A program made the translations under genes and the position numbers. From assembly GCA_014843695.1 (NCBI GenBank), contig CM026391.1:17647263-17711262 (forward strand): 64,000 bases of DNA, written 5' to 3'. Below the pieces are notes generated by a model. That model was not told the origin of the DNA. It saw nothing but the letters and a program-made list of their open reading frames with translations, and made no database searches. This stretch comes from Archivesica marissinica. Its lineage: Eukaryota > Mollusca > Bivalvia > Venerida > Vesicomyidae. Below are positions 1 through 64,000 of this stretch, piece by piece (the stretch's first letter is position 1; each line of letters starts with the position of its first letter).

Positions 1-629
1 CAAGTAATTTAATTAAAAAAGACGTGGGACAAATGAGGACGATGCATTCCGGTTGTAAACAAATGCGTGACCGATCGACTCGGAAAGTCCTACTTTCGGT
101 TTCGAGTTTTTTTATCGCAAAAAAACCCACTGTTTACCAAATGAACATAAGCATACAAAGTATAATGTTAGAATGTGTAGCAGCATTGCTACCCATACGT
201 AAAAATTGAATTTTTCAAATATCTTTTATTTCATACGATGTAATGCTGCTTTAATAACAAATTTTAACATTCTATCACAAACAACCTACACATTTGCATT
301 TTGGTGTTCATACAAGGTGAATCATAAGTAACTATATAAGATAAGATCAATTTTATTTTGAGTCGGCAAACATATCACAAATGATGAGCTTTTATAACCG
401 AATATATAATAATGTGTGTATATAAATAAATAAAACTGCTATGGGAAATAAACATTTGAATTAAATTAGACACTCTATGCTAAAACAGAACATGCTTATT
501 TAGTCGAACAGTAAAATTAGACATAAGATGAACATAAGAGGCTACATAATAAAAGAATAAGACAACAGGCAGCTAAGATGATTTATAAAAGAAAACTAAA
601 AATGCAATCTAATCTATAGCTGAAATGAA
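1..629. other. gene-free AT-rich sequence
   Basis: I see no convincing coding region, RNA gene or mobile-element end here. Short open frames exist but show no family resemblance. Confidence 0.5.
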
Positions 630-1095
630 CTCCATGCTGATCCTTCACTGTGGGACCCATTACCTGGTATAGCATACTACACACTTACTCCATGCTGGTC
701 CTTCACTGTGGTACCCATTACCTGGTATAGCATACTACACACTTACTCCATGCTGATCCTTCACTGTGGGACCCATTACCTGGTATAGCATACTACACAC
801 GTACTCCATGCTGATCCTTCACTGTGGCACCCATTACCTGGTATAGCATACTACACACTTACTCCATGCTGATCCTTCACTGTGGTACCCATTACCTGGT
901 ATAGCATACTACACACTTACTCCATGCTGATCCTTCACTGTGGGACCCATTACCTGGTATAGCATACTACACACGTACTCCATGCTGATCCTTCACTGTG
1001 GGACCCATTACCTGGTATAGCATACTACACACTTACTCCATGCTGATCCTTCACTGTGGTACCCATTACCTGGTATAGCATACTACACACTTACA
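630..1095. repeat. minisatellite, 58 bp unit, about 8 copies
   Basis: A 58 bp unit beginning CTCCATGCTGATCC and containing CACTGTGGGACCCATTACC is repeated head to tail about eight times. Copies differ at few positions (GGGACCC, GGTACCC or GGCACCC variants), so the array is young or homogenised. No coding signal is seen. Confidence 0.95.
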
Positions 1096-1274
1096 GTCAT
1101 TTCCATTCCAAGAGGAAATCAAGCTCTTGAAATGACTGAAGCTAGTTGTAGCCCTGAAGTCATCAGGTAGGGAATTCCACAGCACAGGAGCAGCATAAAC
1201 TATGCATATAATTTGGATTAAAGTCGCCACTACGTAAATGTTTTTGGAGCGACTACTGTGTGTGTGTTATATAC

Positions 1275-1541
1275 GTTTATTTATCGTCGCTACCGGTTGC
1301 CCATATGAGCGACGCCTCCTGAAGAGATTAGTCATTTTAGATTTTGGAGGATAGTGCAATGATACAGACAGAGACCCATTCCAGAGTCTCCTCTGGTTCT
1401 TTTACGTGCACCGACACAAGACCTCTGTTTAACATCCCATCTGAAAGACTTAATTTTATTAGGGTCAGACGGGGGATCGAACCTGCGATCCCTGGATTAC
1501 CAGTCCAGCGTGTTACCACTGGACTACAGATCCGTCTGTGA
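1275..1541 (-). mobile_element. SINE family A (Thr-tRNA-like head), full-length copy
   Basis: On the minus strand this starts with a tRNA-like head: the TCCAGTGGTAACACGCTGG region, an anticodon-like loop CTGGTAA (GGT, Thr-like) and a B box GGTTCGATCCCC. A family body follows (ACTCTGGAATGGGTCTCTG), then the tail GGCAACCGGTAGCGACGATA AATAAAC. The same unit recurs at 7452, 26408, 27908, 31119, 39766, 49540 and 56497. It is tRNA-derived and Pol III-type; it is not a working tRNA gene because a long body follows and there is no terminator after the head. The family name is mine. Confidence 0.85.
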
Positions 1542-1695
1542 CTACTGCGTGACTTGTATGTATTCCTATATAGCATATAAAATATTACACAGAGTTTTGT
1601 TGTCACAGAATTTAGGTACTAAATGATAATTGTTGAAAACAATGTCGTGTGGGTGAAAATGTAAATTTGGAATATTGGATGTCTACATGTATTTA

Positions 1696-1941
1696 TTAAC
1701 CCTTTCAACCCCAAGTAACTGACATGGACTGGTGCATGCTATTTTTAGACCAATAAATTAATAAGAAAATTACATTTGGACCAGTTCATTTATCAAAATG
1801 GGTAATTTTATCTAAAAATAGTAATAATTATTACTGGCAAAAAAGTGCAGATCCTGATGAGACGGCTCGTTACGAGCCGGCTCATCTGGATCTACACTTT
1901 TCATAGGCATATTTAGAGGCCTGTGGGGTTGAAAGGGTTAA
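1696..1941 (+). mobile_element. TTAA MITE family 1 (piggyBac-like ends)
   Basis: TTAA on both sides and inverted ends CCCTTTCAAC(A/C)CCA with GGGTTGAAAGGG, 246 bp overall. The middle carries a palindrome around GACGGCTCGTnACGAGCCGG. The TTAA target and CCC start match piggyBac-type elements. It has no coding capacity. Relatives are at 8485, 9484, 16990, 50914 and 52285. Confidence 0.85.
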
Positions 1942-2149
1942 TTCATGAAATTTGGATTTAAGAGAAAGTAAGATTTGTTAGCGAAATTATATGATATTTT
2001 TAGTTGAATTGAAACAAATCTATGCATGTCGGTATATTGGAACAGTTGTTACGGAGACATTTTGTTGTGTTTATTGAATACGTTATTCATGTATGTGGTT
2101 CACAAGAATATCCCTGTAAAATATTGTATCATTAATAATTATGTAATAT

Positions 2150-4990
2150 ATTGCAAAATATACGTGTATAATTACATAATATGCTGCAAATATATGTGTT
2201 TAATTACATAATATGCTTGCAAATATATGTGTTTAATTACATAATATGCTGCAAATATATGTGTTTAATTACATAATATGCTGCAAATATATGGGTTTAA
2301 TTACATAATATGCTGCAAATATATGTGTTTAATTACATAATATGTTGCAAATGTATGTGTTTAATTACATAATATGTTGCAAATATATGTGTTTAATTAC
2401 ATAATATGTTGCAAATGTATGTGTTTAATTACATAATATGCTGCAAATATATGTGTTTAATTACATAATATGTTGCAAATATATGTGTTTAATTACATAA
2501 TCTGTTGCAAATATATGTGTTTAATTACATAATATGCTTGCAAATGTATGTGTTTAATTACATAATATGTTGCAAATATATGTGTTTAATTACATAATAT
2601 GCTGCAAATATATGTGTTTAATTACATAATATGCTTGCAAATGTATGTGTTTAATTACATAATATGTTGCAAATATATGTGTTTAATTACATAATCTGTT
2701 GCAAATATATGTGTTTAATTACATAATCTGTTGCAAATATGTGTTTAATTACATAATATGTTGCAAATATACGTGTTTAATTAAATAATATGTTGCAAAT
2801 ATATGTGTATAATTACATAATATGCTTGCAAATGTATGTGTTTAATTACATAATATGCTTGCAAATATATGTGTTTAATTACATAATATGTTGCAAATGT
2901 ATGTGTTTAATTACATAATATGTTGCAAATATGTGTTTAATTACATAATATGTTGCAAATATATGTGTTTAATTACATAATATGCTGCAAATATATGTGT
3001 TTAATTACATAATATGTTGCAAATATATGTGTTTAATTACATAATCTGTTGCAAATATATGTGTTTAATTACATAATATGTTGCAAATATATGTGTTTAA
3101 TTACATAATCTGTTGCAAATATATGTGTTTAATTACATAATATGTTGCAAATATATGTGTTTAATTACATAATCTGTTGCAAATATGTGTTTAATTACAT
3201 AATATGTTGCAAATATATGTGTTTAATTACATAATATGTTGCAAATATACATGTTTAATTAAATAATATGTTGCAAATATATGTGTTTAATTACATAATA
3301 TGTTGCAAATATATGTGTTTAATTACATAATCTGTTGCAAATATATGTGTTTAATTACATATGTTGCAAATATATGTGTTTAATTACATAATATGATTGC
3401 AAATGTATGTGTTTAATTACATAATATGTTGCAAATATACGTGTTTAATTACATAATATGCTTGCAAATGTATGTGTTTAATTACATAATATGCTTGCAA
3501 ATGTATGTGTTTAATTACATAATATGCTTGCAAATATATGTGTTTAATTACATAATATGTTGCAAATATATGTGTTTAATTACATAATCTGTTGCAAATG
3601 TATGTGTTTAATTACATAATATGTTGCAAATGTATGTGTTTAATTACATAATATGTTGCAAATATATGTGTTTAATTACATAATATGTTGCAAATATGTG
3701 TTTAATTACATAATATGCTGCAAATATGTGTTTAATTACATAATATGTTGCAAATGTATGTGTTTAATTACATAACATGTTGCAAATATATGTGTTTAAT
3801 TACATAATATGTTGCAAATATATGTGTTTAATTACATAATATGTTGCAAATATATGTGTTTAATTACATAATATGCTGCAAATATATGTGTTTAATTACA
3901 TAATATGTTGCAAATATATGTGTTTAATTACATAATCTGTTGCAAATATATGTGTTTAATTACATAATATGTTGCAAATATACGTGTTTAATTAAATAAT
4001 ATGCTGCAAATATACGTGTTTAATTACATAATATGCTGCAAATATATGTGTTTAATTACATAATATGCTTGCAAATGTATGTGTTTAATTACATAATATG
4101 TTGCAAATATATGTGTTTAATTACATATGCTGCAAATATATGTGTTTAATTACATAATATGCTTGCAAATGTATGTGTTTAATTACATAATATGCTTGCA
4201 AATGTATGTGTTTAATTACATAATATGCTTGCAAATGTATGTGTTTAATTACATAATATGTTGCAAATATGTGTTTAATTACATAATATGTTGCAAATAT
4301 ATGTGTTTAATTACATAATATGTTGCAAATATATGTGTTTAATTACATAATATGCTGCAAATATATGTGTTTAATTACATAATATGTTGCAAATATATGT
4401 GTTTAATTACATAATCTGTTGCAAATATATGTGTTTAATTACATAATCTGTTGCAAATATATGTGTTTAATTACATAATATGTTGCAAATATACGTGTTT
4501 AATTACATATTGTTGCAAATATATGTGTTTAATTACATAATATGCTGCAAATATATGTGTTTAATTACATAATATGTTGCAAATATATGTGTTTAATTAC
4601 ATAATCTGTTGCAAATATGTGTTTAATTACATAATTGTTGCAAATATATGTGTTTAATTACATAATCTGTTGCAAATATATGTGTTTAATTACATAATAT
4701 GCTTGCAAATGTATGTGTTTAATTACATAATATGCTTGCAAATGTATGTGTTTAATTACATAATATGCTTGCAAATGTATGTGTTTAATTACATAATATG
4801 TTGCAAATATGTGTTTAATTACATATGTTGCAAATATATGTGTTTAATTACATAATATGTTGCAAATATATGTGTTTAATTACATAATATGCTGCAAATA
4901 TATGTGTTTAATTACATAATATGTTGCAAATATATGTGTTTAATTACATAATCTGTTGCAAATATATGTGTTTAATTACATAATATGCTA
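2150..4990. repeat. minisatellite, 32 bp AT-rich unit, about 90 copies
   Basis: A 32 bp unit containing TTGCAAATATATGTG and TTTAATTACATAATATG runs for about 2.85 kb. Variant positions (GTTGC, CTGC or CTTGC; ATATAT or ATGTAT; AATATG or AATCTG) recur in blocks, which suggests higher-order duplication inside the array. Short open frames in it are by-products of the repeat. Confidence 0.97.
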
Positions 4991-5082
4991 CAATAAGGAA
5001 GGAATTTATGTAATAAAACTTTAAATTGTATTCTGGAAATACATACTATTATACAATGTATAATATTGAAGACTGTTGTTTA

Positions 5083-5355
5083 AATTGTTTGCATCGATTG
5101 TTTAAATTGTTTGCATCGATTGTTTAAATTGTTTGCATCGATTGTTTAAATTGTTTGCATCGATTGTGTAAATTGTTTGCATCGATTGTGTAAATTGTTT
5201 GCATCGATTGTGTAAATTGTTTGCATCGATTGTGTAAATTGTTTGCATGTGTAAATTGTTTGCATCGATTGTGTAAATTGTTTGCATTTGCATCGATTGT
5301 GTAAATTGTTTGCATCGATTGTGTAAATTGTTTGCATCGATTGTGTAAATTGAAA
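5083..5355. repeat. minisatellite, 22 bp unit, about 12 copies
   Basis: The unit TTGCATCGATTGTGTAAATTG is repeated about 12 times with two shortened copies. The 5' copies read TTTAAATTG, later ones GTAAATTG, giving two sub-blocks. Confidence 0.95.
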
Positions 5356-5640
5356 AATGTAAATACTGTTGTTAATAGAGATATTTAAATATGTTGTTGA
5401 TTGTTACTACGTTGAGGACAAAGTCTCAAGCTGTATTGTATTACATTTGTGACTGTTTATAATTATTACCGTATTTTCAATATATAATTTGGGAGTTGAA
5501 TTTGTAAACTTTTGTTGTGTATTATCACATGTACATATATATTTTATGCTTTCCAATGAAACACAGAAATTTATCATTGGATTAATAAGATTATATTTGT
5601 TTGATTTCACTCATGAACAGAGAGAGCTATTATTGTCACA

Positions 5641-6304
5641 GACTCGTGGCTAGCTGTCTGTACTCGTGGCTAGCTGCCTGTACTCGTGGCTAGCTTTCTG
5701 TACTCGTGGCTAGCTGTACTTGTGGCTAGCTGTCTGTACTCGTGGCTAGCTGCCTGTACTCGTGGCTAGCTGCCTGTACTCATGGCTAGCTTTCTGTACT
5801 CGTGGCTAGCTGTACTCGTGGCTAGCTGTACTCGTGGCTAGCTACCTGTACTCATGGCTAGCTTTCTGTACTCGTGGCTAGCTGCCTGTACTCGTGGCTA
5901 GCTGCCTGTACTCGTGGCTAGCTGTCTGTACTCATGGCTAGCTGTCTGTACTCATGGCTATCTGTCTGTACTCATGGCTAGCTGTCTGTACTCGTGGCTA
6001 GCTGCCTGTACTCATGGCTAGCTATACTCATGTTTATCGCCACTGATGAGAATAATATGTTCTTATGTTTATGCCAATGTTCATTTGGTGAAATATAATT
6101 TGATCATTCACTTAAACAAACAAATTTTATTTTAAAATGAAATGGGTTTTTATGATAGAAAACGATGCAACCGTCGCTAATTGGCGCGAGAACTAGAAGA
6201 CAATAAATGACGTCGCTAACAACTTGTGGCTAGCTGTCTGTACTCGTGGCTAGCTGCCTGTACTCGTGGCTAGCTGCCTGTACTCATGGCTAGCTTTCTG
6301 TACC
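5641..6304. repeat. minisatellite, 20 bp CTAGC unit, split into two blocks
   Basis: The unit TACTCGTGGCTAGCTGTCTG is repeated from about 5641 to 6030, and again at about 6226-6304 after roughly 190 bp of unrelated sequence. GCTAGC makes each unit partly self-complementary. The interruption shows either insertion or seeding of a second block. Confidence 0.93.
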
Positions 6305-6341
6305 GAAAAGGTTTGCGTTGGCAACATGTCAACATGCAGCC

Positions 6342-6528
6342 GATAAGTACCACACATACCAGTGAGAAATAAAATGTGATGTTCTGCGGCTTTCAACCAG
6401 TGGAATAACACATTTTATTTCACTGATAAATTTCCATATTTCATTGGAAAGCATAAAATAAAATGTTGAATGAACGCTGTGGAATAACATATTTTATATC
6501 TGACTGCTCTACGCTTGTGGTACTTATC
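6342..6528. mobile_element. small inverted-repeat element (family G)
   Basis: GATAAGTACCAC at the left is inverted as GTGGTACTTATC at the right. Inside is a second inverted pair built on AATAAAATGTG and CACATTTTATTT. Related fragments occur near 5530-5600, 33790-33880 and 62775-62845, so it is a dispersed repeat, probably a non-autonomous DNA element. No target duplication was identified. Confidence 0.5.
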
Positions 6529-6852
6529 CGCTACTATTGCTGTGAATGTTTTCAGACTAGAAACAGTCGGTGATGTCGTTTATGTTATCGTCGAAACGCG
6601 TCGTTCTAGCTCCATTTAGCACATCATTTTCTAACATTAAAACGTTTCTGTCTAAAATAAAAAGAAAGTTTGTATGTTTAAATGATTGCTCAAATTATAT
6701 TTCACTTTTAAACAAAAGAAAGCTATTATTATCACTCGTGACTAGTCCCCCTTGTGATAATATTAATGTTGCTTTCAATGTTCATTCGCTGAAATATTAT
6801 TCGATCATGCATCGAAACAAACAAATATTCTCTATATATATATATATATAAA

Positions 6853-7034
6853 TACAGTCAAACCTGTATTAGTGGTCACCTCCATTAAGCAGCCAACCTG
6901 CATTAAGCAGTCAGTTTCCAGATTCCCAATATGTTGTTTTGCTATACACTTGACCTCTATTAAGCAGCCACCTGTGCTAAGCAGCCACTTTTTGTGATTC
7001 CCTTGGCTGGCTGCTTAAGACAGGTTTGACTGTA
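6853..7034. mobile_element. TA MITE family 4 (CAGTCAAACCTGT ends)
   Basis: ACAGTCAAACCTGT at the left and ACAGGTTTGACTGT at the right are inverted and flanked by TA, which fits the Tc1/mariner superfamily target. The inside alternates TTAAGCAGCCA-type sequence. Copies also lie at 12289-12466 and 55230-55412. No transposase is encoded. A short TA microsatellite precedes it. Confidence 0.8.
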
Positions 7035-7080
7035 TCCTCCTTATTTATAAATATCCTTAATATATAGAAATATTATTCTG

Positions 7081-7329
7081 TTAACCCATTTGATTCTGGA
7101 TGCCGTTCAAACAGTATTTGCAAAGAACATATAGAGCCAGATCAGCCGCCACGGAAGGTTCCGTCTGATCAGGCTCTATGCTGTTTGCTATTCAGATGAT
7201 CTTGCCAAGATACTTGGCTATGTAGCAAACAACATAGATCCTGATCAGCATGCAGCATCACGCTGCGGCTGATCTTGATCTATGTTGTTTGCAAAAGCCT
7301 TTAAATGTATCCAGAATGAAATGGGTTAA
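7081..7329. mobile_element. TTAA MITE family 2
   Basis: TTAACCCATTT(G)ATTCTGGAT at the left is inverted as ATCCAGAATGAAATGGGTTAA at the right. The internal hairpin is rich in GCAAACA, CATAGA and CTGATCAG motifs. TTAA flanks and the CCC start place it with family 1 as piggyBac-like. Related copies are at 48541 and 51343. Confidence 0.8.
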
Positions 7330-7451
7330 AAACTATTCTGTGTATTTCTCAAACTATTCTGCTAAGTGGTCTCCTGGTAAAATTCCTACCACATATACTA
7401 TATCTTAATCCAGCCTGGTCACAACTGGGTAAGGCGTGTGCGTGTGTGTGT

Positions 7452-7726
7452 TTTTTTGCGTTTATTTATTGTCACTACCAGTTGACCACGTGAGTGAAGC
7501 CTCATTTTAGATTTTGGAGGATAGTGCAATGATACAGACAAGAGACCCATTCCAGAGTCTCGTCTGGTTCATTTACGTGCACAGTGTAAAGCACCGACAC
7601 GAGACTCAAGACCTTTAAAGTTCCATCTGAAAGACTATTAATATTATTAGGGTCAGACGGAGGATCAAACCTACAATCCCAGGGTTCAACTTCAAATGTG
7701 TCAACCACTGGAGCACCAACCCATTT
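7452..7726 (-). mobile_element. SINE family A, diverged copy
   Basis: The body and tail match family A (GTTTATTTATTGTC, GGAGGATAGTGCAATGATAC, GGGTCAGACGG). The tRNA-like head is much changed, with a B box remnant and a GTGTCAACCACTGG head end. It is an old copy. Confidence 0.75.
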
Positions 7727-7751
7727 ATGTGTTAGTATCTTGCAGTATACA

Positions 7752-7911
7752 TGGAAACAGGGATCATTTTAGAGGGGCGAAATAGATTCTCCCTAAAAAA
7801 ATGCATTTTAACCATATTTTGTTGAAATTTATTAAATAATACCATTTAAGGACGCAATCGCGCACTTTCTCACTTCTCCCAGAAATTCTGACCTAGAATG
7901 AACCCTGTGGA
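7752..7911. mobile_element. dispersed repeat family F, short copy
   Basis: Its left end resembles GATCATTTTAGAGG and its right end reads CCTAGAATGAACCCTG. Inside is TTTAATAAAT with CGCGCACTTTCTCACTTC, as in the longer copies at 21426, 25861 and 49857. The inverted-looking ends (TTCATTCTAG and CTAGAATGAA) suggest a MITE. Confidence 0.5.
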
Positions 7912-8484
7912 AATGTAAGCTAGGAAGCTGGTTGGTGGAGACGGAGGTATATTACTACACCTACCATGCAAGGTGATATTGTAATTAATACAAATCATGT
8001 TGGGTAAAACGCACTTTGCGGAATCGGAACGTATCATATAGATGATGACTTTTGTTGTAATATGTTACTGTGTATGATCAAATGGGCCTCGTCGAAATGC
8101 GATAAAATAAATATTGAGATAATGTTGGACAAAAAAAATCCCTATGAAATTTCTGTAATAGTGTATCTTTATATGTTTGGTTTAAACAGTATTTATTCCA
8201 ATACATTTACATGTATAACACAAAAATGTTACAAATTACATAAATTGTGAATGGTTTGGATTGGAAAACAAGTTTTCAGAAAACTTATATTAATTCCTCT
8301 CCAAGGAATGTATATGTTTATTGAACTTCATAAAAATAAATGTTTCATACAAACGAAAGCAAATGTACTACCATAGCAACCAGTATTCTTTATGTATGTA
8401 GTACAAACTGACACATAAATATGACATTATTTTCATATAGTGGAACAGTTTATAAAGTAATAAAAGAAAGTAGAAAAATGTCAG
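7912..8484. other. gene-free sequence
   Basis: No gene, RNA or complete repeat element was recognised. Confidence 0.45.
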
Positions 8485-8551
8485 TAGCCGGCTAATCTGA
8501 TCTACACTTTTTGTAAGCCTATTTAGACGTCTGTGGTGTTAAAAGGGTTAC
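8485..8551 (+). mobile_element. TTAA MITE family 1, right-end fragment
   Basis: Only the right part of family 1 is present (CTACACTTTTTGTAAGCCTA to TGGTGTTAAAAGGGTTA). Confidence 0.65.
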
Positions 8552-8679
8552 TTTTTCAGCCAAGATCAAAAAAGTTTTATAATCTCTGGTCAGGAGAGTT
8601 CAGACATTTAGAATACATTAAAAAAAATTTACACAGATTTATGCTTAAATACTACTATATTTCCATACAAACAACAAAA

Positions 8680-8909
8680 CCGCCTCCATGGTTAAGGTCA
8701 ACTTGTATACCACTGTAACCAATCATCACTGATGGTCACTGGTTCGAGCCCTGCTCAGACCATGTCTCTTTATAATTATGTTAAAGTTGGCAGTTTCTTA
8801 GGTTGGTGCACCAAGTACTGGTTAACCGCTGGAGCCTGCCCATGAAAGGTGTTGTTAGGTAAACTGCCTGTCGCTCAAATGGGCAACCAGTAGCGACGTT
8901 AAATAAACT
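8680..8909 (+). mobile_element. SINE family D (long-variable-arm tRNA-like head)
   Basis: The head reads CGCCTCCATGGTTAAGG, then GTATACCACTGTAACC, then a B box GGTTCGAGCCC. The body is CCAAGTACTGGTTAACCGC and the tail GGGCAACCAGTAGCGACGTT AAATAAAC. The tail is nearly that of family A although the heads differ. Other copies are at 24712, 44722 and 62962. Confidence 0.8.
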
Positions 8910-8960
8910 TGGCTCTAAATATTATAAAATACCAGTTGACTGTATTTTATACAAATTAAT

Positions 8961-9172
8961 TTTAGCTCGATTGTGAAACAAATTCTTACAACTGATATTA
9001 ATCACTCTCGAGACCTCATTCCTGATGGAATCCATCGCCACGAGGGAGAGAGAAGAGGCAACGTGGAATTTAAATTGCCTAAGGGCACAATCGTAACGGC
9101 TCCAGCAGGGCTCGAACTCTGGACCTTTCGCACCTGAAGCGAACGCTCATCCACTGGGCTATCACAACTTCC
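8961..9172 (-). mobile_element. SINE family B, full-length copy
   Basis: On the minus strand: GGAAGTTGTGATAGCCCAGT, then B box GAGTTCGAGCCCTGC, body CCGTTACGATTGTGCCC and GGCGATGGATTCCATCAGG, then tail GATTAATATCAGTTG followed by TCGAGCTAAAA. Copies are at 43390, 43626, 49028 and 51685. Confidence 0.8.
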
Positions 9173-9483
9173 TATTGAGTGTATATGCTTGTTTTACAAA
9201 CTTGTGAATTTGACTGAAAAACTGATTTATTGGATTGACTTTTCATGTTTATACTGTTAATGACCATCATAATGCACCCATTTTACTAACATGTTTTCTC
9301 GGGTAGTTTAGTATGTATATTTATTATAACATAATTGTGTGTCTTGTCATAATTACAGTGTCCATTTCTGAATGTTTGCCATTGGTGGAATTTTTGGAAA
9401 TCTTCTGAGAGAAAAATCATCAATTGGATCTCTATGTTACCATGAAAAATAATCTATTTTTGCCAGCACACACCTTTCAATCA

Positions 9484-9711
9484 TTAACCCTTTCAACACC
9501 ACAGACCTCTAAATAGGCTTACAAAAAGTGTAGATCCAGCTCGTGACGAGCCGTCTCATCAGGATCTGCACATTTTGCCAGTAATATTACTTATTTTAGA
9601 CAAAATTACCCATTTTGATAACTGGTCCAAATGTAATTTTCTTATTCATTTTATTGGTCTAAAAATATCATGGACCAGTCCATGTCAGTTACTTGGTGTT
9701 GAATGGGTTAA
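9484..9711 (-). mobile_element. TTAA MITE family 1
   Basis: TTAACCCTTTCAACACCA on the left and TGGTGTTGAATGGGTTAA on the right, with the family's GAGCCGTCTCATC centre. It is inverted relative to the 1696 copy. Confidence 0.85.
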
Positions 9712-10586
9712 TCCATGTTCTTAAACAGTTTTCATCTGCTTCTGTGAGTTTACCCAACAAACCTGGACGTATCGAAGCCCAGGAGACAGTTCTGAAATCA
9801 ATTTAGGTATCCTGGTAAACAGTCACTGGATGAAGACCATGCCTCAATTTTTGTTACGTCTTCATAGTGTGTTTTTCAGATCAACCTATCGTAGATCAGT
9901 CTCCATAAATAAATACCTCAAACTGCATTTCCTCCTAAAGTGCTAGTCGGATTTCCAAAATGGCTGTTTTTCCCTACATGTCTATATATAGAACATGTAA
10001 AAACTCTTCTTGTTGGAGACTGCTGTCTGGGCTGGTCTGGAAAAGAATTAATAGAAATGCCCCTTGTGTGACCTGACCCTCTACCAAAATTGCTTAAGAA
10101 TTTCAGATCCATCAAAATACATGACACACTTTTCAGTACATTTGTGCGTATGCACACTCTCCATGTGTGGTTGATGTATACAATATATTTCAGTGTTCGA
10201 ATGCGTCAGAAACAGAAATGATCTCAGTGTTACACCAAAATTGTAACTTTTCATTAAAATTACTGTTTCATGAAATTGCTTCATTATTTATTCATGTGTG
10301 ATTTGATTGCATGAGTGTTCGTTTGAAATCCTCACAAATTTAAGATAAATACTTGGTTCTTCTGCACTACTTGTATGGCGGTCAATATCGATTACTTACT
10401 ACATTATCAACCAAATAGATGGAATATTTAGTTTATGTGTAAAGAATTCTTGGGCTGGGTGCAAAACAGTTTTGTGTGTTACGTCCAACATATAAAGTAA
10501 TGACATGTGATTTTGTACAAAGTATGTATTTCAAAGGTCACACAAATATTGTCCATAATGTTGAAAATGGCTGGTTACTGGAGTAT
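9712..10586. other. gene-free sequence
   Basis: No coding region with recognisable similarity. Short minus-strand open frames (for example 9918-10157) show no motif or splice structure I can support. Confidence 0.45.
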
Positions 10587-11075
10587 TTAACCCTTTCCCT
10601 CATAGAGGCACCTTGATGCCATTACCAATACGACATACATTGACAGTGTAGTAGCCAAACCAATGTTCATAACCCTTTCCCTCATAGAAGCACCTCTTGA
10701 CGCCATTACCAATACAACATACATTGACAGTGTAGTAGCCAAACCAATGTTCATAACCCTTTCCCTCATAGAGGCACCTTGATGCCATTACCAATACGAC
10801 ATACATTGACAGTGTAGTAGCCAAACCAATGTTCATTAACCCTTTCCCCCATAGAAGCACCTCTTGACGCCATTACCAATACAACATACATTGACAATGT
10901 AGTAGCCAAACCAATGTTCATAATGCAGGCCAGAATCTCATGTAGTCCCAGTAATATCTATGGAGGTGCGATAGATATGACGACTACTTAACCACTACAT
11001 GATAACTAAATGGCTGTTGTTTGTATAGAAATATAATAGTATAATAACCTAAATCTCTATGAAGGAAAGGATTAA
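10587..11075. mobile_element. TTAA MITE family 3 with its left part amplified
   Basis: TTAACCCTTTCCCTCATAGA at the left and TCTATGAAGGAAAGGATTAA at the right are inverted and end in TTAA. The left segment (CCCTTTCC to CCAATGTTCATAA) is present about four times in tandem (period about 90 bp) before the single right half. The copy at 50643-50882 has one left segment only, so the amplification happened inside this element. Confidence 0.8.
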
Positions 11076-11365
11076 CGCCCGGTTACTGGGGTACTAATAT
11101 TGATGACTCATGTTATCTGCACAGGGTGTGGTCACGTTAAATGTACAGGGTGTGTGGGGGTTGATATATTATAACCTAATTGTTATATTTGGTAAACTAT
11201 GTGCTTTGTGATGATGTATTCCATGTATAACCTTGATGATAAACAGCGCATACCTGTTTGTAATGAAGCTAAATTCTATCTTTCTGCCCCATGTTGATGG
11301 AACTCACTCGAAGGGTAAAATGTAAAAACTAATGTAGATATTAAATAATGGGGCAGAATACTATA

Positions 11366-12190
11366 GCATGCGGCCAAAACGTGGTCCGTCCATGACTGTA
11401 GCATGCGGGCAAAACATGGTCTGTCCATGACTGTAGCATGCAGGCAAAACATGGTCCATCCATGACTGTAGCATGCGGGCAAAACATGGTCTATCCATGA
11501 CTGTAGCATGCGGGCAAAACATGGTCCATCCATGACTGTAGCATGCAGGCAAAACGTGGTCCGTCCATGACTGTAGCATGCGGGCAAAACATGGTCCGTC
11601 CATGACTGTAGCATGCAGGCAAAACGTGGTCCGTCCATGACTGTAGCATGCGGGCAAAACGTGGTCTGTCCATGACTGTAGCATGCGGGCAAAACATGGT
11701 CCGTCCATGACTGTAGCATGCGGGCAAAACGTGGTCCGTCCATGACTGTAGCATGCGGGCAAAACATGGTCCGTCCATGACTGTAGCATGCGGGCAAAAC
11801 ATGGTCTGTCCATGACTGTAGCATGCAGGCAAAACATGGTCCATCCATGACTGTAGCATGCGGGCAAAACATGGTCCATCCATGACTGTAGCATGCGGGC
11901 AAAACATGGTCCATCCATGACTGTAGCATGCAGGCAAAACATGGTCCGTCCATGACTGTAGCATGCGGGCAAAACATGGTCCGTCCATGACTGTAGCATG
12001 CAGGCAAAACGTGGTCCGTCCATGACTGTAGCATGCGGGCAAAACGTGGTCTGTCCATGACTGTAGCATGCGGGCAAAACATGGTCCGTCCATGACTGTA
12101 GCATGCGGGCAAAACGTGGTCCATGACTGTAGCATGCAGGCAAAACGTGGTCCATCCATGACTGTAGCATGCGGGCAAAACGTGGTCCGT
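11366..12190. repeat. minisatellite, 35 bp unit, about 24 copies
   Basis: The 35 bp unit contains GCATGCGGGCAAAAC and GGTCCGTCCATGACTGTA. Because three units make 105 bp, several minus-strand frames stay open for 200-300 codons. The predicted peptides only repeat the array and show no start context or conserved ending, so I do not call a gene. Confidence 0.95.
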
Positions 12191-12288
12191 GCTAACAGGT
12201 GCTCTCTATAACGGGTTGGTGGTAAAAACCTGGTTTTAATGGATAATCTTTATTCACAGGTGGTATTTAGTTAGCACAATATGAATTT

Positions 12289-12466
12289 TACAGTCAAACC
12301 TGTGTTAAGCAGCCAGCCAAGGGAATCACAGAAAGTGGCTGCATAGCACAGGTGGTTCCTTAATAGAGGGCAAATGTATAATAACATATTTGGATCTGGA
12401 AACTGGTTGCTTAACACACAGGTTGGCTATTGAATGGAGGTGACCGGTAGCACAGGTTTGACTGTA
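12289..12466. mobile_element. TA MITE family 4
   Basis: CAGTCAAACCTGTGTTAAGC at the left and CACAGGTTTGACTG at the right, flanked by TA. It is a diverged copy of the element at 6853. Confidence 0.75.
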
Positions 12467-13085
12467 TTCACAAATTGGAAATAAGTGGCCGACAATCGTG
12501 ACTGGATGGGAATGTGTATATTTTACTGGAGTCATTTGACAGTATTATACGATAGTCGCACTTTTCCTTTTGATCAAAACCAATTAGTTTTTGTAGTGTC
12601 AATTCAGTATTAAATATAGGAGCACTGCTGTGCCATTTCCATCTTCTAAAAAATAACGTAGCTTCTAAAAATAGCATAGTTTATCAGACGTCGCGGATAG
12701 ACGTTATTATGCGCGGATGTCGCTAAGCGCAGACGTCATGTCCATAATATGTCAAATCCAGCGCACATATAAATTCTCAGTAAAATAGAAGGGAAATCGC
12801 TATTGTTTGCTCGAAATAACGACCTTCGATGATAACATATTTATTTTTCATTCATTTAATTAGTTAGGTTTGAAAGAAAAATGTAAATTCCGATTCATGT
12901 CCATTGCGTCTTTTGCGCGTTTTTTCATTTAGACGTAGCGTATTCATGCTACATGTACAGCAAAATAATGTTGGAAGTATATTGCACAGCAGCACAGCGC
13001 TCGAACCATTCTATAAAGATGGCTGTATGGTAGCGGTACATGAACACGTATACAGATACCTTCACCCTCGTGTATATTCCAAATC
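12467..13085. other. gene-free sequence
   Basis: No supported gene. There are GACGTC- and GCGCGGATGTCGC-like CpG-containing stretches near 12685-12740, but no attached coding exon was found. Confidence 0.4.
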
Positions 13086-13612
13086 GCTGTTCATTGTTGC
13101 TACATCTGTGTACTGGGGAGGTCCTGCACGCTGTTCATTGTTGCTACATCTGTGTACTGGGGAGGTCATGCACGCTGTTCATTGTTGCTACATCTGTGTA
13201 CTGGGGAGGTCATGCACGCTGTTCATTGTTGCTACATCTGTGTACTGGGGAGGTCCTGCACGCTGTTCATTGTTGCTACATCTGTGTACTGGGGAGGTCC
13301 TGCACGCTGTACATTGTTGCTACATCTGTGTACTGGGGAGGTCCTGCACGCTGTTCATTGTTGCTACATCTGTGTACTGGGGAGGTCATGCACGCTGTTC
13401 ATTGTTGCTATATCTGTGTACTGGGGAGGTCATGCACGCTGTTCATTGTTGCTACATCTGTGTACGCTGTTCATTGTTGCTACATCTGTGTACTGGGGAG
13501 GTCATGCACGCTGTTCATTGTTGCTACATCTGTGCACTGGGGTGGTCCTGCACGCTGTACATTGTTGCTACATCTGTGTACGCTGTTCATTGTTGCTACA
13601 TCTGTGTACAGA
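13086..13612. repeat. minisatellite, 44 bp unit, about 12 copies
   Basis: The unit holds TGTTGCTACATCTGTGTACT and GGGGAGGTCCTGCACGCTG. Two shortened copies lack the GGGGAGG part. Three overlapping plus-strand frames stay open through it, a product of the sequence composition. Confidence 0.95.
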
Positions 13613-13725
13613 CATTTGTGGCCCATAGTAAGTTAGAAAGCATTTGACTTTGTGTTCTATGGTGATAAAATACCATGGAGAATATTTGTTCACACTGAAC
13701 AAACATTGAAAGCAATATTATCAGG

Positions 13726-14003
13726 AAAGACTAGCACCTTGCGTGATATCGCTAGAAAGACTAGCACCTTGTGTGATATCGCTAGAAAGACTAGAACCGT
13801 GTGTGATATCGCTAGAAAGACTAGCACCTTGTGTGATATCGCTAGAAAGACTAGTACCTTGTGTGATATTGCTAGAAAGACTAGTACCTTGTGTGATATC
13901 GATAGAAAGACTAGTACCTTGTGTGATATCGCTAGAAAGACTAGCACCGTTTGTGATATTGCTAGAAAGACTAGTACCTTGTGTGATATCGATAGAAAGA
14001 GCT
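13726..14003. repeat. minisatellite, 30 bp unit, about 9 copies
   Basis: The unit CTAGAAAGACTAGCACCTTG plus TGTGATATCG repeats every 30 bp, so frames remain open on both strands. It contains CTAG-centred short palindromes. Confidence 0.95.
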
Positions 14004-14974
14004 TTCTATGTTGAGTAAACTAAATTCGATCATTCATGAAAACGAACAAATGATCTCTTTTTTGGGGCCTGGAAAGTCGGTAGCAATTAATGTGTTAAAA
14101 ATGAGACGAGTATAATTACCCGACGTGTAACAGGATATGTCTCCATGTCAGTTCAAGGTCACAACTTAGAAGATGCACAGAATGCACCCCCCCCCCCCCT
14201 CCTTTCATAACACTCAAAATATAGCACAGCCCCATCTGTCCAGGCCTATGTATTTTTAAAACCATTCTCCAATACCAAGCTTGCTCTCGAAAGTTTTACG
14301 ATTGGTCGAATGCAAATCCTAGGATAGTGTATCCGCCTCTTATAGAGGTAGTGTGTTTGAGCACCACGGTGGTGGTATCCTTGTGCAAGACATCTCTACA
14401 GTGCCTCCTCTCCTTCATGGCGATGTTTAGGTGCTGGATTTTAGTTTCAACTGCAATAGAAAAGGAATAATAATGCAGCATTATTTTGTAATAAAAATCT
14501 TGGAAGCCGCTGTTGTGTAAAATGTTCACGATTTGACAGTATATTTGTGTATTAGAGTAGCCAGTGTCGGTTTATAGCTTCAATACTATATTTTAAATTC
14601 TGCCAAAAACTGCTTTTATTTATATGTAAAAACACCATCTGTTTTGAATATATTTACTTCTCGAAGCCAAAAAACAAACACGCCTGTAATACCGGTAATT
14701 TCCTTGGATATTCGTGACATGTGATACTACATTGTACTTATTTTTTTGTCTTGCCACGGGGAGAAATAAATGTTTACCAATATAATGTTGTTACTTTTCA
14801 TTATATATTACGATCGCCATGTTAAGCCCCTTGCAGTCTGCTGATTGGTTAAAGTAAATACAGGTTTAACACAACTTTTGTACCATTTATGGTAGTTTAC
14901 AGTCTTCAGGGCTAGCTCTGGTTTGAACATTTCTTAAGCCAATTTATCAATGTATGCAGCATGCGGAGTTGCCG
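14004..14974. other. gene-free sequence with a C homopolymer
   Basis: A run of about 13 C lies near 14187-14200. A GTTTGAGCACCACGG stretch near 14350 looks slightly B-box-like, but no full SINE could be traced. No gene seen. Confidence 0.4.
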
Positions 14975-16686
14975 CCATCTCCGCACCACATATCCCAGCG
15001 ATATAAGCCATCCCCGCACAGCATATCCCAGAGATATAAGCTATCTCATATCCCAGAGATATAAGCTATCTCTGCATCTCATATCCCAGAGATATAAGCC
15101 ATCTCTGCACTACATATCCCAGATATAAGCCATCTCTGCACTACATATCCCAGATATAAGCCATCTCTGCACTACATATCCCAGATATAAGCCATCTCTG
15201 CACTACATATCCCAGATATAAGCTATCTCTGCACTGTATATCCCAGATATAAGCCATCTCTGCACTACATATCCCAGAGATATAAGCCATCTCTGCACCA
15301 CATATCCCAGATATAAGCCATCACTGCACCACATATCCCAGATATAAGCCATCTCTGCACCACATATCCCAGATATAAGCCATCTCTGCACCACATATCC
15401 CAGATATAAGCCATCTCCTCACTACATATCGCAGATATAAGCCATCTCCGCACTACATATCGCAGATATAAGCTACCTCCGCACTACATATCCCAGATAT
15501 AAGCCATCTCTGCACCACATATCCCAGATATAAGCCATCTCCTCACTACATATCCCAGATATAAGCCATCTCCTCACTACATATCGCAGATAGAAGCCAT
15601 CTCTGCACCACATATCCCAGATATAAGCTATCTCTGCATTGTATATCCCAGATATAAGCTATCTCTGCATTGTATATCCCAGATATAAGCTATCTCTGCA
15701 CTGCATATCCCAGATATAAGCTACCTCCATATCCCAGATATAAGCTATCTCTGCATTGTATATCCCAGATATAAGCTATCTCTGCACTGCATATCCCAGA
15801 TATAAGCTACCTCCATATCCCAAATATAAGCTATCTCTGCATTGTATATCCCAGATATAAGCTATCTCTGCACTGCATATCCCAGATATAAGCTATCTCT
15901 GCATTGCATATCCCAGATATAAGCTATCTCTGCATTGTATATCCCAGATATAAGCTATCTCTGCACTGCATATCCCAGATATAAGCTATCTCTGCATTGT
16001 ATATCCCAGATATAAGCTATCTCTGCACTGCATATCCCAGATATAAGCTATCTCTGCACTGCATATCCCAGATATAAGCTATCTCTGCATTGTATATCCC
16101 AGATATAAGCTATCTCTGCATTGTATATCCCAGATATAAGCTATCTCTGCATTGTATATCCCAGATATAAGCTATCTCTGCATTGTATATCCCAGATATA
16201 AGCTATCTCTGCACTGCATATCCCAGATATAAGCTATCTCTGCATTGTATATCCCAGATATAAGCTATCTCTGCATTGTATATCCCAGATATAAGCTATC
16301 TCTGCATTGTATATCCCAGATATAAGCTATCTCTGCATTGTATATCCCAGATATAAGCTATCTCTGCATTGTATATCCCAGATATAAGCTATCTCTGCAT
16401 TGTATATCCCAGATATAAGCTACCTCCATATCCCAGATATAAGCTATCTCTGCATTGTATATCCCAGATATAAGCTATCTCTGCATTGTATATCCCAGAT
16501 ATAAGCTATCTCTGCATTGTATATCCCAGATATAAGCTATCTCTGCATTGTATATCCCAGATATAAGCTATCTCTGCATTGTATATCCCAGATATAAGCT
16601 ATCTCTGCATTGTATATCCCAGATATAAGCTACCTCCATATCCCAGATATAAGCTATCTCTCCATTGTATATCCCAGATATAACCT
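14975..16686. repeat. minisatellite, about 31 bp unit, over 50 copies
   Basis: A unit of about 31 bp containing CCCAGATATAAGC and TATCTCTGCATTGTATAT runs for 1.7 kb. The left part mostly has GCCATCTCTGCACTACAT variants and the right part GCTATCTCTGCATTGTAT, so the array has grown by local block duplication. Shortened copies (GCTACCTCCATATCCC) recur at intervals and mark a higher-order unit. Confidence 0.96.
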
Positions 16687-16989
16687 CTCTGCGTGTCTCC
16701 GAAAATGTACACAAAAGTTTTCTCACCTTTCTTTGATTTGATTGACATCTCTTTCCACCAGTACACGCGAGTAATTTACACATCGTGAAATTAGCAATTA
16801 CTACTCTATCGATAATGACTCTATCACTGCCATATTTTAAATTGGTATTAAAAGTAATTATGTACAGAACAAACATTATACATTTATTGAGTTAAAGATG
16901 TGCTCCATATACAAGTTGTTGCTGAAATCCGACTTTAATAAACACAGTAGCCGACAATCCGGCAAAGCAGACGACGATCTGCGACTGCT

Positions 16990-17230
16990 TTAACCCATTC
17001 AACACCAAGTAACTGACATGGACAGGTCCATGATATTCTTAGACCAATAAATATATAAGAAAATTACATTTGGACCAGTTCATTTATCAAAATGGGTAAT
17101 TGTGTCTAAAAATAGTAATATTACTGGCAAAAAGTGCAGATCCTGATGAGACGGCTCGTCACGAGCCGGCTCATCTGGATCTACACTTTTTGTAAGCCTA
17201 TTTAGAGGTATGTGGTGTTGAAAGGGTTAA
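16990..17230 (+). mobile_element. TTAA MITE family 1, well-preserved copy
   Basis: TTAACCCATTCAACACCA at the left and TGGTGTTGAAAGGGTTAA at the right. The central palindrome GACGGCTCGTCACGAGCCGG is intact. Confidence 0.87.
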
Positions 17231-17715
17231 TAAGTTAAATCATTGTCATTATTATCATTACCAACTGATTGACACATTCTATTTTTAGAATGCACATTAT
17301 ACGTAGATTTGTAGATTTAAACAAGTCGTCATTGAATTGCATGACGTATTTACCAAAGTATCGATATTCTTAGAGAACATGATTATGAAGCGCCGTCGTA
17401 TAAACACAGATTCGTATGAAATCACGAGAAAAGGAAAAAGGATATATTGGATGTATTTCATAAACCAGTATACAACAGTAAGCTCCTAATACACGTAACT
17501 TCTAACTATCATGGGTCACTCCAGACCGACTATCCTCGACTCAAACCACCAATGACTCGAACCATTATTCACGGACCCGTCGAGATCGAGGCAACGAAGT
17601 TAGACTGTATTTAGTTGTGGCTCTACCACCACACTGTATACTAGACTTCATCATGGCAATCATTCTCACAATGTGAAAATTTCATTCAACACAAGTATAA
17701 ACTTTATTTATTTTG

Positions 17716-17937
17716 TAATGATTGCGAAACAAACTCTTAACAACTCGTAATCTCTTTCGTTGGCATGGGTGAAAGCTCATATGTGATCATTCGTGTGGGA
17801 GGAAACCAGAGTACCCGGAGAAAACCAACCTGTCTGATCTGGCGACCACCGTACAATTTCACATACTTCCCGGCCCGAAGATTGAACGCGTGTTGCATCG
17901 GAGAAGCGAACGTGCTTACCACTGAGCTAATCGGACA
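17716..17937 (-). mobile_element. SINE family C
   Basis: Minus strand: TTGTCCGATTAGCTCAGTGG head, CTTCTCCGATGCAACACGCG anticodon region, B box GTTCAATC, body GGTCGCCAGATCAGACAGG and CTCCCACACGAATGATCAC, tail GTTAAGAGTTTGTTTCGCAAT. Copies are at 25528, 39480 and 52016. Confidence 0.8.
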
Positions 17938-18044
17938 ACTTCTCCCAGATTATCAAGATGGTATCTGGTATTCGGTCAGATGTGAGAATGTCTACAGATG
18001 ATTTCAATACAGAAACACAGGATAGAAAGGTCAATCTTTCACGC

Positions 18045-18545
18045 CTAGTACACAGTTATTGAAATAAAACCATAACGTAGAACGGTTCAACCTTTCAAAC
18101 ACACAGCCTAGTACGCAGTTATAGAAAATATACCAAAACGTAGAACGGTTCAAACATTCATCCCTACAGCTTAGTACGCAGTTATAAGTAGGGATGGCAA
18201 CGAATATTCGCTCGAATATCTGAATACTGTTCCAGTATTCGAATATTCGGAAATAAATATTATATTGTCCTCAAAAATGCCACCCGCTAGTCACACGTTT
18301 GGAAATGCTGGAATCACTCTGAGAATAAGAAAACTGCTAGGTATAATCTATGCAAATTGGATTTAAGATATTCGGGTACAATATCAATTTGAATAATCAT
18401 TTGAAGAAGATGCCATTTACGCGTAAAACAGAAATTAGGTTAGTTTGGCAATTATTATAAATTTGAGTGATTTTGAGTTTTTGATAGAATTCTATCGAAT
18501 ATTCGGTCGGGAAGGTATTCGAATATTCGATAGAATTCTATCAAA
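18045..18545. repeat. short tandem copies followed by a hAT-like palindromic fragment
   Basis: About three copies of a unit of about 65 bp (AACGTAGAACGGTTCAA, CCTAGTACGCAGTTAT) end at 18190. From 18190 the sequence GGGATGGCAACGAATATTCG begins a segment rich in GAATATTCG. It ends with a perfect 23 bp inverted pair: arms 18483-18505 and 18520-18542 with a 14 bp loop. The start resembles non-autonomous hAT elements; the right end and target duplication are not clear. Confidence 0.5.
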
Positions 18546-19327
18546 GTGACATTACATCGCAAAAAGCCAAACAAAATAGCGACGATAAAACACGTAAAAC
18601 GTAACACACACACACAAACAAAATGCCTTTTTACGCCTAAATAGTATTGCCACTACAAATTCTTCCAAATTAATTCCAACACTAAATTTCAATCCATAAA
18701 CATTGTTTTTGTGGTCCAATAAACCCTCAAAAGTGAAAGTAGGATTTCTGAATTGACGTTTGTTTTATTATTGGAATGTATAGTGTGTGTGCTACAGACG
18801 TAGAGATAATTTAAAATGAGATCAGACTCAAAATAAATATGCACAGAGAAATGTGAGATATAACGGTAAATCTGTACCACAAATGTTGTTTTTCAGGATA
18901 TATACGTTGTATTACGATTGGATATTGAACCTATTTACATTATTTTGTTATGTCAACATATGACGTTTGTTTATTAGTTAAAATACTGTTGCAAATATTT
19001 GGACACAAATAATACCATAATATAGCAAATTTCTTTCTGTAGAACTATGTTTTTTCACAAAAGTAATGTCACTAAGACCATCTGTATGGAGATGTACTTA
19101 ACACACATCTGTATTTTGGAACCCGTCAATTTAGTTTCCAAGTCACCATTTTTACGATAATTTATATTTTAATAAATGCGTAGAGGTTGTTGTTTTTTGT
19201 AGAAATAGTCTTTTTTGTCAGTATTTTCACAAACAATGCAATTTGTAAAAAGTAGTTGTTGCTAAACAATATGTATATAATTATGAACAGCTTGCCTCCG
19301 CTACAGCCATTTAATGGTTCATATAGA
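18546..19327. other. sequence downstream of the GH3 gene
   Basis: AT-rich sequence beyond the GH3 stop codon. It should contain the GH3 3' UTR, but I could not place a cleavage site with confidence. Confidence 0.4.
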
Positions 19328-19558
19328 TTAAGCGAGACACACATCGATCCTATCCAGTAGAAACTTGACCCCTTCCGCTTTCTTCAGCACTCTCGGAACT
19401 TTGTATTGGTTCGGTGAGCCGGTTGTCGTCTCTATCATAAACGCTCGGAGATCTGCAAACGTGCCCGGCTTGACGATGTACACCTTCATTGGTCCAATGC
19501 TTCCGCTACGACGGTATGATGCATAGACATACATCAAGGCCTTCAACTCCGCATCAAC
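19328..19558 (-). CDS. GH3 gene last exon
   Basis: Starts VDAELKALMYVYASYRRSGS and contains KVYIVKPGTFADLRAFMIE, the PGTF segment common near the end of GH3 proteins. It closes with DVCLA and TAA. Confidence 0.9.
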   Translation of the reverse strand, partial: VDAELKALMYVYASYRRSGSIGPMKVYIVKPGTFADLRAFMIETTTGSPNQYKVPRVLKKAEGVKFLLDRIDVCLA

Positions 19559-22500
19559 CTACCCAAAATAAAATGGCTTTATTTTGTTTTTGGATTTGAG
19601 TCAGACATGCAACAAAGACGATTTTTGGTTAATTCAGATTTTGGAGGTTAGTGTAACGATACAGACAGAGATCCATATACACTCTATAATGCATAAATAT
19701 GTGTGACAAGAGTAATTTTGAGAACACGGGTCTACTGAACTTACTTGTAATTTTGGGAACATGGGTCTACTGAACTTAACTTGTAATTTTGGGAACACGG
19801 GTCTACTGAACTTATTTGTAATTTTGGGAACATGGGTCTACTGAACTTACTTGTAATTTTGGGAACACGGGTCTACTGAACTTACTTGTAATTTTGAGAA
19901 CACGGGTCTACTGAACTTACTTGTAATTTTAGGAACACGGGTCTACTGAACATACTTGTAATTTTGAGAACACGGGTCTACTGAACTTGCTTGTAATTTT
20001 GGGAACACGGGTCTACTGAACTTACTTGTAATTTTGGGAACACGGGTCTACTGAACTTGCTTGTAATTTTGGGAACACAGGTCTACTGAACTTACTTGTA
20101 ATTTTGGGAACACAGGTCTACTGAACTTACTTGTAATTTTGGGAACACAGGTCTACAGGTCTTTGAACTTAGTTGTAGTTTGGATGACACTGGTCTATGA
20201 ACTTACTTGTAGTTTGGATGACACTGGTCTATGAATTTACTTGTAGTTTGGATGACACTGGTCTATGAACTTACTTGTAGTTTGGATGACACTGGTCTAT
20301 GAACTTACTCCTAGTTTGGATGACACTGGTCTATGAACGTACTTGTAGTTTGGATGACACTGGTCTATGAACTTACTTGTAGTTTGGATGACACTGGTCT
20401 ATGAACTTACTTGTAGTTTGGATGACACTGGTCTATGAACTTACTCCTAGTTTGGATGACACTGGTCTATGAACTTACTCCTAGTTTGGATGACACTGGT
20501 CTATGAACTTACTTGTAGTTTGGATGACACTGGTCTATGAACTTACTCCTAGTTTGGATGACACTGGTCTATGAACTTACTTGTAGTTTGGATGACACTG
20601 GTCTATGAACTTACTCCTAGTTTGGATGACACTGGTCTATGAACGTACTTGTAGTTTGGATGACACTGGTCTATGAACTTACTTGTAGTTTGGATGACAC
20701 TGGTCTATGAACTTAGTTGTAGTTTGGATGACACTGGTCTATGAACTTACTCCTAGTTTGGATGACACTGGTCTATGAACTTACTTGTAGTTTGGATGAC
20801 ACTGGTCTATGAACTTACTTGTAGTTTGGATGACACTGGTCTATGAACGTACTTGTAGTTTGGATGACACTGGTCTATGAACGTACTTGTAGTTTGGATG
20901 ACACTGGTCTATAAACTTACTCCTAGTTTGGATGAGACTGGTCTTTGAACTTAGTTGTAGTTTGGATGACACTGGTCTATGAACTTACTCCTAGTTTGGA
21001 TGACACTGGTCTATGAACTTACTTGTAGTTTGGATGACACTGGTCTATGAACTTACTCCTAGTTTGGATGACACTGGTCTATGAACTTACTCCTAGTTTG
21101 GATGACACTGGTCTATGAACTTACTTGTAGTTTGGATGACACTGGTCTATGAACTTACTTGTAGTTTGGATGACACTGGTCTATAAACTTACTACATTGA
21201 TATAATCTCAATAAGCTTTACGCTTTCGATTAAATCCATTTTCATTCTGTATACAATAGATATGTACAGTACATTATGAATGAATAAATATGTGTAAACC
21301 AAACTTACTTGTAGTTTCGAGGACACAGTTTCTCCCTTCTCCAGTTCTATAAACACATGGTAACATGGGTTTGCAGGTGGTTTACCTGCAAGCAATGTTC
21401 ATCCTACATTAAATTCTAATTCAGTGTTCATTTTAGGTCATAATTTTTGGGAGAAGTGAGAAAGCGCGCGATCACGTCCTTAAATGGTGTTATTTAATAA
21501 ATGTCAACGAAATATGGTTAAAATGCACAGTATGACCATTAAATACAACATTATAATAGAAGGAGTGCTTTATAATTTATAATGGGACAGCGTGTCTTAC
21601 TGCCCAAAATTGTGTATGAAAATTGTAAAAAAAAAGAGAGAAAGAGACGTGGGGCCCCCACAGGATGGGCGAAGTCAGGGTCCCTAGGGTGCGACTATCC
21701 ACATTTCGCCTAAAATGAGCCATGTAATTAATTCACAAGTTACGTGAACAGGAGCACATTCAGGGTCCATAACTCTACGTCAATAGATGTGTACGCTGAA
21801 GGTGGGTCTTTATAAAGTACATGTTCCTGGGACACATTGACAGTGTTAACTTCAACCAACCAGTATTTAGTTATAAAATGGCCCCCGGATGAATGGACAA
21901 CGTGAAATGCAACCAACCAGTATTTAGTTATAAAATGGCCCCCGGATGGATGGACAACGTGAAATGCAACCAACCAGTATTTAGTTATAAAATGGCCCCC
22001 GGATGGATGGACAACGTGAAATGCAACCAACCAGTATTTAGTTATAAAATGGCCCCCGGATGGATGGACAACGTGAAATGCAACCAACCAGTATTTAGTT
22101 ATAAAATGGCCCCCGGATGGATGGACAACGTGAAATGCAACCAACCAGTATTTAGTTATAAAATGGCCCCCGGATGGATGGACAACGTGAAATGCAACCA
22201 ACCAGTATTTAGTTATAAAATGGCCCCCGGATGGATGGACAACGTGAAATGCAACCAACCAGTATTTAGTTATAAAATGGCCCCCGGATGGATGGACAAC
22301 GTGAAATGCAACCAACCAGTATTTAGCTATAAAATGGCCCCCGGATGAATGGACAATGTGAAATGCAACCAACAAGTATTTAGTTATAAAATGGCCCCCG
22401 GATGGACGAACAATGTGAAATCCAACCAATCAGTAGGTATTTATTTATAACGTTCCTATACACTAACATACCCTCAGACACCTGGTCCACCATGACACTT

Positions 22501-25500
22501 TCTGTGCAACAGTAGTCCACCATGTTATTGCCGGATTTCTGGATAGCAGAACTCAACGCCTGGTAAAAATAGTTTTCTGAAGTCTTCTCTCCTCTAACGT
22601 TCAGGAACTGACCCTGTCTAAATAGCATACTCATTGATTGAATGTACTACATGTAAGTACAGTAAAGTATTTACATGTACCAGAAAGTATATGTAATACA
22701 TATATGTACAGTAAGTATTTACATGTACCAGAAAGTACATGTAATACATATATGTACAGTAAAGTATTTACATGTACCAGAAAGTATATGTAATACATAT
22801 AAGTACAGTAAAGTATTTACATGTACAAGAAAGTATATGTGACCCGCCATATCAAAATCAGTCGTAAGTCGGGATTATCGTAAGGCAGATAATTACATTA
22901 TAAGTCAACAAAATGGTATTTTAACATTTTTCAGATAATGGTATTTTATAATCATTTATCTTTATAATAAATGTGATAGAAGCACGTATTTGTGTAATTT
23001 AAGGCATTAAAAACACATTTTAATTAGCTTGGTGTTAATTGCCATTGTTATTAATCGCAGTGAAACAAAAGATCTAAGCCGGGTAGGCGGTGCTTTCCGA
23101 TGGCCTTCAATGATACTGTCCCACGGTTTGGCCCCATGTATTTGGTACCGAAATAAACTAGAGATGACGTATTTTCAGCTGATGCTATTTTTGAAGTAAA
23201 ATCTTATATGCTTCCAACTAATAAAACGGCTTTAAATCGATAGAATTTTTTCAAAAATCTCTTCGGTTGCGACGTAAACACCATGTGATCTGCAAGTGCG
23301 CACCTGTTCCTATGTTCACAGACAATTGAATAAGAAACAAAACGATTTTCGGTGTGATTTCATGACGATTATTCATTATATAGCTTAATATTCAGATTTA
23401 TTTCGATGCAAATCAGTCATATATAGGTAAATGGTAAACCTAGACAAGTGTAGAACCTTTATCTGCTGATTTGTTGTGTGAAATTTTAACACACCGTTAT
23501 CTGCACCTGTGTTCGGTGTAGCCCAGTATTTCGGACGTACATTTATTTAATATAAATTCTAAAATAATACTTCACCTGAATCCAAAAGTTCATTCATTTT
23601 TTAATAACTATGACTTAATTCAGCTTTTATGTTTCATAATATTACAAAATAATTGTTTACTTTTCACTGTGAACCAGCATTTGACCCCTTTTCTAATTCA
23701 CAGCTGCACAATATACAATGTTACTTTACTTCCCACAAAAAGCCAAAATTACCCCCTAATCCTTTCCTAAAACAACACAACTGATAAGGGGAATTGTGCA
23801 TGTTAATTGATCAATGAAACACTGCTACTTTGTAGGCCTACTATGATCCAATTAACAGGATTATATAACAGCAGGTGTCCACTTATGCCCTAAGCACTGT
23901 CAGATCAGACTAATCAAAGCAATATACAGGAGCCATAAAACTAGAATATCTACAAAGACATGGAGATTGCTACATGTACTCTGAAAAGTCAGAATAATCC
24001 TTTCAGGATATATTGGTTTAAGTAAATAAAATTTAAGTCAATAAAAAATATTTTTAAATTTATTTTTATTATTTATTTTTTATTTATTATTATTATTGTA
24101 TCTATACTAGAACAGCTGAACCACTATGTATACTACACAGTTCAGCAAGTGGCATTTTAAAGAATGGACATTTACCTTTAATTTGATACCAAACAGGACT
24201 AGTTGTGTCATGTGGAACATATTGGTTGCTATGGTGTTTTTATTTCACTGCGTCTCCAAATTTTGTTAAAATAAGTTAGAATTTCTGAAAATCTTTGACA
24301 GCCGTTTTCTCGGAATATTAATCGCATGAAGTCCATTATTCAAATGGTCATAACTTTGGACTGGAACAAGCTACATGAATGATACTGATATCACTAGAAA
24401 GCGTATACTTATACCTATATGATGGTATAGTTAACTCATTATTTATTTGTTCCGACTTAAGACTGATTTTGTCATGGTGGGTCACATATGTAATACATAT
24501 AAGTACAGTAAATTATTTACCAGAAAGTGTATGTAATACATATAAGTACAGTAAATTATTTACCAAAAAGTATATGTAATACATATAAGTACAGTAAAGT
24601 ATTATCAGAAAGTATATTCAGTACAAACAAGTACATTAAACTACATGTATGTACCAGAAAGTATATGTGATACAAACAATATTATTGTTATATTTCGGGT
24701 TTTACGCCTGCATCAGCACCATTTTGGGCTATATCGCCGGCGGGCAGTTTACCTAACAACACCTTTCCTGGGCAGGCTCCAGCGGTTAACCAGTACTTGG
24801 TGCACCAACCTCCGTAAGAAACTGCCGACTTATATAAATGAGACACAGCCTGAGCGGGGCTCGAACCCGTGACCATCAGTGATGATAGGTTACAGTGGTA
24901 TACAAGTCAGCGACCTTAACCACTCGACCACGGAGGCGGACGTGATACAAACAAGTACATTAAACTATTTACCAGTACTTTCTACACAAGCTACCAAGAT
25001 AATAATTATATTAAAGCTCTGATGTTTCGCTTTCTACCACTGAACTGTGACTGAGAGAGGCAGGCATCAGAGTACATCTAGACTGGGCCTTGAGTACTGG
25101 GACAGGTAGGGACCTGAACACTGGGACATCTAGGCTGGGCCTCAAGTACTGGGACAGGTAGGGAGGGACCTTGGGACAGAAACAGGTAGGAAGCCGGGGA
25201 CTGGGATAGGTAGGGACCTGGGGACATGAACAAGTAGGGACCCCACCCCAAGAAGTTGGACAGGTGGGGAACGGGGATTGGAACAGGTAGGGACCACAAG
25301 CCTGGGAAAGGTTGGACCTTTGTACTTGGCAGGTAGGGATTGACTGAAACAGCTTAGGAATGAATCTGTGTATATCACTCACCTATATTGAAACTCTATC
25401 ACGGGACAAGAGTTATGGTGGCCAACGACCTTGACAACGTCACCAAATCTGTACCGGTACAAACCACTGGCATTGGTGATTACTAACTCATAGATCTGAT

Positions 25501-28500
25501 CAACCTCCACCTGAAACAACATCCAGATTAGCGCAGTGGTTAGCGCGCTCGCTTCTCGCCAATGCAACCCGGGTTCAATCCTCGGACCGGGTAGTATGTG
25601 AGATGGTATGGTGGTCGCCAGATCGGACAGGTGGGATTTCTCCGGGTATACCGGTTTCCTCCCACACGAATGACCACATATACGCTTTCATCCGCGCCAA
25701 CGAGAGTGATTAATATAAGTTGTTAAAACTTGCTTTGCAATCGTTGTAAAATATAAAAAAATTGAACTTTCTTTAAATATTATTTAAATGTTAACAATTT
25801 TATTTTTTTAACATCCAGAACTATTTACCCACTAATATCATCAGTTGTCATTCATATAATCAGGGGCTCAAGCTAGACCCAACTTTTTGGGAGAAGTGAG
25901 AAAACGCGCGATTGCGTCATCTAATGGTATAATTTAATAAATTTCAACGTAATAGGGTTAAAATACACAATATAACCATTAAATACAATATTTGAATAGA
26001 TCACTTTACAATGGCCAGTGGACAATATTTAGTCTGAATATTGTTATTATTTTTTTAGGGAGAAGTGATGCACCCAGGGGACGAAGTCAGGGTCCCTATG
26101 ACAGCTACTTTGCCAGTCGACCTCTAGAATTAGCCCTGATAATAATTTGAAATTGTTTAGCATATACATCTATACATGTACTGTGAACAGATTTCACCTA
26201 TTTTCAATGTTAACTATATTATTCTTCTGCCTATTGACCAATTGATAATCGCATAATTTCATTCTATTGCTATTAATTTATATGTAAAATGACGATTTCT
26301 TTGAATACATATAAAAAAAATACTGAAATAAATAATGTTTAAAGATATATTCCTGTTCCAAAAAAAACAAATAGCATAGTATGTGTCGGACTGTCACGTT
26401 CTTTTAGGTTTTTTTACGTTTATTTATCGTCGCTACCGGTTGCCCATATGAGAGACGCCTCCTGAAGAGATTAGTCATTTTTGGAGGATAGTGCGATGAT
26501 ACATACAGAGACCCATTCCAGAGTCTCCTCTGGTTCTTTTACGTGCACGGTGTACAGCACTGACACGAGACCTCGGTTTAACGTCCCATCTGAAAAACTG
26601 TTAATTTTATTAGGGTCAGACGGGGGATCGAACCTGCGATCCCTGGAGTACCAGTCCAGCGTGTTACCACTGGCAATATCAATAAAACATGCTAGTGATC
26701 TTAACTCAAAGCTAGTAAACAGTTACCTCATCCAGGAACAGTGTTTTAGGCTGTTCCTCTTCACAATTTTGAACGGGGATGAATTCAAAGAACATAGATT
26801 TTAGAGCGAGTAGATAGCGGCTTGGTCTCTCTCGTGGCCAGATATTGACTCCTAGAAGTCCTTCTGAGGCAGCGTAGAGCGGAGAGTAGACTGGCGTACC
26901 ATTACAGTAGACATCCCTCAGTCTGCTACCGTACAGTTCAAATGTTCCAGAATCGGCGGTCATGACGAAGTTCAGTCTTGGCCACACCCGGTTTGCCAGT
27001 CCAGTCAAGCCCAGCTCTCTAGCCTGATGGAGCTCGTTCGCTCGTGCTGGATCAGGCGACATAGACTCGTTTAGCTCTTTCCTCACACCATCCTCTAACT
27101 GTAGACTGTCACTTATATAACCATTTTCAATGTCATTCACTAACGAGTCCCAGTTTGTGTCTAGAGACTGGAATGCAGAATATACAAGAGCTGCAAAGTT
27201 GGCTTCAATGATTCCTAAATTACTATCTTTCAATCCAAACAATAGATGGACATACAGTGCCTCGGGCTCGGTAAGGATGTCAAAACCAGCCATAGGAGTA
27301 GAGTACATGCTCAGTATTCTCTTCGAGTTTGCAGGAGATGAGGAGTTTGGTCCGACAGGAATTCCGCATTCTGACGTTTTCAGGACGGGCGTGTAGAAGA
27401 ATTTCATGTCTTTCTGTTGGCTGCCCGATTCGGGAAACGCGGTTCTCATGCTGTCGTATATAATCGCAATCCCCTGTGTGAAGAACGTGCTCTGTTGATT
27501 CTTCAGCATTGGGATTGTGGAACGCTTCCCGGACGTTCCAGACGTCACAGCAAATATAACAGGCTGTTCCTTAGTCAGTACATTTGTCTCCCCTGCCATC
27601 ATACGCTTCACGTAAGGTTCATAATGTGGATATCTGTAAATAGACAATACGCTAGACATACTTGTTTTGGAATACAGTTATATATCATCGTACATTGGCT
27701 GTGGATATCTGTAAATAGACAATACGCTAGACATACTTAATTTGGAATACAGTTATTTATCATCGTGCATTGGCTAAACGGGGCGACGCGTCCAGAAGTA
27801 TATTTGTCAATTTACGTTTTGGAGGCTGGTTGGTACTAAATACAGCAGACGTTACAATTGCGGAATCATCCATGTTTGTTTTACATACCCGGTGTATAGC
27901 ACCGATATGATAGATTTTTGGAGGATAGTGCAATGATACAGACAGAGACCAATTCCAGAGTCTCCTCTGGTTCTTTTACGTGCACGGTGTACAGCACCGA
28001 CACAAGACCTCGGTTTAACGTCCCATCTGAAAGATTTAATATCATTAATGTCAGGCGGGGGTTCGAACCCGTGATCCCTGGATTCGCAGTCAAACATGCT
28101 AACCATCTTCCACAGTACTACTGATAACATTATAACAGTCACTTACCTGGTTAGTGGATGAAACTTGACAAAGTCATCCCTGCTCCACCATAATACTGAT
28201 AACATTATAGCAGTCACTTACCTGGTTAGTGGATGAAACTTGACAAAGTCATCCCTGCTCCACCGTACTACTGATAACATTATAACAGTCACATACATGG
28301 TTAGTGGATGAAACTTGACAAAGTCATCCCTGCTCCACCGTGCTACTGATAACATTATAGCAGTCACTTACATGGTTAGTGGATGAAACTTGACAAAGTC
28401 ATCCCTGCTCCACCGTACTACTGATAACATTATAAGTCACATACATGGTTAGTGGATGAAACTTGACAAAGTCATCCCTGCTCCACCGTACTACTGATAA

Positions 28501-28723
28501 CATTATAACAGTCACATACCTGGTTAGTGGATGAAACTTGACAAAGTCATCCCTGCCCTTGATGTCGGCGAACATGAATCTTTGCCCATACTCTGTGCCG
28601 GCATTGTCATTGATTCTCTCCATAAGTGTGTCATTCTGAGCCAACTGCACATTTTTCGTCGAGTCTTCCAACTTCCTTCTCATATACCAGCCCAGCCAGC
28701 TCACGCCGGAGACTGTGATGTAC
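19328..28723 (-). CDS. GH3-family protein (GHDC-like), six exons, 5' end missing
   Basis: Exons on the minus strand are 28723-28520, 27633-26727, 25510-25383, 22617-22472, 21385-21309 and 19558-19328, all with GT-AG introns and matching phases. They join into 563 residues and a TAA stop. Family signatures are the nucleotide-binding loop TSGTSGK (residues 98-104), YAASEG (321-326) and GLYRYRFGDVV (386-396), in the order expected for GH3. Plant GH3 enzymes adenylate acyl acids and join them to amino acids; the animal proteins of this family have no settled reaction, so substrate is unknown. The N-terminal exon (probably signal or membrane anchor, a few tens of residues) was not found. The gene is unusual in that several junctions are embedded in tandem arrays made of copies of the same junctions (see findings). 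Confidence 0.9.
19690..21184. repeat. 34 bp minisatellite in GH3 intron 5 carrying donor-like sequence
   Basis: Two related sub-arrays. About 19690-20155 uses a unit with AACTTACTTGTAATTTTGGG; about 20156-21184 uses AACTTACTTGTAGTTTGGAT. Read on the gene strand the second unit gives ACTACAAGTAAGTT, matching the real exon 5 end and donor (CTACAA then GTAAGTTT). Many copies read CCTAG or CGTAC instead and are weaker matches. There are about 14 copies of the first type and about 30 of the second. Confidence 0.95.
21185..21309 (+). mobile_element. LINE 3' tail insertion at the GH3 exon 5 donor
   Basis: About 107 bp (21194-21300) match the 3' tail of the LINE at 59903-60880: AATCTCAATAAGCTTTA, TTTAATCCATTTTC-like, GTATACAAT and GAATAAATATGTnTAAACC. 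The direct repeat AAACTTACT lies at 21185-21193 and 21301-21309. The right copy contains the real donor, so the insertion duplicated it. Confidence 0.8.
21309..21385 (-). CDS. GH3 gene exon 5 (77 bp)
   Basis: Acceptor TTGCTTGCAG, then KPPANPCYHVFIELEKGETV and SSKLQ, donor GTAAGTTT. It bridges exons 4 and 6 in phase, and HVFIEL matches the position of the GH3 HYxxFxEL-type segment. The donor lies inside the target duplication of a LINE tail. Confidence 0.85.
21426..21719. mobile_element. dispersed repeat family F
   Basis: Ends TTCATTTTAGG and CCTAAAATGAgCC are inverted. Internal GGGAGAAGTGAGAAAGCGCG and GGTCCCTAGGGTGCGACTA match the copies at 25861 and 49857. It lies in GH3 intron 4 and is non-coding. 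Confidence 0.6.
21855..22415. repeat. minisatellite, 57 bp unit, about 10 near-identical copies
   Basis: The unit contains AACCAACCAGTATTTAG, AAAATGGCCCCCGGATGG and ATGGACAACGTGAAATGC. Since 57 is 3 x 19, both strands stay open (about 229 codons minus, 151 plus). Inner copies look identical; only end copies vary. It lies in GH3 intron 4, about 55 bp from exon 4. Confidence 0.95.
22472..22617 (-). CDS. GH3 gene exon 4
   Basis: Encodes QGQFLNVRGEKTSENYFYQA through VMVDQVSE; the NxRGEK-like stretch is typical of the GH3 C-terminal part. Acceptor TATTTAG, donor GTATGT, ending in phase 1. Confidence 0.88.
22645..22837. repeat. 47 bp minisatellite, left part (interrupted)
   Basis: Units of about 47 bp containing ACATGTACCAGAAAGTATAT and GTACAGTAAAGTATT. 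The array is broken at 22838 by a 1.65 kb inverted-ended element and resumes at 24487-24675. Confidence 0.9.
22838..24486. mobile_element. 1.65 kb non-coding DNA transposon with TGTGACCC ends
   Basis: Left end TGTGACCCGCCATATCAAAA and right end matching TGTGACCCACCATGACAAAA when inverted, flanked by TA. The flanking array repeats fit together exactly once the element and one TA are removed. No reading frame of note lies inside. The TA target fits Tc1/mariner-type insertion. It sits in GH3 intron 3. Confidence 0.8.
24487..24675. repeat. 47 bp minisatellite, right part
   Basis: Continuation of the array at 22645 (ATGTAATACATATAAGTACA, AAATTATTTACC) after the inserted element. A last diverged unit appears beyond the SINE at about 24945. 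Confidence 0.85.
24712..24940 (-). mobile_element. SINE family D with a different 3' region
   Basis: Minus strand: CCGCCTCCGTGGTCGAGTGG, GTATACCACTGTAACC, B box GGGTTCGAGCCCC and CCAAGTACTGGTTAACCGC are all typical of family D. The tail is not the GGGCAACC type but CCGGCGATATAGCCC. It lies in GH3 intron 3. Confidence 0.78.
25070..25375. repeat. irregular G-rich repeats next to GH3 exon 3
   Basis: Imperfect repeats of CTGGGACAGGTAGGGACC of about 20-40 bp end within 10 bp of the exon 3 donor. On the gene strand this is a C/T-rich stretch at the start of intron 3. Confidence 0.8.
25383..25510 (-). CDS. GH3 gene exon 3
   Basis: Encodes VEVDQIYELVITNASG then LYRYRFGDVVKVVGHHN, the third GH3 signature. 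Donor GTGAGT. A SINE begins only a few bases upstream of its acceptor (TTGTTTCAG). Confidence 0.9.
25518..25819 (+). mobile_element. SINE family C with target duplication at the GH3 exon 3 acceptor
   Basis: Full family C copy (25528-25809): GATTAGCGCAGTGGTTAGCG head, B box GGTTCAATCC, CTCCCACACGAATGACCAC, tail GATTAATATAAGTTGTT. It is flanked by the direct repeat AACATCCAGA (25518-25527 and 25810-25819). The left repeat starts about 6 bp from the acceptor AG of exon 3. Confidence 0.88.
25861..26143. mobile_element. dispersed repeat family F
   Basis: GGGAGAAGTGAGAAAACGCG near the left and GGTCCCTATGACAGCTACTT near the right, with ends GCTCAAGCTAG and CTAGAATTAGCCC. It lies in GH3 intron 2. 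Confidence 0.55.
26408..26676 (-). mobile_element. SINE family A
   Basis: Tail GTTTATTTATCGTCGCTACC, body and tRNA-like head (GGGATCGAACCTGCGATCCC, ACCAGTCCAGCGTG) read on the plus strand. It lies in GH3 intron 2, about 50 bp from the exon 2 donor. Confidence 0.83.
26727..27633 (-). CDS. GH3 gene exon 2 (main GH3 domain)
   Basis: Acceptor TTGTCTATTTACAG leads to YPHYEPYVKRMMAGE. The exon carries the TSGTSGK nucleotide loop and the YAASEG motif and ends at TLFLDE with donor GTAACT in phase 0. A second copy of its acceptor lies 75 bp upstream. Confidence 0.92.
27622..27780. repeat. 75 bp duplication carrying the GH3 exon 2 acceptor
   Basis: GTGGATATCTGTAAATAGAC, AATACGCTAGACATACTT and GGAATACAGTTAT occur twice, offset by 75 bp. 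The copy at about 27702-27725 repeats the acceptor (CTATTTACAG on the gene strand) plus the first 8 bases of exon 2. Confidence 0.9.
27908..28106 (-). mobile_element. SINE family A, tail lost
   Basis: Body and head are present (GGAGGATAGTGCAATGATAC, GGGGGTTCGAACCCGTGATC) but the GGGCAACCGGTAGCG tail is missing. It lies in GH3 intron 1. Confidence 0.78.
28142..28519. repeat. 75 bp array made from the GH3 exon 1 donor edge
   Basis: Six copies (the last is the real junction). Each holds GGTTAGTGGATGAAACTTGA and CAAAGTCATCCCTGC, which on the gene strand is the last 36 bases of exon 1, followed by GTAAGTGACTG or GTATGTGACTG. The first five copies diverge from the exon beyond that point (TCCACCGTACTACTG). 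Some read CCAT instead of CCAG before GT. Confidence 0.93.
28520..28723 (-). CDS. GH3 gene exon 1 (first visible exon)
   Basis: Acceptor CCGTCCAG precedes YITVSGVSWLGWYMRRKL and the exon closes with FHPLTR before donor GTATGT. The first base completes a codon from an unseen upstream exon. Both edges are duplicated: the acceptor edge about 21 times upstream (28724-30476) and the donor edge five times downstream (28142-28500). Confidence 0.85.
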
Positions 28724-30476
28724 CTGGACGGTAAGGACAGACAGTAATTATATACATGTACCCCGATACCAGCCCAGCCAGCTCACGCCGGAGACTGTGA
28801 TGTACCTGGATGGTGAGGACAGACAGTGATTATATACATGTACCCCGATACCAGCCCAGCCAGCTCACGCCGGAGACCGTGATGTACCTGGACGGTAAGG
28901 GCAGACAGTGATTATATACATGTACCCCGATACCAGCCCAGCTAGCTCACGCCGGAGACCGTGATGTACCTGGACGGTAAGGGCAGACAGTGATTATATA
29001 CATGTACCCCGATACCAGCCCAGCCAGCTCACGCCGGAGACCGTGATGTACCTGGACGGTAAGGGCAGACAGTGATTATATACATGTACCCCAATACCAG
29101 CCCAGCCAGCTCACGCCGGAGACCGTGATGTACCTGGACGGTAAGGACAGACAGTATTTATATATATGTACCCCGATACCAGCCCAGCCAGCTCACGCCA
29201 GAGACTGTGATGTACCTGGACGGTAAGGACAGACAGTGATTATATACATGTACCCCGATACCAGCCCAGCCAGCTCACGCCGGAGACCGTGATGTACTGG
29301 ACGGTAAGGGCAGACAGTGATTATATACATGTACCCTGATACCAGCCCAGCCAGCTCACGCCGGAGACCGTGATGTACCTGGACGGTAAGGACAGACAGT
29401 GATTATATACATGTACCCCGATACCAGCCCAGCCAGCTCACGCCGGAGACCGTGATGTACCTGGACGGTAAGGACAGACAGTAATTATATACATGTACCC
29501 CGATACCAGCCCAGCCAGCTCACGCCGGAGACCGTGATGTACCTGGACGGTAAGGGCAGACAGTGATTATATACATGTACCCCGATACCAGCCCAGCCAG
29601 CTCACGCCGGAGACCGTGATGTACCTGGACGGTAAGGGCAGACAGTGATTATATACATGTACCCCGATACCAGCCCAGCCAGCTCACGCCGGAGACCGTG
29701 ATGTACCTGGACGGTAAGGGCAGACAGTGATTATATACATGTACCCGATACCAGCCCAGCCAGCTCACGCCGGAGACCGTGATGTACCTGGACGGTAAGG
29801 ACAGACAGTAATTATATACATGTACCCCGATACCAGCCCAGCCAGCTCACGCCGGAGACCGTGATGTACCTGGACGGTAAGGACAGACAGTGATTATATA
29901 CATGTACCCTGATACCAGCCCAGCCAGCTCACGCCGGAGACCGTGATGTACCTGGACGGTAAGGGCAGACAGTGATTATATACATGTACCCTGATACCAG
30001 CCCAGCCCACGCCGGAGACCGTGATGTACCTGGACGGTAAGGACAGACAGTGATTATATACATGTACCCCGATACCAGCCCAGCCAGCTCACGCCGGAGA
30101 CCGTGATGTACCTGGACGGTAAGGACAGACAGTGATTATATACATGTACCCTGATACCAGCCCAGCCAGCTCACGCCGGAGACCGTGATGTACCTGGACG
30201 GTAAGGGCAGACAGTGATTATATACATGTACCCTGATACCAGCCCAGCCCACGCCGGAGACCGTGATGTACCTGGACGGTAAGGACAGACAGTGATTATA
30301 TACATGTACCCCGATACCAGCCCAGCCAGCTCACGCCGGAGACCGTGATGTACCTGGACGGTAAGGGCAGACAGTGATTATATACATGTACCCCGATACC
30401 AGCCCAGCCAGCTCACAACGGAGACCGTGATGTACCTGGATGGTAAGGACAGACAGTAATTATATACATGTACCCC
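28724..30476. repeat. 82 bp array made from the GH3 exon 1 acceptor edge, about 21 copies
   Basis: Each unit contains CCAGCCCAGCCAGCTCACGC, CGGAGACCGTGATGTACCTG and GACGGTAAGG. On the gene strand this is the acceptor CCGTCCAG plus 13 codons (YITVSGVSWLGWY) of exon 1. The real exon 1 edge is the copy at 28687-28735. Copies are very alike, with two short deletions near 30005 and 30245. Third-position differences from the real exon leave the peptide unchanged in most copies. Confidence 0.95.
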
Positions 30477-30763
30477 GATACTTTGCTTATGAAAAAGTAC
30501 ATAATTTATTTTAACAGGATCAAAAACAAAAGTATACAGAGTAAGTGGTTATTCCCATTAGATTATGAAGGACCAAATACTAGTAATTATGTAGATATGA
30601 ATAATTAAAAAAAATTTAATGGTACATTGAAATTATCAGGTATTAATGTCAACTATGACAAGATGTGTAGTGTCAAGTTAGAGCTAAATTTAATCCAAAT
30701 AATCAAATACAATATATACATGTAGTTTGCATCAGAGTTTGAAAGAGCGAACCTTACATAACC

Positions 30764-31040
30764 TACAGTAATGTACACTGTTTGTGATAGTTGACCCGTT
30801 GACCTGATTATGGTGTGCTAACATGGGCTACAGTAATACACACCATTTGTGATTGCAGAACTGTTGACCTGAATACGGTGTGCTAACATGGCCTACAGTA
30901 ATACACACTGTTTGTGTTTGCAGAACTGTTGACCTGAATACGGTGTGCTAACATGGCCTACAGTAATACACACTGTTTGTGTTTGCAGAACTGTTGACCT
31001 GATTACAGTGTGCTAATATGGCCTACAGTAATACACTGTT
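30764..31040. repeat. minisatellite, about 64 bp unit, 4-5 copies
   Basis: The unit contains CTACAGTAATACACACTG and GCAGAACTGTTGACCTGA, with GGTGTGCTAACATGGCC. Confidence 0.9.
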
Positions 31041-31118
31041 TTTTGATTGGCTGAATCATTATAGTGCTTGTACTGCATGAATACATTTCCATGGCAAGAA
31101 ACAAAAATAATACCGACG

Positions 31119-31398
31119 AATCTGTAGTCTAGTGGTAACACGCTGGACTGGTAATCCAGGGATCGCAGGTTCGATCCCCCATCTGACCCTAATAAAATTA
31201 ACAGTCTTTCAGATGGGACGTTAAACCGAGGTCTCGTGTCGGTGCTTTATACTGTGCACGTAAAAAACCCAGAGGAGACTCTGGAATGGGTCTCTGCCTG
31301 TATCATTGCACTATCCTCCAAAATGACTAATCTCTTCAGGAGGCGTTGCTCATATGGGCAACCAGTAGCGACGATAAATAAACGCAAAACACACACAA
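31119..31398 (+). mobile_element. SINE family A, full-length copy
   Basis: TCTGTAGTCTAGTGGTAACA, CTGGACTGGTAATCCAG anticodon arm, B box GGTTCGATCCCC, body and GGGCAACCAGTAGCGACGAT tail followed by AAATAAACG and a short CA tract. A good reference copy for the family. Confidence 0.87.
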
Positions 31399-31469
31399 AT
31401 AATACCTGTCAATAGCACTGAACACCATTGTTCATGTAGATTCAGTTGAGTTCAAACATCACACTGTGA

Positions 31470-32950
31470 CACAGGTAGCACAGGATAATACTGTAAATAT
31501 AGACAATCAACTATACAAACTGGACACAGGATAATACTGTAAATATACACAATCAACTATACAAACTGGACACAGGATAATACTGTAAATATACACAATC
31601 AACTATACAAACTGGACATAGTATAATACTGTAAATATACACAATCAACTATACAAACTGGACATAGTATAATACTGTAAATATACTCAATCAACTATAC
31701 AAACTGGACATAGTATAATACTGTAAATATACTCAATCAACTATACAAACTGGACATAGTATAATACTGTAAATATACTCAATCAACTATACAAACTGGG
31801 CACATGATAATACTGTAAATATACACAATCAACTATACAAACTGGACATAGTATAATACTGTAAATATACACAATCAACTATACAAACTGGACATAGTAT
31901 AATACTGTAAATATACACAATCAACTATACAAACTGGACATAGTATAATACTGTAAATATACACAATCAACTATACAAACTGGACATAGTATAATACTGT
32001 AAATATACTCAATCAACTATACAAACTGGACATAGTATAATACTGTAAATATACTCAATCAACTATACAAACTGGGCACATGATAATACTGTAAATATAC
32101 ACAATCAACTATACAAACTGGACATAGTATAATACTGTAAATATACACAATCAACTATACAAACTGGACATAGTATAATACTGTAAATATACACAATCAA
32201 CTATACAAACTGGACATAGTATAATACTGTAAATATACACAATCAACTATACAAACTGGACATAGTATAATACTGTAAATATACACAATCAACTATACAA
32301 ACTGGACACAGGATAATATTGTAAATATACACAATCAACTATACAAACTGGACATAGTATAATACTGTAAATATACACAATCAACTATACAAACTGGACA
32401 TAGTATAATACTGTAAATATACACAATCAACTATACAAACTGGGCACAGGATAATATTGTAAATATAGACAATCAACTATACAAACTGGACACAGGATAA
32501 TATTGTAAATATACACAATCAACTATACAAACTGGACATAGTATAATACTGTAAATATACACAATCAACTATACAAACTGGACATAGTATAATACTGTAA
32601 ATATACACAATCAACTATACAAACTGGACATAGTATAATACTGTAAATATAGACAATCAACTATACAAACTGGACATAGTATAATACTGTAAATATACAC
32701 AATCAACTATACAAACTGGACATAGTATAATACTGTAAATATACACAATCAACTATACAAACTGGACATAGTATAATACTGTAAATATACACAATCAACT
32801 ATACAAACTGGACATAGTATAATACTGTAAATATACACAATCAACTATACAAACTGGACATAGTATAATACTGTAAATATACACAATCAACTATACAAAC
32901 TGGGCACAGGATAATACTGTAAATATAGACAATCAACTATACAAACTGGC
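31470..32950. repeat. minisatellite, 46 bp unit, about 32 copies
   Basis: The unit contains CAATCAACTATACAAACTGG and ACATAGTATAATACTGTAAA. Variants (ACACAGGATAAT, GCACATGATAAT) recur at spaced intervals, indicating higher-order duplication. Confidence 0.96.
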
Positions 32951-35900
32951 TCCCCCTTGTTCCCATTATTGTAATGCCTTATTCTTGTAACAGTCACTCA
33001 TATGGACAACCAATAACGATAAATTGGCCAATAAATATTGGCAAAAACAATGTGGAAGAGTTGATTTGGAAACTTCCTCCCTACAGACGATGAGAAAATT
33101 ATCATTGCGTGTGACCTTGATCAGCTAGCTGGCGACACCTTATGTATCAATGTTATTATATTGGTTTCAAAACATACTTTTCCAACATAGATTGAATGTG
33201 ATATCAACATTATACAAAGGATTAGCTGGTGATATTCACATATCAGCTAGATCTAATTGGATATATCCAGTAAACGAAAACAAGTCGATGTCATCATTCA
33301 CTCAGTCACTGGTCATAATTTAGGACATTAATTTATACAGCTTCATAACGTATCGACAATTATTGTTTCTGTGTTATGATGTGTGTTTTTATTTATTACG
33401 TTCTGTTAGAACTGCTCATCATACTCATTATGTACTAACTAGTTAAAGAATAAAGAACCGTATAGTTTGTATCCGAAATAAAAGTATCCGGTATTTACTC
33501 TACTCAATCACCATATTGTTGGTGGGACTATATCGAGCAGTTCCACATAGACAGGCGGTATCATTGACAAATTGATGACATATAGGAATAGAGTACCGGT
33601 TCATTTATTAATGTCAAATAAAAAATTGTTTACCTTTTCACCGGCAAACAAATAATTGGGTCATGTCTAAGACACCAACCAATGCAAAACATGGATATGT
33701 TTAAATTGCGACAACGACGACCTCAGCTGCGGTCCTATTTGTGGTGCTACAACAGTGCGGTGTCGTACAGTCTGGGTTTGTTTAACTATATCATCCAAAA
33801 GAAACATTTGTATTTTATGCTTTCAAGTGAAATATATAAATTTATCAGTGAAATAAAATGTGATATTCCACTGGTTGAAACACAGGCGTTTGGAATTGCA
33901 TCCATAAGTCGCCAACAGCATGTACTTCTATCTTAGGCCACCAATGCCATATTCTTTGATATAGGGTGTCCTTGTCCTAGGATATAGGTACAGGAAGTTT
34001 AGATAAAAATGTCCAGCTCCTGTGGTTTAAAGCAGTAGATAAAACATGTTATGTCTCATTGCTTAAACGTTCATAGAAAACGTTCAGTCTAAAATAAAAA
34101 TAAAATTTGTTTAACCTTCTTCATAATACAATTAATTCCCTCAATCCAATCAACACCAGACCACAGGCACACTATTTTATGACCATGGGGCAAAAACGTG
34201 TGTCTTGTGCCTGTGCACCAGACTGGACGTATTGTGCCTATGCACCAGACTGTACGACGGGGTCCCTAGAAATATCGAGACACCGAATTACCGAAAAGAC
34301 ACCGAAAACCAGTATACAACAACAATATTAGTAAGAAGTGGCGTATTTTAGCTATTTATTAACCATAATACACCTTATTGACTTAATATCTGCCTTTTAT
34401 AGTGATTTATTTTAATGTTCTGAGAGTATTTCGGAGATTTCATTTTCAAGGGAGACTAATCCTACTCTACCGAAAGACACGTAAATTCTGCATAAATTAT
34501 ATTACACACTATCGCCGTCAGTCCCATACTCTACCGTATACCGAAATACACTGAAGATATGTATAAAACAACACTAAAATGAATGAATTAGTGTGTGTAT
34601 AGCTATATATTAACCGTACATTATAACCGTTTATTTATATAACGCCCTGCCACGTTTGCCAACATATATATTCCTTGTTTGTGTTTAAATACATTTGGCA
34701 AAGTTTATTCATAAGAAGGAATTTATATGTTGTTTCCAGCTGGCACCATCGTGGAGGTGTGACTATGACGTGTTGCTAAATGCAACCATCTGCCAACCTT
34801 TTTTATAAGCACTTCTTGTGTGGTGTCTTGCCAAACGACACTTCTTTTCTTGGTGTTTTACAAATGAAAAACTAACGCTATTAGCACATTCTAAAAAGAA
34901 GCGTGTTTGGTGTCAGATACATCTTTTTCTGTTGCAGTTTCCAGCACATATTTTAGTGGGAGCGTGACACATCGTTTGCTTTTTTAAAATACGAAGCACA
35001 TCTTTTGAAGGTGTCGTAATAGAAGACACATCTGTTGAAGGTGCTCATTATTTTAATATACAATTTCATATTATTACAATCGCAAATGGCAATATTGACC
35101 TGCTTAAAACACAATGAATATTAAGTTATAAAGCTGAAAGTGAGATAATGCAATCCATACAATATATAAACGTTGAACAGATATTGACATATATGTTGCA
35201 GTTAGACTTGTAACTGTGTAGGCCTTATATACAAATGCATTGAAGCAAACATGTCCGTGGCCCACTATCTGAACTAAATGTTATATCACTGTGTTCAGGT
35301 TGCCGTTGGAGTCGGTCCTGGATCTTGTTCTTTTCTGAACGTTACATTCACAATCGACAGAAGAGTGTAAACAAACAGATTAAATAAACATCAATTAAAA
35401 CTTTGTAATAATACATTGCATGAAAAATGTTGTATGTTTATTATTTTAATAGTTATATATTGCTTTTGTGAAGCTCTACGGGTTCGTTTATTTTAAATCA
35501 ATATGTATATATATACAGTATGTACAAACATATTTGAAAACATTGCAATACATAATATGCAAAACAAAACAGAATATATATATTAAGTAAGTTTACAATA
35601 ATACATCTATGATACATACATGTATATGAAACTGTATAAATACATCACTAATCTATAACACATATATACGAGATTAGACATCTTAAAGTAATAGTTTTGA
35701 TAGTACAATAATACTTCTATGATACGTACATGTATATGAAACTGTCACTAATCTATAATACATATATACCAGATTACCCTTACCAACTGATTATTCCCGA
35801 GAACCTGAAATGATTAATATGTATGTTTGATGATCAGGGAAACGGACTAACAATGCCTACAATGCACTACTACCACCCCACAATTGGGGCACCCGACACA

Positions 35901-36084
35901 GGGATTCACGGCGTGTGTACTGCAATTATATGTTACAAGTAATTCGTACGTTTACTTTTCGTTTAGTTTGGCCCGATTGTTTACCATGCGTTCTGGGAGC
36001 AACGATAGTAGATTGTCCGTCCGTAGATGTCATGTAACCGTGTGTTTGATAGTGATGGTTCCTATAACGTAGATACAGTCAATC
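32951..36084. other. gene-free sequence
   Basis: No supported gene. Contents noted: a family G fragment (about 33790-33880, TATCAGTGAAATAAAATGTG), short GCACCAGACTG repeats near 34200, and a roughly 110 bp duplication (35580-35680 with 35695-35790, CATGTATATGAAACTGT). Open frames are short and lack splice support. Confidence 0.45.
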
Positions 36085-37095
36085 CTTCTGGTCTTGTGTC
36101 ATTGAAACCCATGCAGTTTTGCTAATCTTGAATTTACCGCTTCCAATCAAGGCACTACGGAGGTCCTTAAATTGACTGTACAAGGTATTTCCAGTGGCTT
36201 CGACGTCCAGTCCACAGTCTGTTTGAGAACGTGATTTAGTGACCCGCAGTTGTTGTTTGTCCAATTCGTGTATATTAGGTCATCCCGAGCAGGTTCGTTA
36301 ACTTTAGTTTTCAGATGTTGTCTTAGTCGGTCGCGTAAAAATTTGACAAATTTGTCAGAGCAGTGTTGTTCCAGCTCGTCACATTTTTCGTCAACAGATA
36401 TGCTGTCGTCTGCGTTGATTACACCGTGGTCACCTAATATACGACCGAGAATGTCATTTCTGTCTTTTAGGTTTACAACATCGTCAATCAGTTTCTGTTT
36501 TGCGTTCTGTCGTATGTGTCTTGTCAGTTGTCACTGCTTTGACAAGAGCACGTTCGGCATCACTGCCTATGACCAGTTTGTTCAATGGAACGTCTACAAG
36601 TTTCATTTTCAGGTGATGAAAGAAGTGGCAGTATGACCCGAAATCACTGTTATCGTGTATGTATAACGGTCCGGAAAAGAAGGTGCTTGTTTTGAGGTAA
36701 CCTTTGTCACAGTCGTCTGTTTGTAGCACGTCACTGCCACATGCATGTCACACAAGTTAAACGTTTTGTCTACACCCAAACTAGATTGACCTGTGCTACA
36801 CGATTTTTTTAAGTCTGTCATTTGTTCATCAGTGTAGAGAATGATACATGGTGTCATTGCATCAGTTCTTATGATTGACCTCGCAAATATGTCATCTTCA
36901 GTCACCATATTTTGCAACACATTGATTTGGTCGGCAATGTTTTTCCTTGGAAAGTCGTGTATTTTTTCTTGTTGTACAATTGCTGTAACCCAGACGGTCT
37001 TGAAATATCGTCATATTTGTGTTTGAGTCTATCAAATATCTCTTTTAGATTTTTTTTGTTTGTTTGATAATGTCATGTACGTCGTCCATAACATA
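36085..37095 (-). pseudogene. degenerate MULE-like transposase
   Basis: Minus-strand pieces in shifting frames read, in order: a stretch ending NKKKIHDFPRKNIADQINVL, then TEDDIFARSII, QSSLGVDKTFNLCDMHVAVT, FHHLKMKLVDVPLNKLVIGS, DAERALVKAV, a lysine/aspartate-rich spacer and WTNNNCGSLNHVLKQTVDW. The D of LGVDKTFNL, the D of GSDAERAL and the late TNNN..LNH motif are in the order of a MULE-type DDE transposase. Several frame changes and stops break it, so it is not functional. The similarity is from memory of such transposon proteins; the exact superfamily assignment is moderate. No inverted ends were found. Confidence 0.6.
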
Positions 37096-37570
37096 GTCTG
37101 GTGTACGCGTGTGTGGCGCAGTTGAGGATGATACAGATGTTACCAGCCGATTTTTTTGTTCAGAGGAGAGGGACTAGCATCGATCATTATTATCATACCA
37201 TACTAGATCGCTTTCTCAATTGTAATCACCAGGCACCCACAATCAATTATGCAGCGACTGCAGCACGACAAAAATTCCTTGATACAACTTAAACCCATCA
37301 GTGTGGGGCAGATGAGGATATGCAATAACGGTCCTTTTCAACACCAAAAACAGAAATTGTTAGGGCTACCTTCTGTTTTTGTCCAAAACATGATAAGATT
37401 GCTGTACCGTCTATGGTCTCACTGGCAATCAGCACAACGGTGCACTTTTGACATGGAACATTATTATCTTAGCGAAAACTCCCTACCAAGAGGTAAATAT
37501 AGTAAAAAGTCGTGAGGGATAAACGGCAGTGTCAAGCATCTATAGGTGCACAACTTTTAGTCGCTCAGTT

Positions 37571-37880
37571 ACAATACCTTCAGTCGGGTAGATATTCATT
37601 ACATCTAACCAATGGTTGCTCACTTACAGTGCCTTCAGTCGGATAGATATTCATTACATCTAACCAATGGTTGCTCACTTACAGTGCCTTCAGTCGGATA
37701 GATATTCATTACATCTAACCAATGGTTGCTCACTTACAGTGCCTTCAGTCGGATAGACCTTCATTACATCTAACCTTTGGTCGCGCACTTACAGTGCCTT
37801 CAGTCGGGTAGATATTCATTACATCTAACCATTGGTCGCTCACTTACAGTGCCTTCAGTCGGATAGACCTTCATTACATC
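37571..37880. repeat. minisatellite, 55 bp unit, about 6 copies
   Basis: The unit contains CAGTGCCTTCAGTCGGATAG and ATTCATTACATCTAACCAAT. Confidence 0.93.
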
Positions 37881-37902
37881 TAACACAACAACAGGCCTTT
37901 CC

Positions 37903-39310
37903 GATAGACCTATGTTAGATATACCATTCTACCATAGATGTTAGATATACCATTCTACCATAGACTTGTGTTAGATATACCATTCTACCATAGATGTTAG
38001 ATATACCATTCTACTATAGACTAATGTTAGATATACCATTCTACCATAGACTAATGTTAGATATACATTCTACCATAGACTTGTGTTAGATATACCATTC
38101 TACCATAGACTTGTGTTAGATATACCATTCTACCATAGACTTGTGTTAGATATACCATTCTACCATAGACTTGTGTTAGATATACATTCTACCATAGACT
38201 TGTGTTAGATATACCATTCTACCATAGATGTTAGATATACCATTCTACCATAGACTTGTGTTAGATATACCATTCTACCATAGATGTTAGATATACCATT
38301 CTACCATAGACTTGTGTTAGATATACATTCTACCATAGATGTTAGATATACCATTCTACCATAGACTAATGTTAGATATACCATTCTACCATAGATGTTA
38401 GATATACCATTCTACCATAGACTTGTGTTAGATATACATTCTACCATAGACTTATGTTAGATATACATTCTACCATAGACTTGTGTTAGATATACCATTC
38501 TACCATAGACTTGTGTTAGATATACATTCTACCATAGACTTATGTTAGATATACATTCTACCATAGACTTATGTTAGATATACATTCTACCATAGACTTT
38601 AGATTACATTCTACCATAGACTTGTTAGATATACCATTCTACCATAGATGTTAGATATACCATTCTACCATAGACTTGTGTTAGATATACATTCTACCAT
38701 AGACTTATGTTAGATATACATTCTACCATAGACTTGTGTTAGATATACATTCTACCATAGACTTGTGTTAGATATACATTCTACCATAGACTTATGTTAG
38801 ATATACATTCTACCATAGACTTATGTTAGATATACATTCTACCATAGACTTATGTTAGATATACATTCTACCATAGACTTATGATGTTAGATATACATTC
38901 TACCATAGACTTGTGTTAGATATACATTCTACCATAGACTTATGTTAGATATACATTCTACCATAGACTTGTGTTAGATATACATTCTACCATAGACTTA
39001 TGTTAGATATACATTCTACCATAGACTTGTGTTAGATATACATTCTACCATAGACTTGTGTTAGATATACCATTCTACCATAGACTTGTGTTAGATATAC
39101 CATTCTACCATAGACTTGTGTTAGATATACATTCTACCATAGACTTGTGTTAGATATACCATTCTACCATAGACGTATGTTAGATATACATTCTACCATA
39201 GACTAATGTTAGATATACATTCTACAATAGACTTATGTTAGATATACATTCTACCATAGACTTATGTTAGATATACATTCTACCATAGACTAATGTTAGA
39301 TATACATTCA
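37903..39310. repeat. minisatellite, about 22-30 bp unit, about 50 copies
   Basis: The unit is GTTAGATATACCATTCTACC plus ATAGACTTGT. Copies lack one C (ATACATTC) mostly in the right half, or lack ACTTGT in the left half, so length variants cluster by position. Confidence 0.95.
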
Positions 39311-39479
39311 ATATACTTATAATGTTAGATTATATATTGGTTCCTGGCTTAATCATATTGTATCTATTTCTAAATTAACATGCAATTATTGTGATCAACA
39401 CTAATCCACTGGATTCAAAGATATCTAATTTTGCACCCAATCAGAAATTAAATAATAAATATCAAACCAAAGTCAATAT

Positions 39480-39672
39480 GATTGGCTAGCATGCTCACTT
39501 CTCACAACCCGGGTTTGATTCCCAGCCTGGTATATATTTGTATGTAAGAATATTGTGGTCGCCATATAGAACATGTGGATTTCTCTGTGTACATTCCACA
39601 CAAAGTACCACATATACATTTGCATCCACGCCAATGACAGTGATTAATATACGTTTTGTAACAATTGTAAAA
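39480..39672 (+). mobile_element. SINE family C, degraded copy
   Basis: GATTGGCTAGCATGCTCACT, GGGTTTGATTCCCAGCCTGG, GTGGTCGCCA and CGCCAATGACAGTGATTAAT follow the family C order with many substitutions and gaps. Confidence 0.65.
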
Positions 39673-39765
39673 TCAATAATAAATTATAAACAAATATTGA
39701 AATAGCACATTTTGAAAATAAAGCTAAACTATATTCCCCGACACCACAGTCTTAAAATGTACCGG

Positions 39766-40053
39766 ACTGTAGTCCAGTGGTAACACGTTGGACTGGTAAT
39801 CCAGGGATGGCAGGTTCGATCCCCCCGTATGACCCTAATAAAATTAACAGTCTTTCAGATGGGACTTTAAACTGAGGTCTCGTGTCGGTGCTTTACACTG
39901 TGCACGTAAAAGAACCAGAGGAGACTCTGGAATGGATCTTTGTCTGTATCATTGCACTATCCTCCAAAAATCTAAAATGACTAATCTCTTCAGGAGGCGT
40001 AGCTCATATGGGCAACTGGTAGCGACGATAAATAAACGTAAAACACACACAAA
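39766..40053 (+). mobile_element. SINE family A
   Basis: Head GTAGTCCAGTGGTAACACG, anticodon arm TTGGACTGGTAATCCAG, family body and tail GGGCAACTGGTAGCGACGAT AAATAAACG, ending about 220 bp from the FPGT stop codon. Confidence 0.85.
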
Positions 40054-40272
40054 AATGTACCGCCCTATTGCCTCTTTTATCAAGCATAATTAGCTGTCAA
40101 TCACCGTAAGATAGCAAAATTGTCTAGGGGATAATCCCCAAATACCCACTACCAGACTTAACCCCGCGGCCCAAGATGCATCAAACCTCCTTTCTGACCC
40201 ACCCTGCCCCTTTACTGACCCAATCTGCCCTTTTTCCACTCTAAAATAAACCATATAACATACATGTATTTG

Positions 40273-41936
40273 CTAGAATGTGCATGTATTGTCACCGAAC
40301 TTTATTGCATTGTACAGAACATTCCTCTTCTCCAACATGGCTTCCACATCCTTTTGTTTAAGTAGAGTTGCCATAGAAACCAGTTGGAATGATGCCAGAG
40401 ATGTTACTCTCGGATTGTCGGTCTTTACTGCATGCAGGCATTGAAGAGCCAGCGCTAGAGATTCACTGGAGTCGCCCGCTACTGGAAACAAGTTTGAGTA
40501 CCAGAGATTGATCTTAGAGTTGGTACAAATTGGACGTACAGAGACTATGTCTATACTCAGCATTGCAGTGTAGTCTTCAACAAATTTTCCCAGAAATGGC
40601 AGCCTCTTAATATCCACTCTTGGCGCTTCCTTCTTCAAGTCGTCTTTAATATCAAAGAATACGGTCACAAATTTGGTTCGACTATTCTCATTGATTGGAA
40701 TTGTATGGATGAAGAGGTCATTTGGAAAGTCCAGTGTCTCCAGATGGTTCATGTACTCTACCAAGATGGACATACCAGTTTCTGCATCTTTGACCCTCAC
40801 CTTTGACTCAAACTCGCAACTGCTAAGTATACAGTTCTGTCCAACTTTAACAGGAATGTCGAACTTGCAGAACTCCACTATAGCGGTGGAAGATATGTAC
40901 GATTCTGTTGGAAGGCAACTGTGCATGACACAACCGAGGGCGGTATCGGATAGTCTCAACACCTTGACTGGTGTCGGCTGATCCTGAGAATCCTCAGATC
41001 CGGGCCTAGTTGTGGTCATGGATGGTTCTTTGGTCCAAAGATTGAAAACATCTTTTGCCAATCCAACTTCAGCTTGGAAAATGTCATCACAACAGAAGTA
41101 CTCAATGTACTCCTTGGTCGTCCCAATATGTATGAATTTAGAAGAATTCATCACTAGCAGACGTATAGTTGAGCCACATAGAGCATTGAATAATGTTTTC
41201 CTTGTTTGATATAGGCCTGGTGTAACCATGCTTACATTTGATGCATTGTTAGTATAGTCCGAAGTTGCTCTTGAACCCAAGGCTTGCAGAAAATCTCCGT
41301 ACGCATCAATTTCACAGTTCAATCCCCCAATGTCTTCTATAAATGCTAGTAATTTCTTTGTGATATCATGAGCAAAGAAGAATGAGCTGTCTGTATAAGC
41401 AGCTTTACCTTTAACTTGTACCCCGTCAGCAAAGTCCCGATCGGTAGCTTTGAGGACTGCACCTTTCTTGTGCATCACAACTTCACTGGGCTTCTGTAGT
41501 ACTTCCAGACATTCACAACTCTGTAACGGAATTCTCGGATCAACTTGATCAATGTCCTTTATAACATATACACCATGTACCGCGCCAACAGCCAAAGTGG
41601 ACGGGTGAGCCAAAGCAGTGAAACCTGTCTTCGCAAACGTCACGTCTTCATGATCGTTTCCCAAGTTATACACAATAAGGTCATCAGCACATGTTACAAA
41701 TACTCCACATGGCATTTTAGGAATGAGTGGATAAAACATGGCTAGTTTGATGTCCAGAATCTGATAAATGGGATTTCCTTTCGGTAATGGAGAGAAGATT
41801 TTTCCGAGTACGCTTGCATTAGGCATTCTCTGGCTGAGACCTCCGGAATGGATCAATAGTATTTTATAGTTGTATAGGTCCATACCAAACTTCTTATACA
41901 GGTACTGTAGACTTATGATGGTTGCCCCGCCATTTC
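40273..41936 (-). CDS. FPGT: FPGT main exon
   Basis: Starts with NGGATIISLQYLYKKFG, runs through the catalytic LIHSGG..RMPNAS segment and the C-terminal beta-helix-like half, and ends FGDNTCTF with TAG. Confidence 0.92.
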
Positions 41937-42482
41937 CTGTAGAACAAGAGGGCGACAGTTAAATTTTAGTTCATTTTATCACCATCCCACAATGTGCTGA
42001 CACCCTTTGGGCAGTACTATGATTTTCCAAAGGGGGTGGGGAGTTTTGGTGTGAAGGGGGTGGGGAGTTTTGGTGTGAAGGGGGTGGGGGGGTTTTGGTG
42101 TGAAGGGGGTGGGGAGTTTTGGTGTGAAGGGGGTGCGGAGTTTTGGTGTGAAGAGGGGGGAATAGTGAAAACATTTTTTTAAATGGGAAGAAATATAAAT
42201 TGACAGCCGTACAGGGGGGTGGGGAGATTAAACTACCTAAACCCCCATGATCTGCCACTTCTGACAATAATCAATGCAAATTCAGAGATAAAGACAAACA
42301 CATTGTAGTTACCAATTTTTGGTCCTGGTGGGTCTGCTACAACCAGTATTGGTATTCCGTACGGAAGTTCCCCTCGCTCATACTTGTACTCTATCTGCCT
42401 CTCGTACACACTCTTCTGCTCCTCGTCTACAGCAGTGAGAACAATTACATCCCAAAATGGGTCTCCCAGCTCCGTCTTCAAA
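40273..42482 (-). CDS. FPGT: fucose-1-phosphate guanylyltransferase, two exons, short 5' exon missing
   Basis: Exons 42482-42313 and 41936-40273 join in phase (donor ATTG then GTAACT; acceptor CTACAG then GAAATGG) to give 610 residues and a TAG stop, close to the family's usual length of about 600. FPGT makes GDP-L-fucose from fucose-1-phosphate and GTP in the cytosolic salvage pathway. Visible family segments: FWDVIVLTAVDEEQ, DPPGPKIGNGGAT across the intron, LLIHSGGLSQRMPNASVLGK (nucleotide and substrate binding), VFVTCADDLIVYNLG, GFTALAHPSTLAVG, EIDAYGDFLQALG and SKFIHIGTTKEY. No ATG lies in frame upstream of 42482 before a stop, so the first codons come from an unseen exon, expected to encode roughly 30 residues. 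A G-rich repeat lies in the intron. Confidence 0.93.
42038..42160. repeat. 24 bp G-rich repeats in the FPGT intron
   Basis: About five copies of GGAGTTTTGGTGTGAAGGGG GTGG. On the gene strand this is C-rich and lies between donor and acceptor. Confidence 0.9.
42313..42482 (-). CDS. FPGT: FPGT upstream exon
   Basis: Encodes KTELGDPFWDVIVLTAVDEE through DPPGPKIG and ends with donor GTAACT. The likely acceptor is the AG at 42484-42483, with a weak pyrimidine tract, so the left edge is less certain than the right. Confidence 0.82.
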
Positions 42483-42485
42483 CTC

Positions 42486-43389
42486 CCTTAAAACAGAACT
42501 ACGCGGGTTACACGTGTTGGGATGAAAATGGCCGATTATCGAAAGGATACGAGGATTAAACACATCTCTTGTTATCAAGTTTGTACACAACTGTAATCAA
42601 AACTAGAAATACTACAGTGCATGCAAAGATTTTCTTTCATTTGAACTAGTGACCTATTTTTTTATTAGAAACTGTCGATTATTGGAAACTGTCGATTATC
42701 GAAAGGAACAAAGCTGTCATCAAGATGAAACTTGTGAGAATTTTTGAAATTGTAGTCAAAACTAGAAATACTGCAAGGATTTGAACTAGTGACCTATTTT
42801 TTTATTGGAAACTGTTGATTATCGAAAGAAACAAAGATGTCATCAAGATGTAACTTGTGAGAATTTTTTAACAAAGTCATATGGAAAATAGAGTTGCCAG
42901 TCTTTACATACATCAATACATCAGTGTTGAGGGTTGCAAATTGTCTTAACTTCTATAAATCCCATCTTGTTTGTGGACTCAAAGAGTTTCTCTGTTCCGG
43001 TAAGTGTATTTCTCATCTCCACAGCAAATGCCTATCAAGGTCTTAAAATTGTTTAGTGTAATGCAGGCAGAGCATTCCAGTGATTTATAATCACTTGTTG
43101 CGAAAAGAAATTAATTCTACATGTAGTTTCAAGCCGACATTGATGTTTCTGTAGCTTATATGGTTGTTGTATCGGACATATCAAAGAATACTTTGCAGTC
43201 AATATTTTCTTTGTTGTGTAACAATTTATAAACCTCAATAAGATCTCCACCTAGTATTCTGTATGTTAAGGAAGGCAAGTTGAAGTTTCTCAATCTATCT
43301 TCATATGGAAGATGTCTTATTTCAGGTACAAACTTTGTGAAGTTCCTTCAGGTGTGAAAGACCTTGAGTTTGCCCCCATATGTAGCCAT
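42486..43389. other. gene-free sequence with short duplications
   Basis: Segments with GAACTAGTGACCTATTTTTT, GAAACTGTCGATTATCGAAA and CAAGATGAAACTTGTGAGAA occur two or three times between 42520 and 42870. I could not place the missing FPGT first exon here. Confidence 0.5.
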
Positions 43390-43525
43390 TAGGCAAGGCA
43401 CTTAAATTCCACATTACCTCTTCTCTCTCCCTTGTGGCGAATGGCCTCCATCAGGAATGTGGTCTCAAGAAAGATTAATCTAACATTGTAATAACTTGTT
43501 TTGCAATCGAGCTAAAATAAATTAA
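43390..43525 (+). mobile_element. SINE family B, 5'-truncated
   Basis: AAGGCACTTAAATTCCACAT, CTTCTCTCTCCCTTGTGGCG and tail TTGCAATCGAGCTAAAATAA without the tRNA-like head. Confidence 0.72.
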
Positions 43526-43625
43526 CTTTATGTTTCGGCACATATTCTAGTGATTTAATATCTTTTTTTAGTCTTAGATTCCAAATAATGTTGCAGCATT
43601 CAAGGGTTTTGTTTTTTTATACAAA

Positions 43626-43846
43626 TTTATTGAGCTAGATTGCGAAAACAAGTTCTTCCAACTTATATTAATCACTCTCGAGACCTCATTCCTTATGGAA
43701 TCCAGCGCCCCGAGGGAGACAGAAGGGGCAACCTGGAATTTAAATGACTTGCCTAAGGGCAGAAATTGTAACGGCTCCAGCGGGGCTCGAACTCCCGACC
43801 TTTCGCACCTGAAGCGAACGCACATCCACTGCGCTATCACGACTTC
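43626..43846 (-). mobile_element. SINE family B, full-length copy
   Basis: Minus strand: GGAAGTCGTGATAGCGCAGT, B box GAGTTCGAGCCCCGC, TGGATTCCATAAGG, and tail GATTAATATAAGTTGGAAG. It lies about 100 bp from a truncated copy in the opposite direction. Confidence 0.82.
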
Positions 43847-43849
43847 CAC

Positions 43850-44720
43850 AAACTTGTTTTTTTAATGTAGGCTACGTTTGATTACTGATAAAAACGGTCT
43901 GCATATTAATCCAATAGTCCTATTTACAACTAATCAGCTAATATGATGACGGAACTTCAGGTCACTAGGCCTATACCATTTTCTTCCAGACTGTATTGAA
44001 CATGGGGTGTTGCAAAGTCTTACAAGTTACAGTTCTCGACAAGCAAGGATATAATCCGATATTCTTTAAATTGACAGTGTGGCAGACACTTTAGGTTATC
44101 AAAACGAACCAAGCTTGCATCAAACTGTAACTTAGAGCAAATCTTAAAGCTACCTCTGATCTTTTCATAACTTGTCAGCGTATCTGAAAAATATTTCTGC
44201 ATTCTCCAGGAATACAACAGCTGTCAGTCTTTGCTGATCAGAGTGATGCCCCTTGGAAGATATTGTATTTAACTCAAAGATATTTAAAACTCGCAAAGAA
44301 TGAACAGTAGCCTAAATTCCACCATGCACTATTTTGGCATTTTTATTACTAGCTAATACATCATGCATGTAATATGAAATAGACAGTAGTAACTATCAGC
44401 GGTGAAAGCCAATATCAATTACAGAACTAGACATCATAGGAGGAATACGACCACTCCCCGCAACGGTTTGACTGATGTTAATGCTGAGTATGTTTAATTT
44501 ACTGACTCAGTCGTATTAACAACTAAAGGCACTATAGTCAGGTTAACAATCTTATTGAGTGAGACAGAGTGTTGAAAAGAATTACATACTAAGGTTAAAA
44601 ACAGACGTTAGACTTACATGAGTGATACAGGGGCCAGGAATGGGGCTTGAATGTACATAGTAAGGAAGGCCATTCCAACGACATAGTGTTCAGTATTGTC
44701 TATTGTGGATGTACAGTCTT
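43850..44720. other. gene-free sequence
   Basis: Nothing beyond low-complexity AT-rich sequence was recognised. Confidence 0.4.
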
Positions 44721-44721
44721 T

Positions 44722-45106
44722 TTTATTTATGTTTATTTAACGTCGCTACCGGTTGCCCATTTGAGCGGTGGGCAGTTTACCTAACAATACCTTCCCTGGG
44801 CAGGCTCCAGCGGTTAACCAGTACTTGGTGCACCAACATCCGTAAGAAACTGCCAACGTTTTCAAGAAACTGCCAACTGTTTCATACTACTTAAAATGTG
44901 ATGAATAAAAAGAAATTAAAACGGTCACCTCTATATACTTCTACGGGACATAAATCCAGGAATCGCAGGTTCACCAACCTCCGTAAGAAACTACCAACTT
45001 GTTCATATAAAGACACGGTCTGAGCTGGAACCCGTGACCATCAGTGATGATAGGTTACAGTGGTATACAAGTCAGCAACCGTAACCACTCTACCACGGAG
45101 GCGGAC
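44722..45106 (-). mobile_element. SINE family D, rearranged with an internal insert
   Basis: The family D tail and body (TTTATTTAACGTCGCTACCG, GTTAACCAGTACTTGGTGC) lie at 44722-44850 and the head (GTATACAAGTCAGC, CCACGGAGGCGGAC) at 44975-45106. Between them, CACCAACnTCCGTAAGAAAC appears twice around an insert that contains AATCCAGGAATCGCAGGTTC, a fragment of the family A tRNA-like head. This is a chimeric or nested element. Confidence 0.7.
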
Positions 45107-45654
45107 AGTCATGATTGGTGATAGTTTATATGGTACTGAGTTTGGGGACTATGGAAAAATATTTAGTGTATATTTACTGTGCTATTAAAAAGTATTAAAT
45201 AATTTAAATATTAAAATTTATTTTGTATTGAAAACCTATATTATTGTACCATCGAGAATTAAAGATTTGATCAATTGTATCATTTCATTGAGTGTCTGTA
45301 AGTTACGATCAATCGAATGTCATGAACAAGTCCAAGCGATGACATCGTGTAATTTACATTAAATGTGAGAAGTGATCAGTCCATGGAAAATGATTTCCAA
45401 ATAATTGATAAATCGCATCACATATAAATATCAATGGATGTTCCCATGGTACTATCTTACACGATTCGGATGTCTGCGTCAGAAGTAATTAAACGGTGGC
45501 ATGTTCGAACCCAACAGTGTAATACTTCGATGAGAGGAAGCTATCCAGACGGCATGCAAAAGGTCAATGGTTCTACCCTGGTGTCCGCCAACATTCCAGA
45601 AGGTGAACCTGACACTAGTTGATTCTGGGACGGGGGTGGGGGGCATGGGCCACC
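45107..45654. other. gene-free sequence
   Basis: No supported gene. The reading frame that runs from here into the array has no recognisable domain. Confidence 0.4.
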
Positions 45655-48193
45655 GTGTTGGACTATCGTGGATTGACAGTCAAGATGGGCTATTGTGGAT
45701 GGACTGTTGTGGGTGGACAGTCAAGATGGACTGTTTTGGGTGGACATACAAGATGGACTGTTGTGGATGGACAGTCAAGATGGACTGTTGTGGATGGACA
45801 GTCAAGATGGACTGTTGTGGGTGGACAGTCAAGATGGACTGTTGTGGATGGACAGTCAAGATGGATAGTTGTGGATGGACAGTCAAGATGGACTGTTGTG
45901 GGTGGACAGTCAAGATGGACTGTTGTGGATGGACAGTCAAGATGGGTGGTTGTGGATGGACAGTCAAGATGGACTGTTGTGGATGGACAGTCAAGATGGG
46001 TGGTTGTGGATGGACAGTCAAGATGGACTGTTGTGGATGGACATACAAGATGGACTGTTGTGGATGGACAGTCAAGATTGACTGTTGTGGATGGACAGAC
46101 AAGATGGACTGTTGTGGATGGACAGTCAAGATGGACTGTTGTGGATGGACAGACAAGATGGACTGTTGTGGGTGGACAGTCAAGATGGACTGTTGTGGAT
46201 GGACAGTCAAGATGGACTGTTGTGGATGGACAGTCAAGATGGACTGTTGTGGATGGACAGACAAGATGGACTGTTGTTGATGGACAGTCAAGATGGACTG
46301 TTGTGGGTGGACAGTCAAGATGGACTGTTGTTGATGGACTGTTGTGGGTGGAGTCAAGATGGACTGTTGTGGATGGACAGACAAGATGGACTGTTGTGGA
46401 TGGACAGACACGATGGGTGGTTGTGGATGGACAGACAAGATGGAATGTTGTGGATGGACAGACAAGATGGGTGGTTGTGGATGGACAGACAAGATGGACT
46501 GTTGTGGATGGACAGACAAGATGGACTGTTGTGGATGGACATACAAGATGGACTGTTGTGGATGGACAGTCAAGATGGACTGTTGTGGGTGGACAGTCAA
46601 GATGGACTGCTGTGGATGGACAGACAAGATGGACTGTTGTGGGTGAACAGTCAAAATGGACTGTTGTGGATGGACAGTTGTGGGTGGACAGTCAAGATGG
46701 ACTGTTGTGGATGGACAGACAAGATGGACTGTTGTGGATGGACAGACACGATGGGTGGTTGTGGATGGACAGACAAGATGGAATGTTGTGGATGGACAGA
46801 CAAGATGGGTGGTTGTGGATGGACAGACAAGATGGACTGTTGTGGATGGACAGACAAGATGGACTGTTGTGGATGGACATACAAGATGGACTGTTGTGGA
46901 TGGACAGTCAAGATGGACTGTTGTGGGTGGACAGTCAAGATGGACTGCTGTGGATGGACAGACAAGATGGACTGTTGTGGATGGACAGTCAAGATGGACT
47001 GTTGTGGGTGAACAGTCAAGATGGACTGTTGTGGATGGACAGACAAGATGGACTGTTGTGGATGGACAGACAAGATGGACTGTTGTGGATGGACAGACAA
47101 GATGGAATGTTGTGGATGGACAGTCAAGATGGACTGTTGTGGGTGAACAGTCAAGATGGACTGTTGTGGATGGACAGACAAGATGGAATGTTGTGGATGG
47201 ACAGTCAAGATGGACTGTTGTGGGTGGACAGACAAGATGGACTGTTGTGGATGGACAGACAAGATGGACTGTTGTGGGTGAACAGTCAAGATGGACTGTT
47301 GTGGATGGACAGACACCATGGGTGGTTGTGGGTGGACAGACAAGATGGACTGTTGTGGATGGACAGACAAGATGGACTGTTGTGGATGGACAGTCAAGAT
47401 GGACTGTTGTGGATGGACAATCACGATGGACTGTTGTGGGTGAACAGTCAAGATGGACTGTTGTGGATGGACAGACAAGATGGACTGTTGTGGATGGACA
47501 GACAAGATGGGTGGTTGTGGATGGACAGTCAATATGGACTGTTGTGGATGGACAGTCAGGATGGACTGTTGTGGATGGACAGTCAAGATGGACTGTTGTG
47601 GATGGACAGTCAGGATGGACTGTTGTGGATGGACAGTCAGGATGGACTGTTGTGGATGGACAGACAAGATGGAATGTTGTGGATGGACAGTCAAGATGGA
47701 CTGTTGTGGGTGGACAGACAAGATGGACTGTTGTGGATGGACAGACAAGATGGACTGTTGTGGTGAACAGTCAAGATGGACTGTTGTGGATGGACAGACA
47801 CGATGGGTGGTTGTGGGTGGACAGACAAGATGGACTGTTGTGGATGGACAGACAAGATGGACTGTTGTGGATGGACAGTCAAGATGGACTGTTGTGGATG
47901 GACAATCAAGATGGACTGTTGTGGGTGAACAGTCAAGATGGACTGTTGTGGATGGACAGACAAGATGGACTGTTGTGGATGGACAGACAAGATGGGTGGT
48001 TGTGGATGGACAGTCAAGATGGACTGTTGTGGATGGACAGTCAGGATGGACTGTTGTGGATGGACAGTCAAGATGGACTGTTGTGGATGGACAGTCAAGA
48101 TGGACTGTTGTGGATGGACAGTCAGGATGGACTGTTGTGGATGGACAGTCAGGATGGACAGTCAAGATGGACTGTTGTGGATGGACAGACAAG
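45655..48193. repeat. minisatellite, 27 bp unit, about 94 copies, with higher-order duplications
   Basis: The unit TGGACTGTTGTGGATGGACA plus GTCAAGA repeats every 27 bp. Since 27 is 3 x 9, long frames stay open in several phases on both strands (up to 715 codons plus, 516 minus). Variant units repeat in blocks: one of about 338 bp (46344 onward and 46682 onward) and another of about 485 bp (near 47311 and 47796). There is no start context, signal peptide or non-repeat domain to support a gene. Confidence 0.96.
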
Positions 48194-48202
48194 ATGATCA
48201 CA

Positions 48203-48318
48203 AAATCACGCTGCTGGGCAGAGGGTGGTCACAAAAGCTCACCTGTTCGCTGCTGGGCAGAGGGTGGTCACAAAAGCTCACCTGTTTGCTGCTGGGCAGA
48301 GGGTGGTCACCTGTTCGC
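48203..48318. repeat. 38 bp repeat, 3 copies
   Basis: CGCTGCTGGGCAGAGGGTGG and TCACAAAAGCTCACCTGTT repeat directly after the 27 bp array. Confidence 0.88.
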
Positions 48319-48540
48319 TACAGCTATGACCAGTACCCATCCAAATATAAAAGACGGACTACTGGATGGATATATTTAATTTTTCCTTTGTCTAAAATTT
48401 CAATATATGCTATGCTTCCTTCCTATGACAACCATAAAAGTTACAAATACTGTATCAACAAGACCATTCAGAATCTATTCACAATCTCCAAGCATAAAAT
48501 AGCATCTCTAAAATAGCAAACCATTCAATAAATTCCTTGC

Positions 48541-48655
48541 TTAACCCTGTGCACGATGAACAAATAAACTCACATTTGCAAACAACATAGAGCCTGATCC
48601 AGAACTATGCCATTTGCAAAGGTGATTTATCCGCCGCTAGTGTGCAAAGGGTGTA
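48541..48655. mobile_element. TTAA MITE family 2, short deleted copy
   Basis: TTAACCCTGTGCACGATGAA at the left and CGCTAGTGTGCAAAGGGT at the right, with GCAAACAACATAGAGCCTGA inside. The centre is mostly lost and the right TTAA is mutated. Confidence 0.65.
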
Positions 48656-49027
48656 ATATATTTTCTTACTTTTCTTAGAAAGTAGGGATTATGACATCGG
48701 GACGATTTGAATGAAATGTCACAAGCCCTACTTTCTAGGAAAAATATTACACATTTGTTACATGCTCATCTCGCCTACAGCGTACTAAAGGTTAAAGTAT
48801 GAATAATTTATTATTGAAACATGGAAATATAGAACAGTAACCAGCGCTGCCATGCATCCACTATCAAAAATACCTGGCCGCTTTTATTTTTAACATAAAA
48901 ATCATGGACCTTGTTACTTGTGACACGTTAACACCATAACACACACTTGAGAACTACAGTCTACATCATTTATATCAAAGTCGGTTAAGTCAAATTCACT
49001 GGTTATCTCGAAGTCGGGTCAAGTTGT
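48656..49027. other. gene-free sequence
   Basis: TACTTTCTTAGAAAGTAGG-like inverted stretches near 48665-48750; no gene seen. Confidence 0.35.
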
Positions 49028-49258
49028 GGAAGTCGTGATAGCGCAGTGAATGCGAGTTCACTTCAGGTGCGAAAGGCCCCGAGTTCGAGCCCCACTGGAG
49101 CCGTTACGATTGTGCCCTTAGGAAAGGTATTTAAATTCCACGTTGTCTCTTCTCTCTTCCTCGTGGCGACGGATTCCATCAGGAATGAGGTCTCGAGAGT
49201 GATTAATATAAGTTATAAGAACTTGTTTCGCAATCGAGCTAAAATAAATTAGCATAAA
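49028..49258 (+). mobile_element. SINE family B, full-length copy
   Basis: GGAAGTCGTGATAGCGCAGT, GAGTTCGAGCCCCACTGGAG, CGTTACGATTGTGCCCTTAG, GGCGACGGATTCCATCAGG and tail GATTAATATAAGTTATAAG with TTTCGCAATCGAGC. Confidence 0.85.
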
Positions 49259-49539
49259 CAGAAGTCGGGTCAAAGTCCTATTTCAAATACTATAATTTTG
49301 CATGACAATGACTACGTTTATGTCAAATTTCGCTAAGTCAAATGTTCCAAATTCCTTTTTTCAGCATAAATCTGCAGTATTTCACACTGGTTATGTTTTT
49401 CGCCACGGAAGTGCTACTTTCATTCCGCAAATATACGTGACATAACGCATGCATAGATTAAATACAAATGTACTACGTGTTTTTCATCACTTGTGCCCAT
49501 GTCACAGTTATAATAGACAATAACAACTTGGAATATGTT

Positions 49540-49818
49540 ATCTGTAGTCCAGTGGTAAGACACTGGACTGGTAATCCAGGGATCGCATGTTCGATCCCCC
49601 GTCTGACCATAATAAAATTAACATTGAACTTTAAACTGAGGTCTTGTGTCGGTAGTTTACACCGTGCACGTAAAAGAACCAGAGGAAACTCTGGAATGGG
49701 TCTCTGTCTGTATCATTGCACTATCCTCCAAAAATCTAAAATGATTAATCTCTTTAGGAGGCGTCGCTCATATGGGCAACAGGTAGCGACAATAAATAAA
49801 CGTAAAACACACACACAC
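49540..49818 (+). mobile_element. SINE family A
   Basis: TCTGTAGTCCAGTGGTAAGA, ACTGGACTGGTAATCCAG, TTCGATCCCCCGTCTGACC, body, and GGGCAACAGGTAGCGACAAT tail, then a short CA run. About 20 bp of the body (the ACAGTCTTTCAGATGGGAC region) is deleted. Confidence 0.83.
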
Positions 49819-49856
49819 AAATATGTTTTAGGGGCAGATGAAGACAGGTAATCTAG

Positions 49857-50288
49857 GTTCATTCTAGGTCAGAATATTTGGGAGAAGTGAGAAGCGCTCA
49901 ATTGCATCCTTAAATTGTGTTATTTAATAAATTTCAACAAAATATGTTTAAAATGCACAGTATCATTAAATACAACATTTGAATAGAAGGAGTGCTTTAT
50001 AATGGGCCAGTGTATCTTACTGCCCAACATTTTGTATGAAAATTGTAAAAAAAAAAAACATTCTAAAATTATCTCTGTAATTAATTCACAAGTTACATGA
50101 ACAGGAGCGCATTCTCTAGATGTGGGTCCATAACTCTAGATGTGTACACTGAAGGTGGGCCAGTGTATCTTACTGGACAAAATTCTGTATGAAAATTGTT
50201 TTTTTTAGGGAGAAGTGGATCCCAGAGTGCGAAGTCAGGGTCGCTAGAGCGACTATTTCGCCCACATCGCTGTCTAGAATGAACCCTG
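49857..50288. mobile_element. dispersed repeat family F, longest copy
   Basis: Inverted ends GGTTCATTCTAGGTCAGAAT and CTGTCTAGAATGAACC. Inside, the GTGTATCTTACTG..AATTnTGTATGAAAATTG segment is present twice, so this copy also carries an internal duplication. Confidence 0.65.
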
Positions 50289-50642
50289 GGTAATGCTTGT
50301 GATCTCGGAGAAACATAATCTTGTGAAATATGGTCAATATCGCATGTTAAACTTCGGTTATGTCAAAGCATTTTGTTCAGTCAGACGGAATTCGACATAA
50401 CGGATGTAGACTATTCCTTGACAGTTCACAAATAATACTGACAGAAATAAACTATTCATACTAAACTGACTACTGTGACAACAAATATATCAAATAAAGT
50501 AAAATTAATGTTGCAAAAACTATAGCAGGAAAACACAAAAATTTCGTGATGAAGTCAAGCTTGTATTAAGAGACCACTATAGAGAAGGGCAAAAAGAGGT
50601 CTCTAAACAGGAATGGTCTCTTAATACAGGCTAATTTGTTCT

Positions 50643-50882
50643 TTAACCCTTTCCTTCATGGAAGAGCCTCTTGACGCCATTACCAATACGACATACATTG
50701 ACAATGTAGTAGCCAAACCAATGTTCATAATAAAGGCCAGAATCTCATGTAGTCCCAGTAATATCTATGGAGGTGGGATAGATATGGCGACTACTTTTCC
50801 ACTGCATAATAGCTAAATGGCTGTCGTTTGTATGGAGATATAATAGTATATTAACCTAAATCTCTATGAAGGAAAGGGCTAA
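50643..50882. mobile_element. TTAA MITE family 3, simple copy
   Basis: TTAACCCTTTCCTTCATGGA at the left; CTATGAAGGAAAGGGCTAA at the right (TTAA changed to CTAA). Gives the unamplified structure for comparison with 10587-11075. Confidence 0.8.
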
Positions 50883-50913
50883 CAACACAAACAGGAACTG
50901 AAAATGTGGTTCC

Positions 50914-51154
50914 TTAACCCTTTCAACACCACAGACCTCTATGTAGGCTTACAAAAAGTGTAGATCCAGACGAGCCGGCTCATGACGAGCCGTCTCATCA
51001 GGATCTGCACTTTTTGCCAGTGATATGACTATTTTTAGACATAATTACCCATTTTGATAAATGAACTTGTCCAAATGTGATTTTCTGATTCATTTATTGG
51101 TTTATGAATATCATGGACCAGTACATGTGAGTTACTTGGTGTTGAATGGGTTAA
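50914..51154 (-). mobile_element. TTAA MITE family 1
   Basis: TTAACCCTTTCAACACCA left and TGGTGTTGAATGGGTTAA right. It starts about 30 bp from a family 3 copy. Confidence 0.83.
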
Positions 51155-51342
51155 TAGACGTGGTATTTCAAGCAAGCTTGACAATAGTTTTACTAATACA
51201 TGTACTCGTGTATTTGCACGAATATATGAGAATACTTGAAAATGCTGTATTCATGAATAACGAATACTGAATACTCAATTCCAGTAAACTTAATGTTGCA
51301 AAAACACTACCATAAAATGCAGTAAAAAAACAATAGGCCCTA

Positions 51343-51609
51343 TTAACCCTTTGCCTGCTGAGTAAATAAAATCACATTTGCAAACAACATAGATCCAGAT
51401 CAGCCGCGGCATTACGCCACGTCCGATAAGAATCTATATTGTTTGCTATTCAGCCAAGTGTTTAGCTCCACTATCCGAATAGCAAACAGCATAGAGCCTG
51501 ATCAGATGGCACGAATAGCAAACAGCATAGAGCCTGATCAGATGGCACAGAATGTGCTCGATACTGTTTGCAAAAGTGATTTTATCTGCCGCTAGTATGC
51601 AAAGGGTTA
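51343..51609. mobile_element. TTAA MITE family 2
   Basis: TTAACCCTTTGCCTGCTGAG left and TAGTATGCAAAGGGTTA right. Internal AGCAAACAGCATAGAGCCTG occurs twice in tandem (about 40 bp). Confidence 0.75.
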
Positions 51610-51684
51610 TAGAATAGAGTAAGATTAATGTTATATACATTTTCGCTGATCACCCATCATAGAGTATATCATTATAACATTGTA

Positions 51685-51874
51685 TTTGAGGAGAAGAATT
51701 ATATAAGACTCTATATTAATCACTCTCGAGACCTCATTCCTGATGGAATCCATCGCCACGAGGGAGAGAGAAGAGGCTATGTGGAATTTAAATGCCTTGT
51801 CTAAGGACACAATCGTAACGGCTCCAGCAGGGCTCAAACTCTGGTCTTTGAGGAGAAGAATTATATAAGACTCT
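51685..51874 (-). mobile_element. SINE family B fragment between 28 bp direct repeats
   Basis: The fragment has the family B body (CGAGACCTCATTCCTGATGG, GTAACGGCTCCAGCAGGGC) but lacks both the head and the last part of the tail. It is flanked on both sides by the same 28 bp, which begin TTTGAGGAGAAG and end TAAGACTCT (51685-51712 and 51847-51874). Confidence 0.8.
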
Positions 51875-51879
51875 GTCTT

Positions 51880-51968
51880 CCATTCTAATCCTGTTTCTGT
51901 ATTCTGATTATGCGTGGTGTATGCATTGTTCAATATGTATTATATTGGGAAATAAAATATGTTTAAAC
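51880..51968 (+). mobile_element. possible LINE 3' tail
   Basis: CAATATGTATTATATTGGG and AATAAAATATGTTTAAACTA resemble the end of the LINE at 60880 (GAATAAATATGTTTAAACC). It is too short for more than a tentative call. Confidence 0.4.
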
Positions 51969-52004
51969 TAACATTGTATGAACACAAGACTATATACACC
52001 AAAC

Positions 52005-52265
52005 AATCATTTGTCCGATTAGCGCAGCGGTTAGTGAGTTCACTTCTCGCCAATGCAACCTGGGTTCGATCCTCGGACCGGGAAGTATGTGCGATGGTAC
52101 GGTGGTCGCCAGATCGGACAGGTGGGTTTTCTACGGGTACTCCGGTTTCCTCCCACACGAATGACCACATTTACGCTTTCATCCGCGCCAACGAGATTGA
52201 TTAATATAAGTTGTTAGAACTTGCTTCGCAATCGTAAAATAAATAAAGTTTAAGCAATCATTTGT
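52005..52265 (+). mobile_element. SINE family C with target duplication
   Basis: CCGATTAGCGCAGCGGTTAG, TTCTCGCCAATGCAACC, GGTTCGATCCTCGGACCGGG, CTCCCACACGAATGACCAC and tail GATTAATATAAGTTGTTAG. Flanked by CAATCATTTGT at 52005-52015 and 52255-52265. Best reference copy of family C. Confidence 0.9.
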
Positions 52266-52284
52266 ACTCGAATAATTATACTGC

Positions 52285-52529
52285 TCAACCCTTTCAACAC
52301 TACAGGCCTCTAAATAGACTTTCAAAAAGTGTAGATCCAGATGAACCGGCTCGTGACGAGCCGTCTCATCAGGATCTGCACTTTTTGCCAGTAATAATTA
52401 TTACTATTTTTAGATAAAATTACCCATTTTGATAAATGAACTGGTTCAAAGGTAATTTTTTTATTAATTTATTGATCTAAAAATATCATGCACCAGTCCA
52501 TGTCAGTTACTTGGGGTTGAATGGGTTAA
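52285..52529 (-). mobile_element. TTAA MITE family 1
   Basis: Left end TCAACCCTTTCAACACTACA (TTAA mutated), right end TTGGGGTTGAATGGGTTAA, central GAGCCGTCTCATCAGGATC. Confidence 0.8.
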
Positions 52530-52918
52530 TTTCACCCTGTTGTTTGTAGCACTTGCATTATAGTTTCCAGAAACGATGAGATTTTGTCTAGTAATGAGAT
52601 TCTAGCACTATGAGATTGCCATCTACAGCAAATACTACAACATGAACGTTTTCAGGAAGGCAGAATTTCAGGCATGGGCAATCACCTGGGTAGATCCACC
52701 AACCTTCTGCAAGTCAGCTATATAGCTTCCTCACATGAAATAATTCAAAACCCAACAGGAATTTGAAGCAGCAGTGGTGAGGGATAAGTGATTTGAAGTA
52801 AACAACACTAACCACTTGGCCATGGAGGCCACGCCTGAAATGATGCACAACGCAAAAATCATTGTCACCGAGGACACTTGCGATGAACTCTGCAATTCTA
52901 ATGCCAGACGATATGGTC

Positions 52919-53330
52919 ACCATGACAGTTGTACTGTGTACTCTGGTCACAGTGACAGGTGTACTGTATACTCTGGTCATTGTGACAGGTGTACTCTGGT
53001 CATTGTGACAGGTGTACTCTGGTCACTGTGACAGGTGTAATCTGGTCACTGTGACAGGTGTACTCTGGTCACCGTGACAGATGTACTCTGGTCACCGTGA
53101 CAGGTGTACTCTGATCACCGTGACAGGTGTACTCTGGTCACCATGACAGGTGTAATCTGGTCACCGTACACCTGGTCACCGTGACAGGTGTACTCTGGTT
53201 GGTCACCGTGACAAGTGTACGTACTCTGGTCACCGTGACAGGTGCATTCTGGTCACCGTGACAGGTGCACTCTGGTCACCGTGACAGGTGTACTCTGGTC
53301 ACCATGACAGGTGTACTCTGGTCACCGTGG
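52919..53330. repeat. minisatellite, about 23 bp unit, about 18 copies
   Basis: Unit GGTCACCGTGACAGGTGTACTCT. GGTCACCGTGACC-like cores make each unit self-complementary. It lies about 250 bp past the egghead stop codon. Confidence 0.93.
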
Positions 53331-53583
53331 TTGGTCCCTACTATGGCATACCTCCCCACTGTGGCAGAGTGATTTATGCAAAAAGATAAGTACAGGGTAC
53401 TACAGGGTAGTGTATACAATAAAAATATACATAAACTAACAGAATTTCCTGCAATACGACTTTGCTGCCTACATGCTAAACTGTAATAAATAACAACATA
53501 ATTTTTCGAACCATGTGTTTGTCAATGAATTTTTGTAATGGCAACAAAATGACACTTGCATTCAATTTAACAAAGCTATAATG

Positions 53584-55005
53584 TCACACATGCTGCACGG
53601 TGTTTGCTGTTGATTTTTCACTTAGTACTGTTGTTTGTGTATTTGTTGTGGCCTGTTTATCTACGATGTGGAATGAGTCAAGTTTCCTAGTCTTTAGGGC
53701 CCACACGACCCCTATCGTCTCCAGAACCATAGCAAGTGGTAAAATAAAAATTGGCACAAAGCAGAGGAATATATATTTGGCCCAACCCATTCTGCGTGGA
53801 GAGAATGACATAATTGCTCCGAAGATGTAGAGAAACAACATAATCGCCCCCATAAACCCACACAGGATGTTGAGGCTACGTGACATTGGTAGGGGAAACA
53901 ACGGCACAAGCACAATGTTTGTCACAGTTAAAGGCATGAAAAACCAGCCGAGTAACATCAAAGATATGCCGTACTTGTATCTGAATGGGATTTGTGCACT
54001 AAAGAACACGTTATATATACCCTGCACCCAGCGTTTGCGCTGGTATATGTAATCTAACATAGAGAATGTGCTCTTCTCCCACATGTCCCCTTCTACAAAC
54101 CCAAACTGGTGCCCTTCTTTCCACGCTGTCAATGCAAAGAAGCAATCCTCAGCAATACTGCCCTCGATACCAAAGTCATACGTAATCCTCTTCTCCACTC
54201 CAGCGTTCGCTACAATAAAACTTCCTTTCCAGCTGAACACAGGTTTATGGAGATATTTCAAACAAAATCGAATCATTCCGAAATCCATTCCAACTCGTAC
54301 AAGATCCGCTATTGTGGTAATCCAGCTTATGATTTCCTCATTAGCGTACGTAATCACACCTTGTCCTAGACTGTACTTTCCTTCGTTGATGAAGTTCACG
54401 ATGCCGATCACGGATGACTCGGTGAGCAGCGTTTCCTCGTCCAAATGAACAATCCAGTCATTGTCCGTGAGCATGTTCACGCCAGGTTCGAGACAATAAT
54501 TCAAAGCCCTCGCCTTATACTTGGTATGATTGGATGTGACGTATTGATTCGGTACAAGGATTTCTCGGATTCGTGGAGACTTGGGCAGGTTTACCGCATT
54601 ATCTGTTACAACTTCCATAATGTAGTTATCGAGACCGATTCTTGAACACACCTCTACATTTCTCTGAATATTTTTCTTGACGAGATCCGGGAATGTTCCT
54701 CTTGTTACCACTCTGAAGCATATAAACGGTCCAAACAGTGTCGACGTTTTCAATTTGGGTTTCGGCGGATGGGTATTAAAACAAACAAGTCCAAGAAAGT
54801 TGAAAATGGCTTGAGGCAATGGAATGAATGTCAGAAATCTAAATACGTAAAGTATGATCGTCGTTGTCAGTCCGTAATTGAGTACTGGATCAAAGCCGAT
54901 GAAACGGTCTGGTCCAATTCCACCGGCTAGAATAACAAAGACGAGTATGATCGTGACCAGGAGGCCAATGGTAAGAGTATGAAGCAGGTGTGAGAACGAT
55001 TCCAT
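53584..55005 (-). CDS. egh: egghead-like beta-1,4-mannosyltransferase (GT2), single exon
   Basis: 473 residues from the ATG at 55005; the frame opens a few codons earlier without an ATG. The family adds mannose to glucosylceramide in making arthro- and mollu-series glycolipids, at Golgi/ER membranes. Two N-terminal hydrophobic segments (about 6-30 and 45-62) precede a GT2 catalytic core with HLDEE (187-191), EDCFFALTAWKEG (287-299) and QRKRW (322-326), the D, ED and QxxRW signature of processive-type GT2 enzymes. Several membrane segments follow (about 348-372, 378-402, 408-436). Length is near the family's usual 450-475. It has no intron here, unlike its neighbours. The substrate is by family; bivalve or snail proof is not in the sequence. 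Confidence 0.93.
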   Translation of the reverse strand: MESFSHLLHTLTIGLLVTIILVFVILAGGIGPDRFIGFDPVLNYGLTTTIILYVFRFLTFIPLPQAIFNFLGLVCFNTHPPKPKLKTSTLFGPFICFRVVTRGTFPDLVKKNIQRNVEVCSRIGLDNYIMEVVTDNAVNLPKSPRIREILVPNQYVTSNHTKYKARALNYCLEPGVNMLTDNDWIVHLDEETLLTESSVIGIVNFINEGKYSLGQGVITYANEEIISWITTIADLVRVGMDFGMIRFCLKYLHKPVFSWKGSFIVANAGVEKRITYDFGIEGSIAEDCFFALTAWKEGHQFGFVEGDMWEKSTFSMLDYIYQRKRWVQGIYNVFFSAQIPFRYKYGISLMLLGWFFMPLTVTNIVLVPLFPLPMSRSLNILCGFMGAIMLFLYIFGAIMSFSPRRMGWAKYIFLCFVPIFILPLAMVLETIGVVWALKTRKLDSFHIVDKQATTNTQTTVLSEKSTANTVQHV

Positions 55006-55019
55006 TATCAATGTTCTGT

Positions 55020-55200
55020 TTTAATCTATCTTTATCATATGTACACTGCACTACAGATCCTGTCTATTGGTGGCAGCGGTTGTAGATATCTGTTTTAATC
55101 TGGTGGCAGCGATTGTAGATATCTGTTTTAATCTATTTTTATCATACGGTACAGATCGCGTCTATTGGTGGCAGCAGGTGTAGACACTTCTCACTTCAAT
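55020..55200. repeat. short duplications upstream of egghead
   Basis: GGTGGCAGCGGTTGTAGATA and CTGTTTTAATCTATCTTTAT recur two or three times just upstream of the start codon, in what may be 5' UTR or promoter. Confidence 0.7.
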
Positions 55201-55229
55201 AGAAGTATTTGTTTCTGAAAGACAGAGAG

Positions 55230-55412
55230 TACAACTTGTGTTAGTGGTCACCTCTATTAAGCAGCCAGCCTGTATTAAGCAGCCAGTATCCAGATTCCCA
55301 ATACATGTATGTTGTTTTATTATACATTTGACCTCTAATAAGCAGCTACCTGTGCTTAGCAGCCACTTTCTGTGATTCCCTTGACTGGCTGCTTAAGATA
55401 GGTTTGACTGTA
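55230..55412. mobile_element. TA MITE family 4
   Basis: Right end GATAGGTTTGACTGTA; left end decayed (TACAACTTGTGTTAGTGG). Internal TTAAGCAGCCAGCCTGTATT as in the other copies. Confidence 0.7.
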
Positions 55413-55929
55413 TTTGAATTAAATTCACACTCCATGTATATTCATAGTCGTTTATTACAGGTATTACAGATTGTTTTTATTCTAAACCCATGAAATGCCA
55501 TTTATTTGTGCTTTTGGTTTAAAGTCGCACAAACAGCATTCATGTGGCTCATAATTACATGTATGGTGACTCTTCAGCTATTAATTAATTGGTGCAGGAA
55601 GACACCGGATGCCCCTCCCAGCCAATCTTGACCCTTGACTCATGGCTGAGTATATACATTATTTTTAATAAATTCTAACTGTATCCAATTACAGAAAACG
55701 CGACATTTTACTGAGAAATATAACAGCTATTACAAAAATAAATTTCAAAATTTGTCTTGGTTTGTTACTCGTCCATAAGTTCACATTTCTGAGGAGAAAA
55801 GGATCAACTTATGGCCGGGAATATATGGTATTAGAGTGTCGGATTGGAATCATTTAGTAATGAATTTGATACTCGGCCATGGTCTTTGAGCAAGTAGGTA
55901 GAAGGTAGAATATATATCAAGCCAAGAAA
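55413..55929. other. gene-free sequence
   Basis: No gene or element recognised between the egghead upstream region and the SINE dimer. Confidence 0.4.
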
Positions 55930-56250
55930 GAGTGGAAAAGTTAGTGACCAACCGTGGGACTCAAACTCACAACCTCCCGAACATTAGTCAGACAGCTCTA
56001 CCAACTGAGCTAGCCAGCTTGATGTTGTACCCACGCCGAAATACACTATGCTTTCCCATCTTTTATTCTGTAGGAGCTGAACTCCGGTCACTGGAGCCAC
56101 ACCCCTACTCATTTGCCCATACCAAACTGAAAAAGTTAGTGACCCGACGTGGGACTCAAACTCGCGACCTCCTGAACACTAGATGGACAGCTCTACCAAC
56201 TGAGATAGCTCGCCGATGTTCTACCCACGCCGAAATACATATTGAAGAAT
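55930..56250 (-). mobile_element. SINE family E, two tRNA-like units in tandem
   Basis: Minus strand: A box GCTCAGTTGGTAGAGCTGTC and B box GAGTTTGAGTCCCACG occur twice about 185 bp apart. Each is preceded by GGCGTGGGTACAACATC-like sequence, with GACCGGAGTTCAGCTCC between. This suits a dimeric SINE or two nested copies. Neither head is a plausible working tRNA. Confidence 0.7.
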
Positions 56251-56496
56251 AAGCTATTAGCTGTGTGTTGATCTGTAGTTGAAACATTACCACCTATAAA
56301 TAAGACCTCTACATAAAAATTCTGTTATTTCCAGGTCTTATCGTTAAAGCTCATTTTCGCATAGCACTTTCCAACCTGATCCGATGGCGAGATTTCTGAC
56401 CAATATTTTGAAGCTTTTCGGACATGAACAGTTATAAATGTGCGCATTGGTGTTAAGAATAATCCTAAATATAGATATTAAGAACGTTTAAAATAT

Positions 56497-56683
56497 ATTG
56501 TCTAACGTTAAACCAAGGTCTCGTGTCGGTGCTTTACACTGTGCACGTAAAAGAACCAGAGGAGACTCTGGAATGGGTATGTATCATGCACTATCCTCCA
56601 AAATCTAAAATGACTAATATCTTCAGGAGGCGTCGCTCATATGGGCAACCGGTAGCGACGATAAATAAACGTAAAACACACTT
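56497..56683 (+). mobile_element. SINE family A, 5'-truncated
   Basis: Starts inside the body (AACGTTAAACCAAGGTCTCG) and runs to the tail GGGCAACCGGTAGCGACGAT AAATAAACG. The tRNA-like head is missing. Confidence 0.8.
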
Positions 56684-58260
56684 ATGCATATCATTTAGCT
56701 GTTTGAAATCGACAGGTGAGATTCTCCTATATTTTCTGCGCAGTCTTCACAAAAGAAACCCGAATAATTATTTTTTAGTACATTTCATGCGTATGAACAA
56801 TTGGATATTAAACAAAATCTTATTTGTTTCACTGTAATGACACAGAGATAAATCTTGTGAACATTTTAGTCTAATGATTTCTATTTTTGTTTTTCGCAAT
56901 AATCAAATATGCTGGAAACTCTGCCATGAAATTTAAATGTTGATTTCTTGTATAATATGGTGTCAAGAGATGTTATAGATTGTGCAGAATTTAAACAACG
57001 GTATGTGTGTTGATCTTGTTAACAATTTTAATTTATAAATTTTTAGAATATAAAATATGCTACGCGTAATTGAGGTTTAGCACTTAGACTTTGAAAAATG
57101 CCTGGATAGTAAATTGTCACATTTTTCAAGTCTAAATATTTGGACTAACTACCACACTGATATAGCAGAACTGGAATAAGACGTGGCGTCTGTGGACACC
57201 TCAGACTGATTAACCGCTTAAGTCTGCACAGGGAAACATATCTAGCTCCCCACAACGGCTTGACATAAATGGAACATGCAGGATACAAGATATCCGAATA
57301 ATACCCTATCCGATTGTTAGTCGACTGATGCTGATATTTCATCAATTTCAAAAATAATGAGATATCAATTCTTAAAATAATCTAAATTTGAATGAACACA
57401 ATGGCTTTTAATAATGAAATGAGTAGATATATTTCGTATCGATACTGGGCGGCCCCTCCCACTTCAAGTCCTGTTCAACTGTTCAACACGCCAAGTGTTC
57501 AGCTGCTCGTGAGTGATGACTCATATATTTACATATTTCAGGCTATTCTTATAGGTGTTCCATTATTAAGGTGTTCATAGTGATATCTTACCATTTCATA
57601 ATTTCCGTTCGATAAATAATGCGGCGAATTAGAAAAGTTTCACTGATCTGTTTTCTGTTTTCCTGGCACTGGCGAAGAAAGGGAAGTTATTGACTATGGT
57701 TTAAGGGGGCAGGGGATATGTACTTGAACTAGTTTAGTTTGATATTCGGCTTTGCGCTCTGGGATTTTATGCAAAGTACAATGTATGTGGACACTCTGAC
57801 TCTGTTGTACCAAGTGTTCTGTGATAGGTCTGGTTTAGCCTGGGTTCCAGTCTGTCGATTTTTCACTTTCTAACTTCTGGCAAAATGACATATTCTTGAT
57901 AGTATCAGAAGCTTGAGTGCACAATACTGCCCAATTAATAGTCTCGGTGTTAAAATATATTTATTTGAATGACCAGGCAAAATATATCGACGACTGTTCC
58001 CGGACTAGGTCTGGTTATAACTGTCTGCTATCTCTATCTCGTGTAGTATGGGACGTAACGATATGTAATCGTACTTGTGCTTGAAGTAACGATTGATTGT
58101 TGATGTTGTAGTTATGTTTGCACATTGTAGCATAGAACTCTGTAAATTGTTTCATTTTGCGTGGGTGAATATATGATGTCATGTTTCTTCATCAGTTCTT
58201 GGCATTGCATATTTCGACGTTTCAATCAAGATCCTGAACACGTCTCCAGCCCATGTCAAC
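56684..58260. other. gene-free sequence upstream of the EGF-like gene
   Basis: AT-rich, with no exon or repeat family I can support. The last few hundred bases may be promoter of the gene that starts near 58300. Confidence 0.45.
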
Positions 58261-58270
58261 CACGTATATA

Positions 58271-58310
58271 TGACGTCATTTGTGACGACATGATTTTTCA
58301 AAATGGCGGC
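58271..58310 (+). promoter_or_regulatory. CRE and YY1-type promoter motifs
   Basis: A full CRE palindrome TGACGTCA (58271-58278), a half site TGACG (58283-58287) and CAAAATGGCGGC (58299-58310), a classic YY1 site often found at transcription starts. They lie 107-146 bp upstream of the start codon of the secreted-protein gene. The ATG inside the YY1 site opens a five-codon upstream frame (ATGGCGGCTAGGTGCTAG). Confidence 0.6.
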
Positions 58311-58416
58311 TAGGTGCTAGGCAACGCAGACATTATTCACGCATACGGCACGAGAGTCGATCTCAAGCTATGTTGCTAAAGTGTTTTATTTATCGAAACA
58401 ACAACAGCATACTGTT

Positions 58417-58510
58417 ATGGTGAATAACGCAAAGAATGTTTTAACGGCACTATTGTTTGCTTTATTGAGTTTGCAACTGGTTTCTGTGAGTGCATCTGCT
58501 CCGATTGCAG
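58417..58510 (+). CDS. EGF-like gene exon 1 (signal peptide)
   Basis: ATG with G at +4, 31 codons of signal peptide plus one base, donor GCAG then GTAATG. Most of this exon and its donor are duplicated 135 bp downstream. Confidence 0.72.
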
Positions 58511-61500
58511 GTAATGTTTATAACATCATGTAGGCCACAGTAGTAGTGCAATCATTTGTATACCTTTAATTGATTTGAACAGGGCAATATTGTTTGCGTT
58601 ATTGAGTCTGCAACTGGTTTCTGGGAGTGCATCTGCTCCGATTTCAGGTAATGTTTATGACATCATGTAGTACAACCATTTTTTATACCGTTAATTGATT
58701 TGTACAGGGCCCACCTGGGAGCATTGGCGGAGCTCCGCATCTCCACCTAGTAGCTATTACAGTTACATTTCCTAAACTTTTTTGGTTTGTTTATTGTTGT
58801 TTTTTGTTTCTAAATTCTTATTACCTAAAATGCTGCTTATTCTCTTAATCATTTTACCCTTTTTCTATTAGTATCATTAAATTAGTAAAGTACTAGCACA
58901 ACTCTTGTATTCAGTCTCTTTGTTAATTACAATCTAGTCTTATGGGGAGGGCCGTAACTAATGTTGTTAAAACTTGTGGCCCAACCCATTTGCTTCAACA
59001 TATAATGACAATCCTTGAGCAAACAATGCCACAAATCATGCATTATGGATAGTTATACATGTTTGTTCATTTGTTTTGTATTGTACATTGTATATATAGA
59101 ATGCAATAAAATATGATTAAACTAAACTCCCTCTCTCCCTCTCTTTTAATACGCTAAAAATACAAGCCTTGCATATATCAATTAACGAAATTCCCATGTA
59201 CTATTGGGTAACTGCTTTCATAATTATGTGCCACGTTTACTCGTCATTGCTTCGTCTTATGCTTTGGCATCCTGAAGAATACAGCATTGTACTTGCTTAT
59301 TGTGTGAACATACTACATGTATATAAAGAATACAGCATTGTACTTGCTTATTGTGTGAACATACTACATGTATATAAAGAATACAGCATTGTACTTGCTT
59401 ATTGTGTGAACATACTACATGTATATAAAGAATACAGCATTGTACTTGCTTATTGTGTGAACATACTACATGTATATAAAGAATACAGCATTGTACTTGC
59501 TTATTGTGTGAACATACTACATGTATATAAAGAATACAGCATTGTACTTGCTTATTGTGTGAACATACTACATGTATATAAAGAATACAGCATTGTACTT
59601 GCTTATTGTGTGAACATACTACATGTATATAAAGAATGCTGCAATCACTGGTGATGAATGAGATGATTGTGGAGATAAATGTGTTTCACTATGTTATGAG
59701 TTACTGTATTGTGAAGAGCGGACCGTTGACGGACTCGACCTGACGAACGTTTATATGCAAGCCCGCAAGGCCATATCCCCACACCCCGTCACTATCAGAG
59801 CATGCTGTGCCCAATGATAGCTGTCCAGAGAGTTGCCATACGACCTTTAGAAGCTATTTGTGCGACTTTAAGCCCTAATGCAAACACAATAAGAACTAGT
59901 TCATAAACAAATTGATGATTGAAGTTGGGTGGGAATCTCTGGATAGGAGAAGACTCAATCACAAACTTACTCTTTTTTTCAAGATGAAAAATGGTCTCAC
60001 TCCAAACTATCTCTCTGCTCTGTGTCCACCTGACGTCGATACTAGTAGATATAATTTGAGAAATGGAGATCAACTTCAAGTTCCACGCTCTAGAACCAAT
60101 TTATATGAAAACTCCTTTTTACCTTCAGTAGTTAGAGCGTTTAATGATTTACCACCATTAATCAAGCATGCACCATCTCTTTCATCGTTCAAGATGCAAC
60201 TTAAAAGCGACTCTTGTCCTATTCCCGAATTCTACTTTTCTGGTATACGTAAGAACCAGATACTACTTGCTCGATTGAGAACAAATTGTAGTTATTTAAA
60301 ACATGATCTCTTCTCCAAAAACATAATTGATTCACCACTATGCACATGCGGTCAAATCGAGTCAACTTACCATTATTTCTTTGAATGTCACAAGTACTAC
60401 AATATACGCCCTGAACTAGTTAACACTATTTCTCATCTCTGTCATATAACCCTAAATGTGATCCTATTTGGTGATATTTCTTTGCCATCTGAACATAATG
60501 AAATAATAGTCTTAGCTGTCCACAAATTCATAGAAAAGTCTAAACGTTTTTAGTATTCTGTGAACAGAGACTGACGCACTAGCAGAGTGATTCACTTCAA
60601 ACAGTGTGCTTACGTATGGTTCATCGCTTTCTACCCACCCTCCGCAACCTCCCTTTTACTGTTAGCTTTTCACCTGATAACAAGCTATATTTTCAACTAC
60701 TTATTATATATTTTGGTATTACTACATTATATGTTTATCTCTTAATCGCCATTTGTGCACAACATTATATATGCAATGGAGAAAATCTCAATAAGCTTTA
60801 AGCTTCCGATTTAATCCATTTTCGTTTTGTATACAATGTATATGTAATGTACATTATTATCGAATAAATATGTTTAAACCAATAAGAACTAGTTTGGGGA
60901 ACAGAACAGCTGACCTGACATTTGTGAATCATTTGTCCAGAACCATCACTATTTTACAATGTGAATTGGTTAGGCCATATCCCCACACGGCCCGTCACTT
61001 TCAGAGCATGCTGTGCCCAATGATAGCTGGAGAGTTGCCATACGACCTAAGCTGTTTGTTAGACTTTAAGCCCTAAATTAGACTCAAACACAATAAGAAC
61101 TAGGTTGGGGAACAGAACAGCTGACCTGTTAGGCTTATTTAGTCAATCCTAGAATGGTGTATGTTCCATTAATGTCTAACCCCTTGTGGGGACCTATACA
61201 TATTTACATAGACATGCTTAGCCGACCTAAGCGGTTAACCAGTACTAAGCCATGTGTGTGAGATGCCTTGCTTAATGACACTACATACGTGGCCTGACCA
61301 AGTATCGAACTCGGGACAGTTCGAACTATTTGATTAGTATATAATGTCGCACTTGTGGTGTACACAATGTTTACTTGAAACATACATGTATCTTTGTTGT
61401 CTATTACAGATGATCGTGATATCGCATCCTTGTCAGCCGTTGTCGCAGACAACAATGCGATATCCCGCGCTGCTGCGTCCAAACCATCGACATATGGTCA

Positions 61501-63676
61501 ACTTGACCATTGGATGCGTGTAAATTCCGCTACTACATGGAGAAGGAATGAGGAACAATTAAAATCAGGTACATTGGAACCAAAAACTTCTAAATACATG
61601 CACATTGTCTTGCCCATTTTGTCCAATTCAATGTCGTGTTTCAACCATACAATAACACATGTTCTGACCAATAAAATGGTGCGTTCTAATTTTCTCTACT
61701 CTAGTTTAATTGAAACAGTTTTTCTCAAAGCTTCATTTGTAACTAAGCTGATCAGTAAGAAATATAGTATGTGTCCTACAGTAATCTAGTAATAAACTCT
61801 TAAACTATATTTAAGGAATATGACAGACGGCGCAGAGCGTACACTGAACGTACCGTCTGATCGTTATTAAATAAATAATGTTTTAAGAAAACAAAACTAA
61901 TAAAACAGCATAGAGCCAGATCAGATGGCTCAGAGCGTCAATGAACGTACTGTACCGTCTGATCAGTATTAGTATTCGAATAGTGGAGCTAAAATACGTG
62001 GCGGAATAGCAAACAACATAGTGTGTGGAGGCCAAAGTCATCCACGCTAACATTAAACAAGCCAAATGTTGTCCATACCCGGTTTAAACTATTAACCCAA
62101 TCACCTAACTCAGTTACGATAAGCTTACTGAGTTATAGTAAGCTCACTGAGTTACGATAAGCTCACTGAGTTACGTTAAGCTCACTGAATTACGATAAGC
62201 TCACTGAGTTATGTTAAGCTCAAAGTGTTACGTTAACCATATTGAGTTATGTTAAGCTCACTGAGTTACGTTAAGCTTACTGAGTTATTTTAAGCGGGAA
62301 CAATTAGCGTTAAGCATCAATCTGCAGCGGCCGGGAACCATTAGCGTTAAGCATCAATCTGCAGCGGCTGGGAACAATTAGCGTTAAGCATCAATCTGCA
62401 GCGGCCGGGAACAATTAGCGTTAAGCACCAATCTGCAGCGGCCGGGAACCATTAGCGTTAAGCATTAATCTGCAGCGGCCGGGAACCATTAGCGTTAAGC
62501 ATCAATCTGCAGCGGCCTGTAACCATTAGCGTTAAGCATTAATCTGCAGCGGCCGGGAACCATTAGCGTTAAGCATTAATCTGCAGCGGCCGGGAACCAT
62601 TAGCGTTAAGCATTAATCTGCAGCGGCCGGGAACCATTAGCGTTAAGCATTAATCTGCAGCTGCCGGGAACCATTAGCATTAAGCATTAATCTGCAGCGG
62701 CCGGGAACCATTAAGCATCAATCTGCAGCGTTAGCATTAAGCACTTAGCATGTAACGTATATTATTTTCTGCTTCCGGCAAGTGAAATGGCACCTTTTAT
62801 TTCACTTATAAATATCTTTATTTCATATGAAAGCATACAATAATCGTACTTATGTCCAATATTTGAAGAAAATAAACTTCTGTTAATAAAACAATCAACA
62901 AGCTCCAGTTCAAATTTAATATGCTTGCTCTATATAGTGATTGTTCTGAGACATTGGTCCGCCACCGTTGTTGAGTGGTTAATGTCGCTGACTTGTATAC
63001 CACTGTAACCTATCATCTCTGATGGTTACGGGTTCGAGCCCCGCTCAGACCGTGTCTCTTTATATGAACAACCTTGTGCGGAGGTTGGTGCGCCAAGCAC
63101 TGGGTAACCGCTGAAACCTGCCGAGGAAAGGTGTTGTTAGATAAACTGCCCATCTCTCAAATGTAGCGACGTTAACGAAACTTAAATAAAAACATTATTT
63201 ACATCGTCCCACATGACCCCAAAATGTCGTCACATTTTATGTTTGAATATATGATATAAATCAGTATCACTTTTTCTTCAAATCACATAATTTTGATGAA
63301 ATGCTTTGAATATGTGTTGTATGATTATATCGGATTTCTTTCAAGGTCAAATGATTCAAGGTCAATTCCTATACATTTGAGCTTGTTCAGTACACAGGGA
63401 TTCGGCACGTTTGGGGGTACTAGTATATATATTTAAGTACTTAAATATATATACTAGTACCCCCAGACGTGCCGAATCCCTGTGGTTCAGTAAACATAAT
63501 AACTACATGTATTATAATTATCTCTCTAACTGTTCCAGGGATGGTATCATGTGAAGTGCTCGGTTGCCAAGATGTATTCACATGTACTATGGAACCCAAC
63601 GGAGTTGTGTGTATGTGTATGAACTCTGAGCAAGGGACGCTGTGTCATATGGATATGAAAAAGACATCAGATTTGG
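58417..63676 (+). CDS. secreted EGF-like protein, first three exons, 3' end outside window
   Basis: Exons 58417-58510, 61410-61568 and 63539-63676; all introns are GT-AG and phase 1. Residues 1-28 form a signal peptide (MVNNAKNVLTALLFALLSLQ then LVSVSASA). Residues 32-85 are a hydrophilic linker (DDRDIASLSAVVADNNAISR, YGQLDHWMRVNSATTWRRNE). Exon 3 holds six cysteines at 89, 94, 100, 109, 111 and 120 (C-x4-C-x5-C-x8-C-x-C-x8-C), ending C-x-C-x5-G-x2-C, the EGF signature; a phase 1-1 exon is usual for EGF modules. Exon 3 ends in a donor, so more protein follows. I do not recognise the overall protein; it could be a ligand, a matrix or shell protein, or a membrane protein ectodomain. The promoter motifs lie just upstream. 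Confidence 0.75.
58448..58710 (+). repeat. 135 bp duplication of the signal-peptide exon and donor
   Basis: TATTGTTTGC, TGCAACTGGTTTCT, AGTGCATCTGCTCCGATT and CAGGTAATGTTTA occur at 58453-58523 and again at 58588-58660. The copy is preceded by an acceptor-like TTGATTTGAACAG (58569-58582), and that piece recurs at 58691-58709. As an exon the copy would be 65 bp (58583-58647) and would shift the frame, so it is probably not used between exons 1 and 2. Confidence 0.9.
58711..59127 (+). mobile_element. possible LINE 3' region
   Basis: GGAGCATTGGCGGAGCTCCG then an AT-rich stretch ending TTTTGTATTGTACATTGTAT and AATAAAATATGATTAAACTA, similar in order to the tail of the LINE at 59903-60880. No open frame; tentative. 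Confidence 0.4.
59278..59636. repeat. minisatellite, 51 bp unit, 7 identical-looking copies
   Basis: Unit GAATACAGCATTGTACTTGC with TTATTGTGTGAACATACTAC and ATGTATATAAA. No difference between copies was seen, so the expansion is very recent. Since 51 is 3 x 17 a plus-strand frame stays open (161 codons); no gene is claimed. Confidence 0.95.
59769..61130 (+). repeat. duplicated target unit around the LINE
   Basis: GGCCATATCCCCACAC, TCAGAGCATGCTGTGCCCAA, GAGTTGCCATACGACC, GACTTTAAGCCCTAA and CACAATAAGAACTAG occur at 59769-59902 and again at about 60972-61110. TTGGGGAACAGAACAGCTGA follows each. The unit of about 220 bp was already duplicated and the LINE then landed in the first copy. Confidence 0.8.
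59889..60894 (+). mobile_element. 5'-truncated LINE with 14 bp target duplication
   Basis: AATAAGAACTAGTT flanks the insert at 59889-59902 and 60881-60894. The insert (59903-60880) encodes the C-terminal end of a non-LTR retrotransposon protein (59912-60553, 213 codons and TAG). LDRRRLNHKLTLFFKMKNGL and AFNDLPPLIKHAPSLSSFK are typical of such endings, and CTCGQIESTYHYFFEC is the C-terminal zinc-binding motif. About 330 bp of 3' UTR follows, ending AAATATGTTTAAACC without a long poly-A. Endonuclease and reverse transcriptase are missing, so it cannot move itself. Confidence 0.9.
61410..61568 (+). CDS. EGF-like gene exon 2 (linker)
   Basis: Acceptor TTGTCTATTACAG, 53 codons in frame with exon 1, donor TCAG then GTACAT. 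No cysteine; mixed charge. Confidence 0.7.
61800..62030. mobile_element. decayed relatives of TTAA MITE family 2
   Basis: CAGCATAGAGCCAGATCAGA, GTACCGTCTGATC (twice) and GCAAACAACATAG are pieces of the family 2 interior. No intact ends. Confidence 0.45.
62100..62290. repeat. minisatellite, 19 bp unit, about 10 copies
   Basis: Unit CACTGAGTTACGATAAGCT with TTACGTTAAGCT variants. Followed directly by the 37 bp array. Confidence 0.9.
62296..62745. repeat. minisatellite, 37 bp unit, about 12 copies
   Basis: Unit GGGAACCATTAGCGTTAAGC and ATTAATCTGCAGCGGCC. TTAAGC is shared with the preceding 19 bp array, which may have seeded it. Confidence 0.94.
62962..63190 (+). mobile_element. SINE family D
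   Basis: CCGCCACCGTTGTTGAGTGG, GACTTGTATACCACTGTAAC, GGGTTCGAGCCCCGCTCAGA, GCGCCAAGCACTGGGTAACC and tail TGTAGCGACGTTAACGAAAC, with the GGGCAACCGG part deleted. It lies in intron 2 of the EGF-like gene. Confidence 0.8.
63385..63492. mobile_element. 92 bp near-perfect palindrome between 8 bp direct repeats
   Basis: The palindrome spans 63393-63484 with 46 bp arms and one mismatch (63412 against 63465). The centre is AAGTACTT; outer ends are CACAGGGATTCGGCACGT and its complement. GTTCAGTA lies directly outside on both sides (63385-63392 and 63485-63492). The 8 bp duplication and CAGGG-like end fit a very small hAT-type MITE. No spacer or coding content. Confidence 0.85.
63539..63676 (+). CDS. 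EGF-like gene exon 3 (EGF module)
   Basis: Acceptor CTCTAACTGTTCCAG, six-cysteine EGF pattern, donor TTGG then GTATGT. A 92 bp palindrome ends 54 bp upstream of it. Confidence 0.75.
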
Positions 63677-63702
63677 GTATGTTCTTATTTTGTATATAAT
63701 GC

Positions 63703-64000
63703 AGGTACATCAGCCTGGCCTACGTAATAGTTACCGATCAGCATGGCGTCTGGCCTGTGTCATAGTTACCGATCAGCCTTGCCTGCGTAATAGTTACCGA
63801 TCAGCCTGGCCTGCGTAATAGTTACCAATCAGCCTGGCCTGCGTAATAGTTACCGATCAGCATGGCGCCTGGCCTGTGTCATAGTTACCGATCAGCCTTG
63901 CCTGCGTAATAATTACCGATCAGCCTGGCCTGCGTAATAGTTGCCGATCAGCCTGCCCTGCAAAATAGTTGCCAATCAGCCTGCTCTGCGAAATAGTTAC
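63703..64000. repeat. minisatellite, about 28 bp unit, runs off the window
   Basis: Unit GATCAGCCTGGCCTGCGTAA and TAGTTACC, about 10 copies with a longer variant (CATGGCGCCTGGCCTGTGTC) repeated twice. It starts 27 bp after the exon 3 donor of the EGF-like gene. Confidence 0.93.

Follow-up and report, generated by a model that had tools for sequence, protein, structure and literature searches.

Minisatellite copies of exon–intron junctions in a GH3-domain gene of the clam Archivesica marissinica

A GH3-domain gene of the vesicomyid clam Archivesica marissinica carries tandem copies of its own splice junctions in its introns. The exon 1 acceptor, the exon 1 donor and the exon 2 acceptor are each the end unit of their own array, and diverged copies of the exon 5 donor lie at some distance from that junction. 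Tandem repeats that cross exon–intron borders are already known from amphioxus, where they are named mirages, and as far as searches of the open-licence literature show, the GH3 case is new for molluscs. The mirages found here are probably ordinary minisatellites, a by-product of dense tandem arrays in which the founding duplication spanned a junction by chance; we put this reading at a probability of roughly 0.6. Similar structures are present in unrelated genes, and the overall rate at sampled junctions is not significantly above that of the intron background.

The GH3 gene and its junction arrays

The window, the whole stretch of 64,000 nucleotides that was analysed, belongs to an assembly of 1.54 Gb. 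The GH3 gene lies on its minus strand, with seven coding exons, 12 junctions and GT-AG introns. The coding part of exon 0 (31406–31428), which reads MVFSAID followed by AG, is placed by its match to the N-terminus of the Mercenaria protein. This exon is lacking from the exon list of the original prediction, whose exons 1–6 are otherwise kept in the model. Exon 1 occupies 28520–28723, exon 2 26727–27633, exon 3 25383–25510, exon 4 22472–22617, exon 5 21309–21385 and exon 6, including the stop codon, 19328–19558, all on the minus strand. GH3 domains are assigned to the joined protein by Pfam, and the nearest named protein is from Mercenaria mercenaria, with 84% identity. Among the best 120 matches there is no A. 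marissinica transcript for this gene. A second locus with a GH3 domain (G000:C10:4097079-4097924) holds most of the N-terminal domain in a single open frame.

Each junction was tested with the 30-mer centred on it, which was searched for in the 3 kb to each side with up to 8 mismatches allowed. Copies are found for 4 of the 12 GH3 junctions, every one of them on the intron side, and the other eight junctions have none. The exon 1 acceptor has 20 copies, the exon 1 donor five, the exon 2 acceptor one and the exon 5 donor seven. The array at the exon 1 acceptor (28684–30481, minus strand) has about 22 copies of an 82-bp unit that spans the acceptor and reaches 40 bp into exon 1. At the donor of the same exon, about six copies of a 75-bp unit (28109–28556, minus strand) take in the donor along with 37 bp of exon 1. 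The exon 2 acceptor, together with 9 bp of exon 2, belongs to a 75-bp duplication with two copies (27625–27775, minus strand). The match to the nearest copy enters the exon by the same 40, 37 and 9 bp. The AG or GT dinucleotide is kept in all 20 copies of the exon 1 acceptor, all five copies of the exon 1 donor and the single copy at exon 2. Some variants in the GH3 arrays recur across several units, and two other copies have the same silent variant as the exon copy. The units of 34, 75, 75 and 82 bp are minisatellite-like in size.

The exon 5 donor shows a looser relationship. Its seven copies, with 7–8 mismatches per 30 positions, are carried by a 35-bp array (19713–20157, minus strand; limits approximate and set by eye). 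This array is kin of an adjoining 34-bp array of about 30 copies (20158–21193, minus strand), which ends at 21193, about 115 bp off the junction, and whose unit agrees with the exon 5 donor at 23 of 25 bp. Of 4000 random 60-mers taken outside arrays, 2 score as well as this common stretch of 25 bp with two mismatches. The copies are probably a displaced relative of the junction, judging from this likeness. Overall, the sequence likeness of the junctions and their copies is far above chance. The original prediction held that four exon edges of this gene have tandem copies in the neighbouring intron, each copy carrying the splice signal with a piece of exon. Both statements stand for the three edges inside arrays, while at the exon 5 donor the copies are diverged and displaced and the likeness is weaker. 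The predicted spacings of 75, 75–82 and 34 bp agree with the arrays found, and the suggestion that introns are lengthened by tandem amplification of exon-edge DNA is supported by the junction-spanning arrays.

Two further features of the window were noted. A segment at 22835–24489 is bounded by inverted 38-nt ends that are 89% complementary and stand 1579 nt apart, and it sits between two arrays of one unit of about 43–49 bp (22642–22840 and 24486–24674). A non-autonomous DNA transposon that landed within a minisatellite is the probable explanation. A dispersed element at 19625–19676 has 36 of 43 matches listed, spread over many contigs (40 of 659 candidates scored), and similar sequence is visible near 26475–26600 and 27916–28030.

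Junction copies in other genes and the intron background

Tandem arrays are common in the window, as had been noted from the sequence. Tandem Repeats Finder (TRF) lists 40 arrays covering 32% of its length, and in seven chaperonin gene blocks the covered fraction is 27, 39, 41, 42, 44, 45 and 53%. These figures are lower bounds, since the 35-bp array described above is plain by eye yet absent from the TRF list.

A sample from outside the window comprises 101 junctions of 52 exons (52 donors and 49 acceptors) in chaperonin and myosin genes. Its junctions are predicted from the ends of HMM hits combined with splice-site weight matrices; a splice score below 2.5 led to the removal of 3 edges out of 104. 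A few missing chaperonin exons were added by a local HMM of paralogues. PDB alignments, which cover matched stretches only, did not recover the missing chaperonin exons; one of them agrees with the C14 junction (TALR/AKHAQ). The sample omits two exons of chaperonin block C8 that are exact duplicates, the loci L018, L019 and L036 (other strand, duplicate or unclear) and a weak exon of C2b at 6156. A tally that includes the two duplicate C8 exons uses 80 of 84 edges and has four matches. Mirages at C1 (15480) and C2b (near 6253) are excluded from the rate because they were found via their own arrays. In the chaperonin gene at L047–L050 (G000:C8:10263000-10302999), two exons each occur twice at identical score in a block with 1000 N, which may reflect either a segmental duplication or faulty assembly. 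Myosin head exons repeat at several places with identical scores in G000:C5:39.95-40.19 Mb, which suggests tandem myosin genes or assembly duplicates.

Intron-side copies are present at 6 of the 101 sampled junctions (about 6%), all of them donors (6/52, against 0/49 acceptors). Four donors have clear arrays: C8 at 32203 (nine copies, 76 bp), C8 at 36723 (25 copies, about 42 bp), C14 at 18434 (26-bp unit) and C18 at 3389 (12 copies, about 76 bp). The donors at L059 and L017 each have a single diverged copy. The FPGT gene in the window has intron-side copies at none of its four junctions, which brings the pooled rate to 6/105. As a control, 5366 points within introns were taken, each no closer than 150 bp to a called exon; uncalled exons may be present among them. 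Some copy is found for 46.6% of these points, with copies on the downstream side only for 3.93% and on the upstream side only for 3.93%. Under random seeding, a junction is expected to behave like a one-sided intron point. The six junctions seen compare with 3.97 expected (n = 101, p = 0.21), and the ratio of edges to control is 1.5, with a bootstrap range over loci (genes) of 0.6–2.7. The earlier view that array starts at exon edges go beyond random seeding is not borne out by this overall comparison, and within the sample it is only the donors, taken alone, that lie above the intron points.

The GH3 gene itself is locally unusual. Its own introns predict 0.78 such junctions out of 12, where four are seen (p = 0.006, or 0.04 for three junctions), and measured against the sample control p is 0.0009 for four junctions and 0.010 for three, but the gene was picked for its arrays. 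For an assumed 20,000 genes with 12 junctions each, about 73 genes with at least four such junctions are expected at a rate of 6/105, and about 16 at 4/105.

Splice sites in the copies

The copies look like functional splice sites, as would be expected if they were kept by selection as decoys that control GH3 splicing, one of the causes proposed at the outset. All 20 copies of the exon 1 acceptor score 8.9–9.1, against 9.1 for the real acceptor, and two of the five exon 1 donor copies score 12.7, against 10.0 for the real donor. However, the splice-motif columns vary like the rest of the unit (36/816 against 153/2988, p = 0.47, in eight arrays, two from GH3 and six from chaperonin genes), and housekeeping chaperonin genes carry similar arrays. 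Any of the 20 decoy acceptors, if used, would bring a stop within the first 17–54 codons, and four of the five decoy donors of exon 1 would lead to a stop near codon 116. The nearest decoy donor would add 75 nt in frame with no stop through exon 2, and it scores 6.0 against 10.0. Selection for decoy sites is therefore very improbable.

Because the decoy acceptors and most decoy donors bring stops, correct GH3 expression needs the exon-side copy. Splicing would then ignore the copies, and exon definition is a plausible explanation for the choice of the exon-side copy. An in-frame micro-exon of 36 nt in each 82-bp unit, which would repeat YITVSGVSWLGW, is possible on paper and was rejected; its donor is weak, at 3.7 against 4.6 for the real donor of exon 0. 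With 20 equally scored copies upstream of it as competitors, the exon 1 acceptor provides a natural test of site choice. If GH3 splicing is clean, the choice of site is not explicable by site strength alone.

Origin of the arrays

The preferred reading, that these are ordinary minisatellites, involves the following steps. With tandem arrays filling a third to half of the gene space, small duplications would arise almost anywhere. Where a founding duplication spans an exon–intron junction and the additional copies fall within the intron, the coding sequence would be unchanged and the duplication could survive. A surviving duplication would grow by slippage or unequal exchange and so lengthen the intron, and correct splicing would then rest on picking the exon-side copy among near-identical sites. 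We infer this course of duplication and growth from the present form of the arrays. A like structure is found in unrelated genes, namely at the four sampled chaperonin donors with clear arrays and at two more found via their arrays.

The order of events could be the reverse, with exon edges recruited from a minisatellite already present in the intron, and the terminal unit of exon 1 does run continuous with the array. Such an origin of exon 1 is ruled out by the exon start, YITVSGVSWLGWYMRRKLE, which is found unchanged in Mercenaria and with a single residue replaced in each of Mactra and Mya; for the exon edges in general it is scarcely credible. Conserved in other clams, the exon start is old coding sequence. 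In a local tblastn search the Mercenaria protein has 18 further matches in units of the 82-bp array, of 14–19 residues each, so that the arrays derive from an old exon edge. On these alignments, the exon preceded the array. It is likewise very unlikely that faulty assembly produced the arrays or the number of their copies. Chaperonin block C8, with its duplicated exon pairs and 1000 N, makes some mis-assembly likely in this assembly, but the window is without any N, the copies differ by scattered substitutions and indels, and the pattern recurs at several loci. More has to be weighed for the idea of donor hot spots, where polymerase pausing, R-loops or the local sequence would favour founding duplications and raise junction arrays two- to threefold over random seeding. 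Taken alone, the sampled donors exceed expectation (6/52 against 2.04, p = 0.016), whereas clear arrays alone give 4/52 (p = 0.15), two of the six matches being single diverged copies, and the excess for all junctions is not significant. The acceptors fall short of the expected 1.93 (p = 0.14). Within 100 array units of the chaperonin blocks, strong donors occur in sense and antisense at 9:1 (score 8) and 14:4 (score 7), and acceptors at 7:4 (score 7) and 11:10 (score 6). The donor tally consists partly of mirages already counted, plus two at exons outside the sample set. One of these exons ends in GGPEIE before GTACGT and is presumably an exon of CCT5; the other is near C2b 6253.

The placement of arrays and genome-wide motif counts also bear on this idea. 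The 84 arrays between called exons end within 60 bp of a donor seven times and of an acceptor eight times, with 4.06 expected for each, so that 15 ends lie near any junction against about 8.1 under uniform placement. One-sided points make up 7–10% within 150 bp of exons and about 5% deeper in introns. Across the genome, 12,027 of 48,819 occurrences of MAGGTRAGT (24.6%) start a tandem triple with 34–64 bp spacing, compared with 8,554 of 46,541 (18.4%) for the reversed motif as control. The stricter motif CAGGTAAGT gives 3,917/14,960 (26%) against 1,852/10,990 (17%) for its reverse. Split by strand, the rates are 26.8 and 22.1% for the donor motif and 21.0 and 15.6% for the reversed control. These counts lean towards donors. 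They are noisy, being dominated by large arrays and set against a reversed motif that does not make a perfect control. The gap between the strands of a single motif is nearly as wide as that between motif and control, and we rejected the counts as a test of seeding. The GH3 gene, with copies at 4 of 12 junctions, adds to the case for hot spots. A mild donor preference is possible, and donors as true hot spots are doubtful. As an observation apart, about a quarter of the consensus donor 9-mers of the genome start a tandem triple, a heavy load of possible decoy donors.

Relation to known mirages and implications

In amphioxus, mirages in Adh3 and in the globins BflGb6 and BflGb9 are described as tandem repeats across exon–intron borders, with units of 10–72 bp in Adh3 and 150–160 bp in the globins; regular splicing is undisturbed and the clusters are unstable in length (PMC3087553). 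Further mirages are given for lancelet troponin C and PGBD5 in a second paper (PMC3902484). As in those accounts, the GH3 copies are minisatellite-like in unit size, lie across borders at donors and acceptors and in many cases keep AG or GT. A unit across the border is found at three GH3 junctions, with the exon 5 donor copies displaced. The exon-side copy is described as the one used in amphioxus, and the same is deduced from sequence for GH3. The clam case differs in its bivalve host, in the three to four junctions affected in one gene, in the up to 20 further copies and in having an estimated base rate. The amphioxus mirages are backed by RT-PCR and haplotype comparison, whereas the GH3 case is known from a single assembly.

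Two other systems are related in part. In Drosophila, introns are gained via tandem duplication of exonic AG/GT sites (PMC2891723). Duplicated splice-signal sequence is a source of new splice sites there as in the clam, but the Drosophila duplication lies within an exon and gives a new intron, while in GH3 existing introns grow. Human internal tandem repeats, with units of about 30 bp and about four copies on average, alter gene structure (PMC2812944). Like the GH3 arrays they are minisatellites and can sit at exon–intron borders; unlike them, they were found via comparison of paralogues and transcripts in segmental duplications. Among titles and the beginnings of abstracts in the open-licence literature, no molluscan or bivalve mirage is recognisable, and the accessible portion of the hard clam genome paper mentions tandem repeats in its methods only (PMC7831173).

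A broader claim would be that several per cent of the junctions of this bivalve, perhaps thousands, are self-copied, with donors struck above chance and acceptors purged. We consider this unlikely. If true, mirages would be a genome-wide process in two distant phyla, feeding intron growth and new splice sites, and would supply natural experiments on how a splice site is chosen, for example at the final one of 21 equal GH3 acceptors. In the papers cited here, amphioxus mirages are described gene by gene, whereas the clam case spans unrelated genes and about 6% of the sampled junctions. The sampled junction rate serves as a base rate for judging new mirage cases, and it suggests that minisatellite-dense genomes will have them.
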